Shown one piece after another: positions 1-64,000 of a stretch of DNA of 64,000 bases; position 1 is the first letter of the stretch, and each line of letters opens with the position of its first letter. The notes beneath the pieces were generated by a model that was not told the DNA's origin, did not search any database, and saw only the letters and a list, made by a program, of their open reading frames with translations. The stretch is from the NCBI RefSeq assembly GCF_000478825.2, contig NZ_CP007542.1, positions 2,356,001 to 2,420,000 of the forward strand. The letters are read 5' to 3'. The position numbers were made by a program, and so were the translations under genes. This DNA comes from Synechocystis sp. PCC 6714 (GTDB lineage Bacteria > Cyanobacteriota > Cyanobacteriia > Cyanobacteriales > Microcystaceae).

Positions 1-174
1 CAACAAAAAGGCAAAAACCTGATGACGGGGTAAAAAAGCATAGGGATCTTCCAAGGCAAAGATGGATAACTGCGATCTCCTTAATAACTTTTCAGTTGGT
101 GTGCCGATTTTGTCAAGGTAGTTAACAAAAGGCTGAAGATTACAAGCCCGGATGAGCGGAATGGCACGCACCAT
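1..174 (-). CDS. AraC-family transcriptional regulator, N-terminal fragment (continues beyond window)
   Basis: Reading the minus strand from the ATG at 172-174 gives 58 codons open to the window edge. The peptide begins MVRAIPLIRACNLQPF and continues with phrases such as NYLDKIGTPTEKLL, FALEDPYAF and LPRHQVFAFLL. This matches the conserved start of the ligand-binding N-terminal domain found in AraC regulators of the 'arabinose-binding-like' group. The DNA-binding HTH domain would lie outside the window, so it cannot be confirmed. The gene is divergent from the secreted-protein cluster starting at 381. The 206-bp gap between them is AT-rich and is a natural place for an operator. Inference: it may control that cluster. 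Confidence 0.7.
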   Translation of the reverse strand, partial: MVRAIPLIRACNLQPFVNYLDKIGTPTEKLLRRSQLSIFALEDPYAFLPRHQVFAFLL

Positions 175-380
175 AAATAAAAATTAAGTATTTTCCCCGA
201 TGGTAACTTGGCACGAAATGGCAAGCAAGGGCCATTATTGTTCTGTATCCTTACCTAAATCCTTTGTCCACTTAAGTACTTGGCCATAATTCTGCAAATC
301 GAAAATATTAAGTTTTTTAGTAATTTTTATTTTATCTGGATTGATTCGTACAAATAAACTTGCGCTGTTCGTAAATAGTT
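175..380. promoter_or_regulatory. Divergent intergenic region between AraC-type gene and secreted-protein cluster
   Basis: This 206-bp AT-rich region separates two divergent genes and must hold both promoters. I see no clear long inverted repeat and no obvious riboswitch. The assignment rests on gene arrangement only. Confidence 0.35.
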
Positions 381-869
381 ATGCAATCGCTAAAACATGA
401 AGTCAGAAAAGTGGGCTCCCTCAGCCTCTTTTTCTTTATTGGTTACGGATATATTCTCATTCTAATGAAGCTTTTGCTCAAAGAGTTCTCTGTCGATGTC
501 AATATTTTTGCCAAGGTTGTGATTTATTCAATAATTTCAGCTAAATCGGTGGCCATTATGGACATGACTCCTTGGATGAATCGTTTTTCAGAATATCCCC
601 GTTATCTTCAAGTTCTTTACAAAACTTCCATTTATACCCTTGCTGTTTTTCTCTTGAATTTAATTGAGAATATTTTCCATGCTTATCACCAAACCAAAGC
701 CTTAAATTCTGCGTTTATGCTATTTTTGGAGACCCGTAGCTTTAGCCGCTTTTTGGCTATTCTTCTGTGTGTTTCAATTATATTTTTAATTCATAATATT
801 TTTCAGGAATTTGACCGATATTTAGGGAAGGATAACCTAAGCAAATTTTTCCTTAAGCCACCCCAGTAA
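381..869 (+). CDS. Small integral membrane protein, unknown function
   Basis: The 162-residue protein has about four hydrophobic segments, near residues 12-32, 42-60, 78-95 and 122-142, with a charged C-terminal tail. I do not recognise the family. It lacks the cysteine or histidine motifs of an enzyme. It is the first rightward gene after the divergent AraC-type regulator and lies 22 bp upstream of the DUF1254/DUF1214 gene, so the two are probably co-transcribed. It could be an accessory membrane partner of the secreted proteins downstream, but nothing in the sequence proves this. Base composition is AT-rich like the rest of this cluster. Confidence 0.6.
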   Translation: MQSLKHEVRKVGSLSLFFFIGYGYILILMKLLLKEFSVDVNIFAKVVIYSIISAKSVAIMDMTPWMNRFSEYPRYLQVLYKTSIYTLAVFLLNLIENIFHAYHQTKALNSAFMLFLETRSFSRFLAILLCVSIIFLIHNIFQEFDRYLGKDNLSKFFLKPPQ

Positions 870-891
870 TTTTCAAATTCTAAATAAGAGA

Positions 892-2463
892 ATGGCAATT
901 ACTTCTCATATTTTCAAATACTTTAAAATTATGAATCAACCAGAAAAAATTTTATTAAATTTGCTATTTTTTACCATTGCCGCTCCCCTAATCTTTGGCT
1001 ACAACCATCAAGCTAATGTCGTCAGCGCATTGCCTGAATACCCAACAAAGGAGACTGTTAACATGACTAGCATTGAGGAAACCAATAAAATTTCTACTGT
1101 GGCTAAAGCCGCTACCCTTACCCCAGAGGAAGCCCAAAAAATTGCCATTCAAGCCTATACCTATGGTTATTCCCTCGTTACAACTGAAATTACTCGCCTG
1201 GCCTTCACAAACACCACTAAGCCTAACCCCGCAACTCTGCAAGCTCCGTTAAATCAAATCGTCAATCAGCCTGCCTATCCCCCCGCAACCTATAAAGGGG
1301 TAACAGCTCCAAATGCAGACACCCTGTATTCGGTTGGATTTATAGATGTCAGCCAAGAACCAATGGTGTTCTCCTATCCTGACATGGGAAAACGATTTTT
1401 TCTGTTTCCCATCTACGATGCATGGACTAATGTGATTAGTGTGCCAGGCTCTCGAACCACCGGTGGTCAAGCCCAAACCCTCCTTATTACAGGGCCCTCT
1501 TGGCGTGGAGAAGTTCCCTTTGGAATGACCCAGGTTAAATCTCCCACTAATAACCTCTTCATCATTGGCAGGGTTTATGCTGACGGGACGGCCTCTGATT
1601 TTGCCAAAGTTCATGGATTACAAAAAGAATTTAACTTAGTTCCCCTTAGTCAACACGGAAAATCCTACACTCCACCGACAGGCAAAACCGGGGGACCTTA
1701 TACGCCTAAAGACATTGTTCGAGATCTAATTCTCAACATGAGCCCTCCTGAATATTTCAACTTAATGGCAAAGCAGATGGCGATCGACCCTCCTACTTTA
1801 CCCAGGGACCAAGCCGTAGTCGAAAAAATGGCTAAATTGGGCATTGTTCCAGGGCAACCCTTTAGGTTTGATCAACTCGATCCCAAAGTTCAAGAAGCAT
1901 TAACCGGTGTGGGGGAAACTGTTTTAGAAAGCTTAGAAGCTTGGCAAAAAACCGGCGGAAAAATAATTAATGGTTGGTCAATTCCAGGGGCTGCCGGAAG
2001 TTATAGCACTGATTATCTTGCCCGTGCGGCTATCTCTGCCTTTGGGTGGGGGGCTAACCTTCCTCAAGATGCTGTCTATCCCACGGCAAAAGTTGATGGA
2101 ACGGGTCAATCTTTAGTAGGAAATAATGTTTATAAAATGCATTTTAAAAAGGGAGAAACACCGCCCGTTGACGGATTTTGGTCAATTACTATGTATGATG
2201 AGGAGTTTTATTTTTATCCTAACCCCCTTAATAAATTGACCCTCAGTCCACGAGACAACTTACAGTACAATACCGATGGCTCATTGGATCTTTATTTTTC
2301 CCATCAGCAACCCCAGGGAGTACCTGAGTCGAATTGGCTACCGGCTCCCCAAGAAAAGTTTATTTTGATGATGCGTCTTTACTGGCCAAAAGAAAACCCT
2401 CCCTCTATCCTTCCCCCTAACAATCCATCTTGGAATCCCCCTGGCATTGAACAAATAAAATAG
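892..2463 (+). CDS. Secreted DUF1254/DUF1214 domain protein
   Basis: The 523-residue protein starts with a basic stretch and a hydrophobic segment (residues about 20-37) that looks like a signal peptide or anchor. A second start at 931 (residue 14) would give a more compact signal. Residues about 85-220 match DUF1254, with the typical run AYTYGYSLVTTE and, further on, PNADTLYS. Residues about 410-510 match DUF1214, ending with FILMMRLYWPKE before a proline-rich tail. Such proteins are widespread and periplasmic or outer-membrane-associated, and their biochemical activity is unknown. It lies between a small membrane protein and a coiled-coil protein with barrel-like C-terminus, all on the same strand. 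No truncation is seen. Confidence 0.85.
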   Translation: MAITSHIFKYFKIMNQPEKILLNLLFFTIAAPLIFGYNHQANVVSALPEYPTKETVNMTSIEETNKISTVAKAATLTPEEAQKIAIQAYTYGYSLVTTEITRLAFTNTTKPNPATLQAPLNQIVNQPAYPPATYKGVTAPNADTLYSVGFIDVSQEPMVFSYPDMGKRFFLFPIYDAWTNVISVPGSRTTGGQAQTLLITGPSWRGEVPFGMTQVKSPTNNLFIIGRVYADGTASDFAKVHGLQKEFNLVPLSQHGKSYTPPTGKTGGPYTPKDIVRDLILNMSPPEYFNLMAKQMAIDPPTLPRDQAVVEKMAKLGIVPGQPFRFDQLDPKVQEALTGVGETVLESLEAWQKTGGKIINGWSIPGAAGSYSTDYLARAAISAFGWGANLPQDAVYPTAKVDGTGQSLVGNNVYKMHFKKGETPPVDGFWSITMYDEEFYFYPNPLNKLTLSPRDNLQYNTDGSLDLYFSHQQPQGVPESNWLPAPQEKFILMMRLYWPKENPPSILPPNNPSWNPPGIEQIK

Positions 2464-2547
2464 CAAAATTTTTCTCCTAATAATGCCAAAAATTAGGAAA
2501 GAATAATTCCTTAATTAATAAATCCAAACTGAGGAAGAGTATTCTTC

Positions 2548-4359
2548 ATGCAGAAAATAAAATCAGCCATAGCTATACAGGTACTAATAACTACCGCGAG
2601 TGTGCTTTTGCCTGCAAACTCGATGGCCAGTTCCATTTCTCTTCCTTCCCCGGTGATAGCGGAAAAAGTCACTAATCCATGCGATAAAAGTCTGCCGAAT
2701 CCCTATCCATTTACATCGGCTGAACACTATTCCAAACGAGAAGAAAGCCAGCTATTATTAACTGCTCCGACTAGTGCCTGTGCCTCCGATCTCGAAATTC
2801 CACCTGCAACAACAAATATTTTAATTTCTCAAGCAATTGTCCCTTCTCCTGAATCTATTCCTTTGTCTCCTGAATTAGGCGAATCCTTACAAATTGAAAC
2901 CCCAGAAGATGTTAATCGCTGGCGGTTTACCTTTCAACCCTATGTCACCATTCCGGTGAGCACCTACGGTAGTGCCACGGTCAAAGGGGAGACCGTTAAC
3001 TACAGCCTGGGATTAGGTACACTATTGGAATCCCTCAAAGCAACTGCCAGTGGTCGAGTGGAAGCGTGGAATGGGAACTGGGGATTTATTATTGATGGCT
3101 ATTATGCCAATTTAGGGGCTGTGAATGGCATTGGACGAGTCAATACACGCACGCCAAGCCTATTTAATACAGTGGATTATCTCCTGAGCCGGGGGATTAA
3201 TACGAATTTAGAACAATTTGCGAATCAACTCAGTCAAGATATTCAGGCACTTAGAGAAGCAAAAGAGCTTAAAAGCGTTGAGATCGAGATAAAATTAGAC
3301 ACCCTAGAGGAAAATGTCCAAGCCCTTAAGGATACCCTAAGGCAGGATCTACAGTCATTGCAAGATGTAGCAGAAAATATTAATAGCTTACGAGAAGAAT
3401 TAGCTGGCAAAAAACAGAACCTAGAAACTTTGACTGCTAAAATTGATGATTTACAAGGGTTACGGGAGTCAGGCTTTGAGCTAGAACCAGATCAAAAAAT
3501 AAAAGCGGCAATCGCCATTAATAGTGCCATTGCTAATAATCAGAATAAACTTCAAGATCTACAGGCTAAATTTACTAAATTTAATAGCTTACGTAATCCT
3601 CCCGATCTAGCCCCCATCCGTGAAAATCTACAACAAATTAAGCAAACATTACAGGAAACCCAGCAAAAAGTTGAAGAATTACGGAAAATAAAGGATAGCG
3701 AACCTTTGCAACAATTACAAGCGGCTATCCAAGAAAAGCAAGCCGAAGTTACCCAGACCTTAGAAAAACTGAAAACGGTTAAAGAATTTGTTGAAAATCG
3801 AGACCCGCAACAGATTAGCAACGATATCACGAGCAATCTAGATTTTAGTCAAGGAATCTACGACTTTGCCTTGACCTATAATTTTGGCGATACACCACCT
3901 ACCAGTTTACCCAAAGAAGCATCGGGTAAACCCTTCCCAAGACTATGGTTTCAGCCAATTCTGGGGACTCGCCTTAATAGCCTCAATTTAGAGCTAGAAA
4001 ACACCATTAATTACAAAATTTCCAGTAGTTTAATTAACATTGAAGGAACAGCACAAAATACCTATCAAGCCAGTAAATTATGGTTTGAACCCCTGCTGGG
4101 GGCAAAGGCAGGAATTCAACTATCAGATCCGATTACCCTTTGGTTGCGGGGGGATTACTCTGGTTTTGGTTTGGCCGGTGACACCAATTACAGTTGGAAT
4201 TTAATCTTTGGCATGGATTGGTGGGTTCGGGAAAATATTTCTTTACAATTAGGCTATCGTTTTTACGAAATTAATTACCAAAATGGTAGCGGCAGTGATG
4301 CCTTTGGTTTTTCAGAATTATTTAATGGCCCCTTTGTTTCCGCCAGTTTCCATTTTTGA
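2548..4359 (+). CDS. Secreted protein with long coiled coil and beta-barrel-like C-terminus
   Basis: A GAGG ribosome-binding site stands before the ATG. Residues 1-27 form a signal peptide ending near NSMA. Residues about 110-200 are beta-rich (alternating aromatic and polar residues, e.g. WRFTFQPYVTIPVS). Residues about 215-430 are a long heptad-type coiled coil rich in Leu, Glu, Gln and Lys. Residues about 440-603 are again beta-rich and end in SASFHF, a terminal aromatic of the kind used by the BAM machinery. Taken together this suggests an outer-membrane barrel interrupted by a periplasmic or surface coiled coil. Its stop overlaps an in-frame TTG of the next gene. I know no characterised homologue, so function is open. 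Confidence 0.7.
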   Translation: MQKIKSAIAIQVLITTASVLLPANSMASSISLPSPVIAEKVTNPCDKSLPNPYPFTSAEHYSKREESQLLLTAPTSACASDLEIPPATTNILISQAIVPSPESIPLSPELGESLQIETPEDVNRWRFTFQPYVTIPVSTYGSATVKGETVNYSLGLGTLLESLKATASGRVEAWNGNWGFIIDGYYANLGAVNGIGRVNTRTPSLFNTVDYLLSRGINTNLEQFANQLSQDIQALREAKELKSVEIEIKLDTLEENVQALKDTLRQDLQSLQDVAENINSLREELAGKKQNLETLTAKIDDLQGLRESGFELEPDQKIKAAIAINSAIANNQNKLQDLQAKFTKFNSLRNPPDLAPIRENLQQIKQTLQETQQKVEELRKIKDSEPLQQLQAAIQEKQAEVTQTLEKLKTVKEFVENRDPQQISNDITSNLDFSQGIYDFALTYNFGDTPPTSLPKEASGKPFPRLWFQPILGTRLNSLNLELENTINYKISSSLINIEGTAQNTYQASKLWFEPLLGAKAGIQLSDPITLWLRGDYSGFGLAGDTNYSWNLIFGMDWWVRENISLQLGYRFYEINYQNGSGSDAFGFSELFNGPFVSASFHF

Positions 4360-4433
4360 TTATTCCTCTCTGGCTACCCATATCAACTACCATAAAACTT
4401 AAAACAAATTCTAGTCATCTATTGGCAACTAAA

Positions 4434-6095
4434 ATGCTTAAAACTCAGAATTTACGATATCCTATCTCTAAAATAAGCTCTTTTTTATTAGGAATTGGAA
4501 TTGCTTGTTTGACGATAATACCTGTTAAGGCTGCCGAGGAACTGTTTTTTATCTACAGTCCTGTAAATTTTTCCGTGGAAATTAGCTCATTAGAACTATT
4601 TGCCAAGGAAGGAAAAGTTAATAAAAATCTCGAATTTTATCTTCAGTTTGTCACCCCCGAACAAAAAGCGGCTTTCCGAGAAGTCCTGACCAAAAAGATT
4701 GATTTACCACCAGTGGTAATATCACGTTTTTTTAACACAAGTATTGGTGAAGATATTCTGACACGGCTGGGTAAAGGAATTACAATTCAAGGGGGAAGTA
4801 ATGGCAAATATGCCCTCCGGGCCGCCCTTGTGCAAGCGGCATTTGATCCTGAGGGTTTTACTTTGATCAATGTGCTGAAAAAGTTACCAACCAATATGGA
4901 GTTTCAGGGGCCACTATTGTTGGGATTTGCCCAAGAGTCTCAAAAATTTATCTTAGCAACCGAAACTCTGATCAAAGAACTTCGCCAGCTTACGCTTGAG
5001 GAGGCTACCACCGATCGCCCCGTAGACTATTCTCAGTTAACGGATATGCGTCAAGTCGGCCCCCATAAATTTACTAAAGAGGTTTGGAATTTAACAGATA
5101 CAAGCCGAAATCGCTCCTTTTATGTGGATGTTTATGTGCCCCAATCTGTTGATGCAGAAATGCCGGTGGTGGTATTCTCCCATGGGTTAGCGTCCCGTCC
5201 CGAAGACTATGGCCAAGCTTTAGAGCGTTTAGCCTCCTACGGTTTTTTAGTAGCGGCTCCCCAACATCCTGGTAGTGATAGCATTTGGGCTAAAGAAGTG
5301 TTAGAAGGCTATCACCAAGATGCCTTTGACCTCAATGATTTTATTAACCGCCCTAAAGATATTAGCTTTGTTATTGATGAATTAGAACGGCGGAATGCGA
5401 CTCAATTTCAAAACAGGTTAAATTTACAAAATGTGGGCATGGGCGGCCATTCTTTCGGAGGCTATACGGCCCTGGCGATCGCCGGTGCAGAAATTGATTT
5501 CGAGAATCTAAAACAGGAGTGTGAGCGAGCCTATAGCGGTGTTAATGTTGCCCTTCTATTACAATGTCGTGCTGTAGATTTACCTCAGCAAACCTACAAT
5601 TTTCGAGATAATCGAGTTAAAGCAGTGTTTGCCGCCAATCCTGTCAATCGCGCCATTTTTGGACCCAAGGGACTGGGTAAAATTACCATTCCCATTATGT
5701 TCGGTTCGGGAAGTTATGATCCTGCCGCTCCGCCGGCCCTAGAACAAGCCGCATCTTTTACCTGGTTAGGAAGTTCCCAGAAATACTGGGCAATGGTGGA
5801 AGGGCAAGCCCATGTTAATTTTTCGGAATTGGATGCAGGTCTGAGTAAAAGTATTGAAACTGTGACTCAATTGACCTTACCCAGTCAAGATTTAATCACT
5901 GATTACACGGCGGCTATTGAGATTCCTTTTTTCGAAATTTATATTAACCAAAATGAAAAATTTCGTCCCTATTTACAATCTGCCTATGCGGAATATTTAA
6001 GCCAGGGAAAAGAGTTTAAGCTGGATTTGATTAGTCAAGCTTCTGTTCCAAAGTTGATTGATGCCATTGAAAAATTTAAGCGAGAACACCCGTAA
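4434..6095 (+). CDS. Secreted alpha/beta hydrolase with N-terminal DUF1400 domain
   Basis: I chose the ATG at 4434 because it gives a clean signal peptide (MLKTQNLRYPIS, hydrophobic core, cleavage near VKA-AEE). The frame is open to a TTG at 4356 that overlaps the upstream stop. After the signal peptide comes a DUF1400 region of roughly 120 residues, typical of cyanobacterial predicted lipases. The hydrolase fold follows, with FSHGLASRPEDY as oxyanion-loop region, the nucleophile elbow GHSFGGY (Ser codon at 5451-5453) and a likely catalytic His in GQAHVNF (5811-5813). It resembles the 'predicted dienelactone hydrolase' group, and substrates are unknown. It closes the rightward secreted-protein run. 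The first HIP1 octamer of the window lies inside it (5475-5482). Confidence 0.85.
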   Translation: MLKTQNLRYPISKISSFLLGIGIACLTIIPVKAAEELFFIYSPVNFSVEISSLELFAKEGKVNKNLEFYLQFVTPEQKAAFREVLTKKIDLPPVVISRFFNTSIGEDILTRLGKGITIQGGSNGKYALRAALVQAAFDPEGFTLINVLKKLPTNMEFQGPLLLGFAQESQKFILATETLIKELRQLTLEEATTDRPVDYSQLTDMRQVGPHKFTKEVWNLTDTSRNRSFYVDVYVPQSVDAEMPVVVFSHGLASRPEDYGQALERLASYGFLVAAPQHPGSDSIWAKEVLEGYHQDAFDLNDFINRPKDISFVIDELERRNATQFQNRLNLQNVGMGGHSFGGYTALAIAGAEIDFENLKQECERAYSGVNVALLLQCRAVDLPQQTYNFRDNRVKAVFAANPVNRAIFGPKGLGKITIPIMFGSGSYDPAAPPALEQAASFTWLGSSQKYWAMVEGQAHVNFSELDAGLSKSIETVTQLTLPSQDLITDYTAAIEIPFFEIYINQNEKFRPYLQSAYAEYLSQGKEFKLDLISQASVPKLIDAIEKFKREHP

Positions 6096-6161
6096 CTTTA
6101 GTGGAAAAAGTAGTTTTGGGTAAATTAATAATACAAAAGGAATCGATACCTCGAATACGTA

Positions 6162-6393
6162 CGGGACGAGTCAAGAAAGTGCTTTAACGACGGTATGCCG
6201 GCCCTGGAAGCGGCTAAGCGCATTGAGTTTGACCCCTATGGTGAGTGGCGTGCCCCTGCCGTCTGTATATGAATGTGGAGCGGGCTTAGCGCGAGTTTCG
6301 CAATGAACCCGCCGATGAGCCTTGGGATACTCCCGCCACCTTCGACGCTATCTATCAAGTTGCTAAGGCCAAAGGCATTGAAGTTGAATATTA
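6162..6393 (+). pseudogene. Broken coding remnant of unrecognised protein
   Basis: The frame starting around 6162 reads CFNDGMPALEAAKRIEFD, then PYGEWRAPAV, and ends at a TGA near 6272. A second frame beginning about 6280 continues in a similar composition (REFRNEPADEPWDTP, then FDAIYQVAKAKGIEVEY) to a TAA at 6391-6393. At least one frameshift and an in-frame TAG near 6284 separate the two parts. Codon use is GC-richer than the flanks and protein-like, so this looks like a decayed gene rather than random sequence. I do not recognise the parent family. Confidence 0.45.
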
Positions 6394-6553
6394 AGAAAAT
6401 TTTCCGGTAAATCACGAGTTACATAGCAAAAAGCGGGCTTCTTAGGACATTTTCAATTTTAAAACTCCTATTTCGGCAAAGTTTTTAGTGATTATTCATC
6501 CTAACTGTCCTAGTCTTTGCTACAACAGCTTACCTATCACTCCAGAGAAGCCG

Positions 6554-6802
6554 ATGATGCCAACCGCGGAAAATCGACATGACCATGGTTTAGCGACGAT
6601 GCGGACAGGTCCCAGTATTGACGCGGCCCTAGAGAATTTGGCAGTATCTAGCCCAGATTTGGCTCGCTGTCTGGCGGAGTTTCCTTTTGCCGATATTTAC
6701 CCCCGTTCTGGACTGTTTGCCTTCCCACCAACCACCCCAAATTTTCTATCCGAATCTTGCGCCAAAACGGTTTTCAAGTGCGTAATGTCAACGGGGGAAT
6801 AA
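6554..6802 (+). pseudogene. Truncated carboxymuconolactone-decarboxylase-like fragment
   Basis: From the ATG at 6554 the peptide contains NRHDHGLATMR, then DAALENLAVSSPDLARCLAEF and FADIYPRSGL. This matches the N-terminal half of carboxymuconolactone decarboxylase / AhpD-like proteins, which normally continue with a DLKxRELATVAAL helix. Here the homology stops at SGL (about 6709) and the frame runs on with unrelated residues to a stop at 6800-6802. The catalytic half is missing, so a functional enzyme is unlikely. It is followed in another frame by a rhodanese-like tail, suggesting deletion-fusion decay. Confidence 0.5.
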
Positions 6803-6855
6803 TGGCCCATTCTGTTTTCCTCCGAGAGAAAACGGTGGCCGGAATTTTGTATTAA
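6721..6855 (+). pseudogene. Rhodanese-like C-terminal fragment
   Basis: In the frame beginning at 6721 the sequence reads RILRQNGFQVRNVNGGI, which resembles the last helix and loop of rhodanese domains (xLxxxGFxVxNVxGGI). It runs to a TAA at 6853-6855. The catalytic Cys loop is absent. It overlaps the tail of the carboxymuconolactone-decarboxylase-like fragment in a different frame. The match is short, so the call is tentative. Confidence 0.35.
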
Positions 6856-6908
6856 TTTTGATTGCTAATCCGTAAATTTCCTAGACTATCTTCTAGGATC
6901 AAACTATT

Positions 6909-7003
6909 TATAGTGGTTTCTAGTAAGACTGAGGCAGTCAAATTCACCAAAAAGCTTGTCAATAAAGACTTAAGTAGTCTCGAAATTATTTGAAATGACT
7001 ATA
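6909..7003 (+). repeat. MITE-like element, copy A (95 bp)
   Basis: The element begins TATAGTGGTTT and ends AAATGACTATA. Its body (GTAAGAC near the left, AAAGACTTAAGTAGTCTC near the right) matches copies at 15249-15343 and 33527-33622 in the same order. The length is 95 bp. It is the most diverged of the three copies. It ends 14 bp before the start codon of the SLH-domain gene, so it contributes most of that gene's promoter and leader region. Confidence 0.65.
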
Positions 7004-7017
7004 AAACTCAAAAACTT

Positions 7018-7554
7018 ATGAAATTGCCAAAACCATTTTTGTTGATGGCTTTAACGATGTCTCTGGCTGGGATGGCAAAAGTGAGCGTTGCCCATAACCA
7101 CGAACTGCTTTTAATCCAAGATGTCCAGACGATCATTGCCCAAAACACAGCCGTAACGCTTACGGATATTACTAAAAATTCCTATCAAAAGGAAATTGTC
7201 CAAGCCCAACAATTAAACGTTGTGCAAGGTTTTCCCGATGGAAGTTTCCGCCCCAACCAACCTGTCACTTGGGAACAAGCCGATTTGGTCAGCTTTTTAC
7301 GGCGGGCCCCAGAGTGGATTAAAACCAATTTAGGTCAGCCCCCAGTCTTGTCCCCCACCCAGGAGGCGATCGCCTTTACGGACATCTCAGGATTCAATCA
7401 ACAATTAACGGATCAAATGTCGGCATTTTGCCAAGTTGCTTCCCTCGTAAATGAAAAGGGGACAAAATTTGCACCCAATCAACCAGCCCATCGGGACTAT
7501 ACAGCGGCGCCCATCGTTCGTACCCTCAATTGTTTGGCTGAAGGCGCTAAGTAA
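7018..7554 (+). CDS. Small secreted S-layer-homology (SLH) domain protein
   Basis: The 178-residue protein has a signal peptide (KLPKPFLLMALTMSLAGMAKVSVA). One SLH-type module follows: DITKNSYQKEIVQAQQLNVVQGFPDGSFRPNQPVTWEQA, residues about 47-85 (the run is described here only as an SLH signature). A second, weaker module follows (DISGFNQQ, then FAPNQPAHR). In cyanobacteria SLH modules bind peptidoglycan-linked polymers and often anchor outer-membrane porins. Here no porin barrel is attached, so it may act as a free periplasmic wall-binding protein. The MITE-like copy A abuts its leader. Two more secreted small proteins follow on the same strand. Confidence 0.7.
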   Translation: MKLPKPFLLMALTMSLAGMAKVSVAHNHELLLIQDVQTIIAQNTAVTLTDITKNSYQKEIVQAQQLNVVQGFPDGSFRPNQPVTWEQADLVSFLRRAPEWIKTNLGQPPVLSPTQEAIAFTDISGFNQQLTDQMSAFCQVASLVNEKGTKFAPNQPAHRDYTAAPIVRTLNCLAEGAK

Positions 7555-7588
7555 GTCCATTTTTCCCTAGCATTAATCGTCGTTACTT

Positions 7589-8368
7589 ATGTTAAAAATT
7601 ATCTCTACCCTAACAATTTCTTTAGGAATTTTTGGCGCTTTTCCTCTCTTGGCCCAAACCCCTACTCCCCAGACCAAAGAAATCGTCAGAACCACAGATC
7701 AATTAATTGATCAAGTTTGTGATTTTATCCAGTCCCAAAAGACCTTTAGTGTGGATATGGCCATTACCTACGATGAATTATTAGAAATAGGTAGTAAGGT
7801 GCAATACAGTGCCAATCAAAAACTATTGGTGGAAAAGCCTAACCGCTTACGCTCCGACTATGTGGGGGATGAACGGGTAACTAATTTTTACTATGATGGC
7901 AAGAATTTTACCCTCCAAGCTCCCAATTTGGGTTTTTATAATACTAAACCCGCCCCTAACACATTGGATGGTGTGCTGGATCAAATTGAAAGTAAATATG
8001 GCATTACTTTACCCATGTCTAATTTATTTGCCAGTAATCCCTGTGGGGACTTAAAAGCCGAAACCGAAAGTAGCTTTTTTGTGGGTAATAATTTAGTGGG
8101 CAATGAAGAAACCTATCAAATTTTACTGCAAGGGGAAGATCGAGACTTTCAAATGTGGATCAGCCAGGGCGAGCAACCTGTGTTAAAAAAAGCCATTATT
8201 ACCTATAAAAATCTGCCTGGAGAACCTCAATATACAGTAGCGTTTTTCAACTGGAACTTTAAGCCAGAAGTACCTAGTAACGCTTTTGTTTTTACCCCAA
8301 CTAAAGACGACGTAATGGTGGAATTTATCCCCTTAGATCAACTTAGTTTGCCGCCAGAAAATCAATAA
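7589..8368 (+). CDS. Periplasmic DUF2092-family protein
   Basis: The 259-residue protein starts with a signal peptide ending near FPLLAQ. The rest has the layout of DUF2092 / LolA-like lipoprotein-carrier folds: a helix (DQLIDQVCDFIQSQKTFS) followed by an antiparallel sheet with VEKPNRLRSDY and FYYDGKNFTL. That half-barrel type often binds lipids or hydrophobic ligands in the periplasm; this is family knowledge, and no ligand can be read from the sequence. It lies 34 bp after the SLH gene and 51 bp before the Arg/Gln-rich protein, all rightward, so a small transcription unit is likely. Confidence 0.7.
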   Translation: MLKIISTLTISLGIFGAFPLLAQTPTPQTKEIVRTTDQLIDQVCDFIQSQKTFSVDMAITYDELLEIGSKVQYSANQKLLVEKPNRLRSDYVGDERVTNFYYDGKNFTLQAPNLGFYNTKPAPNTLDGVLDQIESKYGITLPMSNLFASNPCGDLKAETESSFFVGNNLVGNEETYQILLQGEDRDFQMWISQGEQPVLKKAIITYKNLPGEPQYTVAFFNWNFKPEVPSNAFVFTPTKDDVMVEFIPLDQLSLPPENQ

Positions 8369-8419
8369 TTTTAGGACTAAATAGTTCACGTCATTCCATT
8401 AACAATTAGGGGCTTTTCT

Positions 8420-9229
8420 ATGAAATCTTTAATTCGTCAAACCACCTGTCTCTTTTCTGTTCTAGTTTTGGGGCTAACTCTTTTACCCATGGATTCTGCC
8501 TTGGCCCGAGGTGGTCGAGGGGGCGGCGGCGGAGCTTCTCCTCGCATGAGTTCCGGTGGGGCAAATCGTAGTGGTGGTGGTATGCAAAATCGGGGCAGTT
8601 TTGACAGTGGCAGTCGTTCCCAAAACCGCAGTACGGGACAGGCTAATCGTCAAAGTACCCGTCAAACAGGTAGTCAAAGTCGTCAGGATAACCGCCAATC
8701 TACTCAACAAAACCGTCAGGATAATCGCCAAACGAGCAGTCAAAGCCGTCAAGATAACCGACAAGGTAACCAACAAAATCGCCAAGGGGAAAGATCTAAT
8801 CGTACTGATACCCGACAAAGTAATGTCACCGATCGCCAAAATAATCGCCAAAACTTTGTGGATAACAATAATAATTGGTACAACGGCGGTGGCTGGTATG
8901 GGGGCGGCTACGGAGTACCACCGGGATGGGGTTTGGTCGGCTTAACCACTGGACTAGTTTTAGGATCGGCGATCGCCACTCCTCCTCCCTATTACGATAC
9001 CGTCTATGTAGGCTCTTCGTCCTATATGTATTCCGATGGGGTTTATCTCCAACCCAGCGGGGATGAATATGTGATAGTTGCGCCACCAGTGGGAGCGACA
9101 GTTAATTATTTACCTGATGGTTGTACTTCTGTGAGCTTAAATGGGGGATATTATTTCGATTGCAGTGGTATTTACTATCAACCATTTTTTGAAAATGGCA
9201 TAGCAGTTTATCAAGTCGTGCAATTCTAA
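8420..9229 (+). CDS. Secreted Arg/Gln/Asn-rich repeat protein with DUF6515-like C-terminus
   Basis: A signal peptide (residues about 1-29, ending LALA-RGG) is followed by a Gly-rich stretch. A low-complexity region from residue about 55 to 150 is built of short SRQDNRQ / QQNRQ repeats. A hydrophobic Gly-rich segment follows (GLTTGLVLGSAIA). The C-terminal 80 residues resemble DUF6515: YYDTVYVGSSSY, then DGCTSVSLNGGYYFDCSGIYYQP. The repeat section is hydrophilic and strongly positive, suggesting binding to a polyanion such as exopolysaccharide or wall polymer; this is inference. The long shadow frames over this gene come from the repeats and are not genes. Confidence 0.7.
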   Translation: MKSLIRQTTCLFSVLVLGLTLLPMDSALARGGRGGGGGASPRMSSGGANRSGGGMQNRGSFDSGSRSQNRSTGQANRQSTRQTGSQSRQDNRQSTQQNRQDNRQTSSQSRQDNRQGNQQNRQGERSNRTDTRQSNVTDRQNNRQNFVDNNNNWYNGGGWYGGGYGVPPGWGLVGLTTGLVLGSAIATPPPYYDTVYVGSSSYMYSDGVYLQPSGDEYVIVAPPVGATVNYLPDGCTSVSLNGGYYFDCSGIYYQPFFENGIAVYQVVQF

Positions 9230-9282
9230 TTAGTAATTAGCCTAGAAATTGTTACAAATTTTGTTCCTGTTATGACTGTCCT

Positions 9283-10968
9283 GTGTTTAAACAAATATTT
9301 CCCATTTTCCAGTGGTTGCCAAATTATCAGCTCAGTTGGCTGAAAGCGGATTTGGTAGCTGGTTTAACTTTGGCCGCCTATGCCATTCCCGTAGCCCTCG
9401 CCTATGGATCTTTGGCGGGGTTGCCTTCCGAGGTGGGATTGTATTGCTATATGTTGGGGGCCATTGGCTACGCTTTTTTCGGCACTTCCCGTCAATTAGC
9501 GGTGGGACCCACCTCTGCTATTTCCATTCTCGTAGGGGTGAGTTTAGCCCCCTTGGCCAACGGTGATGCTGAACGTTATTTGATTTTGGCATCTTCCACT
9601 GCGGTGTTGGTAGCAATAATTTGTTTGCTGGCCTGGTTACTCAAGTTATCCCAGATTGTTAACTTTATTTCCGAACCAATCCTGAACGGTTTTAAGGCGG
9701 GAGCGGCACTACAAATTGCCTCCACCCAATTGCCCAAGCTATTCGGTGTACCATCCGGAGGCAGTAACTTTTTTAGTCGTATTTGGGATTTACTCCACCA
9801 TTGGCAGGAAATTCAGCCTGCAACTCTGCTGGTGGGAAGTTTGGCTCTAGTTTTACTCGTTGTCGGCGATCGCCTTTGGCCATCCCAACCAATTTCTTTG
9901 CTGGTGGTGATTTTAGCCATTGTTGCTATGGGAATCACGAATTTACCGGAACAGGGGGTGAAAGTAGTGGGGGAAATTCCCCAGGGTTTACCTAGTTTTG
10001 GGATGCCCTATTGGAGTTTTAGTGACCTTGATAGCCTATTGCCCCTCGCCTTGGCTTGTTTTTTACTGTCTTATATCGAAGGTATTTCCACCGCCCGCAG
10101 TTTTGCAATTAAACATAACTACCGCATTAATCCAGAGCAGGAATTATTGGCGATTGGGGCGGCTAATCTGGTGGCGGGTTTAGGGCAAGGTTATCCCATA
10201 GCTGGGGGTCTTTCCCAATCGGCGGTAAATGAAAAAGCAGGGGCAAAAACACCCTTGGCTATCATTATCACCGCCTGTGTTATTGCCATAGTGTTGCTAT
10301 TTTTCACTGGTCTTTTTCGCAATTTACCAGAGGCAATTCTCGGGGCAGTGGTTTTGGTGGCAGTGAAAGGATTGATTAACATTGCTGAGCTACGGCATCT
10401 AAAAAAAGTTGCCCCTCTGGAATTTAAGGTTTCTCTTATTGCTCTATTCGGAGTACTTTGCTTTGGAGTGCTACAGGGGGTTTTATTGGCGGCGATCGCC
10501 TCAATTTTATTCTTGATTTATATCATTTCCCATCCTAGTAATGCGATTTTAGGGAGAATTCCTGGCTCCGATCAATTTAGTGACATTGAACGTCATCCGG
10601 AAAACTTAATCATTCCTGGGGTGTTGATTTATCGAGTCAATGGGCCGATGCTATACTTCAACATTAATACCATCGAAAGTGATTTCTTTACCCAACTTTC
10701 TCAACAGCAAGAGCCGGTGGAATTGGTAATTTTTGAAATGGGAACTTGCTCCGGCGTTGATACTCCCGCCGCCCGTTGGTTTAAAATTCTATCGCAACGA
10801 CTTAATCAACAAGGCATGACCTTAAAACTAGTAAATGCTAGTGGTCGGGTGCGGGATCGTTTGCGGGCAGAAGATTTAGAATCTTTGGTAGGTAATTTTC
10901 GTCGTTTAGACACCATTAATTCCCTTATTGCTGAATTCAGTTCCCAAAAACATTCAGATTTACCCTAG
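9283..10968 (+). CDS. SulP-family anion transporter with STAS domain
   Basis: The start is a GTG at 9283. The 561 residues hold a SulP/SLC26 transmembrane domain (residues about 20-420, with AGLTLAAYAIPVALAYGSLAGLP near the start, here only referred to as the SulP signature). A C-terminal STAS domain (about 440-550) contains GVLIYRVNGPMLYFN and MGTCSGVDTPAARW. Cyanobacterial members carry bicarbonate (BicA) or sulfate; the substrate cannot be decided from this sequence. It sits 118 bp upstream of chlD on the same strand. The gene is intact and of usual length. Confidence 0.88.
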   Translation: MFKQIFPIFQWLPNYQLSWLKADLVAGLTLAAYAIPVALAYGSLAGLPSEVGLYCYMLGAIGYAFFGTSRQLAVGPTSAISILVGVSLAPLANGDAERYLILASSTAVLVAIICLLAWLLKLSQIVNFISEPILNGFKAGAALQIASTQLPKLFGVPSGGSNFFSRIWDLLHHWQEIQPATLLVGSLALVLLVVGDRLWPSQPISLLVVILAIVAMGITNLPEQGVKVVGEIPQGLPSFGMPYWSFSDLDSLLPLALACFLLSYIEGISTARSFAIKHNYRINPEQELLAIGAANLVAGLGQGYPIAGGLSQSAVNEKAGAKTPLAIIITACVIAIVLLFFTGLFRNLPEAILGAVVLVAVKGLINIAELRHLKKVAPLEFKVSLIALFGVLCFGVLQGVLLAAIASILFLIYIISHPSNAILGRIPGSDQFSDIERHPENLIIPGVLIYRVNGPMLYFNINTIESDFFTQLSQQQEPVELVIFEMGTCSGVDTPAARWFKILSQRLNQQGMTLKLVNASGRVRDRLRAEDLESLVGNFRRLDTINSLIAEFSSQKHSDLP

Positions 10969-11086
10969 TTTTTTCTTCAACCATGGAATTCCAGAAATCC
11001 CCAAAAAGTTGCAGAAGTCCAGGCCCACCGGGGATGATGTTAAGTTATTGCTCAACCCTTTCTCCCGTCGGTACTGTTAACCATCC

Positions 11087-13117
11087 ATGACCACCCTGAC
11101 CCCCTTTATTCCCCTCAATTTCCCCATTACGGCGATCGTTGGCCAAGAGGCAATTAAGCTGGCTTTACTCCTAGGGGCGATCGATCCTGGCTTGGGAGGC
11201 ATTGTTATTGCCGGACGGCGGGGCACAGCTAAATCGGTGATGGCTAGGGCGATTCACACTTTGCTCCCTCCCATTGAAATCATTAAGGGCAACCGCTACC
11301 AATGCGATCTTAAAAATCCCGGCAGTTGGGATGATGACACCCTGGAAAAATTTGCCAATGTTCCACTGGAGCAATTAGAAACCCAAGTAATTCCCGCTCC
11401 TTTTATTCAAATTCCCCTGGGGGTAACGGAAGATCGTTTGCTGGGATCGGTGGATGTAGAAAAATCCGTCAAACAGGGAGAAGCGGTGTTTCAACCGGGA
11501 TTACTAGCCCAGGCCCATCGGGGAGTGCTGTATATCGACGAGCTTAATTTGTTGGATGACCAGATCGCCAACCAGTTACTAACGGTTTTAACAGAAGGAA
11601 AAAATCAGATTGAGCGCGAAGGCATTAGTTTCCAGCATCCCTGCCAACCTCTGTTAATTGCCACCTATAACCCGGAAGAGGGGCCGTTGCGTCGCCATTT
11701 GCTGGATCGGATTGCGATCGCCTTAAGTGCGGACGGTATTTTGGGGCTGGATCAACGGGTGGCTGCAGTGGATCAGGTTTTAGCCTACGCCAATGCTCCG
11801 ATGAATTTCATTGACCAATATGATGCCGAGTTGGACGACCTGAAAACGACAATTATTCTAGCCAGGGAATGGCTTAAGGAAGTGAGTTTAACCCCGGAAC
11901 AGGTGGGTTATCTGGTGGAGGAAGCGATCCGGGGCGGTCTCCAGGGCCATCGGGGGGAATTATTTGCTATCCGGGTGGCCAAGGCGATCGCCGCTTTGGA
12001 TGGCCGTAGTGATGTGCAAGCAGATGATTTACGGCAAGCAGTGGAATTGGTGATTGTGCCCCGCAGTGTGCTGATGGATAATCCCCCACCTCCTGATCAA
12101 GCACCGCCGCCGCCCCCTCCCCCGCAAAATCAAAACGAAGGGGAAGATGAGCAAGAGGATCAACAGGATGATAAGGAAGACGACAAAGATAATGAACCGG
12201 AAGCGGAGCAAGATCCCCCCAGCATTCCCGAAGAATTTATTTTCGATCCGGAAGGGGTGAGCCTCGATCCGTCGGTGTTATATTTCGCCCAAATGGCCCA
12301 AAAACAAGGTAAATCCGGCAGTCGCTCTGTCATTTTTTCCGATGACCGGGGGCGTTACCTCAAACCGATTTTGCCCAAGGGAAAAGTGCGACGCATTGCT
12401 GTGGATGCCACGTTGCGGGCCGCTTCCCCCTACCAAAAATCCCGCCGTCTGCGCCATCCCGATCGCCAGGTAATTGTGGAGCAAGGGGATATTCGGGGTA
12501 AAAAGTTAGTGCGGAAAGCCGGGGCCTTAATTGTCTTTTTGGTGGATGCGTCGGGGTCTATGGCGTTAAACCGTATGCAGGCCGCTAAAGGGGCAGTGAT
12601 GCAGTTACTCACGGAAGCCTACGAAAATCGAGATCAGGTTTCCCTCATTCCTTTCCAGGGGGAAAATGCCGAAGTATTGTTACCCCCCACCCGTTCCATT
12701 GCCATGGCCAAAAAGCGGCTAGAAACTTTGCCCTGTGGTGGTGGTTCTCCCCTCTCCCACGGCTTAATGCAGGCGGTCAATGTGGGCATCAATGCCAAAC
12801 ACTCCGGGGACATTGGTCAGGTGGTGATCGTGGCCATCACCGATGGTCGGGGCAATATTCCCTTGGCCCGTTCCCTAGGCGATGAAATTCCCGAAGGAGA
12901 AAAGCCCGACATTAAAGCCGAACTGTTGGAAATTGCCGCCAAAATTCGGGGTTTAGGGATGCAATTGTTGGTCATTAACACCGAGAAAAAATTTGTTTCC
13001 ACCGGCTTCGGCAAAGAATTGGCCCAAAAGGCCGGCGGTAAATATTACCAGTTACCTAAAGCCACCGACCAGGGCATTGCTTCCATGGCCCGCCAGGCGA
13101 TCGCCGATATGGGCTAG
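11087..13117 (+). CDS. chlD: Magnesium chelatase subunit D
   Basis: ChlD forms the ATP-fuelled motor of Mg-chelatase together with ChlI, and drives insertion of Mg into protoporphyrin IX by ChlH, the first committed step of chlorophyll synthesis. The 676 residues show the ChlI-like AAA+ domain ([15 protein letters not shown] with a P-loop, [11 protein letters not shown] as Walker B). A proline run and an acidic linker follow (residues about 345-395). A von Willebrand factor A domain has the MIDAS motif DASGSM beginning at Asp487. Length and order are normal for cyanobacterial ChlD. It converges with accC, and the two coding ends overlap by 4 bp (13114-13117). Confidence 0.97.
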
Positions 13118-14460
13118 GGCGTTAAATGCTCTTCAATGAAATTGGTGTACACATCCCCGGCCAGAAAAGCTGGGGTTTGTAATATACGCTGGTGAAATTC
13201 CAATGTGGTAGGTACCCCGGTGATGGCACATTCCCGCAAGGCCCTCTGCATTCTCTTAATGGCCGAGGGGCGATCGCCAGCCCAGACAATTAGCTTGCCG
13301 ATTAAAGAATCATAGTAGGGAGGGATTTCGTAGTCAGTGTAAACGTGGGAATCAATGCGGACTCCAGGGCCACCGGGGGGCAAATAAGCACTGATTTTGC
13401 CGGGGTGGGGACGAAAATTCTGCTTTGGATCCTCGGCGTTAATGCGGCATTCAATGGCGTGGCCTCGAATTTCCACGTCGGACTGACGGAAGCGGAGTTT
13501 TTCCCCCATGGCAATGCGGATCTGTTCTGCAATCAAGTCATAGCCGGTGATCATTTCTGTAACCGGATGTTCCACCTGAATCCGGGTGTTCATTTCCATA
13601 AAGTAGAAATTACCGTTCCCATCCACCAAAAATTCCACCGTGCCGGCCCCGACGTAGTTAATGGATTTGGCCGCTTTCACCGCCGCTTCCCCCATTTTTT
13701 TCCGCAGGTGGGGAGTTAAAAAGGGACTGGGGGCTTCTTCCAGTAACTTTTGGTGCCGCCGTTGGATGGAACAATCCCTTTCCCCTAGGTGCACTATGTT
13801 GCCGTGGCTATCGGCCAAAATTTGGAACTCGATATGCCGGGGTTTTTCAATGAATTTTTCCAAGTAAACCCCCGGATTACCAAAGGCCGCCCCCGCTTCC
13901 CCCTGGGCCGCATGGAACAGTTTGAGAAAATCCTTTTCCTCCTGCACCAGGCGCATGCCCCTACCACCGCCCCCGGCCGTAGCTTTAATAATCACTGGGT
14001 AACCAATTTCCGCCGCGATTTTTAGGGCCGTGGCTTCCGACTCGATCAATCCAGGACTACCAGGTACACAGGGTACACCGGACTTTTGCATAGTTTTCTT
14101 GGCAGTGGATTTATCCCCCATGGCAGTGATGGCTTCGGGGCTTGGGCCAATGAAAGCAATTTGATGGTCGGCGCAAATTTCAGCAAAGCGGGCATTTTCC
14201 GCTAAAAATCCATAACCAGGGTGAATGGCAGTGGCATTGCGGGTGAGAGCGGCGGCGATAATATTGGGAATGTTGAGATAGCTTTTATTGCTGGGGGGTG
14301 GCCCAATGCACACACTCTCGTTGGCTAGTTGCACGTGGAGGGCATGGCGATCAATGGTGGAGTGGACTGCTACGGTGGGAATGCCCAGTTCTTCGCAACT
14401 GTGAATGATGCGTAGGGCGATCTCTCCCCGATTGGCAATTAAAATTTTGGCGAATTGCAT
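13114..14460 (-). CDS. accC: Acetyl-CoA carboxylase, biotin carboxylase subunit
   Basis: AccC carboxylates the biotin of AccB using ATP and bicarbonate, the first half-reaction of malonyl-CoA synthesis for fatty acids. The 448 residues begin [14 protein letters not shown]. They contain the ATP-grasp glycine loop [12 protein letters not shown], the catalytic stretch [12 protein letters not shown] and the biotin-carboxylase C-terminal domain. No biotinyl or carboxyltransferase domain is fused, so this is the free subunit typical of bacteria and plastids. The accB gene is not adjacent. The gene is convergent with chlD, and their 3' ends overlap. Confidence 0.97.
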
Positions 14461-14578
14461 TGGTCCACCCAGCTCTAGCGTTGGTAAAACGATGTGTTTA
14501 GTCTCTTAGTAGAATATCGGGTTTTGTTGACTAGGCGATCGCCGATATACTGACCCCGCGCCCCCATCCCCATTGCCC

Positions 14579-15238
14579 ATGACTTCCCCACCAACTCCAG
14601 ACCAAGCCACCGATGAGTATTTTGAGTATCATTTTGCCCATCGGGTCACCCCCGACCACCACCAAATTTTTTTGGAGTGCCAGGAACAGTTAAAAATATT
14701 AGTAACAAAATATCCTGGTTATATCAGCAGTGAATCCACCGAACTGCGCTCCGAAGGAGATCTTTTTGTGGCGGAAACGGTAATCCGTTTTGATACCTTA
14801 GAAAACTTTATCGGCTGGCTGGATAGCTCCGAACGCAGGCAGTTAATTTACCTCGAAGAAAATGCTGGTTATCAGTTTGAAGGCAAAGTCAATGCTGAAG
14901 GTTATAGCCGTTGGTTAAAGCGCCAACTGAGCAAAAGAGCCCCTGTATGGAAAATAAACCTGTTGGTGTTGTTAGTGCTTTATCCTACTGTGATGGGATT
15001 TAACCTGTTATTCCGTAAACCAGATTTTATCGACTTTCCCACCTGGATGCTATTTGGCAACCTTTGTAGCGTCTCTATCACGGGTTGGTTTGCAGTGCCC
15101 TGGGTTAGTGGCATTTATCAACGTTGGCTAGAAGGTCAAGGCACAAAAAAAGAGCAAGTTCTGGCGTTGGTAACCATCATCCTTGCTCTACTTTTACTCC
15201 TACAATTCTTTCGGGTAGTTTCCCAACAATTGGTCTAA
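14579..15238 (+). CDS. Antibiotic-biosynthesis-monooxygenase-like (ABM) domain membrane protein
   Basis: The ATG at 14579 is preferred over an in-frame TTG at 14573. Residues about 15-105 resemble an ABM / ferredoxin-like dimeric alpha-beta barrel (HRVTPDHHQIFLECQEQL, then YPGYISSES and RFDTLENFIGWL). Three hydrophobic segments follow near residues 124-142, 155-178 and 197-217. This combination of ABM with a membrane tail is common in cyanobacteria and its substrate is unknown. ABM domains include heme or quinol oxygenases as well as proteins with no known activity. A MITE-like copy lies directly downstream (15249-15343), between this gene and the convergent deaminase gene. Confidence 0.7.
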   Translation: MTSPPTPDQATDEYFEYHFAHRVTPDHHQIFLECQEQLKILVTKYPGYISSESTELRSEGDLFVAETVIRFDTLENFIGWLDSSERRQLIYLEENAGYQFEGKVNAEGYSRWLKRQLSKRAPVWKINLLVLLVLYPTVMGFNLLFRKPDFIDFPTWMLFGNLCSVSITGWFAVPWVSGIYQRWLEGQGTKKEQVLALVTIILALLLLLQFFRVVSQQLV

Positions 15239-15248
15239 AAAATAACGC

Positions 15249-15343
15249 TATAGTTGATTTAATTGAAAGTAAGACACTGACCAGAGCTAAAAGCGTCTTT
15301 GGTAAAGACTTTAGTCGTCTCAATCTTACTTTGATTGGCTATA
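15249..15343 (+). repeat. MITE-like element, copy B (95 bp)
   Basis: The left end reads TATAGTTGATTTAATTG, and the right end read on the other strand is TATAGCCAATCAAAGTAAG. The two ends share TATAG and, a few bases in, AAAGTAAGA, forming an imperfect inverted repeat. It is very close to copy C (33527-33622), including GTCTTTGGTAAAGACTTT in the body. It fills the gap between two convergent genes, where its dyad symmetry could help stop transcription from both sides. Confidence 0.7.
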
Positions 15344-15364
15344 TCTGATAAAAGTTATACCAGC

Positions 15365-15844
15365 CTAATAGCGGGCACCGTCCGGTAACTGACGAAATTC
15401 TTCCCAAACCACCTGGGCTTCTTCCTGTAAAATCTGCTCCGGTGCGAGTAGTCTTTCTGGGTAAGGTTTTTCCAAATCTTTACTAATGTTACTGTCATCA
15501 AAAAGATCTTCAAAATCGCTCCAACCGGCGGCGTAGTAAATTTTGTCGATCCGGGCCCAGTAGCTGGTGGCGTAGCACATGGGGCAACATTCACAACTGC
15601 TATACATCACCGCCCCTTCCAGGTTCCAACTGCCCACCATTTGACAGGCTTGGCGAATGGCATTAACTTCCGCATGGGCAGAGGGATCGTTATCTTTAAT
15701 CACACTATTACCCGCCGCGCCAATCACTTCCCCATCTTTGACAATCACTACGCCAAAGGGGCCGCCGGTCTTGTTGACCACCCCCGCATCCCTCATAATG
15801 GCGATCGCCTGGCGCATGTACTCACGGTCTTGTTCGGTAACCAT
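15365..15844 (-). CDS. Cytidine/deoxycytidylate deaminase-fold nucleoside deaminase (guanine-deaminase-like)
   Basis: The ATG at 15844 is preferred, with a GAGG about 12 bases upstream; a TTG at 15907 would add 21 residues of poor quality. The 159-residue protein has the zinc signature HAEVNAIRQ and CCPMC of the CDA superfamily. The arrangement AIAIMRDAGV, then GGPFGVVIVKDG and ending in an extended C-terminal helix with EEFRQLPDGARY, fits bacterial guanine deaminase / TadA-related nucleoside deaminases. The substrate (guanine, cytosine derivative or other) cannot be fixed by eye. The first zinc-Cys loop reads SCECCPMC, with an extra Cys compared with the common PCPMC pattern. Confidence 0.8.
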   Translation of the reverse strand: MVTEQDREYMRQAIAIMRDAGVVNKTGGPFGVVIVKDGEVIGAAGNSVIKDNDPSAHAEVNAIRQACQMVGSWNLEGAVMYSSCECCPMCYATSYWARIDKIYYAAGWSDFEDLFDDSNISKDLEKPYPERLLAPEQILQEEAQVVWEEFRQLPDGARY

Positions 15845-15955
15845 TGTGGTTATATCCTCAGAAAAGGTAGATTTAGTCGGATGAACTACGACTGTACTTA
15901 GTTGCAATTTGCTTAACTATCGGCCCGAATTGTACTTTTAATTAACTGGAAGAAT

Positions 15956-15993
15956 TAATGTAGAGATGCCGTTTCTCACAATTCTTTACATTA
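15956..15993. promoter_or_regulatory. Inverted repeat in the deaminase-fmt divergent gap
   Basis: TAATGTA (15956-15962) is repeated inverted as TACATTA (15987-15993). Inside lies a second short stem, GAGA/TCTC (15963-15966 and 15974-15977). The sequence lies between two divergent genes, so it may be an operator or part of an RNA leader for fmt. No factor can be named. Confidence 0.3.
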
Positions 15994-16061
15994 TTAAGGG
16001 TAATTAAGGCCATGGTAATTAAAGGTGTAATGAACTGGCCAGACTTTTTAGATATTTTGTG

Positions 16062-17051
16062 ATGAAAACCGTTTTCTTTGGTACACCAGATTTTGCTGTC
16101 CCTACCCTGGAAGCCCTTTTGGGACAAGGAAATATCGATGTGTTGGCGGTGGTGAGCCAGCCCGATCGCCGTCGGGGTAGGGGGAGTAAGTTAATCCCTT
16201 CCCCCGTCAAGGAAGTGGCAACAAAAGCGGGCATTCCTGTGTGGCAACCGGAACGGGTCAAACGATGTGAAGAAACTTTAGCTAAATTAAAAAATTGCCA
16301 AGCGGATTTCTTTGTGGTGGTGGCCTATGGGCAAATACTTTCCCCAGAAATTTTGGCCATGCCCCGGCTAGGGTGTATCAATGTCCACGGTTCCCTCTTG
16401 CCTAAATATCGGGGGGCGGCTCCCCTGCAATGGGCGATCGCCAATGGAGAAACGGAAACTGGGGTAACCACCATGCTGATGGACGAAGGCATGGACACTG
16501 GCGCCATGTTGCTGAAAACTACCACCCCCATCGGTCTAGTAGATAACCTAACGGCGATCGGCGATCGGTTAGCCCAGGCAGGAGCAGAATTGTTGCTGCA
16601 AACCCTAAAGGACTTAGATGGAGGCCAACTGCAACCCACTCCCCAAACTGAAATGGAAGCGACCTATGCCCCCCTGCTGAAAAAAGAAGATTTTGTCATT
16701 GACTGGCAACGGAGTGCCCTAGAAATTCATAACCAAGTCCGGGGTTTTGCCCCAGCGTGTCACACAGCTTGGGGAGAGCAAACGTTAAAAATAATTAGCA
16801 CTGTTCCCCTGGGGGATGAATTCTTTCCCCTGTTACCACAAAGGTATCAGGGTTTAGCCAAGGCTTATAGCGGTTGTTCCTTCCAGTCCGGTCTACCAGG
16901 GCAAATTATCGGCACCATCAAAAATTGGGGCCCCGTTCTGCAAACCGGCAACGGGCACCTATTGTTGGCACAAGTTCAGCCGCCGGGAAAAAAGCCCCAA
17001 AGCGGTTGGGATTTCATCAACGGCAACCGGAGCACCATTAGTTTCCTCTGA
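16062..17051 (+). CDS. fmt: Methionyl-tRNA formyltransferase
   Basis: Fmt formylates Met-tRNA-fMet with 10-formyl-tetrahydrofolate to make the initiator tRNA. I use the ATG at 16062; a GTG lies directly before it at 16059. The 329 residues start [19 protein letters not shown]. They contain the hydrolase/formyltransferase core with [19 protein letters not shown] (catalytic Asn/His/Asp region) and the C-terminal OB-like domain (about 205-315). The length is normal. The map gene on the opposite strand converges with it. Formylation, methionine removal and the tRNA-fMet gene all lie within about 3.5 kb, a functional grouping around the protein N-terminus. Confidence 0.96.
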
Positions 17052-17081
17052 AGTGGGTTGATTCTGCTGACATGGGGCCGA

Positions 17082-17843
17082 CTAATCTCCCAAAGTTAAG
17101 ATTTCTACCCCATCTTCGGTTACCGCAATGGTATGTTCAAACTGGGCAGAGAGCTTACCATCTTTAGTGATGGCAGTCCAACCGTCATCGAGTAACACCG
17201 CCTCCCAGGTACCTTCATTGATCATCGGTTCAATGGTGAAGACCATACCAGGCCGCAATCTTTTGCCTTTGCCAGCTTTGCCGTAATGGGGAATTTGTGG
17301 GGCAGTGTGGAAAATTTTGCTAATGCCATGGCCAACAAAGTCCCTAACGACAGAAAATCCCTGGGCTTCGGCATGGGTTTGAATGGCAGACCCAATGTCC
17401 CCAATTCTGCCACCGGGTTTAACGGCTTCAATGCCTAAGCGTAAGCATTCTTCGGTGACTTTAACTAATTTCTCTGCCACGGGGCTGGGGGTACCAACAA
17501 AAAAAGTACGGGAACAATCTCCATGGTAGCCATCCAAAATGGGGGTAACATCGACGTTGATGATGTCTCCCTCCTGCAATACCCGTTTTCGGTGGGGAAT
17601 GCCGTGGCAGATAACTTCGTTGATGCTGGTGCAAATAGATTTGGGAAAGCCATTATAGCCAAGGGGAGCGCTGATGGCCCCGTGGGCTTTGGTCCATTTT
17701 TCCGCTTCGTCATTCAACTCTAGGGTGGTTACCCCTGGTTGTACCATTGGCGCTAGGTGATCAAGTAGGGCCGCCGCTAGTTGGCCCGCCTGCCGCATTT
17801 TTTCTATTTCTCGGCGGGAGAGGAGGGTAATAGTGTCGCCCAT
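17082..17843 (-). CDS. map: Type I methionine aminopeptidase
   Basis: The enzyme removes the initiator Met from nascent proteins using two metal ions. The 253 residues carry the pita-bread fold with the metal ligands in INVDVTPILDGYHGD (two Asp), GHGISKIFH (His), FTIEPM (Glu) and FEHTIAVT (Glu). There is no N-terminal zinc extension. Synechocystis-type genomes have several map paralogues, so I give no paralogue number. It is convergent with fmt. Confidence 0.95.
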   Translation of the reverse strand: MGDTITLLSRREIEKMRQAGQLAAALLDHLAPMVQPGVTTLELNDEAEKWTKAHGAISAPLGYNGFPKSICTSINEVICHGIPHRKRVLQEGDIINVDVTPILDGYHGDCSRTFFVGTPSPVAEKLVKVTEECLRLGIEAVKPGGRIGDIGSAIQTHAEAQGFSVVRDFVGHGISKIFHTAPQIPHYGKAGKGKRLRPGMVFTIEPMINEGTWEAVLLDDGWTAITKDGKLSAQFEHTIAVTEDGVEILTLGD

Positions 17844-18030
17844 TGATAATGCTTACTTTAATACTGGAAAAGATCGAAAGATGTGGCCGGTTCTGCCTTA
17901 AGTTTAACCAAAACCTCCATCTAGTTCAGTCTCCCATGGCAAGGACGTGATCTTCAAGGGGAAAACGGGGAGATTGAAATACTTTCAATAAGATTGGGAT
18001 AAAGGCACGCCAATTCTGATTATGGGAGGC

Positions 18031-19230
18031 TTAGAGCCAGGAAAGACTGGGATGGGAGTAATAGCAGTCCAGGGCTCCCAATAGCTGATCAATGTGCCCT
18101 TGAGAATGGCTGGCCATGACCGAGAAACGTAGTCGGCTGTGGGGAACAGTGGGGGGCCGAATGGCTGGGGCAAAAATTCCCTCCCCTCGCAGATAGTTGG
18201 CCATTTCTAGAGCTTTAGCTGGGTTAGCAGACCCTATCCATAGGATGGGGGAATGGATTGGCGATCGCCGAAAATTGAGTTTTGCTGAATGTTCTAATCC
18301 CTGGGCGAGGTAATCTGCGTTGCGCTGGAGTCGGGCAATGCGTTCCGGTTCCCGCTGGATTAGCTCAATGGCGGCCAGGGCGGCGGCGGTATCAGCAGGG
18401 GAAAGGCCGGTGGTATAAATCCAAGTGGCAGCACGATTACGGAGAAAATCAATCAAAGAGGTTGTACCGGCCACATAACCGCCTAAACTCCCCAGAGCTT
18501 TGCTAAGGGTGCCCCCCTGAATCCAATTCCCCACCGGCAAGTTAAAATGCTCCCGACAGCCCGCACCGGTTTTTCCCATAGTGCCAGTGCCATGGGCATC
18601 GTCCACCAGTAACATGCTTGCAAACTGATCGGCGATCGCCACTAGGTCCGGCAGCGGACAAATATCGCCATCCATACTGAACACGCCATCAGTGACAATC
18701 AAGCAACGACGGTAACTTTCTCGATGTTTTGTCAACAGGTCGGTTAAAGTTTTGGGGCAACCATGGTCATAGTTAATCACCGTTGCCCCACTTAACTGCG
18801 CCCCTCGCTTTAGGCTGGAATGATTATATTCATCGGCCAAAATCAAATCCCGCTTACCCACCAATGCGGTGATGGTACCCAGATTAGCTAAATAGCCAGA
18901 ACTAAACACCAAAGCGGCTTCCGTGCCTTTCCACTGGGCAATGGCCTGCTCCAAGTCTTGGTGTAGCTGACGGTGGCCACTCAGCAACCGGGACCCTGTA
19001 CTGCCTGTGCCCCAATGGGCAATCGCCTTAGTGGCGGCGGTTTTTAGCTCGGGATGGTCAGCCAAACCAAGGTAGTCATTACTAGCAAAATTAATTAAGC
19101 GTTGCCCACCCAACTCAATTTCTGGCCCTGGTCCTCTGCTGACAATTTCAGGATGGCGATGCCAATTGGCCCGTTGAATGGTTTCCAGGGCGTCATCTAG
19201 CCAAGTGTAGGCAGTGGAAGCAGTGGACAT
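18031..19230 (-). CDS. bioF: 8-amino-7-oxononanoate synthase-like PLP enzyme
   Basis: The enzyme class condenses pimeloyl-ACP or -CoA with alanine in biotin synthesis. The family also contains other alpha-oxoamine synthases, so the exact substrate is inferred. The ATG at 19230 is chosen; a longer open frame to 19320 would overlap the tRNA-fMet gene at 19297-19370. The 399 residues contain [45 protein letters not shown] and the PLP-lysine loop [16 protein letters not shown]. All catalytic residues that I can check are present. No other bio genes are adjacent. Confidence 0.87.
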
Positions 19231-19296
19231 AAATTTAAATCCAATACAACAAAACCCCAGACCATTATCTAGTCCGGGGGGGATGTTCTTACTCAA

Positions 19297-19370
<74 letters not shown>

Positions 19371-19495
19371 TCGCTTTAGTCATCATAACTGATAGGGAGA
19401 ATTTTTGCCAGATTTTATTTTCAGGGCGGGTCTGTTCACCGGAGTTGGTCGACCTTAAATTTAAGACACTAATGATTTATACAGAATTTCTGTTC

Positions 19496-20968
19496 TTAAA
19501 TGACAGAGGGGGTGAGCACGGTCAAGTGGGTCAATTCTTCGCTAGCCAAACCACTGACAGTGCCCCCTAAATTTAAAACTTCTGCCAAAAAGGCGATCGC
19601 CTCTGGGGTAATGACTTCACCGGGGATTAGGACAGGAATACCGGGAGGATAGGGGCAAAGCAGACCGGCACTAATCTGCCCAATGGCTTGGTCAACGGTT
19701 ACTAATTGTTGGGGAGCATGGGCGGCTCGGCGGGGAGTCATGGCTAGAATAGTACTAGGTAAGACAGGTAAAGTTAAGTGAAAAGGTTGTTGAAGATTCG
19801 TAGGCGCTAACTGGGTTAAAGCTTCCAATAAACGTTCTAAATCCTGGGTCTGATTGCCAATGCTAACGATAAAACTCAACTGCCTTAGGGTGGGCAATTC
19901 CGCCGTAATTTGAAACTTTTCCCTTAACAGATCATCTAACTCAAATCCTGACATTCCCCAAGCAGTAACATCAATGGTGATGCGAGTCGGATCGATGGTT
20001 AAAGCTCCCGGCAAAGGTCGGCTAATTTCTAATAAAATTAACCCAGGAATTTGACTTAATTGTTGTCGGTAATGGAAAGTAAAATTCAATACTTCTGCTA
20101 TTTTTTTCCTACCACCATTGGCCATTTGATGTCGTGCACTATCAAGGGAAGCAAGTAAAACATAATTGGGGCTGGTAGATTGAATCAATTGTAAACATTG
20201 ACTAATTCTTTGGGGATTAATTAAATTGCCTTGGGCATGGACTATGGCGCATTGACTTAAAGCCCCCAGCATTTTATGGGTAGATTGGATGACAATATCC
20301 GCTCCTAATTCTAAAGCCGGTCTAGGTAAGGAAGGATGAAAAGGAAAATGGGCACCGTGAGCTTCATCAACAATGACAGGTAGGTTAACTCTATGACTTA
20401 ATTCAATTAATTTTTGTAAGTCTCCCACAACGCCGTGGTAGGTAGGATGAAGCAAAAATACCGCTTTAGCATCCCCATGTTCTTGTAATGCTTGACTTAA
20501 AGTTTCCTCCGTCACCCCCAAAGCTAAATCCCAATCGGGGTTAATTTCCGGTTCCAAAAATATTGGCACTGCCCCAGCATGGATAATTCCGGCGATCGCC
20601 GCTTGGTGAACATTCCGAGGCAAAAGGATTTTGTCCCCATCACCGCAGGTGGCCAAAATCGCCGCAATAATGCCCGCGGTGGAACCGTTAACGGAAAACC
20701 AAGTCCTTTCCGCCCCCCACAATGCCGCCGCTAACTCCTGAGCTTTGGCGATCGCCCCGGTGGGAGCAAATAGATTATCCAGTTCTGGTAATTCCGGCAG
20801 ATCAGCTTGGAAGAGAGTCGGCCCCAACCATTGCTTAAAACTAGGGGCAATCCCCTGACCCCGTTTATGGCCCGGCGCATAAAAAGGCGTGTCCCGCTGT
20901 TGAGCAAGGTTTTTCAACGCATTTACTAGGGGCAAATCCCGTTGATTGAGTTGATTGAAATGAACCAT
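19496..20968 (-). CDS. Orn/Lys/Arg decarboxylase-family PLP enzyme
   Basis: The 490-residue protein has the fold type I layout of the Orn/Lys/Arg decarboxylase family. Its N-terminal part reads NLAQQRDTPFYAPGHKRG, the cofactor region contains VDEAHGAHFPFHPSLP, and the PLP lysine lies in IQSTHKMLGALSQ. The C-terminal domain (residues about 375-485) has PYPPGIPVLIPGE, typical of this family. It is shorter than the inducible enterobacterial enzymes because it lacks the N-terminal wing domain. The substrate is probably lysine, arginine or ornithine and cannot be decided here. Its ATG overlaps the ald stop codon by one base (TAATG), so translational coupling with ald is expected. Confidence 0.88.
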   Translation of the reverse strand: MVHFNQLNQRDLPLVNALKNLAQQRDTPFYAPGHKRGQGIAPSFKQWLGPTLFQADLPELPELDNLFAPTGAIAKAQELAAALWGAERTWFSVNGSTAGIIAAILATCGDGDKILLPRNVHQAAIAGIIHAGAVPIFLEPEINPDWDLALGVTEETLSQALQEHGDAKAVFLLHPTYHGVVGDLQKLIELSHRVNLPVIVDEAHGAHFPFHPSLPRPALELGADIVIQSTHKMLGALSQCAIVHAQGNLINPQRISQCLQLIQSTSPNYVLLASLDSARHQMANGGRKKIAEVLNFTFHYRQQLSQIPGLILLEISRPLPGALTIDPTRITIDVTAWGMSGFELDDLLREKFQITAELPTLRQLSFIVSIGNQTQDLERLLEALTQLAPTNLQQPFHLTLPVLPSTILAMTPRRAAHAPQQLVTVDQAIGQISAGLLCPYPPGIPVLIPGEVITPEAIAFLAEVLNLGGTVSGLASEELTHLTVLTPSVI

Positions 20969-22050
20969 TAGAGATCCGGAAATACTGTTTTAACCGCTGT
21001 CTGCACCAATTTTCCGGCCTGGACATTGACCCCTTTGGCTAACGCTAAATCATCTTGCCAAGCCTTTTCCCCCAGGTTGGCTAATTTCAACACATAGGGT
21101 AATGTACTATTATTCAAAGCTTGGGTTGCTGTCCAGGGCGTGGCCCCCGGCATATTGGGAATTCCCACATGGACTACGCCCGCTTCCACATAACTAGGCT
21201 TACTGTGGGATGTAACTCGCAAGGTTTCCACACAGCCCCCCTGGTCGATCGCCACATCCATAATTACTGCGCCCGGTAGCATTTCCTCCACTTGGGGCCG
21301 GGACACTAAAATAGGGGCTCTTTTTCCCGTGATTAATACTGCTCCAATGAGTAAATCGGTGTGGGGTAATAAATCTTCAATTTGACTGGCATTGCTGTAG
21401 CGTAAATCCACCCGGGAACCAAACAATTCCCCTAATTGGTTTAAACGATCCACATTAACGTCCAAAATAGTTACCATGGCCCCTAGGCCGATCGCCATTT
21501 TGGCCGCTTCCGTACCGACAACGCCCCCCCCAAGGATAGTCACCTGCCCCGCTTTAACTCCGGGCACTCCCCCCAGCAGAACGCCCCGGCCACCCTGTTG
21601 TTTTTCTAGGTAATGGGCCCCCATCTGCACTGCCAATCGCCCCGCAATGCGACTCATGGGAGCTAACAACGGCAATTGACCATCGGCCAGCTCCACCGTT
21701 TCGTAGGCGATCGCCGTAATGCCGGATTTAATTAGAGCTTCGGTGAGGGGACGTTCCGCCGCCAAGTGGAGATAGGTGAACAAAAATTTAGGCAGGGTCA
21801 AATATTCATACTCGCTGGGGAGAGGTTCTTTAACTTTGACAACTAATTCCCTCTGCCAAGCTTCTTTGGCTGTGGCAACCAATTCAGCCCCCGCTTTTTC
21901 GTAGGCCGAATCGGGAAAACCAGAACCAACCCCCGCCCCCTGCTCCACAAACAACCGATGACCCTGGGCCACCAAAGCCCGCCCACTGCTGGGGGTCAGC
22001 CCCACCCGAAATTCCTGGTCTTTGATTTCCTTGGGAACGCCGATTTCCAT
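20968..22050 (-). CDS. ald: Alanine dehydrogenase
   Basis: Ald interconverts L-alanine with pyruvate and ammonia using NAD. The 360 residues start [20 protein letters not shown]. They include the substrate/catalytic region [10 protein letters not shown] (Lys and His), the Rossmann loop [18 protein letters not shown] and the C-terminal [14 protein letters not shown] signature. The length is normal. It is the first gene of a leftward pair with the decarboxylase, and the reading frames touch at TAATG. The pair suggests shared use in amino-acid breakdown or nitrogen balance. It is divergent from pdxJ. Confidence 0.96.
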
Positions 22051-22202
22051 ACAAATTTCTGCAAAGGGAATAGATATGCGGACACCCCCATTAAATCAAA
22101 CATTCCGGCGGATGCCATGGATCGACCAACTATCGGTTTGCCCTGCATTTCCCCTAAAATGATAAGTCCGCTCACATTCACCAAAACATTAAGAGGTCTG
22201 CT

Positions 22203-22928
22203 TTGCTAACACTGGGGGTCAACATCGATCACGTGGCAACCATTCGCCAAGCCCGCCAAACGGTGGAGCCAGACCCGATCGCCGCCGCTGTGTTAGCGGA
22301 ATTAGCTGGGGCCGATGGCATCACCGCCCATTTACGGGAAGATCGTCGCCACATCCAAGAACGGGACGTGGAAATATTACGCAAAACGGTACGCACCCAT
22401 TTAAACCTGGAAATGGCCGCCACACCGGAAATGGTGCAAATTGCTCTCCAGCTCAAACCTGATTACGTCACCCTAGTGCCGGAACGACGGGAAGAGGTCA
22501 CCACGGAAGGGGGCTTAGATGTGGCCGGTAACTTGAACTACTTAGCTGGGGTGGTCCAGCAATTGCAAGGCCAAAACATTCCTGTCAGCCTGTTCATTGA
22601 CGGCGATCCGCCCCAACTGAAAGCCGCCGCCGCCACCGGGGCCAAATTTATCGAATTGCACACGGGGAAATACGCCAATGCCCCCACCGTCGACTACCAA
22701 GCCAGGGAATTGGGCACCCTCGCGATCGCCTGCGACATTGCCTTGGAATTGGGGCTACGGATCAACGCCGGCCATGGGTTGACCTATTGGAATGTGCGCT
22801 CTGTGGCGGAATTACCAGGCATGGAGGAACTGAACATTGGCCATAGCATCATGAGCCGAGCCATTCTAGTGGGCATGGAAAGGGCAGTACGGGAAATGAA
22901 ATTAGCTATGCTGGGCCTGCCGTTTTAG
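22203..22928 (+). CDS. pdxJ: Pyridoxine 5'-phosphate synthase
   Basis: PdxJ condenses 1-deoxyxylulose 5-phosphate with 3-amino-2-oxopropyl phosphate in the final ring-closing step of the DXP-dependent vitamin B6 route. The start appears to be a TTG at 22203, because the conserved [17 protein letters not shown] begins immediately after it and no ATG precedes it. The 241 residues form the expected TIM barrel with [18 protein letters not shown] and [12 protein letters not shown]. Two PLP enzymes (the decarboxylase and the bioF-like gene) lie close by, although I see no proof of co-regulation. Confidence 0.96.
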
Positions 22929-23022
22929 CGCCGGGCCCATGGTAGGTTAGGGAGTTGGGCGTTAACAGTTTTTGCAAACGCTGGCATTAATCAGTATTTT
23001 TATTCGTAATAAAATCAACCAT

Positions 23023-23343
23023 ATGGCCACCTATTACTACGCTTTAGCCAGTCAGAAATTTCTCCTCGAAGAAGAACCCTTTGAAGAGGTGCTGAAGGAA
23101 CGGCGGCGTGACTATGCTGAAAAAAATAAGGAGATCGATTTTTGGCAAGTAATTCAGCCAGCCTTTCTTAACGCGCCGGCATTGGCGGAAGCAAAAGCAA
23201 AAGCCCCTGAAAAAAATGTGGCAATTATCTCCACCAATAAATCCTTTATTGTTTGGGTCAAACTGCGGCTGGAATATGTGCTCACCGGGGAATTTGAAGC
23301 TCCCTCCTCCGCCATTCCCGATCCCCTTGCTTCCCTGGGTTAG
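23023..23343 (+). CDS. ycf54: Ycf54 family protein, Mg-protoporphyrin IX monomethyl ester cyclase factor
   Basis: Ycf54 is a small protein conserved in cyanobacteria and chloroplasts and needed for activity and stability of the aerobic cyclase AcsF in protochlorophyllide formation (family knowledge). I choose the ATG at 23023, giving 106 residues starting MATYYYALASQKFLL; a further in-frame codon at 22972 would add unlikely residues. The signature ERRRDYAEKNKEIDFW and KNVAIISTNKSFIVWVKLRLEYV is present. It follows pdxJ by about 95 bp on the same strand. With chlD at 11 kb it is the second chlorophyll gene in the window, though not in the same operon. Confidence 0.93.
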   Translation: MATYYYALASQKFLLEEEPFEEVLKERRRDYAEKNKEIDFWQVIQPAFLNAPALAEAKAKAPEKNVAIISTNKSFIVWVKLRLEYVLTGEFEAPSSAIPDPLASLG

Positions 23344-23415
23344 GGTTAACAGTGATGGCCAACAACTATGGCCCATGGGCGTGCTCTTCCCCATTGAACA
23401 GTGGAGCAAATTCCC

Positions 23416-24852
23416 CTAATCGTATTCCAGCAAGCTCCAAAACTGTTTACTGCCGGGAAACTGGGCGGCTACGGTTACATTATCAAAGCGAATAATTTCC
23501 GAGCCGGTGAAAATGTCCCCGGTACGGTCTAGGGGGATCAGTTCCCGCCGTTCCCGGTCCACTAAAACTACCTTTTCTGCCCCCGGTACTTGGATTTGGA
23601 AATAGCTGGCCTGGTTTTGGGGTAAACTCCGCCCCAGGGGGGAAATTAATCGCACTTGCTTGTCGCTAAAGGTGCCGTAGGTGCTGGGAAATGGCTGCCC
23701 TGCTCCCTGGGCAGTCACGTCATAGGCGATCGCCTGATAATAGGTTTCCTCCTGGGAATTTTTGCTCAGGATCAATAACTGATAGTCCCCTGGTTGGGGA
23801 AAGGCGGCATTGACTGTCACCTGCCCCCGGTGATTTTGGCTAAGGGTATATTGCTTATCTAGGGGCTGGCCGTTGTTATCCATCAATTGGGCCACCGCTT
23901 GCACATCATTACCGGTGCGGATAGTCACTTCCAAATCCCCACCAGCTACGATGTTATTTTTTTTGTGACTGACCAACGTTATGCCATCCCGGAAAAATCT
24001 GGGGGTGAGGGCCGGCAGGGTATCAAACGTTTGGCGATCGTAGGGTTGGGGGAGTAACTGCCATTGGCTTTCCCTGGGAAAATGACTGACAATTAATTGC
24101 TCGGGCGGCGTAGCAAAATAGGTGGGGTTAAATTTAGCCTCGAACTTACCATCGCTGACAATGCCTGCCCCCCAGGTGGTGTCGAGTAAATACCATTTGC
24201 CGTCTATTTTCACCCCGTTCCAAGCGTGATTAACGTCCGGGTCATCCCCCACAATTACGTCCCCCCCCTTGGCAAAGCCTTCGATAATTACCACCTCCAG
24301 CCCTAGCTCTTTAGCGAGAGCTTGATACAAATTGGAGTAGCCAGAGCAGATGGTTTCCCCCCGAGCAAGCACCGTTGCTGGCCTGAGGTCATCAATGTTG
24401 CGGGTTTCCGCCATGGGCACATCATAGGCAATATTTTGGGTAATCCAGCTATAGGCTAAGCGGGCTTTTTCCCATTCATTGTTGGCCAAGGGACGGATTA
24501 AAGCGGCCAATTCTTTAACGGAGGTGCCTTGATAGACAATGCCACCGGCCAGATTATCTAACCTTTCCCCTTCATTGACAGAAAAACTTACCGTATTACC
24601 AGCAATGGGGTTGTCCACCCGTTGGGTTACCACCAGGGTTTTGGGATTAATGCCCTGGGGTAAATTATCGGCGATCGCCCCTAGGTTAACGGGCGGTAAA
24701 CTTTTGGAACCACCACTGGGGCTGAAATACCAAATCCCTGCCCCGATCAAACCCACCAGCATCAGGGCGAGGAAAAAGCCGCCGTTAGCTTTCGGTGACT
24801 TTTTAGTCATCCTTCGTCGGGTTGACCGAGGTTGGGGACGGTAAGAACTCAC
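23416..24852 (-). CDS. Membrane-anchored transglutaminase-like protein
   Basis: The frame starts with a GTG at 24852; an ATG at 24810 (residue 15) is the alternative. After a basic N-terminus there is one hydrophobic anchor (GFFLALMLVGLIGAGIWYF). The transglutaminase-like core (residues about 110-235) has the Cys in GETICSGYSNLYQAL, the His in DVNHAWNGVKIDGKW and the Asp in YLLDTTWGAG, so a full Cys-His-Asp triad is visible. The C-terminal 200 residues are beta-rich and resemble the KY/Arthro-type extension of peptidase-like transglutaminases. It probably acts in the periplasm as a protease or crosslinker. The exact role is unknown. Confidence 0.85.
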   Translation of the reverse strand: MSSYRPQPRSTRRRMTKKSPKANGGFFLALMLVGLIGAGIWYFSPSGGSKSLPPVNLGAIADNLPQGINPKTLVVTQRVDNPIAGNTVSFSVNEGERLDNLAGGIVYQGTSVKELAALIRPLANNEWEKARLAYSWITQNIAYDVPMAETRNIDDLRPATVLARGETICSGYSNLYQALAKELGLEVVIIEGFAKGGDVIVGDDPDVNHAWNGVKIDGKWYLLDTTWGAGIVSDGKFEAKFNPTYFATPPEQLIVSHFPRESQWQLLPQPYDRQTFDTLPALTPRFFRDGITLVSHKKNNIVAGGDLEVTIRTGNDVQAVAQLMDNNGQPLDKQYTLSQNHRGQVTVNAAFPQPGDYQLLILSKNSQEETYYQAIAYDVTAQGAGQPFPSTYGTFSDKQVRLISPLGRSLPQNQASYFQIQVPGAEKVVLVDRERRELIPLDRTGDIFTGSEIIRFDNVTVAAQFPGSKQFWSLLEYD

Positions 24853-24908
24853 AGTAATAAGCGTTGATTAACGCTGAAAAATTGAAGTTGACAAAATCAA
24901 GAAAAAAC

Positions 24909-25439
24909 CTAAGCGCCGATAAACTTGAGGGAAACACCGTTCATGCAATAGCGTTTGCCGGTGGGTTGGGGACCATCGTCAAAAACATGGCCTAAATGGC
25001 CGCCACAACGGGAGCAATGAACCTCAGTGCGGGTCATGAAAAAGGATTTATCGACGGTGTAAGCCACCGCATTTTCCAAGGGAGCATAGAAACTGGGCCA
25101 ACCGGTGCCGGAATCAAACTTGGTTTCGGAAGAAAATAAGGGAAGATCACAACCAGCACATTCGTAAGTACCTGGATCATAGTTTTTATCCAGGGGGCTA
25201 GTACCAGCTCTTTCCGTGCCATGTTTACGGAGCACTTTATAGGCTTCTGGGCTCAGTTGCTGTTGCCATTCTGCATCAGTTTTGGTAACTTCAAAAACTT
25301 CGTTTGTTTTAGCCATGATTTGAGGTTCAAGTTCGGATTTAAGTTGGGGTTGGGATTTGTTGGTTGAGTGCACATATTGAGCTAGCCAGAAGGCCCCCAG
25401 GGAGGCGGTGCCCACTTCTAAAAGGTAACGTCTTTTCAT
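24909..25439 (-). CDS. msrB: Peptide-methionine (R)-S-oxide reductase, exported or membrane-tethered
   Basis: MsrB reduces methionine-R-sulfoxide in proteins. The N-terminus ([21 protein letters not shown]) has a double Arg and a hydrophobic run, resembling a Tat-type or uncleaved signal, so the enzyme may act in the periplasm or thylakoid lumen; this is inference. The catalytic domain (residues about 45-175) shows CAGCDLP and [12 protein letters not shown], with two zinc CxxC pairs, and the active-site [11 protein letters not shown] containing the catalytic Cys. It lies 41 bp downstream of the HhoA gene on the same strand, a likely oxidative or heat-stress unit. Confidence 0.93.
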
Positions 25440-25479
25440 GGTTCGAGGTTGGGGGGAAAGGTACGGAAAACAGGAACGT

Positions 25480-26664
25480 TTAACTGGTGGGATTACGGAG
25501 TTGGGCGGTTTGTACAGTTAGGCTTAAACGGCGATCGCCCCTCATCAGGTCGAGTTTGAGGGCTTTATTCAGGCCAGCCTGTTCTACCATGCGTTGCAGA
25601 CGGGCACCATCCCGAATGGGAGCACCGTCCACGGCCACAATCACATCTCCCCGGCGAATACCGGCCCTTTCAGCGGGGGTTCCGGGCAGGACCCGCATCA
25701 CCAAAATGCCATCCACTTCCGGAATGATAAAGGGAGAATTGGGATTGCGATTATTCTGCTGGGCTTGATCCACCGTGATATTCATCATTTGCACCCCAAT
25801 GTAGGGATGAGGCACCGTTCCCCCAGCGGCGAGGGTATTTTGAATCACCTTGGCCTGGTCTATCGGAATGGCAAAACCAATGCCAGTGGCATCAGCCCGG
25901 ATAGCGGTGTTAATACCAATTACTTCCCCCCGGGCATTGAGCAAAGGACCACCGGAATTACCAGGGTTAATGGCTGCATCGGTTTGGATGAATTCCACCC
26001 GTTTATCGGGAATCCCCGCCTGGGCCGCAGATCGCCCGAGAGTGCTGATAATTCCCAGGGTAACTGTGTTATCCAACCCCACCGGATTACCCACGGCGAT
26101 CGCCCAGTCCCCCACTTGCAGATTACTGGAACTGCCTAAGGGCGCCACCGGCAGAGGAGAACCCTGGGGCTCAATTTTCACCACCGCTAAATCTGTTACT
26201 TCATCGGTGCCCCGCACTTGACCATCAAAGGTGCGGCCGTCCCGGAGAGTCACCACTACCTTACTAGCACCGTCCACCACATGGGCATTGGTGAGAATAA
26301 TGCCACTACCATCGACAATGAAGCCACTACCCTGGCCGGCAATGCGTCTTTCCCGGGGAGGGACAGGAAAGGATCTACCGAAAAACTCTTGAAAAAAAGG
26401 ATCGTCCAAAATTGGATCGGTGCGACGGGTCACCACCGTTTCCGTGTCGATACGCACCACCGCTGGCCCTGTGCGGGATACCGCCGCCGCCACAAAGCTT
26501 TCCGCCGTTAGGGGAACCGATGCCTGGGCTGTGATGACCGGAGCTGGGGCCAAATTGTCTGCCGCCGCCACTGCATGGGGTAAATTCGCTATGCCAAAGG
26601 CTGCCCCCACCGCAAAAGTTAATAAGTAACCGCCCATGCGGCGTAACCAAGTCGGATATTTCAT
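25480..26664 (-). CDS. hhoA: HtrA/DegP-type serine protease HhoA
   Basis: HhoA is one of three Deg proteases of Synechocystis-type cyanobacteria (HtrA, HhoA, HhoB) and works in periplasmic protein quality control. The ATG at 26664 follows an in-frame TTG at 26673. The 394 residues have a signal peptide (ending near HAVAA), the trypsin-like domain with His in TNAHVVDGA, Asp in TDLAVVKIE and Ser in [10 protein letters not shown], and one PDZ domain (residues about 285-385, with [14 protein letters not shown]). I assign HhoA rather than HhoB from the neighbouring MsrB and Rre1 genes and overall similarity; a paralogue mix-up is possible. It is divergent from rre1. Confidence 0.85.
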
Positions 26665-26923
26665 CGTCTCCAAATATGCATTAGCAGAGATTGACAGAAA
26701 TTTTCACTTTTACCATCCTAGCAGGGGAGATCTGGCCTCCGTTTGTCTTCCTCCGGCGGAGAAAATGTGCTAGACGGGAACTCCGGGGCTCCTCTAGGGG
26801 AGTTTTTCCTGAGTTTAGCCCCCGTGATAGGCTGATGGAGGGAGGAGTTGGCCAGTCTGGCAACCTGCTGCGATCGCCTCCGACGAACCGCCTTTGTTTT
26901 TTCTTCGCATTTGCATTACCGCC
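26665..26923. promoter_or_regulatory. hhoA-rre1 divergent control region with GC-rich hairpin
   Basis: This 259-bp gap holds the promoters of both hhoA (left) and rre1 (right). An inverted repeat AACTCC (26779-26784) / GGAGTT (26799-26804) with a GC-rich centre is followed by TTTTTCC. This resembles an attenuator or terminator reading towards rre1. Because Rre1-type regulators control heat and salt genes including hhoA in related strains (family knowledge), a binding site is plausible here, but I cannot point to a defined motif. Confidence 0.4.
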
Positions 26924-27619
26924 ATGGCAGAACCCATTTCCCTGTTGTTAGTTGACGATGAACCCGGTGTGCGGGAATCCGTGCAGGCGTTCTTAGAAGA
27001 TAGTGGCGATTTTAAGGTGGATTTGGCGGCCAATGCTACGGAGGCCTGGGATTATCTCCAGCACCATTTGCCGGCGTTGGTAATTTCCGACATTATGATG
27101 CCCCAGGTGGATGGTTATCAGTTTTTGCAAAAACTCCGGGAAGATGCCCGCTTTCAGTCCCTACCAGTGGTTTTCCTCACGGCCCGGGGCATGACCGGCG
27201 ATCGGATCCAGGGTTATCAAACTGGCTGTGACGCTTTCTTATCCAAACCCTTTGACCCCGATGAGCTAGAGGCGATCGTCCGTAATTTGCTTGCCCGTCA
27301 GCAGGCCAGCAGTGATGGCAACAGTGAATCAGCTAAGCTCCAGGAAATTTACCAAGAAATTCGGGCCCTAAAAGAACAAATTGGCCAACCCAGCGGCATT
27401 CAAACTACCCCATCGCCGATCAAGCTAGATTTTACTCCCAGGGAACAGAGCGTGTTGGATTTGGTTTCCCAGGGCTTGATGAATAAGGAAATTGCCGCCC
27501 AGCTAAAAACCAGTGTCCGCAACGTGGAGAAGTACGTCAGCCGTTTATTTACCAAAACCGGCACCAATAGCCGCACGGAACTAGTGCGTTTTGCCCTGCA
27601 ACATGGCCTTACGGAATAG
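26924..27619 (+). CDS. rre1: NarL/LuxR-type response regulator Rre1 (Ycf29 homologue)
   Basis: The ATG at 26924 gives 231 residues beginning MAEPISLLLVDDEPGVRESV. The receiver domain (1-120) has the acidic pair DD near residue 11 and the phospho-acceptor Asp in LVISDIMMPQVDG. It ends with KPFDPDELE. A linker follows, then a LuxR-type helix-turn-helix (residues about 165-225, TPREQSVLDLVSQGLMNKEI and NVEKYVSRLF). This layout and its place divergent from hhoA match Rre1, known in plastids as Ycf29. In related strains Rre1 with kinase Hik34 responds to heat and salt. A longer frame to 26894 exists but has no better start. Confidence 0.86.
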   Translation: MAEPISLLLVDDEPGVRESVQAFLEDSGDFKVDLAANATEAWDYLQHHLPALVISDIMMPQVDGYQFLQKLREDARFQSLPVVFLTARGMTGDRIQGYQTGCDAFLSKPFDPDELEAIVRNLLARQQASSDGNSESAKLQEIYQEIRALKEQIGQPSGIQTTPSPIKLDFTPREQSVLDLVSQGLMNKEIAAQLKTSVRNVEKYVSRLFTKTGTNSRTELVRFALQHGLTE

Positions 27620-27673
27620 GGTTTAGGCCTAATTGGGTGACAAAATAGGCGCCCTGGAGCAAGGTATGGGAAA

Positions 27674-29434
27674 TCAAACTTTGGCTCGGGAGCTTTGACG
27701 ACGACCGGCGGATTTTTCCAACAAAGATTGGGCAAAGGCCAGGGCTTCCTGGGCGGAATGGCCCCCAGTGAGTTGGGCTAGTTCCCGTTGGCGATCGCCG
27801 TCGGATTGGAGGGGGGTAATGCGAATGACGGTGCGTAAATCTTCGTCGAGGCGGGGATTGGCGGGATCGGCCATATTTTCATTAATAACCACCTTATCCA
27901 CATGGAAATGGCTATCGGCCAGGGCCGCCACCAGGGGTTGGTGGGTCACACAAAGGAGCTGTTGCCTCTGACTCAGTTGGGCCAGCTTGTCGGCGATCGC
28001 CTGGGCTACTTTGCCGGACACCCCCACATCAATTTCATCAAAAATTAGGGTTTGGCTGGGGGGGGCTAGCTCACTAAAACAGGCTTTGAGGGCCAGGAGA
28101 AAACGGCTCATTTCCCCACCGGAGGCCGTGGCGGCCAGGGGTTGAATTTTTTCGCCGGGGTTGGGACTAAAGTAAAACACCACTTGCTCAGCACCGTAAC
28201 TGCTGGGGGGCATCGACTCCAACTGGCAAACGAAAATTACTTTTTCCATGGCCAGGGGCTTGAGTTCTTGTACTAATCTTTTTTCTAGTTTTTGGGCCGT
28301 TTTTTGTCGAATTAAAGTCAACTGGCCACAGTGCCTAACCAATTCCTGTTCTGCCTTCGCCAAAGCTTCCTCTAGTTGAGCCAAGGATTGCTCCCCGTCC
28401 GTTAATTGGTCGTACTCCGCTTGGATTTTTTCCTGATAAGCAATGGCTTCCGATAAACTGGGACCATATTTGCGGCAAATTCTTTTCAACGTCTGTAACC
28501 TTGTTTCCACCTCCCCCAATCGTTCCGGGTCAGCTTCCAAACTGTCACCGTAGCGTTGCACTTGCCGCCCCGCTTCAATTACTTGGGTTAACGCTGTTTG
28601 TACTAGTTCCAGTAAGGGGGTGAGGCTACCGTCAAACTCCGCCATGGTTTGCAATTGTCCCTCCGCATCCCCCAAAAGATCGGCGATCGCCGGGGTGTCC
28701 TGTTCGCTTTGATACAAAAGTTGGGTGGCTTGATAGCTCAATTGCTGTAATTCCACCACATGGGAAAGTCTTTCTTGCTCTTGTATCAGCAAATCCCATT
28801 CGTCATCGGTGGTCAATTGAGACTCATTTAATTCCTGGAGTTGGTAGGCTAAAAAATCTAATCTTTGTAGACGATTTTGTTCCGATTGTTGTCGGGCCGT
28901 CAAAGCTTGTTTGGCCTGGGTAAATTGCTTATAGGCCACTTCCACCGCCTGACGTTTTTCCAGTAAAATTTGACCGCCAAATAAATCTAGCAATTGCCGC
29001 TGTTGCCCCGGATCTAATAACTGTTGAGTTTGCCCCTGGGCTGTAATTTCCACCAATTGGCTCCGTAATTCAGCCAAAATTTGCCGATTTACTAAAACAC
29101 CATTGAGACGAGAACGGGAATTTAAAGAGCTTCCTTTTTTGCTAAATTCCCTGGTGCAAGTAATGGTACTGTCCTCCAAAGACTCGATGGCTTGGGTTCC
29201 CAACCAATGATTAATGGCGGTAGTGGCCGTAAAAATTCCTTCAATGGAGCCGTTGACACAACCTTGGCGTATAACCCTAGTTCCCGCTTTTCCTCCTAGC
29301 AATAAATCAATGGCATCGAGCAAAATTGATTTACCAGCGCCGGTTTCCCCCGTTAATACATTTAAGCCTTGCTCAAAATTAATTTCTAAGTAATCAATTA
29401 AAGCAAAATTTGTAATCCGCAGGGATAATAACAT
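27674..29434 (-). CDS. recN: DNA repair protein RecN
   Basis: RecN is an SMC-like ATPase acting in double-strand break repair. The 586 residues show the N-terminal Walker A GETGAGKSILLDAI. A long coiled coil follows (about 160-370). The C-terminal ABC signature and Walker B are ATASGGEMSRFLLALKA and LIFDEIDVGVSG. The length is normal. The gene is convergent with rre1, with a 54-bp gap. It overlaps many shadow frames on the other strand, which I leave out. Confidence 0.95.
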   Translation of the reverse strand: MLLSLRITNFALIDYLEINFEQGLNVLTGETGAGKSILLDAIDLLLGGKAGTRVIRQGCVNGSIEGIFTATTAINHWLGTQAIESLEDSTITCTREFSKKGSSLNSRSRLNGVLVNRQILAELRSQLVEITAQGQTQQLLDPGQQRQLLDLFGGQILLEKRQAVEVAYKQFTQAKQALTARQQSEQNRLQRLDFLAYQLQELNESQLTTDDEWDLLIQEQERLSHVVELQQLSYQATQLLYQSEQDTPAIADLLGDAEGQLQTMAEFDGSLTPLLELVQTALTQVIEAGRQVQRYGDSLEADPERLGEVETRLQTLKRICRKYGPSLSEAIAYQEKIQAEYDQLTDGEQSLAQLEEALAKAEQELVRHCGQLTLIRQKTAQKLEKRLVQELKPLAMEKVIFVCQLESMPPSSYGAEQVVFYFSPNPGEKIQPLAATASGGEMSRFLLALKACFSELAPPSQTLIFDEIDVGVSGKVAQAIADKLAQLSQRQQLLCVTHQPLVAALADSHFHVDKVVINENMADPANPRLDEDLRTVIRITPLQSDGDRQRELAQLTGGHSAQEALAFAQSLLEKSAGRRQSSRAKV

Positions 29435-29548
29435 GGAAAGTCTGCTCAGGGTAGATTGGCAAATCGGCTTGGTAATTGAACTTTACACAAGACTTGGTCT
29501 AGAAATTTATAACTGAATTTTCTGCAATCTGGGCAAACATTAGTTGAG

Positions 29549-30067
29549 CTAGGAACTCCACCAATAGGTCACCCCCAGCAAAACGGCCAAAAAGGCGATC
29601 GCCGCAAAGATAAAACCATTGTCTTTGGTATTCATTCTGCGGGTATCTTCAAACCGAATTGGCGGAGGTTCTGGTTTGGAACGACCGGAACGGCGCACCA
29701 TGCGGGGAGTGGCTGGTTTGCTATTTTCCTGGTTAGTTAAATCCGGAATTGGCGTTAACCATTCCTTGGGGCGGGTCAACTGGGGAGCTTGGAGGATTTC
29801 TAGCACCTGTTGCCCTTGTTTACGGCATTCAGGATGGGGATGGCGCACTAGCCTGCGGCAAATTTGTTTGGCAGTGGTCACATCCCCTGCGGCCTGGTGG
29901 GCCATAGCTAGCCACAACTGGGCTTCCCCTCCCCGACGAGATGCCCCCGGGGAAAGTTTAACTGCTTCTTCAAAAAGGACAATGCTTTGACGATAGCGTC
30001 CCCGGTCAAAAGCGGCCTTCCCTTCTTCAAATTTTTGCTCAAATTGCCCTTGACTATTGGCGACCAT
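29549..30067 (-). CDS. TPR-containing protein with C-terminal membrane anchor, unknown function
   Basis: The ATG at 30067 (MVANSQGQFEQK) is preferred; a longer start at 30100 is possible. The 172-residue protein has about two TPR-like repeats in residues 10-80 (FEEGKAAFDRGRYRQSIVLFE and WLAMAHQAAGDVTTAKQICRR). A proline/arginine-rich linker follows (residues 90-135). A single C-terminal transmembrane segment ends in TYWWSS. This design suggests a membrane-tethered adaptor facing the cytoplasm. It starts close after fabI on the same strand (43 bp), so joint transcription is possible. I know no defined function. Confidence 0.7.
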   Translation of the reverse strand: MVANSQGQFEQKFEEGKAAFDRGRYRQSIVLFEEAVKLSPGASRRGGEAQLWLAMAHQAAGDVTTAKQICRRLVRHPHPECRKQGQQVLEILQAPQLTRPKEWLTPIPDLTNQENSKPATPRMVRRSGRSKPEPPPIRFEDTRRMNTKDNGFIFAAIAFLAVLLGVTYWWSS

Positions 30068-30109
30068 GGCAAAGACGATGATGCTATTTCTGTCGTTCAA
30101 CCTTCACCA

Positions 30110-30886
30110 TTACATACCCATGATTTCATAGCCAGAATCGACGTAGATAATCTGCCCCGTGATGCCGCTGGAGAGGTCACTAGCAAGAAAAGCGGCAGTG
30201 TTGCCCACTTCCGTTTGGGTAACCGTTCGCTTCAGAGGAGCCACTTCTTCCACATGGTGAATCATATCTAAAATGCCCCCCACCGCCGAGGAAGCCAAAG
30301 TACGAATGGGGCCAGCGGAAATACCGTTAACCCGGATATTTTGCGGTCCTAATTCCGCCGCTAGATATCGCACAGTCATTTCTAGCCCCGCTTTAGCTAC
30401 CCCCATCAGGTTGTAGTTGGGGATAACCTTTACCCCACCAAAGTAGGTCAAGGTGATAATGCTACCACCGCTGGTCATCAAAGGCTTAGCGCCCCGGGCC
30501 AAACGACCAAGGGAATAAGTACTAATTTCCATCGCTTGGCTAAAAGCTTCCTTGGGAATATCAGTGTAGTTCCCTGTCAAACCGGATTTGTCGGCAAAGG
30601 CTAAGCAGTGGATCAAAATATCGAGCTTGCCCCATTTTTCCTTGACGCTATCAAACAGGGCATCCACTTGGGCTTCGTCCTGCACATCCCCCGGTAACAC
30701 TAGGGTGGGATGTAGAGGCTCCGTCAACTCCCGCACTTTTTTTTCAAATCTACCCTTTTCGTCCGGGAGATAACTAACACCAATTTCGGCCCCTGCTTGG
30801 TGTAGTTGTTGGGCAATGCCCCAGGCGATCGAACGATTGTTGGCGATGCCGGTGACGAAGGCGTGTTTACCGCTGAGATCTAACAT
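30110..30886 (-). CDS. fabI: Enoyl-[acyl-carrier-protein] reductase (NADH)
   Basis: FabI performs the last reduction of each fatty-acid elongation cycle. The 258-residue SDR protein has the atypical cofactor loop GIANNRSIAWGIAQQL and the family-specific catalytic pair Tyr-x6-Lys in YNLMGVAKAG. The C-terminus has FLASDLSSGITGQIIYVDSG. The length and motifs are standard. With accC at 13 kb, two fatty-acid-synthesis genes lie in the window but not together. Confidence 0.96.
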   Translation of the reverse strand: MLDLSGKHAFVTGIANNRSIAWGIAQQLHQAGAEIGVSYLPDEKGRFEKKVRELTEPLHPTLVLPGDVQDEAQVDALFDSVKEKWGKLDILIHCLAFADKSGLTGNYTDIPKEAFSQAMEISTYSLGRLARGAKPLMTSGGSIITLTYFGGVKVIPNYNLMGVAKAGLEMTVRYLAAELGPQNIRVNGISAGPIRTLASSAVGGILDMIHHVEEVAPLKRTVTQTEVGNTAAFLASDLSSGITGQIIYVDSGYEIMGM

Positions 30887-31006
30887 AAAATTTTCTCTAA
30901 ATTTTTTCTGGGGATTCTAGGTGATAATTACTCAAAAAATCAGTCCGGGGAGTCATTACCCCAACCTCTCAATATAACCGATACTTTTTCGCTAACTATG
31001 GACGGG

Positions 31007-32359
31007 TCAAGAACCAGATTTTTTGGACAAGCGTTCGTAAACCGTAGCTAAACCCCTGACATTGCCCACATTACCTGGAAACAATACCACTGGCAAAAGG
31101 GGAAAACGGGGATGATCCTCGGCAGTTCTCACTAGGGAACAACCGGGAATAATTTGCCCCAACAGTCGCACGGAAGTTAACTGCAACCCCACACTCAGTA
31201 CATCGTTAGAAGTAATACCCCCTTTGCTGATGAGAAAACTAATGTCCTGGGGCAGCTGCTGAACGATTTTCATTAATACTTGGGACAGGGTGACTCCAAA
31301 ATCAAGTCGTGCTTGTACTGAAGCAAAACTTAATTCTCCGCGACTAGTGTAAACTACTGGTGTTTTTCCCTCGGCTCTAATGGCGTTAACTGCCATCAAG
31401 GCATCGTCAATAATTTGAACTTCACTGGCAGGATTGTCCCGCAATTGTTGCACTGGAATTTCAATGCCCTGCACCGTTTCATCCTTGAGCAAGGCCGTCA
31501 ATTGTTCAGTGGTTTTTTGCACATGGGAACCCACCAAAATTACCCCCGGTTTGTCTGTAGGTTTATAGCTGGCCATGGCCGCTGGTGCCACCGGTTGAGC
31601 CCCCAAATTGGCCAAAGAAGTGAGAATACTGGCCGCACTCCGCAGGAGGAAATGTTTGCCCCGGTCACTGGCCGTCAACATATTTTCCGCCAGGCGATCA
31701 AAATCTTGTTGGGTTTCTCCGTCCACCACCACGCATTGGTTATCCCTAAAACCCATCAGGCGATCGCCTAAGGAATTGTCAGGGGAGGTACTGATAGTGC
31801 TACTAAGCTCCCCTAGGGTAATGCGCTCCACTTGGGCCGCACCGATCTTACCTTGGGTTTTTTCCGCCACATAATCGGGCAAATAACTATGGTGATAGCC
31901 AAATACGGAATCCTGGGCAAATTCCGTTTCCGCTACGGGGACTAACTGCCCATCTACAATTAGATAGTGCGTACTATCTTTTGTCACCCTTCCTCCTTCA
32001 AAAAAGGCCGGCACCAAAAAATGGGCATCAAAAGGGCCCAACTCCCGATTAATTACGTCGGTTTCCAGGGGGTAATGGCCCCGCAGGGTGGAATCGGAGC
32101 GACTCACCACCAAATAATGATCAATGGTTTCTGCGACCAGGGCGGTCTTTAAATTTCGACAAACTTCCGCCACCACCTGTTCTGCTTGGATTGGGGGTAA
32201 CGCCCTAGTATTACTGAGGATAAAAAAGATGGGACTTTCATCCCGCAGACCTTGGCGCAGAGTTTCCACGTCCCACTGCATCAGCAACAGGCAACTGTGA
32301 ACTGTTTGGGAGCCGGTGGGGTCATCATCAATGACAATGATTTTAGTGGGGTCAGCCAT
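31007..32359 (-). CDS. Four-carbon acid sugar kinase family protein (DUF1537)
   Basis: The 450-residue protein starts IIVIDDDPTGSQTVHS, the N-terminal signature of the DUF1537 / OtnK-DtnK family. The nucleotide-binding C-terminal domain follows (VILVGSHVQKTTEQL, then ISKGGITSNDVLSVGL). Characterised members phosphorylate D-threonate, L-threonate, D-erythronate or 3-oxo-tetronate. The partner genes (a PdxA2-type dehydrogenase or an OtnC aldolase) usually sit beside it, but none is here. The exact substrate is therefore unknown. Both domains are complete. A 120-bp gap separates it from fabI. Confidence 0.87.
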   Translation of the reverse strand: MADPTKIIVIDDDPTGSQTVHSCLLLMQWDVETLRQGLRDESPIFFILSNTRALPPIQAEQVVAEVCRNLKTALVAETIDHYLVVSRSDSTLRGHYPLETDVINRELGPFDAHFLVPAFFEGGRVTKDSTHYLIVDGQLVPVAETEFAQDSVFGYHHSYLPDYVAEKTQGKIGAAQVERITLGELSSTISTSPDNSLGDRLMGFRDNQCVVVDGETQQDFDRLAENMLTASDRGKHFLLRSAASILTSLANLGAQPVAPAAMASYKPTDKPGVILVGSHVQKTTEQLTALLKDETVQGIEIPVQQLRDNPASEVQIIDDALMAVNAIRAEGKTPVVYTSRGELSFASVQARLDFGVTLSQVLMKIVQQLPQDISFLISKGGITSNDVLSVGLQLTSVRLLGQIIPGCSLVRTAEDHPRFPLLPVVLFPGNVGNVRGLATVYERLSKKSGS

Positions 32360-32439
32360 GGCAGAGAAGAATTGCGGAATTTGTTACAAGTTTGTCCTTA
32401 GCCCTCCAGTCTAGGGGAAAATAGCCATGGTCTATAATT

Positions 32440-33504
32440 TTGGTAAGTTGGTTTCAAAATTTTATGCTGGAAATTGTACCGGCCATTTTCATTGTTTTGT
32501 TAGGCTCTGGCATTTGTTCCTGTGCAGAGGCGGCCCTATTTTCCGTACCCCTGGTGAAGGTGCGCCAGTTATCCCAGTCCAATAATCCTTCCGCCCTTGC
32601 CCTCCAAGCCATTCGTCATAGGATGAATCGCCCCATTGGCACCATTGTTGTGCTCAACAACATCTTTAATATTGTGGGCAGTATTACCATCGGGGCCCTG
32701 GCGACTAAACACCTCCAAGATGCGTGGATGGGAATTTTTTCTGCAGTTTTAACCTTGCTAATTATTGTCTTTGGCGAGATTATTCCTAAAACTTTGGGGG
32801 AAAGATATGCCACCAGCATTGCTCTTTTAATTGCTATACCAGTAAGATTTTTAACCTTAGTTTTTACCCCTTTAGTGTGGTTGATTGAACAAATTACCAA
32901 TCCCTTTACCCACGGCAAAAGAGTGCCCAGCACCAACGAAGCAGAAATTAAATTCCTAGCTACCCTGGGCTATAAAGAGGGCGTGATTGAGGGGGATGAG
33001 GAGCAAATGATTCAGCGGGTTTTTCAGCTTAATGATTTGATGGCAGTGGATTTAATGACCCCAAGGGTGATTATCACCTATCTTTTGGGAGAGTTAACTT
33101 TAGCGGAATGTCAGCAGGATATTATCCAATCCCAACATACCCGTATTTTAATTGTTGATGAATATATTGATGAGGTGTTGGGCATTGCCCTCAAACAGGA
33201 TTTGCTAACTGCTTTGATCCAAGGAGAAGGCCATAAAACCATTGCAGAATTAGCTCGACCGGCCCAATTTGTTCCAGAGGGTATGAGGGCTGATAAACTG
33301 TTGAAACAATTCCAGGAAAAACGGGAACATTTGATGGTGGTTATTGATGAGTATGGTGGCGTTGCTGGTGTGATAACCCTAGAAGACGTAATTGAAGTTT
33401 TAACGGGTGAAATTGTTGATGAAACCGATAAGAATATTGACCTCCAGGAAATTGCTCGCAAGAAAAGATTAGCTCTATTAAAAGAGCGGGGTATTGCGGC
33501 GTAG
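32440..33504 (+). CDS. CNNM/HlyC-CorC family membrane protein with CBS domains
   Basis: The frame starts with a TTG at 32440; the ATG at 32464 (LEIVPAIFIVLLGSG) is a good alternative. The 354 residues have a CNNM (DUF21) domain of about four membrane segments (residues about 10-165, with EAALFSVP and IVFGEIIPKTLGERY). A CBS pair follows (about 200-325, with VIDEYGGVAGVITLEDVIEVLTGEI). The C-terminal CorC_HlyC domain common in relatives is missing or very short. Homologues move Mg2+ or Co2+, or protect from high Mg2+; the ion here cannot be named. A MITE-like copy lies at its 3' end. Confidence 0.85.
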   Translation: MVSWFQNFMLEIVPAIFIVLLGSGICSCAEAALFSVPLVKVRQLSQSNNPSALALQAIRHRMNRPIGTIVVLNNIFNIVGSITIGALATKHLQDAWMGIFSAVLTLLIIVFGEIIPKTLGERYATSIALLIAIPVRFLTLVFTPLVWLIEQITNPFTHGKRVPSTNEAEIKFLATLGYKEGVIEGDEEQMIQRVFQLNDLMAVDLMTPRVIITYLLGELTLAECQQDIIQSQHTRILIVDEYIDEVLGIALKQDLLTALIQGEGHKTIAELARPAQFVPEGMRADKLLKQFQEKREHLMVVIDEYGGVAGVITLEDVIEVLTGEIVDETDKNIDLQEIARKKRLALLKERGIAA

Positions 33505-33526
33505 GAATAGTAATTGGGCAAACTAT

Positions 33527-33622
33527 TACAGCCAATTCAAATAAAATTGAGACGACATAAAGTCTTTACCAAAGATGCTTTTAGCTTTAGTCGGTGTCTT
33601 ACTTTCAATTAAATCAACTATA
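33527..33622 (-). repeat. MITE-like element, copy C (96 bp)
   Basis: Read on the minus strand it begins TATAGTTGATTTAATTG and ends TTTGAATTGGCTGTA. It is nearly identical to copy B at 15249-15343 (for example CTTTGGTAAAGACTTT in both). It occupies the gap between two convergent genes (CNNM/CBS and DUF922 protein), like copy B. Confidence 0.7.
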
Positions 33623-33640
33623 CAATGATATTTCCGATGG

Positions 33641-34237
33641 TTAACGCAGAAAATTTTCGATCATAATACCTTCTTTGCGCCCATGATCGGTTTGGCGATC
33701 GTAGTCCAAATCCCTTTGGCGATACTGGTAGACAATTTGTTGGGCGATGCTTTCCGCCCTAGTTTGTAAACTTTGACAGTTGGGAAATGAACCTAAATTT
33801 AGTAGGGCTTTCTCAATGGCCCTAGCGGCATAAAGACCAGAATTTTTGTGATTTTCTTCATGTTTAAAGAGAGCAGCCAGGTAACGCCCAAAAACCCGCC
33901 GGGTTTCCGGTTCAGCGGGATGGTTAGGGGGAATGCGGGGCAAAGTGTAGGTGACATTTAGGTTGGTGGTGACATTGGTGATTTTGCAATCCTGGGCAGT
34001 GGACCACCATCGATACTGCCAGCGTACGAGCCATTGGGTATAACCCCGGTAACGTTTTCCTTGGAAAATAATCGGGCTACGTTGGTCTAATTCGCGATTT
34101 AAATCCCATTTATTTTTGGGGTAAATGGAGTAATACTTATATTCGATTTGAACGGCCGGTTCCGCCGTGGTATTTACCGGCCAAAGCAGTCCCAGAATAA
34201 TTATTAATGGGCTAAACAATGCTGGTTTAACAAACAT
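33641..34237 (-). CDS. Secreted DUF922-family putative zinc protease
   Basis: The 198-residue protein has a signal peptide ending near NTTA. A mature domain follows that begins with aromatic/basic residues (YKYYSIYPKNKWDLN). The motif HEENHKNSG (around residue 130) has the HExxH arrangement used by zinc peptidases. The family is described as predicted secreted Zn-dependent proteases, with no proven activity that I know. The third zinc ligand cannot be located by eye. It lies 23 bp downstream of thrB on the same strand. Confidence 0.75.
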   Translation of the reverse strand: MFVKPALFSPLIIILGLLWPVNTTAEPAVQIEYKYYSIYPKNKWDLNRELDQRSPIIFQGKRYRGYTQWLVRWQYRWWSTAQDCKITNVTTNLNVTYTLPRIPPNHPAEPETRRVFGRYLAALFKHEENHKNSGLYAARAIEKALLNLGSFPNCQSLQTRAESIAQQIVYQYRQRDLDYDRQTDHGRKEGIMIENFLR

Positions 34238-34260
34238 TTCTCCCCGGTCGTCGGCGGTTG

Positions 34261-35187
34261 TTAGTTATTTCTCAGTTTTGTGATTGTTGCACCCTGGATG
34301 TCGATGGGTAAACAATGGCTTTCCGCTGTAATGCCAGCATTATGCCAGGTTTCCACTAGGGTGGAGGCCACTTGGGGGGCCCGGACTTCGTCGGCGATCG
34401 CCAGGAGGGTAGGCCCCGCACCGCTAATGACTAGGTTGTAGGCACCGGCGTTGAGGGCTGCTTGATGTAGTTGATCGTAGGCAGGAATTAAACCCTGGCG
34501 ATAGGGCTGATGGATTTGATCCTGGAGGGCGAGGGCTAACCAATCTCCCCGACCTTGACTAAAGGCTTGCACCAACAGTGCTAGGTGGGAAGCATTGAAA
34601 ATGGCCGCACTGCGGTCATACTGCTGGGGCAGAACCGCCCGGGCCGCTTCGGTGGATAGCTCAAAATCGGGAATGGCCAACACGGGCACAAATTTGCTCG
34701 GCCAGTCTAGGGCAATCAATTCCCAAACTTGCCCATTTTTAACCGCCAATTGGCAACCTCCCAACAGGGCTGGGGCCACATTGTCTGGATGGCCCTCCAT
34801 GGCGATCGCCATCTGCAAAATTTCCATTTTAGTACAGGGATTGCCAGCCACCTGATTGGCGGCCAATAGGCCCCCCACAATGGCCGTTGCGGAACTCCCC
34901 AAACCCCGGGCCAGAGGAATTTCCAAGTCAATCTCCAGCTTTAATGGCGGTATGGCCTGACCCGTTTGTTGGTAGAAGTAGGCGATCGCCTGGTAGAGCA
35001 AATTATCCTTACCAGCACTAATTTTTTGCCCATCCCTGCCCCTAGCTTCAATTAACAAATCCGTTGTTGGATCCGTAGGGCTAGTTACCGTCACATGGTT
35101 ATACAATCCCAAGGCCGCCCCCAAACAGTCAAAACCGGGGCCGATGTTGGCGGTGGTGGCAGGCACAGAAACGGTGAAACTAACCAT
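34261..35187 (-). CDS. thrB: Homoserine kinase
   Basis: ThrB phosphorylates L-homoserine on the path to threonine. The ATG at 35187 is chosen over a TTG at 35199. The 308 residues match the GHMP-kinase superfamily: VPATTANIGPGFDCLG near the start, the ATP loop PLARGLGSSATAIVGGL, and a C-terminal motif ISGAGPTLLAI. The length is normal. The smc gene lies upstream on the same strand. I see no thrC or hom neighbour. Confidence 0.95.
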   Translation of the reverse strand: MVSFTVSVPATTANIGPGFDCLGAALGLYNHVTVTSPTDPTTDLLIEARGRDGQKISAGKDNLLYQAIAYFYQQTGQAIPPLKLEIDLEIPLARGLGSSATAIVGGLLAANQVAGNPCTKMEILQMAIAMEGHPDNVAPALLGGCQLAVKNGQVWELIALDWPSKFVPVLAIPDFELSTEAARAVLPQQYDRSAAIFNASHLALLVQAFSQGRGDWLALALQDQIHQPYRQGLIPAYDQLHQAALNAGAYNLVISGAGPTLLAIADEVRAPQVASTLVETWHNAGITAESHCLPIDIQGATITKLRNN

Positions 35188-35332
35188 GGCGAATCGCAAG
35201 GAAAATGGGGGTTAACGCTCTGGCATTATCGGTCTTGGTTTGGCCCGGAGGCAATAGTGGTGCAAAAGCAATTTTGCCTAACGATCAGATTGATTTTTGC
35301 TAATTTTTCTTTCCAGCCCTAGGGATTTTGCA

Positions 35333-38300
35333 TTACAACTTAATGCCCAGCACCTGGGTGTGGGCTCCCCGGGCCTGGGTTACACCAATGGTACGTTCCG
35401 CCGCTTCAATCATGGGACGACGGAGGCTAACCACAATAAACTGAGCCTGTTGGGCCTGTTTCCGCACCATTTTGGACAGTTTTTCCACATTGGCCCCATC
35501 CAAAAACATATCCACCTCATCAAAGCCATAAAAGGGGGAAGGACGATAGCGTTGCAGAGCAAAAATAAAACTCAGCGCCGTTAATGACTTTTCCCCGCCG
35601 GACATGGAACTCAGACGGCGCACTGGTTTACCTTTGGGATGAGCCACTAGGTTTAAGCCACCGTTAAAGGGGTCTTCTGGGTCATCCAATTGTAAATAAC
35701 CGTCTCCATCGGAAAGCTCTGCAAAAATGATTTGAAAGTTCTTATTAACTGCGTCGAAAGCATCCTGAAAAGAACGGCGACGGAGGGTAGTAAAATTTTC
35801 AACCCTGAGCAATAATTCCGTCCTTTCCCCAGCAATGGTTTGTAACTTTTCCGATAGTTCCCCCAGACGAGCCTCAGTTTTTTGATACTCTTCCAAAGCC
35901 AGCATATTGACTGGTTCCATGGCTTCTAAACGCTTTTGTCCATTGCGGATGGAACGCTGTAACTCATCCAAAATATTGCCAAAATCCAAACTTCCTTCGT
36001 CCCGGTCTTGGAGCAGGGGAATTTCCGGCAGAGGATCGGGTAAATCCTGTTCCAGTTGTCCCAATTGATGTTCCAATTGGCCTAAATTTTCCTGACATTG
36101 CCGTTGATTAGTTTGTAACTTTTCCCACTGCCATTGTTGTTCCTGCTGTTGATTGCGGAGTTGGGTAAGTTGTTGTTCCAGCCGGTCCCTGGCTTGCTTG
36201 GTGGTGCCAAGTTTTTCCGACAGTTTAGCCAATTGTGCTTCCGTTGTTTGGATGGCACTATCCATTTCTGCCAAAGCTATTTTCAACTGGGCCTGTTCCT
36301 GGGCCAAGGTTCGATCCTGGGCTTGATGTTGGGCAATTTTTTCCTGGGCTTGGGCAATTTTTTCCTCCAGTCTTTGACTGCTGTTATGTAAATCTTTGAG
36401 GTGATCTTCCCCCTGCCGCAACACCTGTAACTGAGCTTGATGTTCCGCTTCCACGGTACGAATTTGGCTTTGAATAGTTTGCCACTGCTGATGGGTTTGG
36501 GACGTTTCCAACGCAGTCAATTGTTGTTGGGCTAAAGTTAGCTGTTGCTCCAATGGTGGCAAAGATTGTTGTAACAGAGCTAAATTTTCTTCTAACTCTT
36601 GGAGTTTTTGCTGTTGATTAATTTTTTGTTGGTTAATTTCCGTTTGTTGTTGGCTGAGACGGACAATGTCCCGTTCCGTTTGCTCGCCATGGAGTTGCAC
36701 TTCCCGCTGTTGTTGCCGCATTTCCATTAACTGTTGGGTCAATTGTTTACTGCGGACACTTCTTTCTAGCAATAGTTCTTCGTTACGGCCTTGTACCTGT
36801 TGGATGTCGTGCAGACGTTGGCGTAATTGCTTTACTTCCGTGGTGTCTTCGTTAACCATGGTGCCAAAACGTAACCCTGAGCGTTGATTACGACTACCCC
36901 CACTCATGGCCCCGCTGGCTTCCAATAAATCCCCGTCCAGGGTGACCAGGCGATGTTTGCCCAAATGGGCCCTCGCATTGGCCAGGGTATCAAACACTAA
37001 TGTATTGCCAAAAACAAAGGCAAAAATCTCTGCGTAACGGCGATCGCCGTCGATCAAATTCACTGCCAGGTCAATGTAACCGTTGGCGTAACTGAGGTTG
37101 GGATTTTGGGTTTTGGGAGAACGAATTTTATTCAGGGGCAAAAAAGTGGCCCGCCCCGCTTTGGCCTGCTTGAGAATTTCAATGCCCGCCGCCGCCACGC
37201 CGTCATCTTCCACCACCAGAAAACCTAAGCGTCCCCCCGCCGCAATTTCCAGCGCCAGTTGATAGCGAGGCTCCACCTGGCCCAATTGGGCCACTAAACC
37301 ACAAACCCCGGGTAGATCGGACTGCAAAATTACTTTGGTGGCATAGGTCCCCTGCACTTCCTGTTGGGCCTGGCTGGCCGCCTCCAACTTATCCAACTGC
37401 CGTTGTTTTTCCTGTTGTTCCTTGAGCAAACGGGTTTGGGTTTCCTGCAATAAACTCCGTTCCTGTTCCAATTGGGCCAAATCGCTAGCTAGGGTTTGAA
37501 TTTGGGCTGTTAATGTTTCCCCCTGCATTCTGAAATGGTTTTGGCTAATCTGCTTTTCCTGCAATTCGGTAGAAACTTTTGCCAGCAGGGGGGTTAAATC
37601 CGCCAGACTTTGGATCAATTGCTGTTGACGTTCTTCTAGCTGGGCCCGTTGACTACGCTGGGGAGTTAGCTCGTCCTGCAATTGGTTCACAGTGCGACTG
37701 AGTTTGGTTTGTTCCTGCACCCATGCTTCGGAGGCGGAGGCGATCGCCTGGGACTGGTGACGGAGTTGTTCTAGTTGTTGCTGACTCCCCTGCACTGCGG
37801 CTTCCAGCTGGGGCAAAGTTTGGGTGTTATGGAAGGATTGTTCCTGTTGAATTTGCAAAAATTGTTGTTGACTCTGGCTAATTTCCCCTTGGATTTTACC
37901 CACCTGCTGTTGATGATCTGTAATTTGGCGATCGCCGTCGTTATAGCGTTGCTGCAATTGCTCCCGTTGGGCCTTTTGGGTGGCTAATTGGGCTGCCACG
38001 GCCAACTGTTCTTCTTCCCCCAGGGCTTTTACCTGGGCATTGAGTTTTTCCAACTCCATTTGTTGAGTTTGAATAGCCCGATTGCGTTGCCCCAAGGCCT
38101 GATCAATTTGACTGGATTGTTGTTGATTCTGCTCCAATTGTTGGCACAATTTTTGCCGTTGTTGGACTATCGCTTTGTACTGAATGACCTTTTCCCAGCT
38201 TTGTTTTTCCTGTACCTGTTGCCGCAGAGCCTGATATTTTTCCGCCTTCTGGCGATCGGCCGCCAAGCGTTCTAAACTCCGCTCCAACTCCGTAGCAATG

Positions 38301-38953
38301 ATTTGACAACGCTCTTCCCGGTCCTGCACTTCCCCCAGGGTTTCCTTGGTTTTGACAATTTTCCGGTCAAATTCTGCCACCCCCGCCAACTCATCAATGA
38401 TTTCCCGCCGCTCTTTGGAATTCATCGTAATAATGCGGGTCACATCCCCTTGCAAAACGATGTTGTAGCCTTCCGGGTAAATCCGCAATTCGTTCAACTG
38501 TTCATGGAGTTCCGCCACGGTGGCCTGTTCTCCATTGATGTAGTAATTGGAGGAATAACTTCCCCCCTTAGTCACCTTCAAGCGACGGGTAACAGTCCAT
38601 TCCTTCGATATTTTTGCTCTATTACCGTTTTGGCCATTCTCCCCATCCGTTGGGGTCCGTTCTGATTTTTCCAGTTGTTCTAGGCCATCGTTCAATTCAA
38701 ACGTCACCGAAACGCTAGCTTCGGAGCTACCCCGATTACCCTTAAACGTGTTGTTGACCAAATCCGGCAATCGTTCGGCCCGCATACCCTTGGAGGTGGC
38801 CAACCCCAAGCAGAATAGCAATGCATCTAGGATGTTAGATTTGCCTGAACCATTGGGGCCAGACACCACCGTAAACCCCGGCAAAAAAGGAATGGCGGTG
38901 GTTCCCCCAAAGGATTTGAAATGGGATAGTTCGATGCGCTTGACATAAACCAT
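35333..38953 (-). CDS. smc: Chromosome segregation ATPase SMC
   Basis: SMC condenses and separates chromosomes together with ScpA and ScpB. The ATG at 38953 (MVYVKRIELSHFKSF) is preferred; the frame is open to 39019. The 1206 residues show Walker A GPNGSGKSNILDALLF, the Gln-rich left coiled coil (about 175-510), the hinge (about 535-680, with LPGVCGLVAQLGQVEP), the right coiled coil (about 690-1030), and the C-terminal ABC signature LSSMSGGEKSLTAL with Walker B FYGFDEVDMFLD. The length is normal. Both coiled coils are rich in Gln, as in other Synechocystis-type SMC proteins. Many shadow frames arise from it and are omitted. Confidence 0.96.
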   Translation of the reverse strand: MVYVKRIELSHFKSFGGTTAIPFLPGFTVVSGPNGSGKSNILDALLFCLGLATSKGMRAERLPDLVNNTFKGNRGSSEASVSVTFELNDGLEQLEKSERTPTDGENGQNGNRAKISKEWTVTRRLKVTKGGSYSSNYYINGEQATVAELHEQLNELRIYPEGYNIVLQGDVTRIITMNSKERREIIDELAGVAEFDRKIVKTKETLGEVQDREERCQIIATELERSLERLAADRQKAEKYQALRQQVQEKQSWEKVIQYKAIVQQRQKLCQQLEQNQQQSSQIDQALGQRNRAIQTQQMELEKLNAQVKALGEEEQLAVAAQLATQKAQREQLQQRYNDGDRQITDHQQQVGKIQGEISQSQQQFLQIQQEQSFHNTQTLPQLEAAVQGSQQQLEQLRHQSQAIASASEAWVQEQTKLSRTVNQLQDELTPQRSQRAQLEERQQQLIQSLADLTPLLAKVSTELQEKQISQNHFRMQGETLTAQIQTLASDLAQLEQERSLLQETQTRLLKEQQEKQRQLDKLEAASQAQQEVQGTYATKVILQSDLPGVCGLVAQLGQVEPRYQLALEIAAGGRLGFLVVEDDGVAAAGIEILKQAKAGRATFLPLNKIRSPKTQNPNLSYANGYIDLAVNLIDGDRRYAEIFAFVFGNTLVFDTLANARAHLGKHRLVTLDGDLLEASGAMSGGSRNQRSGLRFGTMVNEDTTEVKQLRQRLHDIQQVQGRNEELLLERSVRSKQLTQQLMEMRQQQREVQLHGEQTERDIVRLSQQQTEINQQKINQQQKLQELEENLALLQQSLPPLEQQLTLAQQQLTALETSQTHQQWQTIQSQIRTVEAEHQAQLQVLRQGEDHLKDLHNSSQRLEEKIAQAQEKIAQHQAQDRTLAQEQAQLKIALAEMDSAIQTTEAQLAKLSEKLGTTKQARDRLEQQLTQLRNQQQEQQWQWEKLQTNQRQCQENLGQLEHQLGQLEQDLPDPLPEIPLLQDRDEGSLDFGNILDELQRSIRNGQKRLEAMEPVNMLALEEYQKTEARLGELSEKLQTIAGERTELLLRVENFTTLRRRSFQDAFDAVNKNFQIIFAELSDGDGYLQLDDPEDPFNGGLNLVAHPKGKPVRRLSSMSGGEKSLTALSFIFALQRYRPSPFYGFDEVDMFLDGANVEKLSKMVRKQAQQAQFIVVSLRRPMIEAAERTIGVTQARGAHTQVLGIKL

Positions 38954-39153
38954 GGAGGTCCGGGACGAGGTGATTGAGGCCCGATCTAATCCTGACAGTG
39001 GTAAGGCCCAACGGCTCAATATATGCCCAATATACGACGCTGGGCGATCGCCAAATCAAGCCAAATCAGATAAAGTGAAGTGTATCCTGACGGAAAAGTT
39101 GCCATTCCCGGGCAATTGAGCCAAACTTTTTCTGGGCCCATTGTGAGCAAACC

Positions 39154-39169
39154 CTAGACATTGGTCTAG
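39154..39169. promoter_or_regulatory. Short perfect inverted repeat upstream of egtD-like gene
   Basis: CTAGAC (39154-39159) and GTCTAG (39164-39169) form a 6-bp perfect dyad with a 4-base spacer in the 294-bp gap between smc and the methyltransferase gene. It may be an operator. No protein can be assigned. Confidence 0.25.
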
Positions 39170-39247
39170 CTTCAACGGGGCTAGGGGGTCGATCTGGAGG
39201 GACAGTTCAGGTTATGGTGCGAAGATGTGTTAGCTTTCACACCCACC

Positions 39248-40261
39248 ATGGTCCCCGTTGAAAATTCCCCCCGCCTGCAGATAGAAAACCGCCTCCTCAG
39301 CCATCCCCAGAGTTATATCAACCATGGCCAGGATGTTGTAGCAGGTTTACAGCATTCCCCCAAAACCCTGCCGCCCCACTATTTTTACGATGACCGGGGC
39401 TCTCTACTGTTTGAGCAAATTTGTCTGTTACCGGAATATTATCCCACCCGCACGGAAGCCGGCATTCTCCAGGCGATCGCCAAGGAATTGGTGGAAATTA
39501 CGGGCCCCTGTGACCTAATTGAATTGGGCAGTGGCAGTTCGACTAAAACGCGGATTTTGTTGGATGCTTTTGCAGGGGAAAATATTGCCCTGCGTTATAT
39601 TCCCGTTGATATCAGTGAAGCGATTTTAAAAGAAAATGCGGAGGCTATTCTAGCCACCTATCCCCACTTAACAGTCCAAGGTTTAGTGAGTACCTATCAG
39701 TTGGCCTTAGCATCATTGCCCGACCATAATTATCCCCATCGTTTGATGGCCTTTTTAGGCAGTTCCCTCGGTAATTTTTCCCCTGAAGATTGTCAAGCAT
39801 TCTTTGAGCAAGTGGAGCAAGCTTTAGATCCAGGGGATTACTTTTTGTTGGGGGTGGATTTATGCAAACCTGCTGATATTTTGGAAGCCGCCTATAACGA
39901 TACCCAGGGGGTAACGGCGGAATTTAATTTAAATATGTTGCGCCATTTAAATTGGCGTTTCCAGGGTAACTTTGCATTAGATAACTTTTCCCACCGGGCT
40001 GTATTTAATCAGCAAAAATCCCAAATTGAAATGTATTTACGCAGTGGCACTAAGCAAACGGTACGGCTGGAAAGTCTTGGTTTGACCGTGGATCTGCAAG
40101 CTGGGGAAACGATTCTGACGGAAATATCCCGCAAGTTTTCCCTCCAGGCTAACAATCCCAACGCTATTCCCCGTCAATTGGCTGACCACGGTTTGGAGCC
40201 ACTGCGGGTTTGGACTGATGATCAACAATGGTTTGCCGCGATTTTGAGCCGGGTCAACTAG
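39248..40261 (+). CDS. egtD: L-histidine N-alpha-methyltransferase-like (EgtD-type) methyltransferase
   Basis: The ATG at 39248 is used; a GTG at 39227 would add seven residues. The 337-residue protein belongs to the histidine-specific SAM-dependent methyltransferase family (EgtD-like). It has LPPHYFYDDRGSLLFEQI and LPEYYPTRTEAGIL, the SAM loop DLIELGSGSSTKTRILLDA, PVDISEAIL and FLGSSLGNFSPE. In ergothioneine synthesis EgtD makes hercynine, which EgtB then links to a thiol donor. No EgtB sulfoxide synthase gene is adjacent, so the final product here is not established. The symbol is therefore tentative. It converges with a small secreted protein gene; the two coding ends overlap by 8 bp. Confidence 0.8.
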   Translation: MVPVENSPRLQIENRLLSHPQSYINHGQDVVAGLQHSPKTLPPHYFYDDRGSLLFEQICLLPEYYPTRTEAGILQAIAKELVEITGPCDLIELGSGSSTKTRILLDAFAGENIALRYIPVDISEAILKENAEAILATYPHLTVQGLVSTYQLALASLPDHNYPHRLMAFLGSSLGNFSPEDCQAFFEQVEQALDPGDYFLLGVDLCKPADILEAAYNDTQGVTAEFNLNMLRHLNWRFQGNFALDNFSHRAVFNQQKSQIEMYLRSGTKQTVRLESLGLTVDLQAGETILTEISRKFSLQANNPNAIPRQLADHGLEPLRVWTDDQQWFAAILSRVN

Positions 40262-40847
40262 AGGCAAATACCCCCGCCTGACAATCCCTCAGCCATAAAC
40301 GAATGCCTTGGGCGATCGCCCCGGTGCTGGCATCCCGTCGGGGAGAGGTGGGCTGATCGGTGGAGCTTCCCCCCAATTGTTGGTACAGTAACGCCAATTG
40401 CCAACCCTGCTCCGTTTGCACAAAAAATGCCCAGTAAAAATTCTGACTGGCGATCGCCCGTTGGTCGGTGTAGCTTCTTTCCAAGGTGGTGAAAAAGACC
40501 TGCTTAGTGGTGTCCGGTACCGCCGTTTGCCACTGTTGTTGGGCTAGGGCCAGGGGTTCGAAATCCGCATTGCCGGCGATCAAAATGTAGGTTCTCAAAG
40601 GAACCCCACCAATTTGGCTCCGTTGCATGACCCGATTGGTGTAACTGGGCAACGCTTCCAGTAGAGGGGGCATCAATTCCGTTAAAGGTTGTTGGCAGTG
40701 GCCTCCGTTGGGGGAACGGCTATTTCTTGCCTGGGCGGAGCTTAAACCCAGACTGGCAAACAACATCAAAGCAATGCCAATGGCGGGCAGGTAAAATTGG
40801 GCAACCGGGGAGAACCGGAAAAGGGCTAGGGGGCGAGGTCTTGGCAT
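40254..40847 (-). CDS. Secreted protein of unknown function
   Basis: The ATG at 40847 ([14 protein letters not shown]) gives 197 residues. Residues about 15-42 are a signal peptide ending near SSAQA. The mature part is beta-alternating with aromatic residues ([40 protein letters not shown]) and ends in [13 protein letters not shown] do not recognise a catalytic motif. It overlaps the pyrF 3' end by 22 bases on the same strand, so it is probably co-transcribed with it. It is found here only as an open frame with a clear export signal. Confidence 0.6.
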
Positions 40848-41521
40848 AATCTTTCCCAAGCGGCTTCGGGATTGGGGGCAGCGGTGATGGGTCGGCCAAT
40901 GACAACATAATTTGCCCCAGCGGCGATCGCCTGGGAGGGAGTCATGACCCGTTTTTGGTCGCCCTGGACAGACCAGAGGGGCCGCACGCCGGGAGTAACC
41001 AGCAAAAAGTCCGGGCCACAGGTTTGCCTCAGCTTAGCCACTTCCTGGGGGGAACACACTGCTCCATCAATGCCAGTATTTTGGGCCAACTGGGCCATGG
41101 CGTTGACGTAATCCTCCACTGCTAAGGATTGGTGTAACTCTTCCCGTAGCTGGCGATCGCCAATGCTGGTGAGCAGGGTAATGGCCAACAGCTTAGGGGC
41201 ATGGGGCAACGGAGCCATGGCTTGGGCGGCTAGGGTTAAAGCTTCGCTTCCCGCTGTGGCATGGAGAGTTAGTAGATCTACTTCGTATCGACTGGCGGAA
41301 AGGCAGGCTCCTAAAACCGTGTTGGGAATGTCGTGGAATTTCAGATCTAAAAAAATCCTCTTACCCCGGCCTTTTAATTCCGCCAAAATGACCGGCCCCG
41401 CCCCCACAAACAATTCCAGTCCCACTTTCCAAAAACCCACCCCCGGCAAACGATCCACCAGGGCGATCGCCTTGGGCAAATCCGGCACATCTAGGGCAAC
41501 AATTACTTGGTCTGGGGTCAT
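40826..41521 (-). CDS. pyrF: Orotidine 5'-phosphate decarboxylase
   Basis: PyrF converts OMP to UMP, the last step of de novo pyrimidine synthesis. The 231-residue protein starts [18 protein letters not shown]. It has the catalytic [11 protein letters not shown] motif (Lys plus two Asp), and the C-terminal phosphate loop contains [17 protein letters not shown]. The length is normal for the bacterial type. Its 3' end overlaps the following secreted protein gene. Confidence 0.96.
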
Positions 41522-41568
41522 GGCAAAGTGGAGGGATTATGGCAAAGGGAACAGGAAAATTTGACCCT

Positions 41569-42453
41569 TTATAGATCGTCACTGGGGGGCGGCAGGGTAC
41601 GTAGCACTTCCACCATGGTCGGGGTGGCAAATAAAGCCCTCGTATCTGCAATTAACTTCTCTCCCCAGAGATTTTTAATCAGGAAATCAATTTCCCCATA
41701 GCGACTGTCTATGTTCAGAGCGTCCTGGGCTTTTTGCAAACCTTCCTGGGTTTTACCCTGTTTATACAAAGCAACGGCGATCGCCAATCGAGGTTCCGCT
41801 TGCTCCGAGTCAATTTTGACCACTTCCTGCCAACGCTTTAGCGCCGTGTCAATTTTGCCCTGTTCATATTCGATCAAACCAATATTGTTTAGGGCCGGCC
41901 AGAACTGTTCTTCCGCTTTCAATGCTTTTTGGTAGGCGGTGACCGCATCGGGATATTTGACCAACTTTAGGTAAGCATTGCCCAAATCAAACAAAGCGGC
42001 AGGGGTATCAGGGCGCTGGGCCAAACCTGCCAGCAACACTTCCACCGCTTGGTCATACTGGCCCTGTTGAAAATAGGCATTGCCCAAAGTGAATTTAATG
42101 CCCGCTTCCTGGGGAGCCATGGCTTCCGCTTTTTTCAGCACCTCAATGCCTGGCGCCACATCCTCCTTTTGCAGATAAAGGGTGCCCAGGATAAACCAAG
42201 TCTGAAACTGCTCCGGTGCCAGTTGGGTTGCCAGTTTAGCCCGAGGAAAGGCCAAATCGTACTGCTGAAAGCGCACCAATTGCACCACGTCTTCTGTAAG
42301 CGCAAGGCCCTGATCTTCCAACTGTTGTTGGTCTAAATTGGGGGTGTAGGGCAGGATCGCCTGGGAAAACACCGGGGCCGCCACACCGGCCAAGCCCAAT
42401 TGTAGTCCCCATAAAAGCAACCAATGACGTTTTGACACAGTAATTTTTTCCAT
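41569..42453 (-). CDS. Secreted TPR-repeat protein
   Basis: The 294 residues begin with a signal peptide ending near PVFSQ. About five TPR units follow (residues about 55-260), with typical phrases such as KFTLGNAYFQQGQYDQAVEVL, FDLGNAYLKLVKYPDAVTAY and NIGLIEYEQGKIDTALKRW. A C-terminal tail ends PPPSDDL. The protein is probably periplasmic or thylakoid-lumenal and acts in protein interactions. Cyanobacterial TPR proteins of this type often help photosystem or thylakoid assembly, but no partner can be read from this sequence. It is divergent from the metallopeptidase-like gene at 42683. Confidence 0.82.
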   Translation of the reverse strand: MEKITVSKRHWLLLWGLQLGLAGVAAPVFSQAILPYTPNLDQQQLEDQGLALTEDVVQLVRFQQYDLAFPRAKLATQLAPEQFQTWFILGTLYLQKEDVAPGIEVLKKAEAMAPQEAGIKFTLGNAYFQQGQYDQAVEVLLAGLAQRPDTPAALFDLGNAYLKLVKYPDAVTAYQKALKAEEQFWPALNNIGLIEYEQGKIDTALKRWQEVVKIDSEQAEPRLAIAVALYKQGKTQEGLQKAQDALNIDSRYGEIDFLIKNLWGEKLIADTRALFATPTMVEVLRTLPPPSDDL

Positions 42454-42513
42454 CGATCAATGTTTTGAGCCATCGTAGGGAAACGTTACGGTCTCCCAGC
42501 TTATTCAAAGCAC

Positions 42514-42531
42514 AACCTAATCATTTAGGTT
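42514..42531. promoter_or_regulatory. Perfect inverted repeat in TPR/metallopeptidase divergent region
   Basis: AACCTAA (42514-42520) is followed by TCAT and then TTAGGTT (42525-42531). A second smaller dyad ACACC/GGTGT lies at 42548-42562. Both lie in the gap between two divergent secreted-protein genes, so an operator or paired promoter control is plausible. No factor is assigned. Confidence 0.35.
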
Positions 42532-42682
42532 AGAAGGGTAGGGCCCAACACCTTGGTGGTGTGCGTTTATTGTATCTAGCCCGACGTTGTTTTGGCCATC
42601 CATCTTCATCCTTGGGACTTGGGAGCCGGAGATGATTTTGTTCAATGCCCCCATTCCCCCGTCAGTAAGGCTAATCCCACCG

Positions 42683-43210
42683 ATGAATTTTTCCCCAGCA
42701 CCTTTTCTTTCTTCCCTTGCCCCTAGGCAGCTTCGGCGGAGATTATTAATGCCGTTGGGCTTAGCTGTCACTTTTTGGTTGCCGTTTTCCCTTCCGGCTA
42801 GGGTTGTGGCCCAAACGTTCTCCACAGATCCAGACTTTACTAGTTTGAAGCAACAATTGGAAGCCAAGCAATTTAAAGTTTTGTTGTCTCCCCCTCCCCA
42901 GCGGGGAGCCTATGGATTGCTCAATGCCCAGAGCCGCACCATCTGGATTCATCCCCTCACCTTTGAGTTGGGCATTGCTGTGCCAGTGATTGTTCATGAA
43001 GCGGTACATGCTGCCCAGGTATGTAAGGGCAAAGGACAACTCGCTCCCCTGGGGGTAACGGCGGAACCATTGGTCTATGCCCGACCTTTTTGGCTGCGAT
43101 ACGGTGATATTCACCGCCAAGACTTGGAGCGGGAAGCTTTCACCATACAAACCCAGCCAAATCGCATGGCATTAGTTTCTGATTACCTTAATCAATTTTG
43201 CCCATCTTGA
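42683..43210 (+). CDS. Secreted putative zinc-metallopeptidase-like protein
   Basis: The ATG at 42683 gives a good signal peptide (APRQLRRRLLMPLGLAVTFW, ending near ARVVAQ); the frame remains open upstream to 42587 without improving it. The mature protein of about 130 residues has VIVHEAVHAAQ, an HExxH-type motif, which suggests a zinc site, and ends DYLNQFCPS. The family is unnamed to me. No third ligand can be fixed. It is divergent from the TPR gene and ends 4 bp before the small minus-strand gene at 43215-43322. Confidence 0.7.
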   Translation: MNFSPAPFLSSLAPRQLRRRLLMPLGLAVTFWLPFSLPARVVAQTFSTDPDFTSLKQQLEAKQFKVLLSPPPQRGAYGLLNAQSRTIWIHPLTFELGIAVPVIVHEAVHAAQVCKGKGQLAPLGVTAEPLVYARPFWLRYGDIHRQDLEREAFTIQTQPNRMALVSDYLNQFCPS

Positions 43211-43214
43211 TAAT

Positions 43215-43322
43215 TCATTTCCGCCAGGGCCAACGGGTACCCATTTCGGTTTTGGCGGACCAAACTAGGTAAAGCACCAATAGGCCAACGCCTGCAAGAA
43301 AGGGTAATAGGTCTTCTTTCAT
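43215..43322 (-). CDS. Micro-membrane protein of 35 residues
   Basis: The minus-strand frame starts at an ATG (43320-43322) preceded by GGGAAG and ends with TGA at 43215-43217. The peptide has an acidic start (MKEDLLP), a single hydrophobic span of about 14 residues (FLAGVGLLVLYLVW) and a basic tail (TRWPWRK), a layout typical of small thylakoid or plasma-membrane subunits. It does not match PetG, PetL, PetM or PsbN as I remember them. It is below the size normally annotated, so it may be unlisted. Confidence 0.45.
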   Translation of the reverse strand: MKEDLLPFLAGVGLLVLYLVWSAKTEMGTRWPWRK

Positions 43323-43537
43323 AACTTCCCACGTCGTAATTTTGCTTAGGCTATAACAAAAAAAGGCGATCATCACAACAAATATTCGTACACAAAAACT
43401 TATTTAAGGGTCACTTCAATGCTAATGTCAAGAGCTGAGGTCTGATGGCGCACCGTCGTTTAAGGCTTAGGTTTACGTCGGCGATACTTGTGAAATTCCC
43501 CTAAAATGAAACCAGCGTTTTTTCGAGGTTCTGTCCC
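43323..43537. other. Intergenic stretch, left border of accessory island
   Basis: About 215 bp separate the 35-residue gene from the DUF433 gene. I see no gene or clear repeat. The stretch is AT-rich and probably contains the promoter of the toxin-antitoxin-like pair. Confidence 0.4.
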
Positions 43538-43870
43538 TTGACTTTAGCATCTATCCCTACAAAACAGTACATTGAACAGCGGGAAGAAGAATACTGGATT
43601 AAAGGAAGTCGTGTTTCACTAGACTCAGTAGTGTATTCCTTTCTTGAGGGGGAAACGCCGGAAGTCATTGCCCAAAACTTTCCTCTCCTTTCCCTTGAGC
43701 AAGTTTATGGTGCGATAACGTTTTATCTTGCCAATCGTGAACTTATAAATACATATTTACGAAATGGAGAAACTGAGTTTAGACAGCTACAGAAAAATTG
43801 TCAGCAAAGAAGTCCTCAGTTGCATCAAACACTAATGGCAGCCCAAGCTCAATTATCACAACCGTCATGA
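43538..43870 (+). CDS. DUF433 antitoxin-like DNA-binding protein
   Basis: The start is a TTG at 43538. The 110-residue protein matches DUF433: EYWIKGSRVSLDSVVYSFLEG, then GETPEVIAQNFPLLSLEQVYGAITFYL, a winged/helix-turn-helix-like fold often paired with DUF5615 nuclease-like proteins. The tail after residue 85 (RQLQKNCQQRSPQ) is likely the partner-binding part. Its TGA overlaps the next ATG in ATGA (43867-43870), a typical toxin-antitoxin coupling. The pair marks the left side of the accessory island. Confidence 0.8.
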   Translation: MTLASIPTKQYIEQREEEYWIKGSRVSLDSVVYSFLEGETPEVIAQNFPLLSLEQVYGAITFYLANRELINTYLRNGETEFRQLQKNCQQRSPQLHQTLMAAQAQLSQPS

Positions 43871-44220
43871 CAAGGGTTCGGTTTCAGGCTGACGCTGATC
43901 TCAAACAGGCGATTGTGACTGGTGTAATCCGTAGATGCCCAAATCTGGATTTTCAGTCGGCGAATGAAGTTGGTCTTGAGGGTGTCCAAGATCAAAGTGT
44001 GTTAACCATTGCGGCCCAAGATAAAAGGATTTTAGTTACCCACGACCGCAAAACGATGCCAAAGGAGTTTGGTGAGTTTATCGTTTCTCGGAATAGTTAT
44101 GGCGTAATTGTTATTGCCCAGCATCTGCCGGTTCGTGAAGCAATTAATGGAATCATCATGATTTGGGAAGTGTCAACGGCGGAAGAATGGCTCAATCAAA
44201 TTATGACTTTGCCGTTATGA
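43867..44220 (+). CDS. DUF5615 PIN-like toxin
   Basis: The ATG at 43867 overlaps the DUF433 stop; a longer frame to 43798 is a shadow of the antitoxin. The 117-residue protein resembles DUF5615 PIN-like nucleases: VRFQADADLKQAIVTGVIRR with acidic residues at the start, then EVGLEGVQDQSVLTIAAQ, and RILVTHDRKTMP with the conserved Asp. This gives the acidic set expected of a PIN fold. It probably cuts RNA when freed from its partner; this follows from family knowledge only. A gap of 138 bp separates it from the kinase gene. Confidence 0.75.
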   Translation: MTRVRFQADADLKQAIVTGVIRRCPNLDFQSANEVGLEGVQDQSVLTIAAQDKRILVTHDRKTMPKEFGEFIVSRNSYGVIVIAQHLPVREAINGIIMIWEVSTAEEWLNQIMTLPL

Positions 44221-44358
44221 AATCGCTCCCAACAATGACCAGCCATCAGACTACAGCCAAAAAAGGCGATCGCCACAGTCAATGACGACAGACAGGTCCA
44301 AACTCAAAATAAAATTTCAATACTAAACAACTTTATTAATCTTTACAGTTTTCCTGAG

Positions 44359-45543
44359 TTGGTGGAACTATCATTGTTTTACCAAGATCCCAACTTGATT
44401 ATAGAGTTTATGTTTTTACAGTCCTGGAAAAGCTTAGAGGGAACCCATTTGAAGGACAAGTACTTACTTGAAACCTTGCTTGGGATTGGTGGGTTCGGCG
44501 CAGTGTTTCTGTCAAAAACAGTCGGCCACGATGGGGCGATCGCCAAGGTTGCGGTGAAATTAATGATCTGGGATAGCAAAAGGGAAAAAGAACAAACCCA
44601 AGAACTGGAGTTGGCAACTACGCTCAAGCACGACAGGCTAATCAATTTTTATGAATCCTTTATAACCGATGTGGAAGGACATTCCTTTTTGGCGTTGGTG
44701 ATGGAGTTGGCAGATTATTCTCTCCAAAACCGATTGGAGCAGTTATCAGAAGGGGAATTGCTACCCAGACCAGAGCGAGACCAGGTGATTGAGTCGGTGT
44801 TAGAGGCCCTTTGTTTTCTCCACGGCGAGGGCATTGTCCACAGGGATATTAAGCCAGATAACTTGCTATGGGTGAATGGGCAATGGAAGGTGGCAGATTT
44901 TGGTATTTCTCGCATCTTGGAAGAAGCCACCAGCACTAATACTAACGCCAATAACCTCAGCATTTCTTACCGATATATGCCTCCAGAAGCGGTAGAGGGC
45001 TTAATTTCTCCCCATTGGGATATTTGGTCTTTGGGGATTTTAATAACTCTGTTAATAACGGGGGAGCATCCTTTTCCCCACACAAATATAATGGAGCTGT
45101 CCTGGAAAATTCGTCACGAGTTACCGGTATTCACAGACGAAATTAATCCCCTTTATAACAAAATAATTTCCAGTTGTTTGGCCAAGGAACGCTATAAACG
45201 CTGGAATGCTAAAAAGTTATTTTCTTATTTCACTATTGTTAGAAGTTCAGATAATACGGAGGAGGAGATTGCTCATTTCTTAAATGAACGACTGGAGGAA
45301 ATTGAAGTTTTAAGGGAACATGACGATTATCGAGGGATTATTGCTCTTTGTAAAATTATTTTGGAATTGAAACCGGATCATTATGAAGCTTGGTACATTA
45401 AGGGAGAGGCCTATTCTTGTCTAGATCAGTACCAGGAAGCTCTAGATGCCTATGAGCATTCAATTAGCTGTAACCCTCATTACGCTATTGCAGTTCATGC
45501 CAGCAATTACATCAAACAAAAAATTGAAATTAAATCAATTTGA
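44359..45543 (+). CDS. Serine/threonine protein kinase with C-terminal TPR
   Basis: The longest start is a TTG at 44359; GTG 44362 and ATG 44410 (FLQSWKSLEGTHL) are alternatives. The 394 residues show a complete Hanks-type kinase: glycine loop GIGGFG (42-47), Lys67 in VAVK, HRDIKPDN (161-168), DFG (180-182) and PPE (208-210). A tail of about 100 residues follows, with TPR-like units near 320-385 (ALCKIILELKPDHYEAWYIKGEA, then QYQEALDAYEHSI). There is no transmembrane segment, so it is cytoplasmic. The next gene, 32 bp downstream, is an FHA-domain protein, the usual reader of phospho-threonine. Confidence 0.88.
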   Translation: MVELSLFYQDPNLIIEFMFLQSWKSLEGTHLKDKYLLETLLGIGGFGAVFLSKTVGHDGAIAKVAVKLMIWDSKREKEQTQELELATTLKHDRLINFYESFITDVEGHSFLALVMELADYSLQNRLEQLSEGELLPRPERDQVIESVLEALCFLHGEGIVHRDIKPDNLLWVNGQWKVADFGISRILEEATSTNTNANNLSISYRYMPPEAVEGLISPHWDIWSLGILITLLITGEHPFPHTNIMELSWKIRHELPVFTDEINPLYNKIISSCLAKERYKRWNAKKLFSYFTIVRSSDNTEEEIAHFLNERLEEIEVLREHDDYRGIIALCKIILELKPDHYEAWYIKGEAYSCLDQYQEALDAYEHSISCNPHYAIAVHASNYIKQKIEIKSI

Positions 45544-45575
45544 AAATTTTCATATTTTTTTATGGAGTAAAATCA

Positions 45576-46349
45576 ATGACTAGTTATTATCCAACTTTAC
45601 AAATTAAAAGAGGTGAATATTTTTGTAAAGTTATTGAAATAAAGCCTTATGAGTCCAAATATGAATATTTCGTGGGGCGGCAAAGTGATGACTATACTGC
45701 AAAGAATTCAACTGATTTAGTGAGGGTAGAACGTAATCGTATTATATTGTTAAATAAAGAGAAAGTCATTTCACGTAAACACCTGACTCTCACAAGGGAA
45801 ATAGATGGTTGGTTTGTGATTGATCACAGTCGTAATGGAACTATCCTTGTCAGGTCTTCTGCACAAATAAAAATTGATGAGTTAAAAGATAGAAAATGTC
45901 TAGTTACTGATGGAGATCATATTATTATTGAAGATTGGGAATTAATATTTTGCGATCCAGATACGACAGTTAACAAAAAAATATTTTTACCTCCTTCTTA
46001 TCCTTGGGTATTTAGTCTTAGTCAGCAATCACTTTTTCATATTAAAAAAGGAAAAAGAATAAAGGTTGCGCTTGCCCCTCAACCGACAAAAGCTCTAGCA
46101 TGTATGGCCCTACGCAACATAAATAACTGTGGCAGACCAGTGGTGTGTACTTATCAAGATTTGATTGAAGCAATTTGGGGAGAAAATAGTTTTGGTATTA
46201 CGCCTGAGCGCATTCACCCAATTATGCAAAAAATTCGACAAGTATTTGAAGACCAACAAAAATTTGAGTGTGAACCAGATGATCCAAAACAGTTATTAGA
46301 AACCAAAAACGGTGAAGGTTACTTACTTAATATCCATTGTGAACATTGA
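45576..46349 (+). CDS. FHA-domain protein with C-terminal winged-helix DNA-binding domain
   Basis: The ATG at 45576 has a GGAG about 10 bases upstream; a TTG at 45540 is less likely. The 257 residues have an FHA domain (about 20-130) with GR at 34-35, SRKH at 66-69 and NGT at 87-89, the phospho-threonine-binding set. After a linker, residues about 165-255 look like an OmpR-type winged helix (VCTYQDLIEAIWGEN and ending LLETKNGEGYLLNI). The pairing makes it a candidate regulator controlled by the upstream kinase. Base composition is AT-rich. It converges with the GTPase gene with a 13-bp gap. Confidence 0.82.
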   Translation: MTSYYPTLQIKRGEYFCKVIEIKPYESKYEYFVGRQSDDYTAKNSTDLVRVERNRIILLNKEKVISRKHLTLTREIDGWFVIDHSRNGTILVRSSAQIKIDELKDRKCLVTDGDHIIIEDWELIFCDPDTTVNKKIFLPPSYPWVFSLSQQSLFHIKKGKRIKVALAPQPTKALACMALRNINNCGRPVVCTYQDLIEAIWGENSFGITPERIHPIMQKIRQVFEDQQKFECEPDDPKQLLETKNGEGYLLNIHCEH

Positions 46350-46362
46350 AGTATCATCAATT

Positions 46363-47529
46363 CTAAGGTAGTGCCAACTGTTTTTTAATAGCAACACTTA
46401 TTTCCTCTTGAGATGGAGGTTCTCCATTGTTGTTGGCGAAGAGGGAATATAATACATTGATATAAATTTCTCCCAATGTAGTAGTTATCGTTGCCGCAGT
46501 AGTAGCGGAAATAGCTCCTCCGGCAATAGAGCCAACCCCAGGTATCATCTTTAAAATATTTGAAACAATAGCTCGACCCACAAATGTTCCGCCGACTCCG
46601 GCCGCAAATGCCCCTACAATAGTCACTAAAAAGCTTTGATCTAGGGTGAGTCCAAAGGTAGCTGAAATAACAGCAAGCATTCCAACTTGAATCGGAACAA
46701 TCGCTACTGCATCTGAAAATGGAATTGGCGAAACTCCTACAGATCCTGCCGCCGCCGCCGCTGCTAATACTATTTTCCTGGATTTCCTTCTTTTAAGTTC
46801 TAGATCCACTTTCTGAGCGGCAACAAATGCCCTCTGAGTTCCCTCAGGCACTACTTCCATTGTTAACTTTACTAAATCATGTAATCCTATCGGAGGTAAA
46901 ATATGACCTTCATCTAGTTCTTCTTGGATGGCCCTAACACGGATAACATTTTTTGCTAATGGTAACTGTGATTGAACTATTTGGTGAAATGATTTTACCT
47001 GTCCATCGGAATCATGAACTTTATCTTGCCTTGCCTTAGTTATAACCACAATAACTGACATATAACTGCTAAATAGTTTAACTAACTCTTCCTCTGCTGG
47101 TTCAACACGACGCAGGTCTTCCGCAATGCAAATCCAGGCAACATGAATGTGCTCTTTGGAATCTGAGCTATTACTTTTGTTGATGACGAACTGGCGGAGT
47201 TCTTCGAGAGTTTCTGAAAAATCTGCCATTTCCAAACCACGAGTATCAAAGATAGAAAGGGGAACGCCTTCTTTCTTTATTTCTCTTGTATGTTGAGTGA
47301 CAGGACGACCTTGGCCAGTTGTTGCAAAATTTCCTTGAAAAACAGAATTAATTAAAGTACTTTTGCCTACACCAGTTCTTCCTGCAATCAAAATATTGAC
47401 ATGACCTCTCTCTTTTAAAGCTTCCTTAATTGCCTCTGTGACGACTGAATTTAAATCGAAGTTTTCCATGGGATTATTCGTTAGTGTAGGATAGTAATTT
47501 TGTTGCGGTAAGACTAGTTGATTTTGCAT
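46363..47529 (-). CDS. Era/YcjF-like GTPase with hydrophobic glycine-rich C-terminus
   Basis: The 388 residues carry a TRAFAC-class GTPase domain: G1 GRTGVGKST (50-58), a Thr-rich switch (PVTQHTREIK, 77-85), G3 DTRG (95-98) and VVITKARQD (161-169) where the NKxD motif would be. The G4 motif is therefore non-canonical. Residues about 255-370 hold several hydrophobic, glycine-rich helices (IVLAAAAAAGSVGVSPIPF, VGMLAVISATFG, IPGVGSIAGGAIS), resembling DUF697. The second start at 47469 (MENFDLNSVV) is possible. It is the last gene of a leftward operon with two small glycine-zipper proteins and a YkvA protein. A role at the membrane is likely; function is unknown. Confidence 0.8.
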   Translation of the reverse strand: MQNQLVLPQQNYYPTLTNNPMENFDLNSVVTEAIKEALKERGHVNILIAGRTGVGKSTLINSVFQGNFATTGQGRPVTQHTREIKKEGVPLSIFDTRGLEMADFSETLEELRQFVINKSNSSDSKEHIHVAWICIAEDLRRVEPAEEELVKLFSSYMSVIVVITKARQDKVHDSDGQVKSFHQIVQSQLPLAKNVIRVRAIQEELDEGHILPPIGLHDLVKLTMEVVPEGTQRAFVAAQKVDLELKRRKSRKIVLAAAAAAGSVGVSPIPFSDAVAIVPIQVGMLAVISATFGLTLDQSFLVTIVGAFAAGVGGTFVGRAIVSNILKMIPGVGSIAGGAISATTAATITTTLGEIYINVLYSLFANNNGEPPSQEEISVAIKKQLALP

Positions 47530-47538
47530 AAAATATAT

Positions 47539-47874
47539 CTAACCAAATATATTTTTAACGCTTTGTCTTGCTTTTGCTTTGACGGAATCTGTAACGTACA
47601 TAGAGACCATTCCAATTGCTGCAGCTATTACGCCTAGATCATCAGTGTACCCAGCGACTGGGATAACATCAGGAACAGAGTCAATAGGGCAAATAAAATA
47701 AGCTAGGGCACTAAAAATAGCTGTTTTTGCCCATAACGGAGTATCTTTCTCTTGCGCAGCATAGTAAAGCCAAAGAGCTTTTTCGGTAACTTCTCGTCCC
47801 GCTTTCAGAGAAAAGTTCTTGATTTTTTGCCAAAATCCTGTGTCCGAGTATTTTTGCTTAACAGTAGAGGCCAT
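47539..47874 (-). CDS. YkvA family (DUF1232) membrane protein
   Basis: The 111-residue protein has the DUF1232 signature ALAYFICPIDSVPDVIPVAGY followed by DDLGVIAAAIGMVSMYV, with two membrane-associated helices. Members are common small membrane proteins with no settled function. It lies 9 bp upstream of the GTPase gene and 42 bp downstream of the 81-residue protein gene, all leftward, so the operon arrangement is strong. Confidence 0.85.
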   Translation of the reverse strand: MASTVKQKYSDTGFWQKIKNFSLKAGREVTEKALWLYYAAQEKDTPLWAKTAIFSALAYFICPIDSVPDVIPVAGYTDDLGVIAAAIGMVSMYVTDSVKAKARQSVKNIFG

Positions 47875-47916
47875 TGCTTATTTCTCCATTAATAAATTAG
47901 GTTTGGTCAATCACAA

Positions 47917-48162
47917 TTAGTTATTTTCTTGGCAATATTTGTAAGCTTTATACCCTGCGTATACAGCAACTCCTGCCACCGCTGCAATACCAGCGACAGG
48001 TAGAGCAACTACTGTAGTTGCAGTGGTTGTAAACCCTAAAAAGCCAGCAATCCCTGGGGCTGCAGTGGTAGTAGTTATGGTGGCAATAGTAATTTGTCCA
48101 CCTAAAGCTCCTCCTGCACCCAATCCTGTAGCAAGTCCTGCTCCCTTAATTTCATTCAGCAT
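47917..48162 (-). CDS. Glycine-zipper micro-membrane protein 1 (81 residues)
   Basis: The peptide starts MLNEIKGAGLATGLGAGGAL and carries two hydrophobic spans separated by a Thr-rich stretch (ATITTTTAAPG). The second ends ALPVAGIAAVAGVAVYAGYKAYKYC. Glycine and alanine spacing of the GxxxG kind is frequent, which favours tight helix packing in membranes. The C-terminal pattern PVxGxxxxxGxAxYxxxK is shared with the 77-residue protein upstream, so the two look like diverged paralogues. No export motif beyond the hydrophobic spans is present. A pore, membrane-remodelling partner or bacteriocin-like role is possible but unproven. Confidence 0.6.
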   Translation of the reverse strand: MLNEIKGAGLATGLGAGGALGGQITIATITTTTAAPGIAGFLGFTTTATTVVALPVAGIAAVAGVAVYAGYKAYKYCQENN

Positions 48163-48204
48163 GATTAAATCTCCTAGTTTTAGTAAAAAATTAGGGTATT
48201 TTAA

Positions 48205-48438
48205 TTAATCCAAAATCTTTTTCACTCCATAAGCTGCAAGTCCTGTAACAACCCCAGCCCCGATAACAGGTGCAGCTCCCACAGCTATAGCTCCAAAGCC
48301 ACCAGCCAAACCCATATTGCCCACAAACGCAGCAAGTCCAGCTCCGAGGGCACCACCACCCACAGCAAAGCCGGCTGCTTCTTTAATTTTTTCTTCTTGT
48401 TTCTGTTTAAACATAAGCCATTGTCCTGTTAAATTCAT
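48205..48438 (-). CDS. Glycine-zipper micro-membrane protein 2 (77 residues)
   Basis: The longest start is at 48438; an ATG at 48414 (MFKQKQEEKIKEAAG) has an AGGA about nine bases upstream and may be the true start (69 residues). A basic/acidic N-terminal helix is followed by two glycine-rich hydrophobic spans (FAVGGGALGAGLAAFVG and APVIGAGVVTGLAAYGVKK). It is the first gene of the leftward operon and shares its C-terminal pattern with the next protein. The shape recalls small helical-hairpin membrane peptides. Function unknown. Confidence 0.6.
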   Translation of the reverse strand: MNLTGQWLMFKQKQEEKIKEAAGFAVGGGALGAGLAAFVGNMGLAGGFGAIAVGAAPVIGAGVVTGLAAYGVKKILD

Positions 48439-48930
48439 AAGAACATCTTTAGCTTATGTTGAACGGCCAGAATTATATACGCAGAAGCTCCTTCTAGATT
48501 CTATTAATTTTGCGTCCCTTGAGAGCGGGTTTGGAAAGTAGGTTGAAGTATGAAAACTATAAAACTTTCACCATAATTAATGATAATGTGAGAATCTTAC
48601 AGCATCGACATAACTAATAACCAGTGGCAATTGGTAGAGTCTCATTTACCCAAAGCAAAAACTGAGGGAAGGAAACGAAGAATCAATAAAACCCCAGCAA
48701 CGCTGCTAAGCATATAAAAATCTGGTCAGGGAATGGGGTATATAGAGCCAGGATGGTTACCATGGCATTATTCTGACTAACCCACAACAACCCTAATTAT
48801 GGCGATCGCCTAGAATAGAAAACTGAAAGCGGCAATGGAGCCTAAAAATCCCTGATGGTTTTCCCCTGGGGATTAGTTTGCTTAAAAAAGTCTCATTTAA
48901 TCATTTATTGTCAAATTATCCCGTTAAACT
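48439..48930. other. Intergenic region with transposase remnant, right border of island
   Basis: This 492-bp stretch contains the promoter of the glycine-zipper operon at its left end, the IS5-type remnant (48586-48717) and a HIP1 octamer at 48802-48809. The rest shows no gene. The upstream region of the LptC-like gene lies at its right end. Confidence 0.5.
48586..48717 (+). pseudogene. IS5-type transposase N-terminal remnant
   Basis: An ATG at 48586-48588 is followed at once by TGA (48589-48591). After this the frame reads ESYSIDITNNQWQLVE, then SHLPKAKTEGRKRRINKT, to a TAA at 48715-48717. This matches the first 40 residues of IS5/IS1031-type transposases (DLTxxQWxLIExLLPxxKxxGRxRxxD). The rest of the element is not recognisable. 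It lies in the gap at the right border of the accessory island. Confidence 0.65.
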
Positions 48931-50124
48931 TTGCTAACTTCATTTTTTTTGCCCCTACGTCGTTTTTCCTCTGTTTTATTGGGGGGATTGATTTTTAGCA
49001 CGTTGATGCTAAGCAGCTGTGCTCCCCCCGATCCCCTGGAACAGCGTAGTCAACCACCGCCACCCAAGGAAGAAAGTAGCCTCACCCTCAACAATGCCAC
49101 CCTGGAACAGGCCAACGCTAAGGGACAAACGGTCTGGAAAATCCAGGTGCGGGAAGCCCGCTATAGCCCCGATGGCAGGAATGCAACCCTAGTTGAGGTG
49201 AAAGGGGATTTTTACGAAAATGGCAAAGTGGTGCTCCAGGTGAAGGCGGACAAAGGGGAAATCATCGAAGATGGCAAAGCGCTATTCCTGCGGGAGAACA
49301 TTGTTGCCCTTGACCCCCGTAATAAGGCGGTGTTGCGAGCCCAGGAAGTGGAGTGGCAGACGGAATCCAGCGTTTTAATTGCCCGCCAAAACCTAAAGGG
49401 GGAACATCCCGATTTAACTGTTACGGCCAAGGAGGGACGCTATGAAACCAAGGACCAAAGGTTAATCGTTTCCGGTGATGTGGTGGCGGTGACGGAACAC
49501 AACACCAAGGGCCAGAATCAGCCCAAAGACCCCCGCCGCCTAGAGTTAAAAACCGATAGTGTTACTTGGGAAATTAACAAAGACCGGGTTTTTGGCGATC
49601 GCCCATTGACCCTAGTGCGCTTTGTGGATAAAACTGCCACCGACGAAGTAAAAAGCGACCGAGCGGAATTATTGCTCAAGAAACAGTTGGTACACTTAGC
49701 GGGCTTAAATCAGTTCAAATCCATCCAACCGCCGCTACAAATCGCCGCCGAACCCATTAGTTGGTCTTACCTAAATCGATTTGTCACCACCGACAATCCC
49801 ATTAGCATTGTGGACTATGAACAACAAATTACAGTGCGGGGCAACCGCGGTTTTGTCAACTTGGCTGACGGGGTAGCAAAACTAGAACAGGGCACTAACA
49901 CCACGAGTCAAACGCAACAATCCCAACTCTATGCCGATGAGCTAACCTACAATTTTGGTCCCCAGACATTGGAGGCCAAGGGCAACATCATCTATGAGCA
50001 ACACAAGGGAGTTAAATTCAACCTCACTGGGGATTTAGCCCAGGGTTCTTTACCGGATAATAATGTGGTGGTAACCAGTACTAGCCCCGAAAGAGTAGTG
50101 ACGGAAATTTTCCCCAATCAGTAG
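48931..50124 (+). CDS. LptC/OstA-like LPS-export lipoprotein
   Basis: The start appears to be TTG at 48931. Residues 1-30 are a lipoprotein signal ending in the lipobox LSSC. The 397-residue protein is built of beta-jellyroll units of the LptA/LptC/OstA type, with phrases such as VEVKGDFYENGKVVLQVKADKGEI, TVTAKEGRYETKDQRLIVSGDVV and LEAKGNIIYEQHKGVKF. It is about twice the length of enterobacterial LptC, as usual for cyanobacterial forms. It probably carries lipopolysaccharide from the inner membrane towards the outer membrane. It converges with mutS. Confidence 0.83.
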   Translation: MLTSFFLPLRRFSSVLLGGLIFSTLMLSSCAPPDPLEQRSQPPPPKEESSLTLNNATLEQANAKGQTVWKIQVREARYSPDGRNATLVEVKGDFYENGKVVLQVKADKGEIIEDGKALFLRENIVALDPRNKAVLRAQEVEWQTESSVLIARQNLKGEHPDLTVTAKEGRYETKDQRLIVSGDVVAVTEHNTKGQNQPKDPRRLELKTDSVTWEINKDRVFGDRPLTLVRFVDKTATDEVKSDRAELLLKKQLVHLAGLNQFKSIQPPLQIAAEPISWSYLNRFVTTDNPISIVDYEQQITVRGNRGFVNLADGVAKLEQGTNTTSQTQQSQLYADELTYNFGPQTLEAKGNIIYEQHKGVKFNLTGDLAQGSLPDNNVVVTSTSPERVVTEIFPNQ

Positions 50125-50163
50125 GGCAAGTTATTGATTAAGGAACTCGCAGGATTTACGACT

Positions 50164-52800
50164 TTAAAAACCAAAAATATCTAATTGTTTGGCTGTGTCT
50201 TCCGCTATTGCAGTATCCGTTTGACCAGCCATCATTTTGCCGCGATTACCCTTGCGTAAACCGACGGCGATTTTACTATGTTTTTCAATCTGGGCCATTA
50301 CCTGCCGGGCCCTAGTAATAACGGAACTAGGTAATCCTGCTAAACGTCCTGCTTCAATGCCATAGGATTTATCCGCTCCCCCCGGTGTAACTTGGTGTAA
50401 AAAGATAATTTCCTCCGGTAATTCTTTGACCGTAACTTGAAAATTAGCCACATTTTCTAGTAGAGAAGCCAATTCGTTCAGTTCGTGATAGTGGGTGGCA
50501 AAAATTGTCCGAGCTTGGATTTCCCCCGCTAAATATTCCGCCACCGACCAGGCGATCGCCAAACCATCAAAGGTAGCAGTCCCCCGACCAATTTCATCCA
50601 GTAACACCAAAGATTTAGCGGTGGCATGGTTGAGAATATTGGCAGTTTCATTCATTTCTACCATAAAAGTTGACTGCCCCGTAGCTAGATCATCCACTGC
50701 CCCTACCCGGGTAAAAATACGGTCACAAATGCTTAAGGTTGCTGATTTTGCAGGAATAAAACTGCCAGTCTGGGCCATTAATTGTATTAATCCAACTTGG
50801 CGCAGATAGCAACTTTTGCCGCTGGCGTTGGGCCCTGTCAAAATGACCAAATCGGGATGCCAATGGTCATGGCCCAATTGGGTATTATTAGCGACAAAAA
50901 AGCCGGCCCCCAAGGATTGCTCCACCACCGGATGGCGCCCCGCTTCAATGTCAATTAAACCCGGTTCCGTTTGCATGGTGGGACGGCAATAACCTTGGTA
51001 AACTGCCACTTCCGCTAAACCGGCTAACACATCGATCGCCGCTACGGCCTTGGCCACTTCCCGGATCGGTTGGGCTTTTTCCGCCACGGTGGCCCGCACT
51101 TCAGTAAAAATTTCATACTCCAATTGATTCAATGCGGCCTGGGCAGTGAGAATCCTGGTTTCCCGCTCCTTTAATTCCGGTGTGATATATCTTTCCTCAT
51201 TAACTAAAGTCTGTTTACGAATGTAATTCTCCGGAGCTTGTTCCGACTTACTGCGGGGCAAACTGAGATAATAACCAAAGGCTTTGTTGTACCCTACTTT
51301 TAAATTGGCAATGCCGGTTTTTTCCCGTTCTGTGACTTCTAAATTGGCTAACCATTGGTTATCGTCCTCCGAACTTTGGCGCATTTCATCTAAGGCCTGA
51401 TTAACCCCACTGCGGATTAAGTTACCTTCACGAATATGTAAAGGGGGATTTTCCACAAGATGGGCCAACACATATTTGCCCAATTCTTCTAATTCCGGTG
51501 GTACTTTTTGCAAAGCCTTTAAATAGGGACTATGGCCTTCCTGGGCTAGCTCGGCTAAATCCGTTAATCGCACCAAAGAAGAAGCCAAACCGTACACATC
51601 CCTGGCACTGGCGGTGCCAGCCCCCACCCGTCCCGTTAATCGCTCCAAGTCATAAATTTGCCGTAATAGTTGCCGTAAATCCTGACGCAGGGGAGCATTT
51701 TCGTACAGTTCTTGGATGGTTTTTTGGCGAGCTTCAATGCCTTTTAGGTCCAACAATGGTTCCAGCAACCAACGGCGTAAAGCTCGACCACCCATGGTGG
51801 TGCTGGTGCGGTCCAAAGCCCACAGTAGGGAACCATGGAAACTACCATCCCGCACTGTTTGATTAATTTCTAAGTTGCGGCGGGTTTGGTGATCCAGAAT
51901 CAAAAAATCCGTTAACGCGTAGGTTTTTAATGGCTGGATGGGTACCACATGGGCTTTTTGGGTATCTTCAATGTATTCCAACAAACCACCGGCAGCCCGG
52001 ATTGCTAAAGGTAAGTTTTCACAGCCCATCCCTTCCAAAGATTTAACTCGAAAAGTAGTTAGTAGCCGTTGTTTTGCTTCCACCAAAGAAAAGGGAACTT
52101 GGGAGCGGAGGGAATAGCAAAAACTAATGGGCAATTGTTTAGGAATATATTCTGATGGTTCCCCCGGCCGCAAAATATTACGGATATCCGGAGCTGAAGT
52201 GGGAATGAGGACCTCCGACGGTTGTAATCTGAGTAATTCCACCGCCAAATCGTCCAAGTTGCTGGATTGGCAGGTGAAAAATTCCCCGGTGGAAATATCC
52301 GCATGGGCTAGGCCCCATTTATCGTCCACCAAGGCGATCGCCGCCAGGAAATTATTGCGCTTGGCGGGGAGCATACTGTCATCGGTCAAAGTGCCGGGGG
52401 TGAGTAACTTAGTTACTTGCCGTTCCACCATCCGCTTTTCCGCCTGGGCTTCGGCGGCATCCTCCACTTGGTCACAGATGGCCACGGCGTAGCCTTTTTC
52501 CACCAACTGCCGAGCGTAACGGTCCAGGGCATGGTGGGGCACACCGGTCATGGCTACCCGGCCAATTTCCTTGCCCCCCTCCTTGCTGGTTAAGATCAGT
52601 TCTAATTCCCTAGCAATGATCACCGCATCCTGGAAAAAACACTCAAAAAAGTCCCCCACCCGATATAACAAAAGAGCACCCTGATATTGTTCCTTGACCT
52701 CGGTGTAATGTTGGAACATCGGCGTCAACTTTTGGCGATCGAGCCCGTGATAGTCCCGTTGGGGTTCTTTAACTGTGCCGAGGAAGGGAGTATCAGTCAT
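50164..52800 (-). CDS. mutS: DNA mismatch repair protein MutS
   Basis: MutS recognises mismatches and small loops and starts repair with MutL. The ATG at 52800 ([17 protein letters not shown]) is chosen; the frame is open to 52953, but that extension would run into the divergent hypA gene. The 878 residues have the mismatch-binding domain ([20 protein letters not shown] with Phe-x-Glu), the connector and core domains, and the ATPase part with [32 protein letters not shown] and a C-terminal HTH. The length is normal. Confidence 0.96.
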
Positions 52801-52909
52801 GGAGTAAGGATTCTGGGTTGAAATCAGAAAGCCCCCATTGTAAAAGATCTGCCGGGGATACTCGTCAAGCCAGGGGAAATTCGGGCAAACATTTGCCGGA
52901 GTCCGGTCT

Positions 52910-53251
52910 ATGCATGAAGTTAGTTTGATGGAACAAACCCTGGCGATCGCCATTGCCCAGGCGCAAGACCATGGGGCCAGTAAAATTCACCGTTTAACCC
53001 TGCGGGTGGGGCAACAGTCCGGGGTAGTGGCCGATGCCCTACGATTTGCGTTTGAAGTGGTGCGACAAAACACCATCGCTGACGGAGCAAAATTAGAGAT
53101 TGAAGAAATCCCCGTTACTTGCCACTGCCAAAACTGCCAACAAAGTTTTCAGCCGGAGGATTGGATCTATCGCTGTCCCCAATGCGACCGGATTAGCCAA
53201 ACGGTGCTGGATGGTAAACAGTTGGAATTAGCCTCTCTGGAACTGAGTTGA
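52910..53251 (+). CDS. hypA: Hydrogenase maturation nickel metallochaperone HypA
   Basis: HypA helps deliver nickel to hydrogenase (and in some bacteria urease). The 113-residue protein starts [11 protein letters not shown], and His2 is the known nickel ligand. The zinc site has CxxC pairs at Cys73/Cys76 and Cys89/Cys92. The other hyp genes are not nearby. The start codon is 109 bp from the mutS start on the opposite strand, and the longer mutS frame would overlap it. Confidence 0.93.
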
Positions 53252-53381
53252 GCGGGAATAAAGTCCTGACCGAGGGAAGAATCCCTATCGCCATGGGCTA
53301 TGTTAAATTTCTTTAAGCAACCGTAGCTCGGCTTTTCCTAAGCTGAACTGACTACAATCAATCATCACCTCGATTAACACG

Positions 53382-53870
53382 ATGTTTCCTCTACTGGCCC
53401 TTGAGATTCCTGAACCGATTAAAATTTATGGCCAATTTGGCCACCCCATTATGATGTGGGCGCTGTTCTTTACTTCTGTGTATGCCATGTGGCTGGGCTT
53501 CCAGTCTCGGCAAATTCGTTCGGCGGATGCGGAAAAACGCAAGGAATTAATTAAAAAGGATGTTAAGGGTAAACACTTTATCCTTGGCTCTCTCTTACTT
53601 TCTCTGATGGTGTTGGGCACCATTGGCGGCATGGCCGTTACCTATATTAACAATGGCAAACTGTTTGTCGGCCCCCACTTGATCGTTGGTCTAGCCATGG
53701 TTGGTTTAATCGCCACAGCGGCGGCTTTGGTCCCCTGGATGCAAAAGGGCAATGAAACGGCCCGCTTAACCCACATCACCCTGAACATCACCTTGATTGG
53801 TTTATTTGGCTGGCAAGCTTTCACCGGGGTGGAAATTGTCCAAAGAATTATTAGCAAATTGGGTTCCTAG
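53382..53870 (+). CDS. DUF4079 family membrane protein
   Basis: The 162 residues contain four hydrophobic segments, near 22-42, 67-90, 97-117 and 130-150. Conserved polar/aromatic motifs are GHPIMMWALFFTSVYAMW, KGKHFILGSLLLSLM and PHLIVGLAMVGLIATAAALVPWMQKG. The family occurs in cyanobacteria, algae and plants. Its function is unknown, although the His residues near membrane edges suggest a haem or quinone environment. It is 12 bp upstream of the LpxB-like gene, so the two are probably co-transcribed. Confidence 0.82.
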   Translation: MFPLLALEIPEPIKIYGQFGHPIMMWALFFTSVYAMWLGFQSRQIRSADAEKRKELIKKDVKGKHFILGSLLLSLMVLGTIGGMAVTYINNGKLFVGPHLIVGLAMVGLIATAAALVPWMQKGNETARLTHITLNITLIGLFGWQAFTGVEIVQRIISKLGS

Positions 53871-53882
53871 GTTATTACTGTT

Positions 53883-55175
53883 TTGCAAACTTTGCCCGTA
53901 TTAACCAATCCCGTTGATGTTTTAATCCTGTCCAATGGCCCAGGGGAAGTGACCACCTGGGTTCGTCCCGTTGTGCATGCTTTACGTCAATTACCGGCTG
54001 GCGATCGCCTGAGAATTTCGGTGATGCTTTCCCCCTGTCCCCATGCCATGGGCAAGGAAGCGGAGGTGGTCCGCAGTTATCCCGAAGTGGATCGGGTGCA
54101 GGGCAGTGAACATTTTTGGAATTTCCTGCTCTGGGGGAAAACGGCGGAACAATGGTCTTGGCATTCCCAAGGGGTGGTTCTTTTTCTGGGGGGAGATCAA
54201 TTCTTCGCCCTGGCGATCGCCAAAAGGTTGGGTTATCGTTCGGTGGTCTATGGGGAGTGGGATGCCCGCTGGCCCCAGTTGATTGATGCGTTTGGGGTGA
54301 TGAATGAGCAGGTGCGCCAAGCATTACCAAAGCGTTATCAGCCCAAGGCTAGGGTGGTGGGGGATTTAATGGTGGATGTGGATACCACCGATTCCCCCGT
54401 CGCTCCATCGCCAAAACCGTTAGTTGGCCTACTGCCCGGTTCCAAAGCCACTAAACTCAGCCAAGGGGTACCCCTGGAAGTGGCGATCGCCGTGGAGTTA
54501 CAGAAAACCCATCCCCAATGCCAGTTTGTGCTCTTCTTGGCGCCCACAGTGGATTTGCCTCAATTACAGGGTTACGGCCGGGTGGAGTCCAATCCTTTGG
54601 TAAGTACCATGGGCAACATTGAAATAGAAGTGGTGGAAAAAGACGGGCAAGAACCCTATCTGTTGACAACAACGGGGTTAAGAATTGACATTTGTCGCCA
54701 ATTTCCCGCTTTGACAGAGTTGAAAAAACTAACCTTTGCTTTAACCACTGTGGGGGCCAACACCGCTCAGTTGGGAGCCTTGGGCATTCCCATGGTGATT
54801 TTATTGCCCACCCAACACACGGAAGCCCTCAAACATTTAGACGGCCTGCCGGGATTAATTGCCCGCATTCCCTGGGTGGGGGCACAATCCATCCGTTTGA
54901 TTAATTACCTCATTGCCAAGAAAAAACGTCTTTTTGCCTGGCCCAATCTCTGGGCCGGTCGGGAAATTGTGCCGGAATTGTTGGGGGATTTAACTCCCGC
55001 CGGAGTAGCCAGCCAATTGACCCCCTGGTTAGACCATCCTGAACAGTTAACCCACATACGTCAACAACTGCAACAGGTGCGGGGCCAGTCCGGAGCGGCG
55101 ATCGCCATGGCAGAGTTAGTTGCAGAACAAATCATCGTACAGCAGAAACCAGTTAGGATGAGTTTGACAAAATAG
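53883..55175 (+). CDS. LpxB-like (lipid-A-disaccharide-synthase-related) glycosyltransferase
   Basis: The start is a TTG at 53883. The 430-residue protein resembles the GT-B glycosyltransferase LpxB: VDVLILSNGPGEVTTWVRPVV near the start, then VVLFLGGDQFFALAIAKRLGY, PLVGLLPGSKATKLSQGVP and a C-terminal domain with TTVGANTAQLGALGIPMVILLPTQ. The family is a cyanobacterial/plastid relative of LpxB with no proven product that I know. Cyanobacteria often lack classical lipid A, so the substrate is uncertain. The DUF4079 gene precedes it closely. Confidence 0.8.
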   Translation: MQTLPVLTNPVDVLILSNGPGEVTTWVRPVVHALRQLPAGDRLRISVMLSPCPHAMGKEAEVVRSYPEVDRVQGSEHFWNFLLWGKTAEQWSWHSQGVVLFLGGDQFFALAIAKRLGYRSVVYGEWDARWPQLIDAFGVMNEQVRQALPKRYQPKARVVGDLMVDVDTTDSPVAPSPKPLVGLLPGSKATKLSQGVPLEVAIAVELQKTHPQCQFVLFLAPTVDLPQLQGYGRVESNPLVSTMGNIEIEVVEKDGQEPYLLTTTGLRIDICRQFPALTELKKLTFALTTVGANTAQLGALGIPMVILLPTQHTEALKHLDGLPGLIARIPWVGAQSIRLINYLIAKKKRLFAWPNLWAGREIVPELLGDLTPAGVASQLTPWLDHPEQLTHIRQQLQQVRGQSGAAIAMAELVAEQIIVQQKPVRMSLTK

Positions 55176-55345
55176 CTAGCAACTTAGAGAATAGAAGATC
55201 GCTTGTCAACTATCCTGCTCGGATCAGGTTACGACAACCATTACCCAAAAATGCCAAGACTACAGGGTTTTCCATTGGTTTCTGAGAAAATAAACCGGGA
55301 GATTCCCCCGAGGCATACCTGTACGGCAATTTACGCAAACAAATT
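55176..55345 (+). promoter_or_regulatory. rplU leader with several short stems
   Basis: This 170-bp leader ahead of rplU has a stem CCTG/CAGG (55214-55217 / 55225-55228), a stem GGTTT/AAACC (55277-55281 / 55292-55296) and, directly after it, GGGA/TCCC (55297-55300 / 55304-55307). Ribosomal protein leaders often carry autoregulatory structures. The stems are short and I cannot place this in a named class. Confidence 0.4.
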
Positions 55346-55720
55346 ATGAGTTACGCCATTATTGAAATTGGGGGAACCCAGATTCGGGTCGAGCCCGGCC
55401 GTTTCTACGAGATCAACCACCTGGACGGCGCACCGGAGGACAGCTACGTTGTCGATAAAGTGCTTTTGGTCAAAGACGGCGACAATGTCACCATCGGCCA
55501 GCCCTATGTGGACGGAGCCACCGTGGAAGGGGAAATTCTTTCCCACCGTCGGGGTCGCAAGGTCATTGTTTACAAAATGCAACCCAAAAAGAAAACCCGC
55601 AAAAAACGGGGTCACCGCCAAGAACTAACCCGCCTGTTGGTGAAATCCATCTCCGTCAACGGCACGGCGATCGCCAAGGCAGAAGAAATTGATGCCAAAA
55701 CCCCAGTGGTGGCTGGTTAA
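55346..55720 (+). CDS. rplU: 50S ribosomal protein L21
   Basis: L21 binds 23S rRNA in the large subunit. The 124-residue protein starts MSYAIIEIGGTQIRVEPGRF and contains KVIVYKMQPKKKTRKKRGHRQ, the typical basic L21 C-terminal part. It has a longer C-terminal tail than the E. coli protein, ending in AEEIDAKTPVVAG, as is usual in cyanobacteria and plastids. The rpmA gene follows on the same strand after 106 bp. Confidence 0.97.
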   Translation: MSYAIIEIGGTQIRVEPGRFYEINHLDGAPEDSYVVDKVLLVKDGDNVTIGQPYVDGATVEGEILSHRRGRKVIVYKMQPKKKTRKKRGHRQELTRLLVKSISVNGTAIAKAEEIDAKTPVVAG

Positions 55721-55826
55721 AGCAACAACCAATCAAATTTGGCTAGATTGTAAGTCGGGTAAAATCAAAACTGGCTGGCTAGTCTGAAAAGAATTTGTTA
55801 ACCATTAACAGGAGACATTAACAACC

Positions 55827-56090
55827 ATGGCCCATAAGAAAGGAACGGGGAGTACCCGGAACGGTCGGGATTCTAACGCCCAGCGCTTAGGAGTCAAACG
55901 CTACGGTGGTCAAACCGTCACCGCCGGTAGCATCATCATTCGTCAACGGGGCACCCAAGTTCACCCTGGCAATAACGTCGGCCGGGGCAGTGACGACACC
56001 CTTTATTCTTTGATTGACGGTGTGGTTAAGTTTGAGTACAAAACCAGAAGCCGCCGCAAAGTGAGCGTTTATCCCGTCGCCGCTGAATAA
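55827..56090 (+). CDS. rpmA: 50S ribosomal protein L27
   Basis: L27 reaches the peptidyl transferase centre with its N-terminus. The 87-residue protein starts [20 protein letters not shown] and includes [22 protein letters not shown]. An AGGAG stands before the ATG. The N-terminus begins directly with the mature AHKKG form, without the cleaved extension seen in Firmicutes. It pairs with rplU, and a stem-loop follows. Confidence 0.98.
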
Positions 56091-56115
56091 ACTTCCATCA
56101 AGTTAAAATGCTGAG

Positions 56116-56150
56116 AATCCTCCAATTTTTGGGGGATTTGCTGTTTTTAC
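56116..56150 (+). terminator. Terminator-like hairpin after rpmA
   Basis: AATCCTCC (56116-56123) pairs with GGGGGATT (56131-56138) with one G-T wobble and a loop of seven bases. A TTTTT run lies a few bases further on. The position 26 bp after the rpmA stop fits a rho-independent terminator for the rplU-rpmA unit. Confidence 0.7.
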
Positions 56151-56168
56151 CCCTGCAACTTAGTTTCG

Positions 56169-56912
56169 ATGTCCTTTGCTACTCCGCCCAAACCCTATCT
56201 TGCTGTTCCCATCCAAGATTGCGGTGAACCCCTTGCCCCCATCAACCTAGAGGGCGTTAAGTTAATCCATCCCCATCCCTACCAAAAGTTAGGAACTGAC
56301 TACCAAGGGCGATCGCCATACATGCTACGTACTGGAGTATTAAAAAGATTGGATCAAGCTCGGCTGACATTGGCTGACATTGAACCGACATGGCAAATTT
56401 TGGTGTTTGATGCCTATCGACCCATCGCCATTCAACAATTTATGGTGGAGTATACCTTTGCTGAAATTGTGGCTAGGGACGGTTTACAAGGCCAGTCATT
56501 AACCCCTGAACAAAGGGAAAATATTTATCAGCAGGTCTACCAAATTTGGGCTATCCCTAGTGATAATCCCCTCACCCCTCCCCCCCACAGCACCGGAGCG
56601 GCCTTGGATATAACCTTACTGGATCAATCGGGGGAACCTGTGGATATGGGGGGAGAAATTGACGAACTGTCCCCCCGTTCTCACCCTAATTATTATCAAA
56701 CAGCACAGCCAGAAAGTGACGTCGAAAAAGAACAGTTTCAACTCTACCAACAACGCCGGGAATTATTAAATATCATTATGGAAAGTGCGGGATTTTTGCG
56801 CCATCCGGGGGAATGGTGGCATTTTTCCCAAGGGGATCAACTCTGGGCTTGGCAATATAATCAACAACATCCCGATCGCCAAAAGATTGCCTATTACGGC
56901 CGGGTTGAATGA
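56169..56912 (+). CDS. VanX-type D-alanyl-D-alanine dipeptidase family protein (M15D)
   Basis: The 247 residues match the M15 zinc peptidase family. They show LVFDAYRPIAIQQ with the conserved Arg, PPHSTGAALDITLLD giving the SxHxxGxAxD zinc motif, and RHPGEWWHFSQ giving the Glu and third His ligand. Family members cut D-Ala-D-Ala (VanX) or act in peptidoglycan recycling. There is no signal peptide, so it is probably cytoplasmic and is not a resistance marker by itself; no vanH or vanA gene is nearby. The length is slightly above the usual VanX size. Confidence 0.88.
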   Translation: MSFATPPKPYLAVPIQDCGEPLAPINLEGVKLIHPHPYQKLGTDYQGRSPYMLRTGVLKRLDQARLTLADIEPTWQILVFDAYRPIAIQQFMVEYTFAEIVARDGLQGQSLTPEQRENIYQQVYQIWAIPSDNPLTPPPHSTGAALDITLLDQSGEPVDMGGEIDELSPRSHPNYYQTAQPESDVEKEQFQLYQQRRELLNIIMESAGFLRHPGEWWHFSQGDQLWAWQYNQQHPDRQKIAYYGRVE

Positions 56913-56926
56913 TGTTCAAATCCCGT

Positions 56927-57394
56927 TTACAGATTTTTGTCATAAAAACTTAGCCAAAACTTATCATTCAGTAAACTTTCTAGCTCTCCAGGGAAAGGAG
57001 AAACATCTGGAAAAAACGTGTTGGGATAATCTTCTCTCATTGCTGATAGGGCATCCTGGTAAGATTCAGGGAAAATCTCCAACAGAAATGGTTTGAGGCT
57101 AGGGGAATTTTTTAATCTTTTTTTAATGTCTTGGCGAAAATTACGAATTTCGATTTCCCAACCCCGAAAAGACCCCGGACAATCGACAAAACAACGTTTT
57201 AATAAATGCTCTAGTAAACGGGATAACAAACTATCAACGGCGTGACGTTCATTTCTGCCCAAAGTCTCTATTTCCTCAATTAAGTTATCCCAATCAACTT
57301 GAGCAAAATCTTGATGTTTTAATAGCTGGACTGTTTCTTCTGTCCACAGGGTAAAGTCCTGCTCATAAAGCATTTTTTGTTGTATAAATACCAT
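56927..57394 (-). CDS. DUF29 family protein
   Basis: The 155-residue protein begins with LYEQDFTLWTEETVQLLKHQDF and NLIEEIETLGRNERHAVDSLLSRLLEHLLK, the hallmark of DUF29, a family expanded in cyanobacteria. The ATG at 57394 is used; 57373 (MLYEQDF) is an alternative that begins directly with the family motif. No catalytic residues are known. The gene converges with the VanX-like gene. Confidence 0.88.
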   Translation of the reverse strand: MVFIQQKMLYEQDFTLWTEETVQLLKHQDFAQVDWDNLIEEIETLGRNERHAVDSLLSRLLEHLLKRCFVDCPGSFRGWEIEIRNFRQDIKKRLKNSPSLKPFLLEIFPESYQDALSAMREDYPNTFFPDVSPFPGELESLLNDKFWLSFYDKNL

Positions 57395-57502
57395 GGTTGT
57401 TTAAATCCTCGCATTTTCTGGGTTAACCTTAGTTAAGCAACCATTTTTTACTTCAAAATTAATAGTTTTTTACTGACAATATTAAGTGATAAATGTATTT
57501 GC

Positions 57503-57934
57503 CTATCGATCGCCAACGGCCAGAAACTCCTTCACACCGAAAATTGCTTCCCGGTGACGGTACCATTTGAATTCCAGATAATTATGGAAGGGGTCAGCCA
57601 GGAAAAAAGTACGATGCTCCGTCAACTCTCCGACAAAACGCAACTTGGGTGGTAAATGATAGGCAATGCCCTGGGCTTCCACTCGGTCACAGAGGGCAAA
57701 CCAATCCGCCTCAGCGGTGAATACTAAGCCAAAATGCCGGGGATAGATGCTCTGTGGTTTTACCAACGGTTCCTGGGTAACATGGGCCACCACTTGATGG
57801 CCATAGAAATCTAAAATTACTGCTTTATCCGTTTCCCGACCGGCCTTAGCCCCCAGGCGATCGCAGTAAAACTCCTTAGTTTTCGGAATATCATTAACGG
57901 GAATGGCGAGATGAAAAATAGTTGAAGCCATCAT
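57503..57934 (-). CDS. VOC (glyoxalase/bleomycin-resistance fold) superfamily protein
   Basis: The 143 residues show two beta-alpha-beta-beta-beta modules of the VOC fold, with FHLAIPVNDIPKTKEFYCDRLG at the start and TFFLADPFHNYLEFKWY near the end. The metal-ligand positions (a His near residue 8, a Glu in LEFKW) are present. The family includes dioxygenases, glyoxalases and resistance proteins, and the substrate is not readable. The divergent dnaX gene starts 168 bp away. Confidence 0.85.
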   Translation of the reverse strand: MMASTIFHLAIPVNDIPKTKEFYCDRLGAKAGRETDKAVILDFYGHQVVAHVTQEPLVKPQSIYPRHFGLVFTAEADWFALCDRVEAQGIAYHLPPKLRFVGELTEHRTFFLADPFHNYLEFKWYRHREAIFGVKEFLAVGDR

Positions 57935-58102
57935 CCTAGCTTCACTCCAGTCTTACAAGTTAGAGCTAACCTCTCCATTTTAAGCCCCCTATTCCTAGCC
58001 CCGAGCTTTTCCGTCACTGAGTGTTAACAAACAGCTTTTGTTTTAGCCCTTTGGAGTTAGGCTAGGAATCCCCCCGTTTGTCGATCGCCCGGTTACCCCG
58101 CC

Positions 58103-60223
58103 ATGGCCTACGAACCTCTGCACCATAAATATCGCCCCCAGACCTTTGCGGACTTAGTGGGCCAAACGGCGATCGCCGCTACGTTGAGCAATGCCATCGC
58201 CCAGGAACGTATTGTTCCCGCTTATCTGTTCACAGGACCTAGGGGAACGGGGAAAACTTCTTCGGCACGAATTTTGGCCAAGTCCTTAAATTGCATAAGT
58301 GGCGATCGGCCCACCGCTAGTCCCTGTGGTCAATGTGCCACCTGTCGCTCCATTACCAATGGTTCGGCGTTGGATGTAATTGAGATTGATGCGGCCAGTA
58401 ATACAGGGGTTGATAATATTCGGGAGATTATTGAACGGGCCCAATTTGCCCCAGTGCAATGCAGATATAAAGTATATGTGATCGACGAATGTCATATGCT
58501 TAGTACGGCCGCATTTAACGCTTTACTAAAAACCCTAGAAGAACCGCCGGAAAGAGTTGTTTTTGTCCTGGCTACCACCGATCCCCAGCGGGTATTGCCT
58601 ACGATTATTTCCCGTTGCCAAAGGTTTGATTATCGCCGCATTCCGTTGGAAGCCATGGTGGATCATCTGCGATACATTGCCACAGAAGAAAAGATTAATA
58701 TTGACCAGTCCGCTTTGACCCTAGTGGCTCAAATTTCCAATGGCGGTTTGCGGGATGCGGAAAGTTTACTGGATCAATTAAGTTTATTGCCCGATTTGAT
58801 CACCCCGGATAAAGTTTGGGATTTGGTGGGGGCAGTGCCGGAACAGGATTTATTAGCTCTCCTAAAGGCGATCGCCAGTGACGATGCAGAAACTCTATTG
58901 GGCACCTGTCGGCAAATTTTAAACCGAGGAAGGGAGCCCTTGGTGGTATTGCAAAACTTAGCGAGCTTTTACTTAAACCTACTTATTGCCCAAACGGCCC
59001 CCCAAAGGTCAGATTTAGTGGCGGTGACAGCGGAAACGTGGCAGGGGCTATGCCACATCGCTCCCCAGTGGCAGAGGGGAGTAATTTTACAGGGACAACA
59101 AAAACTGAAGGAAAGTGAAGTTCAAATCCGCAACACCACCCAACCAAGGCTGTGGTTAGAAGTTACCCTTTTGGGTTTGTTGCCTTCCGCCTGTGTTAGC
59201 GAAGTCGCCACCGCCAATAAACCACTGCCCAGCAATATTCCTGTCCCGTCACCGGAATCGGAATCGGCCAAGCCCAACAATGTAGTTGCTTTTCCTGGCT
59301 CTAATTATTTAACAGTGGTGGATAAAGCTCCATCTCCAGAACCGAACGAGAAACCAGTGGCACCAACTTTCACTCCGGAGTCTGGTAATGAAAACGATGG
59401 CCATAATCAGAAAACCCCTCAGCCCTCGGCATCCAATGTTGACCTCAACCAGGTATGGGCAGAAACTTTAAATAATCTAGGGTCTTTGAGTCAATCCCTT
59501 TTTAACGCCTATGGCTCTCTGCTGGATTTAGTGGGTATCAACGCCACCGTCAGTGTCACCACCCAGCAACTGTTAAAAATTGCGGCGGGCAAAAAGGACG
59601 AATTGGAAAGGGCCATGGGCCAAGCCTGTGGCCAAGCCATCAAAGTCAATTTAGTGGTGGGCAACCAATCTCCAACGGACAAAGCAGGATCATCAACCCC
59701 AGTCCCTCCAGCGGTCCATTCCCGTCCCCCCGCCATTCCCCCGGAACCCAAGTTCGATCGCCAACTGGAGCAAGGAAAGCCAGTAGAGCAAGTGCCCCAA
59801 GCCCCCCCGGAGTCAACTAAGCAAACTCCAGTGGTTCCCTCTCCCACTGCTTCCGAGACGATCGCCACTGGCCCGGCTACATCGGAAATTAAGCCTTCCC
59901 CCCGGCGAGAATCAAATAATTTTTTTAATTCTTCTCGGCCGAAACCTAAACCAGCTCCAGCCATTGAAGAGCAGCCCCCAACAAATATCGGTGATAGTGC
60001 CACCCGCAAGGCGATCGAGCAGTTTGCCAAAAATTTTGATGGGGAGATTGTGGCATCCGATGCTACGACTAACTCGGCGACTGACAACGGCAAAGATCTG
60101 CAAGAAGAAACGGAAACCCTCCAGCTTCCAATGGATCAGAATGCTTCGATTCAGCCCCATTCTCCCACCGTACTCAATCGACCGGCGATCGCCCCGGAAG
60201 AGGAGGAAGATTTACCTTTTTAG
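58103..60223 (+). CDS. dnaX: DNA polymerase III subunits gamma/tau, intein-free
   Basis: DnaX is the ATPase of the sliding-clamp loader. The 706 residues show Walker A GPRGTGKT (45-52), the four zinc-finger Cys (64, 75, 78, 81), YVIDECHMLST as Walker B, and the sensor motif TTDPQRVLPTIISRCQRF. A long proline/serine-rich linker follows and ends in EEEEDLPF. No intein interrupts the ATPase domain, in contrast to what I recall for PCC 6803 dnaX. No slippery A-run for a gamma/tau frameshift is obvious. Confidence 0.95.
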   Translation: MAYEPLHHKYRPQTFADLVGQTAIAATLSNAIAQERIVPAYLFTGPRGTGKTSSARILAKSLNCISGDRPTASPCGQCATCRSITNGSALDVIEIDAASNTGVDNIREIIERAQFAPVQCRYKVYVIDECHMLSTAAFNALLKTLEEPPERVVFVLATTDPQRVLPTIISRCQRFDYRRIPLEAMVDHLRYIATEEKINIDQSALTLVAQISNGGLRDAESLLDQLSLLPDLITPDKVWDLVGAVPEQDLLALLKAIASDDAETLLGTCRQILNRGREPLVVLQNLASFYLNLLIAQTAPQRSDLVAVTAETWQGLCHIAPQWQRGVILQGQQKLKESEVQIRNTTQPRLWLEVTLLGLLPSACVSEVATANKPLPSNIPVPSPESESAKPNNVVAFPGSNYLTVVDKAPSPEPNEKPVAPTFTPESGNENDGHNQKTPQPSASNVDLNQVWAETLNNLGSLSQSLFNAYGSLLDLVGINATVSVTTQQLLKIAAGKKDELERAMGQACGQAIKVNLVVGNQSPTDKAGSSTPVPPAVHSRPPAIPPEPKFDRQLEQGKPVEQVPQAPPESTKQTPVVPSPTASETIATGPATSEIKPSPRRESNNFFNSSRPKPKPAPAIEEQPPTNIGDSATRKAIEQFAKNFDGEIVASDATTNSATDNGKDLQEETETLQLPMDQNASIQPHSPTVLNRPAIAPEEEEDLPF

Positions 60224-60317
60224 AAACCCGTCGCCAGTTGCCAAGCCATTTGTCCTGGAAAGGCTCAGCTAGGCAAGGGGAAGAGGTTGGGCCGGACAGT
60301 CAGGAACATGGTTGGCA

Positions 60318-60542
60318 TTACTGCTTTTCGGCAAAGAAACCCTTAACTTTTTCCACCCCCGTTTGCAGATCCTGCCAAGACAGTTTGAGCAGGGAAAATA
60401 CCCCCACAAACACTAGGGCGATGCCAATCAAAAAATTGCTATCGGCCAAAAACAAACCCACAATGACGATGAAATAGGGGGAAAGGATAGCGCTGACTTT
60501 TTCCACCACCTGGACGGTTTCGGTCTGTTTTGGTTCATTCAT
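60318..60542 (-). CDS. Small membrane protein, unknown function (74 residues)
   Basis: The ATG at 60542 (MNEPKQTETVQVVEKV) is chosen because the frame upstream to 60626 is not protein-like. Two hydrophobic segments (ILSPYFIVIVGLFLA and FLIGIALVFVGVFSLL) form a hairpin. The C-terminal helix is charged (LQTGVEKVKGFFAEKQ). It sits alone between dnaX and ileS on the opposite strand. I do not recognise the family. Confidence 0.6.
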   Translation of the reverse strand: MNEPKQTETVQVVEKVSAILSPYFIVIVGLFLADSNFLIGIALVFVGVFSLLKLSWQDLQTGVEKVKGFFAEKQ

Positions 60543-60737
60543 AGCCCGTTGTTCCGGAAAAATGAGCAGGTTGATAGACAATACATTCCTTGGAATTATA
60601 CTGGCCCGCCAGGGGAGATTGAGCACAGACTAGCCCATGGCGATCGCCGAGTGGGGAGTAAAGCCGCGGTGGATGGGTTGGGAAAACGGGGTAAAATCAG
60701 CAAGTATTCCTATGCACAATTCTGCCCCAAAGCCACT

Positions 60738-63695
60738 GTGACTGAAGCCAAAAGTTATAAAGACACCGTTAACTTGCCCCAAACCCGCTTTGATATGCGA
60801 GCCAATGCTAGCAAAAGGGAGCCGGAAATTCAGCAATATTGGCAGGAAAAGGGAATTTATGAAGATTTAGCCGCAAATAATCCTAAAGACTTGTTTGTGC
60901 TCCACGACGGGCCACCCTATGCCAACGGTGCTCTACACATGGGCCATGCGTTGAATAAAGTTTTAAAGGATATTATTAATAAATATAAACTATTACAGGG
61001 GCACAAAGTCCACTATGTCCCCGGTTGGGACTGTCACGGTTTGCCCATTGAGCTAAAAGTTTTGCAAAGCTTGAAAAGCAGTGAACGGGCAGAATTAACT
61101 CCCCTCACCCTGCGTCATAAAGCGAGGGATTTCGCTCTCAAAACTCAACAGGAACAGGCGGTGGGATTCCAGCGTTATGGCATTTGGGGTGACTGGGAAC
61201 ACCCTTATTTAACCCTAACCCCCGAGTATGAAGCGGCCCAAATTGGCGTGTTTGGGGCCATGGCGTTGAAAGGTTACATCTACCGGGGTTTAAAACCTGT
61301 CCATTGGAGCCCCAGTTCCCGTACGGCATTGGCGGAAGCGGAGTTGGAATACCCAGAAGGTCACACTTCCCAAAGTATCTACGCCACCTTTCCCATTGTT
61401 AAATTGGGGGAAAATGCGGGTGTGTTAGAGGCCTATTTACCCAGTTTAGCCGTTGCCATTTGGACTACCACTCCCTGGACCCTGCCGGGGAACCTCGCCG
61501 TGGCGGTTAACGGCCATTTAGACTACGCCGTAGTAGAAATTCAATATCCCCAGTTCCCGACCCCAGGGGGCGCTGAATTCATCATTCCCGCTGGCTTAGG
61601 GAGCGAAGTTCACAGGCCTACCGCAGAAACCGAGAGGGAAGACAAACCCCAATTTTTCATCGTTGCGAAGGACTTAGTGGACAATTTAAGCAAAACCTTG
61701 GATTTGGTCCTAGACATTAAGACGGTCATTAAGGGGGAAGCTTTAGAATATTGCTTCTATCAACATCCCTTATTTGATCGCCAAAGCCCCGTGGTGCTCG
61801 GTGGAGATTATATTACAACGGAATCCGGTACAGGATTAGTTCACACCGCCCCTGGCCATGGTTTGGAAGACTATATCACTGGGCAAAAATATCATTTACC
61901 TATTCTCTCTCCAGTGGATGATCAAGGCAATTTAACCGAAGAAGCCGGGGAGTTTCAGGGCTTAAACGTTTTAAAGGACGCTAATCAGGCCATTATTAAT
62001 CGATTAATCGCCCAGGGAAGTTTATTAAAAGAAGAGGCCTACGCGCATAAATATCCCTACGATTGGCGCACCAAAAAGCCGACTATTTTCCGAGCCACGG
62101 AACAATGGTTTGCATCGGTGGAGGGTTTTCGAGACCAAGCTTTAAAAGCCATTAAAGAAGTGCGCTGGATCCCTGCCCAGGGGGAAAATCGCATTACTCC
62201 CATGGTGGGCGATCGCAGTGATTGGTGTATTTCCCGGCAACGGGCTTGGGGGGTACCAATTCCAGTGTTTTACGATGAAGAAACCAATGAGCCTTTGTTA
62301 ACGGAAGAAACCATTAACCATGTGCAACAAATCATTGCCGAAAAAGGTTCCGATGCTTGGTGGGAGCTAACCGTGGAGGAGTTATTACCGGAAAGCTACC
62401 GTAACAACGGGCGTACTTACCGTAAAGGGGAAGACACCATGGACGTATGGTTTGATTCTGGCTCTTCCTGGGCGGCGGTCGCAAAAGCAAAAAATCGACC
62501 ATTAAAATACCCTGTGGATATGTATTTAGAAGGTTCCGACCAGCATCGGGGTTGGTTCCAATCTAGTTTACTCACCAGTGTGGCGGTGAATGGCATTGCC
62601 CCCTATAAAACGGTGTTGACCCATGGTTTTGTCCTGGATGAGAAGGGCCATAAAATGAGTAAGTCCCTGGGCAATGTGGTGGACCCTTACCAGATTATTA
62701 ATGGCGGTAAAAATCAAAAACAGGAACCCGCCTATGGAGCTGATGTGTTGCGCCTTTGGGTCGCTTCGGTGGATTACGCCAACGATGTGCCTATTAGTCA
62801 AGGTATTCTCAAACAGTTGGTCGATGTACGCAATAAAATTCGCAATACCGCTCGATTTTTACTCGGTAATTTGCATGATTTTAATCGTGAAACCGATGCG
62901 GTGGCCTATGAAGATTTGCCAGAATTAGACCGCTATATGCTGCACCGAATGACGGAAGTATTTACGGAAGTGACGGAGGCTTATGAAAGTTTCCAATTCT
63001 TCAAGTTTTTCCAAACGGTGCAAAACTTTTGTGTAGTCGATCTATCTAACTTTTATTTGGACATTGCTAAAGACCGTCTATATATTTCTGCTGCCAATGC
63101 TCCCCGCCGCCGTAGTTGCCAAACTATTCTCCAGTTAGCGTTGGAAAATTTGGTCAAGGCGATCGCCCCGGTACTGTGCCATTTAGCGGAGGACATTTGG
63201 CAATTTTTACCCTACGAAAACCCAACGGAATCAGTGTTCCAAGCTGGTTGGGTGAAATTAGAGCCCCATTGGCGTCAGCCGGAACTAGCCGAAACCTGGG
63301 TTAAACTACGTCAACTCCGCACAGAAGTCAACAAAGTAATGGAATCAGCCCGTACAGCCAAGGCGATCGGTGCTTCTTTGGAGGCCAAAGTCTTAATCCA
63401 TACAGGGGATGACCATTGGTATCGATTACTCCAAAAGTACAATGGGGCAGAGTCCAACCAGGTGGATACCCTGCGTTATTTGTTGTTAGCCTCCCAAGTA
63501 GAATTACTGGAGGAAGATGGGGTCATTAAAGCCCTGCAATTTAAGGCTGAAACAGATAGTTTAACCCTAGGTATTACCAATGCAGATGGCCATAAATGCG
63601 AGCGTTGTTGGAATTATTCCACCCAGGTGGGTAGTTTTAGCGATGACCCCACAATTTGTGAACGTTGCGTTGGTGCGTTACAAAGTAAGTTTTAA
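60738..63695 (+). CDS. ileS: Isoleucyl-tRNA synthetase
   Basis: IleS charges tRNA-Ile and edits Val. The likely start is a GTG at 60738 (TEAKSYKDTVNLPQTRF), giving 985 residues; the frame extends to 60549 but that part is not conserved-looking. It shows the HIGH motif as HMGH at 67-70, the KMSKS motif at 639-643, the CP1 editing domain with WTTTPWTLPGNLAVAV, and a C-terminal zinc finger (CERCWNYS and CERCVGAL). The length is normal for bacterial IleS of this type. Confidence 0.95.
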   Translation: MTEAKSYKDTVNLPQTRFDMRANASKREPEIQQYWQEKGIYEDLAANNPKDLFVLHDGPPYANGALHMGHALNKVLKDIINKYKLLQGHKVHYVPGWDCHGLPIELKVLQSLKSSERAELTPLTLRHKARDFALKTQQEQAVGFQRYGIWGDWEHPYLTLTPEYEAAQIGVFGAMALKGYIYRGLKPVHWSPSSRTALAEAELEYPEGHTSQSIYATFPIVKLGENAGVLEAYLPSLAVAIWTTTPWTLPGNLAVAVNGHLDYAVVEIQYPQFPTPGGAEFIIPAGLGSEVHRPTAETEREDKPQFFIVAKDLVDNLSKTLDLVLDIKTVIKGEALEYCFYQHPLFDRQSPVVLGGDYITTESGTGLVHTAPGHGLEDYITGQKYHLPILSPVDDQGNLTEEAGEFQGLNVLKDANQAIINRLIAQGSLLKEEAYAHKYPYDWRTKKPTIFRATEQWFASVEGFRDQALKAIKEVRWIPAQGENRITPMVGDRSDWCISRQRAWGVPIPVFYDEETNEPLLTEETINHVQQIIAEKGSDAWWELTVEELLPESYRNNGRTYRKGEDTMDVWFDSGSSWAAVAKAKNRPLKYPVDMYLEGSDQHRGWFQSSLLTSVAVNGIAPYKTVLTHGFVLDEKGHKMSKSLGNVVDPYQIINGGKNQKQEPAYGADVLRLWVASVDYANDVPISQGILKQLVDVRNKIRNTARFLLGNLHDFNRETDAVAYEDLPELDRYMLHRMTEVFTEVTEAYESFQFFKFFQTVQNFCVVDLSNFYLDIAKDRLYISAANAPRRRSCQTILQLALENLVKAIAPVLCHLAEDIWQFLPYENPTESVFQAGWVKLEPHWRQPELAETWVKLRQLRTEVNKVMESARTAKAIGASLEAKVLIHTGDDHWYRLLQKYNGAESNQVDTLRYLLLASQVELLEEDGVIKALQFKAETDSLTLGITNADGHKCERCWNYSTQVGSFSDDPTICERCVGALQSKF

Positions 63696-63704
63696 ATTTA
63701 TAAA

Positions 63705-63750
63705 CTTATTTAATATAGTTCTAGCTTATTTAATATAGTTCTAGCTTAGG
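63705..63750 (+). repeat. 20-bp tandem repeat (2.3 units)
   Basis: The 20-bp unit CTTATTTAATATAGTTCTAG occurs at 63705-63724 and again at 63725-63744, followed by a partial copy (CTTAGG). It lies between ileS and the DUF262 gene, directly ahead of the latter's start codon. It contains a TATAG-type core and may affect the promoter of the downstream gene. Confidence 0.8.
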
Positions 63751-63758
63751 TGTGCCTT

Positions 63759-64000
63759 ATGTCATATTACGGGTCATCACTCATTTCTTCCGAAGAAGAA
63801 ATACTACAAGAAGTGGAAAATGAATATGAAGAAACATTTGAAAATGATGATTTTTTTCAACTTCCACCAGATGATGTAATTGCTTTCAATGAGCTTAGAT
63901 CTTGTGCTGATATTTATCGTTTATTTACCAAAAAACAACTAAAAATAGAACCTGAATTTCAACGACAAATTATCTGGCCTGACTCTGCAAAAACTCGCTT
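63759..64000 (+). CDS. DUF262 (GmrSD/ParB-like nuclease fold) protein, N-terminal part
   Basis: The ATG at 63759-63761 opens a frame that stays open to the window end (80 codons). An acidic N-terminus (SSEEEILQEVENEYEE) precedes SCADIYRLFTKKQLKIEPEFQRQIIWPDSAKTR (here quoted only as the EFQRQIIW core motif), the signature of the DUF262 / GmrSD N-terminal domain. Family members include modification-dependent restriction and anti-phage proteins, but also many with no known role. The C-terminal half, which would decide, lies outside the window. Confidence 0.75.
   Translation, partial: MSYYGSSLISSEEEILQEVENEYEETFENDDFFQLPPDDVIAFNELRSCADIYRLFTKKQLKIEPEFQRQIIWPDSAKTR

Follow-up and report, generated by a model that had tools for sequence, protein, structure and literature searches.

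A candidate mobile cassette combining a Hanks-type kinase and an FHA–winged-helix regulator with a GTPase operon in Synechocystis sp. PCC 6714

Hanks-type serine/threonine kinases are numerous in cyanobacteria and, to our knowledge, few of their targets in these bacteria are known. In mycobacteria, pknH and embR are neighboring genes. The PknH–EmbR system of Mycobacterium couples a Hanks-type kinase to a transcription factor carrying both an FHA domain and an OmpR-type DNA-binding domain, with EmbR organized as a winged helix-turn-helix (wHTH), a BTA domain, and then a C-terminal FHA domain (PMC4601284). The bacterial dynamin-like GTPase DynA is membrane-associated and slows lysis after phage infection (PMC8844932). 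Here we describe a locus from a 64,000-nucleotide stretch of the Synechocystis sp. PCC 6714 genome (the stretch is referred to as the window and the genome as G000), in which a kinase gene and an FHA-regulator gene face an operon encoding a GTPase. The features are as follows:

44266..44273, no strand: HIP1 palindrome GCGATCGC, abutting the left island border
44276..48786, no strand: island with all six genes, 39.2% GC, absent from G093
44410..45543, plus strand: Hanks-type Ser/Thr kinase, 377 aa, C-terminal TPR (Pfam, motifs)
45576..46349, plus strand: FHA and OmpR-type winged-helix protein, 257 aa (Pfam, profile, predicted fold)
46363..47529, minus strand: 388-aa GTPase whose DUF697 tail is hydrophobic and helical (G1 GRTGVGKS, G3 DTRG; Pfam)
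47539..47874, minus strand: YkvA/DUF1232 protein, 111 aa (DUF1232 52.9 bits, cut-off 23)
47917..48162, minus strand: small glycine-rich hydrophobic protein 2, 81 aa
48205..48438, minus strand: small glycine-rich hydrophobic protein 1, 77 aa
48522..48687, no strand: insertion-sequence end remnant, within the island at its right edge

The kinase with a TPR tail and the FHA–winged-helix gene 32 bp behind it, as reported in the initial annotation, are both present. The kinase domain (PF00069, 154 bits) contains the catalytic motifs (P-loop GIGGFGAV, VAVK, HRDIKPDN, and DFG), the TPR tail scores 26.8 bits against the PF13431 cut-off of 24.4, and hydropathy analysis detected no membrane segment; the likely start is ATG 44410 rather than TTG 44359. 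The FHA domain of the regulator exceeds its Pfam cut-off (PF00498, 27.8 versus 20.7 bits), and residues G34, R35, R67, and H69 are invariant across 11 sequences. By sequence, the winged helix falls under the Pfam cut-off (PF00486, 21.1 versus 26.2 bits); it is matched by profile to YycF/VicR (YycF, 22.4 bits) and by predicted fold to ArlR (6.2e-4) and ToxR (8.8e-4) in Foldseek, and EmbR is the top PDB profile match of the protein. Judged from the sequences, the catalytic residues of the kinase and the phospho-binding residues of the FHA domain are in place, and the 257-aa protein is predicted to be a phospho-reading transcription factor. Its gene likely starts at 45576, which yields the 32-bp gap.

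The convergent operon, also recognized previously, lies a further 13 bp away (46349/46363), with the GTPase gene nearest to the pair and the YkvA gene next to it. The GTPase scores above the Pfam cut-offs for MMR_HSR1 (38.5 versus 21.9 bits), DUF697 (34.4 versus 27.7), and AIG1 (31.8 versus 27.0) and below that for Dynamin_N (20.5 versus 27); its G domain and DUF697 tail, both over curated cut-offs, classify it as a DUF697/AIG1-type protein. Toc34, IIGP1, and GIMAP7 are among the Foldseek matches listed, hinting at a relation to the IRG/GIMAP immunity GTPases, but in a second structural comparison with the predicted G domain, EngB, Toc34, and septins were about tied (Z 18–19.5). The two small proteins, originally described as related glycine-zipper micro-proteins, both exist; their relatedness is barely above chance (score 68, best shuffle 67, with 0 of 500 shuffles reaching 68), and the zipper label reflects composition and 4 GxxxG motifs in each. 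A relative of glycine-rich protein 1 is encoded directly upstream of a 64%-identical GTPase in genome G033.

The 4.5-kb island has a GC content of 39.2%, compared with 48.6% to 49.5% in the 5-kb flanks. In G093, a genome of the same genus, exactly this stretch is missing and the flanks are only 6 bp apart; the island contains just the six genes and the insertion-sequence remnant. The joint absence of all six genes means that they were gained or lost together, either as a single block or as blocks stacked at the same position. The cassette is apparently mobile. The empty site is also compatible with two successive insertions at one spot, a point against a single cassette. A second HIP1 palindrome is located at 48802–48809, 15 bp into the right flank. 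The transposase remnant that had been suspected here was recovered within the right edge of the island, where 48522–48687 shows an 80% to 82% match to stretches at transposase gene starts elsewhere in the genus. The toxin–antitoxin-like pair of the flank, which had been taken as a sign of a defense island, is a genuine DUF433/DUF5615 pair; it lies outside the island and, since the empty-site genome G093 retains it, was rejected as a part of the system.

It is very unlikely that the island represents an ancestral locus lost from G093 rather than gained by G000. The comparison of two genomes is in itself symmetrical, and G076, in which the two island flanks are located at different places, cannot polarize the event. 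However, the GC content of the island (39.2% versus about 49%) speaks against simple loss, as do the FHA–kinase–helicase units of G076 and G014, which occupy sites other than that of the window island, and the similarity between G000 and G076, which is 75% for the kinase DNA and 83% to 87% for the flanking DNA, so that the kinase genes are not simple orthologues.

To place the kinase–FHA pair in a broader context, we surveyed 386 cyanobacterial genomes, in which a Hanks-type kinase is encoded within 1.7 kb of 12 of the 14 full-length FHA–wHTH loci. The chance of 12 of 14 falling within 2.5 kb was estimated at 1e-13, a value that is too small because it presumes ~35 kinases in each genome, a figure loosely based on first-look candidate counts of 26 to 37, and treats related genomes as independent. 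Further pairs were found at locus L152 and on two Stanieria conjugative plasmids; together with the 12 loci, these amount by count to about nine distinct neighborhoods. Among the best 80 of 582 kinase-matching loci in genome contigs, most are ordinary kinases, L152 is the one cyanobacterium with an FHA pair, and L210 shows a weak FHA–wHTH match. The kinase had no match in viral contigs, and its single plasmid match at 1e-35 is a Pseudanabaena record (33% identity) in which the neighbors are a RecD-like helicase and an unnamed protein. For the most part, no comparable effector was recognized next to the pair in other lineages, which counts against a single cassette; the FHA–kinase loci of G002 and G066 are situated among genes that, by eye, appear to encode vWA, FHA, and PP2C signaling proteins.

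Within the genus of the window, the pair in G076 and G014 stands tail to tail with a BrxH/DrmD-like SF2 helicase gene, as it does with the GTPase gene in the window (gaps of 38, 127, and 13 bp, respectively). The helicases of G076 and G014 score 106 and 104 bits against BrxH and 94 and 102 bits against DrmD in PADLOC. The G076 unit forms a 6.7-kb island that neither G093 nor G000 has at the corresponding site; its left edge also contains small Uma2-like fragments. In G187, G233, and G282, the helicase is found without the pair, and it had no match on plasmids at 1e-60. The kinases of G000 and G076 are 73% identical, whereas the FHA proteins are only 40% identical and the partners are unrelated; in two control pairs from G002 and G066, the kinase/FHA identities are 75/76 and 62/77. 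Sequences from G000, G076, and G014 group together in the kinase tree (100/100) and in the FHA tree (92/92, not starred), where their inner order is not settled (59/32). The path between G000 and G076 measures 0.37 in the kinase tree versus 2.45 in the FHA tree, compared with about 0.34 and 0.27 for the control G002a–G066a. Tree conflict as proof of an FHA gene replacement was not upheld; the trees are compatible and only the path lengths disagree, and rapid FHA divergence is therefore as possible as FHA replacement. The comparison suggests that the kinase–FHA core is a control unit that could be paired with different cargo.

The expectation that the two transcription units would be linked in other genomes was not borne out. 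The kinase–FHA pair accompanies none of the 11 related GTPase loci from cyanobacteria and none of 20 GTPase loci on viral contigs (20 IMG/VR contigs carry GTPase relatives). Of the 29 other DUF1232 loci inspected (30 of 51 matches, counting the window's own), none has a GTPase of this family within 1.5 kb. The DUF1232 relatives viewed in context have ordinary surroundings. The lack of the kinase pair at GTPase loci elsewhere (0/11 and 0/20) tells against a single cassette. Thus, of the conserved neighborhood originally postulated, the recurrent kinase–FHA pair (12/14) and the joint absence of six genes from G093 stand, and a conserved six-gene system was rejected, the GTPase and the kinase pair being unlinked in the other neighborhoods examined. 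Nor is the GTPase operon a fixed housekeeping locus, a prospect raised in the initial annotation: among five genomes of the genus, only G000 has a close GTPase (E 1.6e-10 or weaker in the other four) and a DUF1232 match at E 1e-8. A GTPase search across 6 genomes from the order to which G033 belongs gave just the two that were already known. Relatives of the GTPase are carried as cargo by P2-like prophages and phage-plasmid-like replicons, and one is encoded between a NACHT protein and a type I HsdR (L275); a search of 50,697 phage records at 1e-10 returned no match. P2-like phages carry defense hotspots, a status that we do not claim for the GTPase sites described here. We found no mention of the site of the GTPase relatives in P2-like phages in the available part of PMC9122126.

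These distributions bear on a reading that we regard as possible, if not favored, namely that two independent mobile units, the pair and the GTPase operon, are stacked at one hotspot, with the pair regulating other genes. The GTPase is unlinked to the pair in all other neighborhoods inspected, the pair occurs without the GTPase in many lineages, the GTPase family travels in phages without the pair, and the helicase, too, occurs unpaired; yet both same-genus islands with definable borders carry the pair together with a single partner unit, arranged tail to tail in each.

We tentatively favor, with a probability of roughly 0.45, the reading that the locus forms a single mobile cassette of 4.5 kb, in which a PknH–EmbR-like phospho-relay controls an effector that can be exchanged, in this case probably a GTPase acting at the membrane. 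This reading draws on the empty site in G093, the low GC content, the recurrence of the pair and its helicase-facing counterparts, the invariant FHA residues, the matches to EmbR, ArlR, and ToxR, the transport of GTPase relatives by prophages and phage-plasmid-like replicons, including the one beside NACHT and HsdR genes, and the low FHA relative to kinase identity between G000 and G076 compared with the control pairs. By analogy with PknH–EmbR, a signal would switch on the soluble kinase, leading to its autophosphorylation, and the FHA domain of its partner would dock on a phospho-threonine of the kinase. The docked or phosphorylated FHA–wHTH protein would then bind promoters differently, its most likely target being the operon that forms the opposite arm of the cassette; a repeat-based search, which is a weak test, found no shared operator upstream of both arms. 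The GTPase would probably insert in the membrane via its hydrophobic DUF697 tail and, along with YkvA and the two glycine-rich proteins, may act there, probably altering membrane integrity under attack or stress.

Alternatively, the kinase could sense membrane or osmotic stress, with the GTPase, YkvA, and glycine-rich proteins mending the envelope and no role in phage defense. There is no direct sign of defense, and the ordinary contexts of DUF1232 relatives and the signaling genes around the G002/G066 loci agree with such a function, which is nevertheless unlikely given the mobile, patchy distribution, the exchange of partner with a helicase resembling defense helicases, and the occurrence of GTPase relatives in prophages and next to restriction genes. 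Phage defense is a plausible function, indirectly supported by the helicase partner and by these same GTPase relatives. Somewhat doubtful is the more specific proposal of a mobile immune module that keeps the phospho-threonine relay while regulator specificity and effector are swapped together, the effector being either a helicase or the membrane GTPase with YkvA and micro-proteins. Under the favored cassette reading, the kinase travels with its presumed reader and presumed output operon, so that a whole pathway could be tested as a single transferable 4.5-kb unit; should the effector prove exchangeable, the cassette would represent a phospho-regulated counterpart to the modular sensor–effector layouts of other defense systems.

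Comparison with described defense systems yielded partial likenesses. No description of an FHA–wHTH/kinase defense pair or a DUF697–DUF1232 operon, and, among the papers listed, no title or abstract on a DUF697 GTPase in defense, was found in the open-licence literature, which is weak evidence of absence. PADLOC 2.0.0 identified no complete known defense gene set in the cassette, and its matches to the kinase and GTPase are limited to common catalytic domains; the FHA protein, the DUF1232 protein, and one glycine-rich protein had no match at E 0.5, and the other glycine-rich protein reached E 0.17 at best. The top model for the kinase domain is mad6 of MADS (174 bits), followed by PD-T4-6 models, and the resemblance to the defense-linked Ser/Thr kinases Mad6, PD-T4-6, and Stk2 is confined to that domain. 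Among the 8 window proteins scanned, no other MADS component was detected apart from weak matches to mad8 and mad3 over the P-loop of the GTPase. The helicases facing the pair in G076 and G014, which have no equivalent in the window, partially match DrmD of DISARM and BrxH of BREX, and no other DISARM or BREX genes were recognized by eye near them. The best PADLOC match of the GTPase, the dynamin-like LeoBC, covers only the P-loop region (30.2 bits, residues 34–111). Like DynA, the GTPase is predicted to be of a membrane-associated type, but it differs in scoring below the Dynamin_N cut-off. The likeness to PknH–EmbR extends to gene neighborhood, with the kinase gene adjoining that of the FHA regulator, and to the OmpR-type winged helix, which is supported by profile and Foldseek matches while remaining under the Pfam cut-off. 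In contrast to EmbR, the window regulator has its FHA domain at the N-terminus and its wHTH at the C-terminus, with no Pfam match to a BTA domain at E 0.5; the kinase carries a TPR tail and, by hydropathy, no membrane segment; and, unlike PknH–EmbR, the pair rides on islands in the genus of the window.

The cassette holds all the genes named in the initial annotation, as confirmed by ORF listing, translation and Pfam scans:

44410-45543, + strand: Hanks-type kinase, 377 aa, catalytic motifs present, TPR tail (ORF listing, translation, Pfam)
45576-46349, + strand: FHA protein with C-terminal winged helix (wHTH), 257 aa (ORF listing, translation, Pfam; profile and model for the wHTH)
47529-46363, - strand: GTPase with DUF697 tail (ORF listing, translation, Pfam)
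47874-47539, - strand: DUF1232/YkvA protein (ORF listing, translation, Pfam)
48162-47917, - strand: second small glycine-rich protein, second in transcription order
48438-48205, - strand: small glycine-rich protein, first in transcription order of the operon

The kinase and FHA genes are spaced by 32 bp, and the latter converges, across 13 bp, with an operon transcribed from the two small glycine-rich genes through DUF1232/YkvA to the DUF697-tailed GTPase. The winged helix of the FHA protein scores under the Pfam cut-off; a PDB search with the profile of its family (11 sequences) matched EmbR through the FHA part at 44 bits and YycF/VicR through the wHTH part, and the AlphaFold model (mean pLDDT 84.4, pTM 0.50) matched FHA domains and the ArlR/ToxR DNA-binding domains. 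FHA residues G34, R35, R67 and H69 are invariant across the 11 sequences. The AlphaFold model of the GTPase (pLDDT 75.1) shows a helical tail in addition to the G domain, with EngB, Toc34 and septins tied as closest structures. Hydropathy analysis revealed no membrane segment in the kinase or the FHA protein, one borderline segment in the DUF1232 protein, and hydrophobic stretches in the GTPase tail and both small glycine-rich proteins.

The borders were assessed by a DNA search with 8.8 kb around the locus against 5 genomes of the genus. In one of these (G093), the sequences aligned to window positions 42827-44275 and 48787-50400 are separated by just 6 bp, so that 44276-48786, with the six genes and an insertion sequence (IS) remnant, is present or absent as one block. 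In the 5-kb flanks the GC content is 49.5% and 48.6%, in the block 39.2%; the block contains 1 site of the short palindrome HIP1 versus about 4.7 expected (P about 0.05). The proposal that the locus is a real, mobile unit is borne out by this empty site, which may reflect gain by PCC 6714 or loss by G093, the comparison of these two genomes alone being compatible with either. As to the elements initially placed in its flanks, the IS remnant does belong to the block, whereas the DUF433/DUF5615 toxin-antitoxin-like pair lies outside it, because it is also present in G093.

The FHA-wHTH profile yielded 14 full-length matches in 9 of 386 cyanobacterial genomes, not counting 15 weaker matches restricted to the N-terminal FHA part or less. 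A Hanks-type kinase gene lies within 1.7 kb in 12 of the 14 loci, at 11, 32 and 41 bp in the three same-genus loci and at 84-1,656 bp in the remainder; as some of the loci are shared between G002, G066 and G298, the 12 do not count as independent cases. The two kinase-less matches represent a single fixed site next to a sigma-factor gene, where the orphan gene is intact in G076, of the same genus (L018 8101-8814), carries two stops in PCC 6714 (G000:C1:2276824-2277540, L017) and is a remnant in G093 (L151 about 1884-2093). Further instances of the pair come from L152, an uncultured cyanobacterium, and from two conjugative plasmids of Stanieria; on the plasmids, the kinase is inverted, a TnpB and a Uma2-type gene separate it from the FHA gene, and serine proteases adjoin. 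The kinase-FHA pair is thus real and recurrent, and this half of the neighbourhood anticipated for cyanobacteria was recovered, whereas the link of the GTPase operon to it was not.

In G076 and a further congener, G014, the place of the GTPase is taken by an SF2 helicase (1,078 or 1,042 aa), tail to tail with the pair across 38 bp and 127 bp, respectively; its best models are BrxH and DrmD, with partial matches only. In G076 the unit forms an island of about 6.7 kb (contig L016, 3021-9750); its site is empty in G093 and PCC 6714, where the flanks lie about 120 bp apart. The G014 unit occupies a third site. At a threshold of E 1e-30, 5 of 292 genomes encode the helicase, G076 and G014 among them; in G187, G233 and G282 (helicase gene interrupted in the last) no kinase or FHA relative adjoins it. 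The locus is a new combination: a phospho-relay pair that is mobile and of a known regulatory type, joined to different partners in different genomes. The partner swap between two bounded islands is its surprising part, and the regulator-partner link the weak part of this reading.

The G076 island has at its left edge (L016 3055-4054) repeated gene fragments, which we take to be Uma2-type and which are perhaps traces of earlier insertions. HIP1 (GCGATCGC) immediately precedes both bounded islands (window 44266-44275; L016 3012-3020); it occurs here only about once per kb, and a further copy lies 15 bp beyond the right border of the window island. The coincidence may, though, reflect a tendency of the alignment to stop at such conserved words. 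On a Pseudanabaena galeata plasmid (L288 5986-11407), a TPR kinase 33% identical to that of the window precedes genes for an unnamed protein and a RecD-like helicase, past which lies an IS5 transposase; this may be another combination of kinase and helicase.

Between PCC 6714 and G076 the kinases are 73% identical and the FHA proteins only 40%, with path lengths of 0.37 and 2.45 in the respective trees; the control pairs of G002/G066 give kinase/FHA identities of 75/76 and 62/77. Accordingly, the FHA regulator was either swapped for a related one or has diverged fast, perhaps along with a change of its targets. The trees do not prove replacement, since PCC 6714, G076 and G014 cluster in both. 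In the comparison of G076 with G014, identity is higher for the helicase (68%) than for the kinase (43%) and the FHA protein (33%).

Close GTPase relatives are rare in cyanobacteria (11 of 292 genomes besides PCC 6714, at E 1e-29 or better), and the kinase, FHA and DUF1232 genes are missing from all 11 neighbourhoods, which span 17 kb apart from one of only 4.4 kb (in G135 the GTPase gene itself is split). In G033, a glycine-rich protein relative lies directly upstream of a 64% identical GTPase, and a nucleotidyltransferase/HepT-like pair downstream. DUF1232 had 51 matches in the phylum, 30 of which, the window's own included, were fetched with 1.5-kb flanks; the other 29 lack GTPase, FHA, kinase or glycine-rich relatives within that distance, and the five that were inspected are either stand-alone genes or domains within longer proteins.

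Beyond the cyanobacteria, members of the GTPase family travel as cargo on mobile elements. The family occurs on 62 plasmid records (best identity 43%); the two that were inspected, non-mobilizable IncFIB replicons of 104 and 112 kb with phage-like nucleotide-metabolism genes, presumably phage-plasmids, carry it alone and opposite in orientation to its immediate neighbours. It also occurs on 20 viral contigs, whose flanks, examined over a few dozen bases to 5 kb, have none of the kinase, FHA, DUF1232 or glycine-rich genes. In L267-L271 it lies at about 4992-6104 between tail-completion and baseplate genes (PHROG matches confirmed in L267 alone), as an extra gene of apparent P2-like prophage tail regions, and in L266 it directly follows a phage tail protein. 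In L275 (331-8397), a 53% identical GTPase is flanked by type I restriction HsdR and a 1,339-aa NACHT protein, the N terminus of which weakly matches the PADLOC candidate PDC-M54A. A small (71-90 aa) basic hydrophobic protein, echoing the window's glycine-rich proteins, immediately precedes the GTPase in L277 and L281-L284, with serine recombinase genes nearby in 4 of these 5; this arrangement thus recurs in distant hosts. The kinase-FHA pair was seen in none of the examined stretches around the 11 cyanobacterial GTPase genes, the GTPase genes of the 20 viral contigs and the 29 DUF1232 loci, and the idea of a conserved six-gene system does not hold.

The cassette may serve in defence, a possibility suggested by its being mobile, by the swap with a helicase of defence type and by the surroundings of the GTPase relatives. 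The FHA domain would sense kinase activation and hand the signal to the wHTH domain, by analogy with PknH-EmbR, for which PMC4601284 describes FHA-dependent phosphorylation stimulating contact with the target promoter. The cassette layout suggests the facing operon as the output of this relay, downstream of which the hydrophobic-tailed GTPase and the small membrane proteins would act on the membrane. A precedent for such an outcome is DynA of B. subtilis, a membrane GTPase that delays lysis after phage infection (PMC8844932), although DynA is not a relative of the window GTPase.
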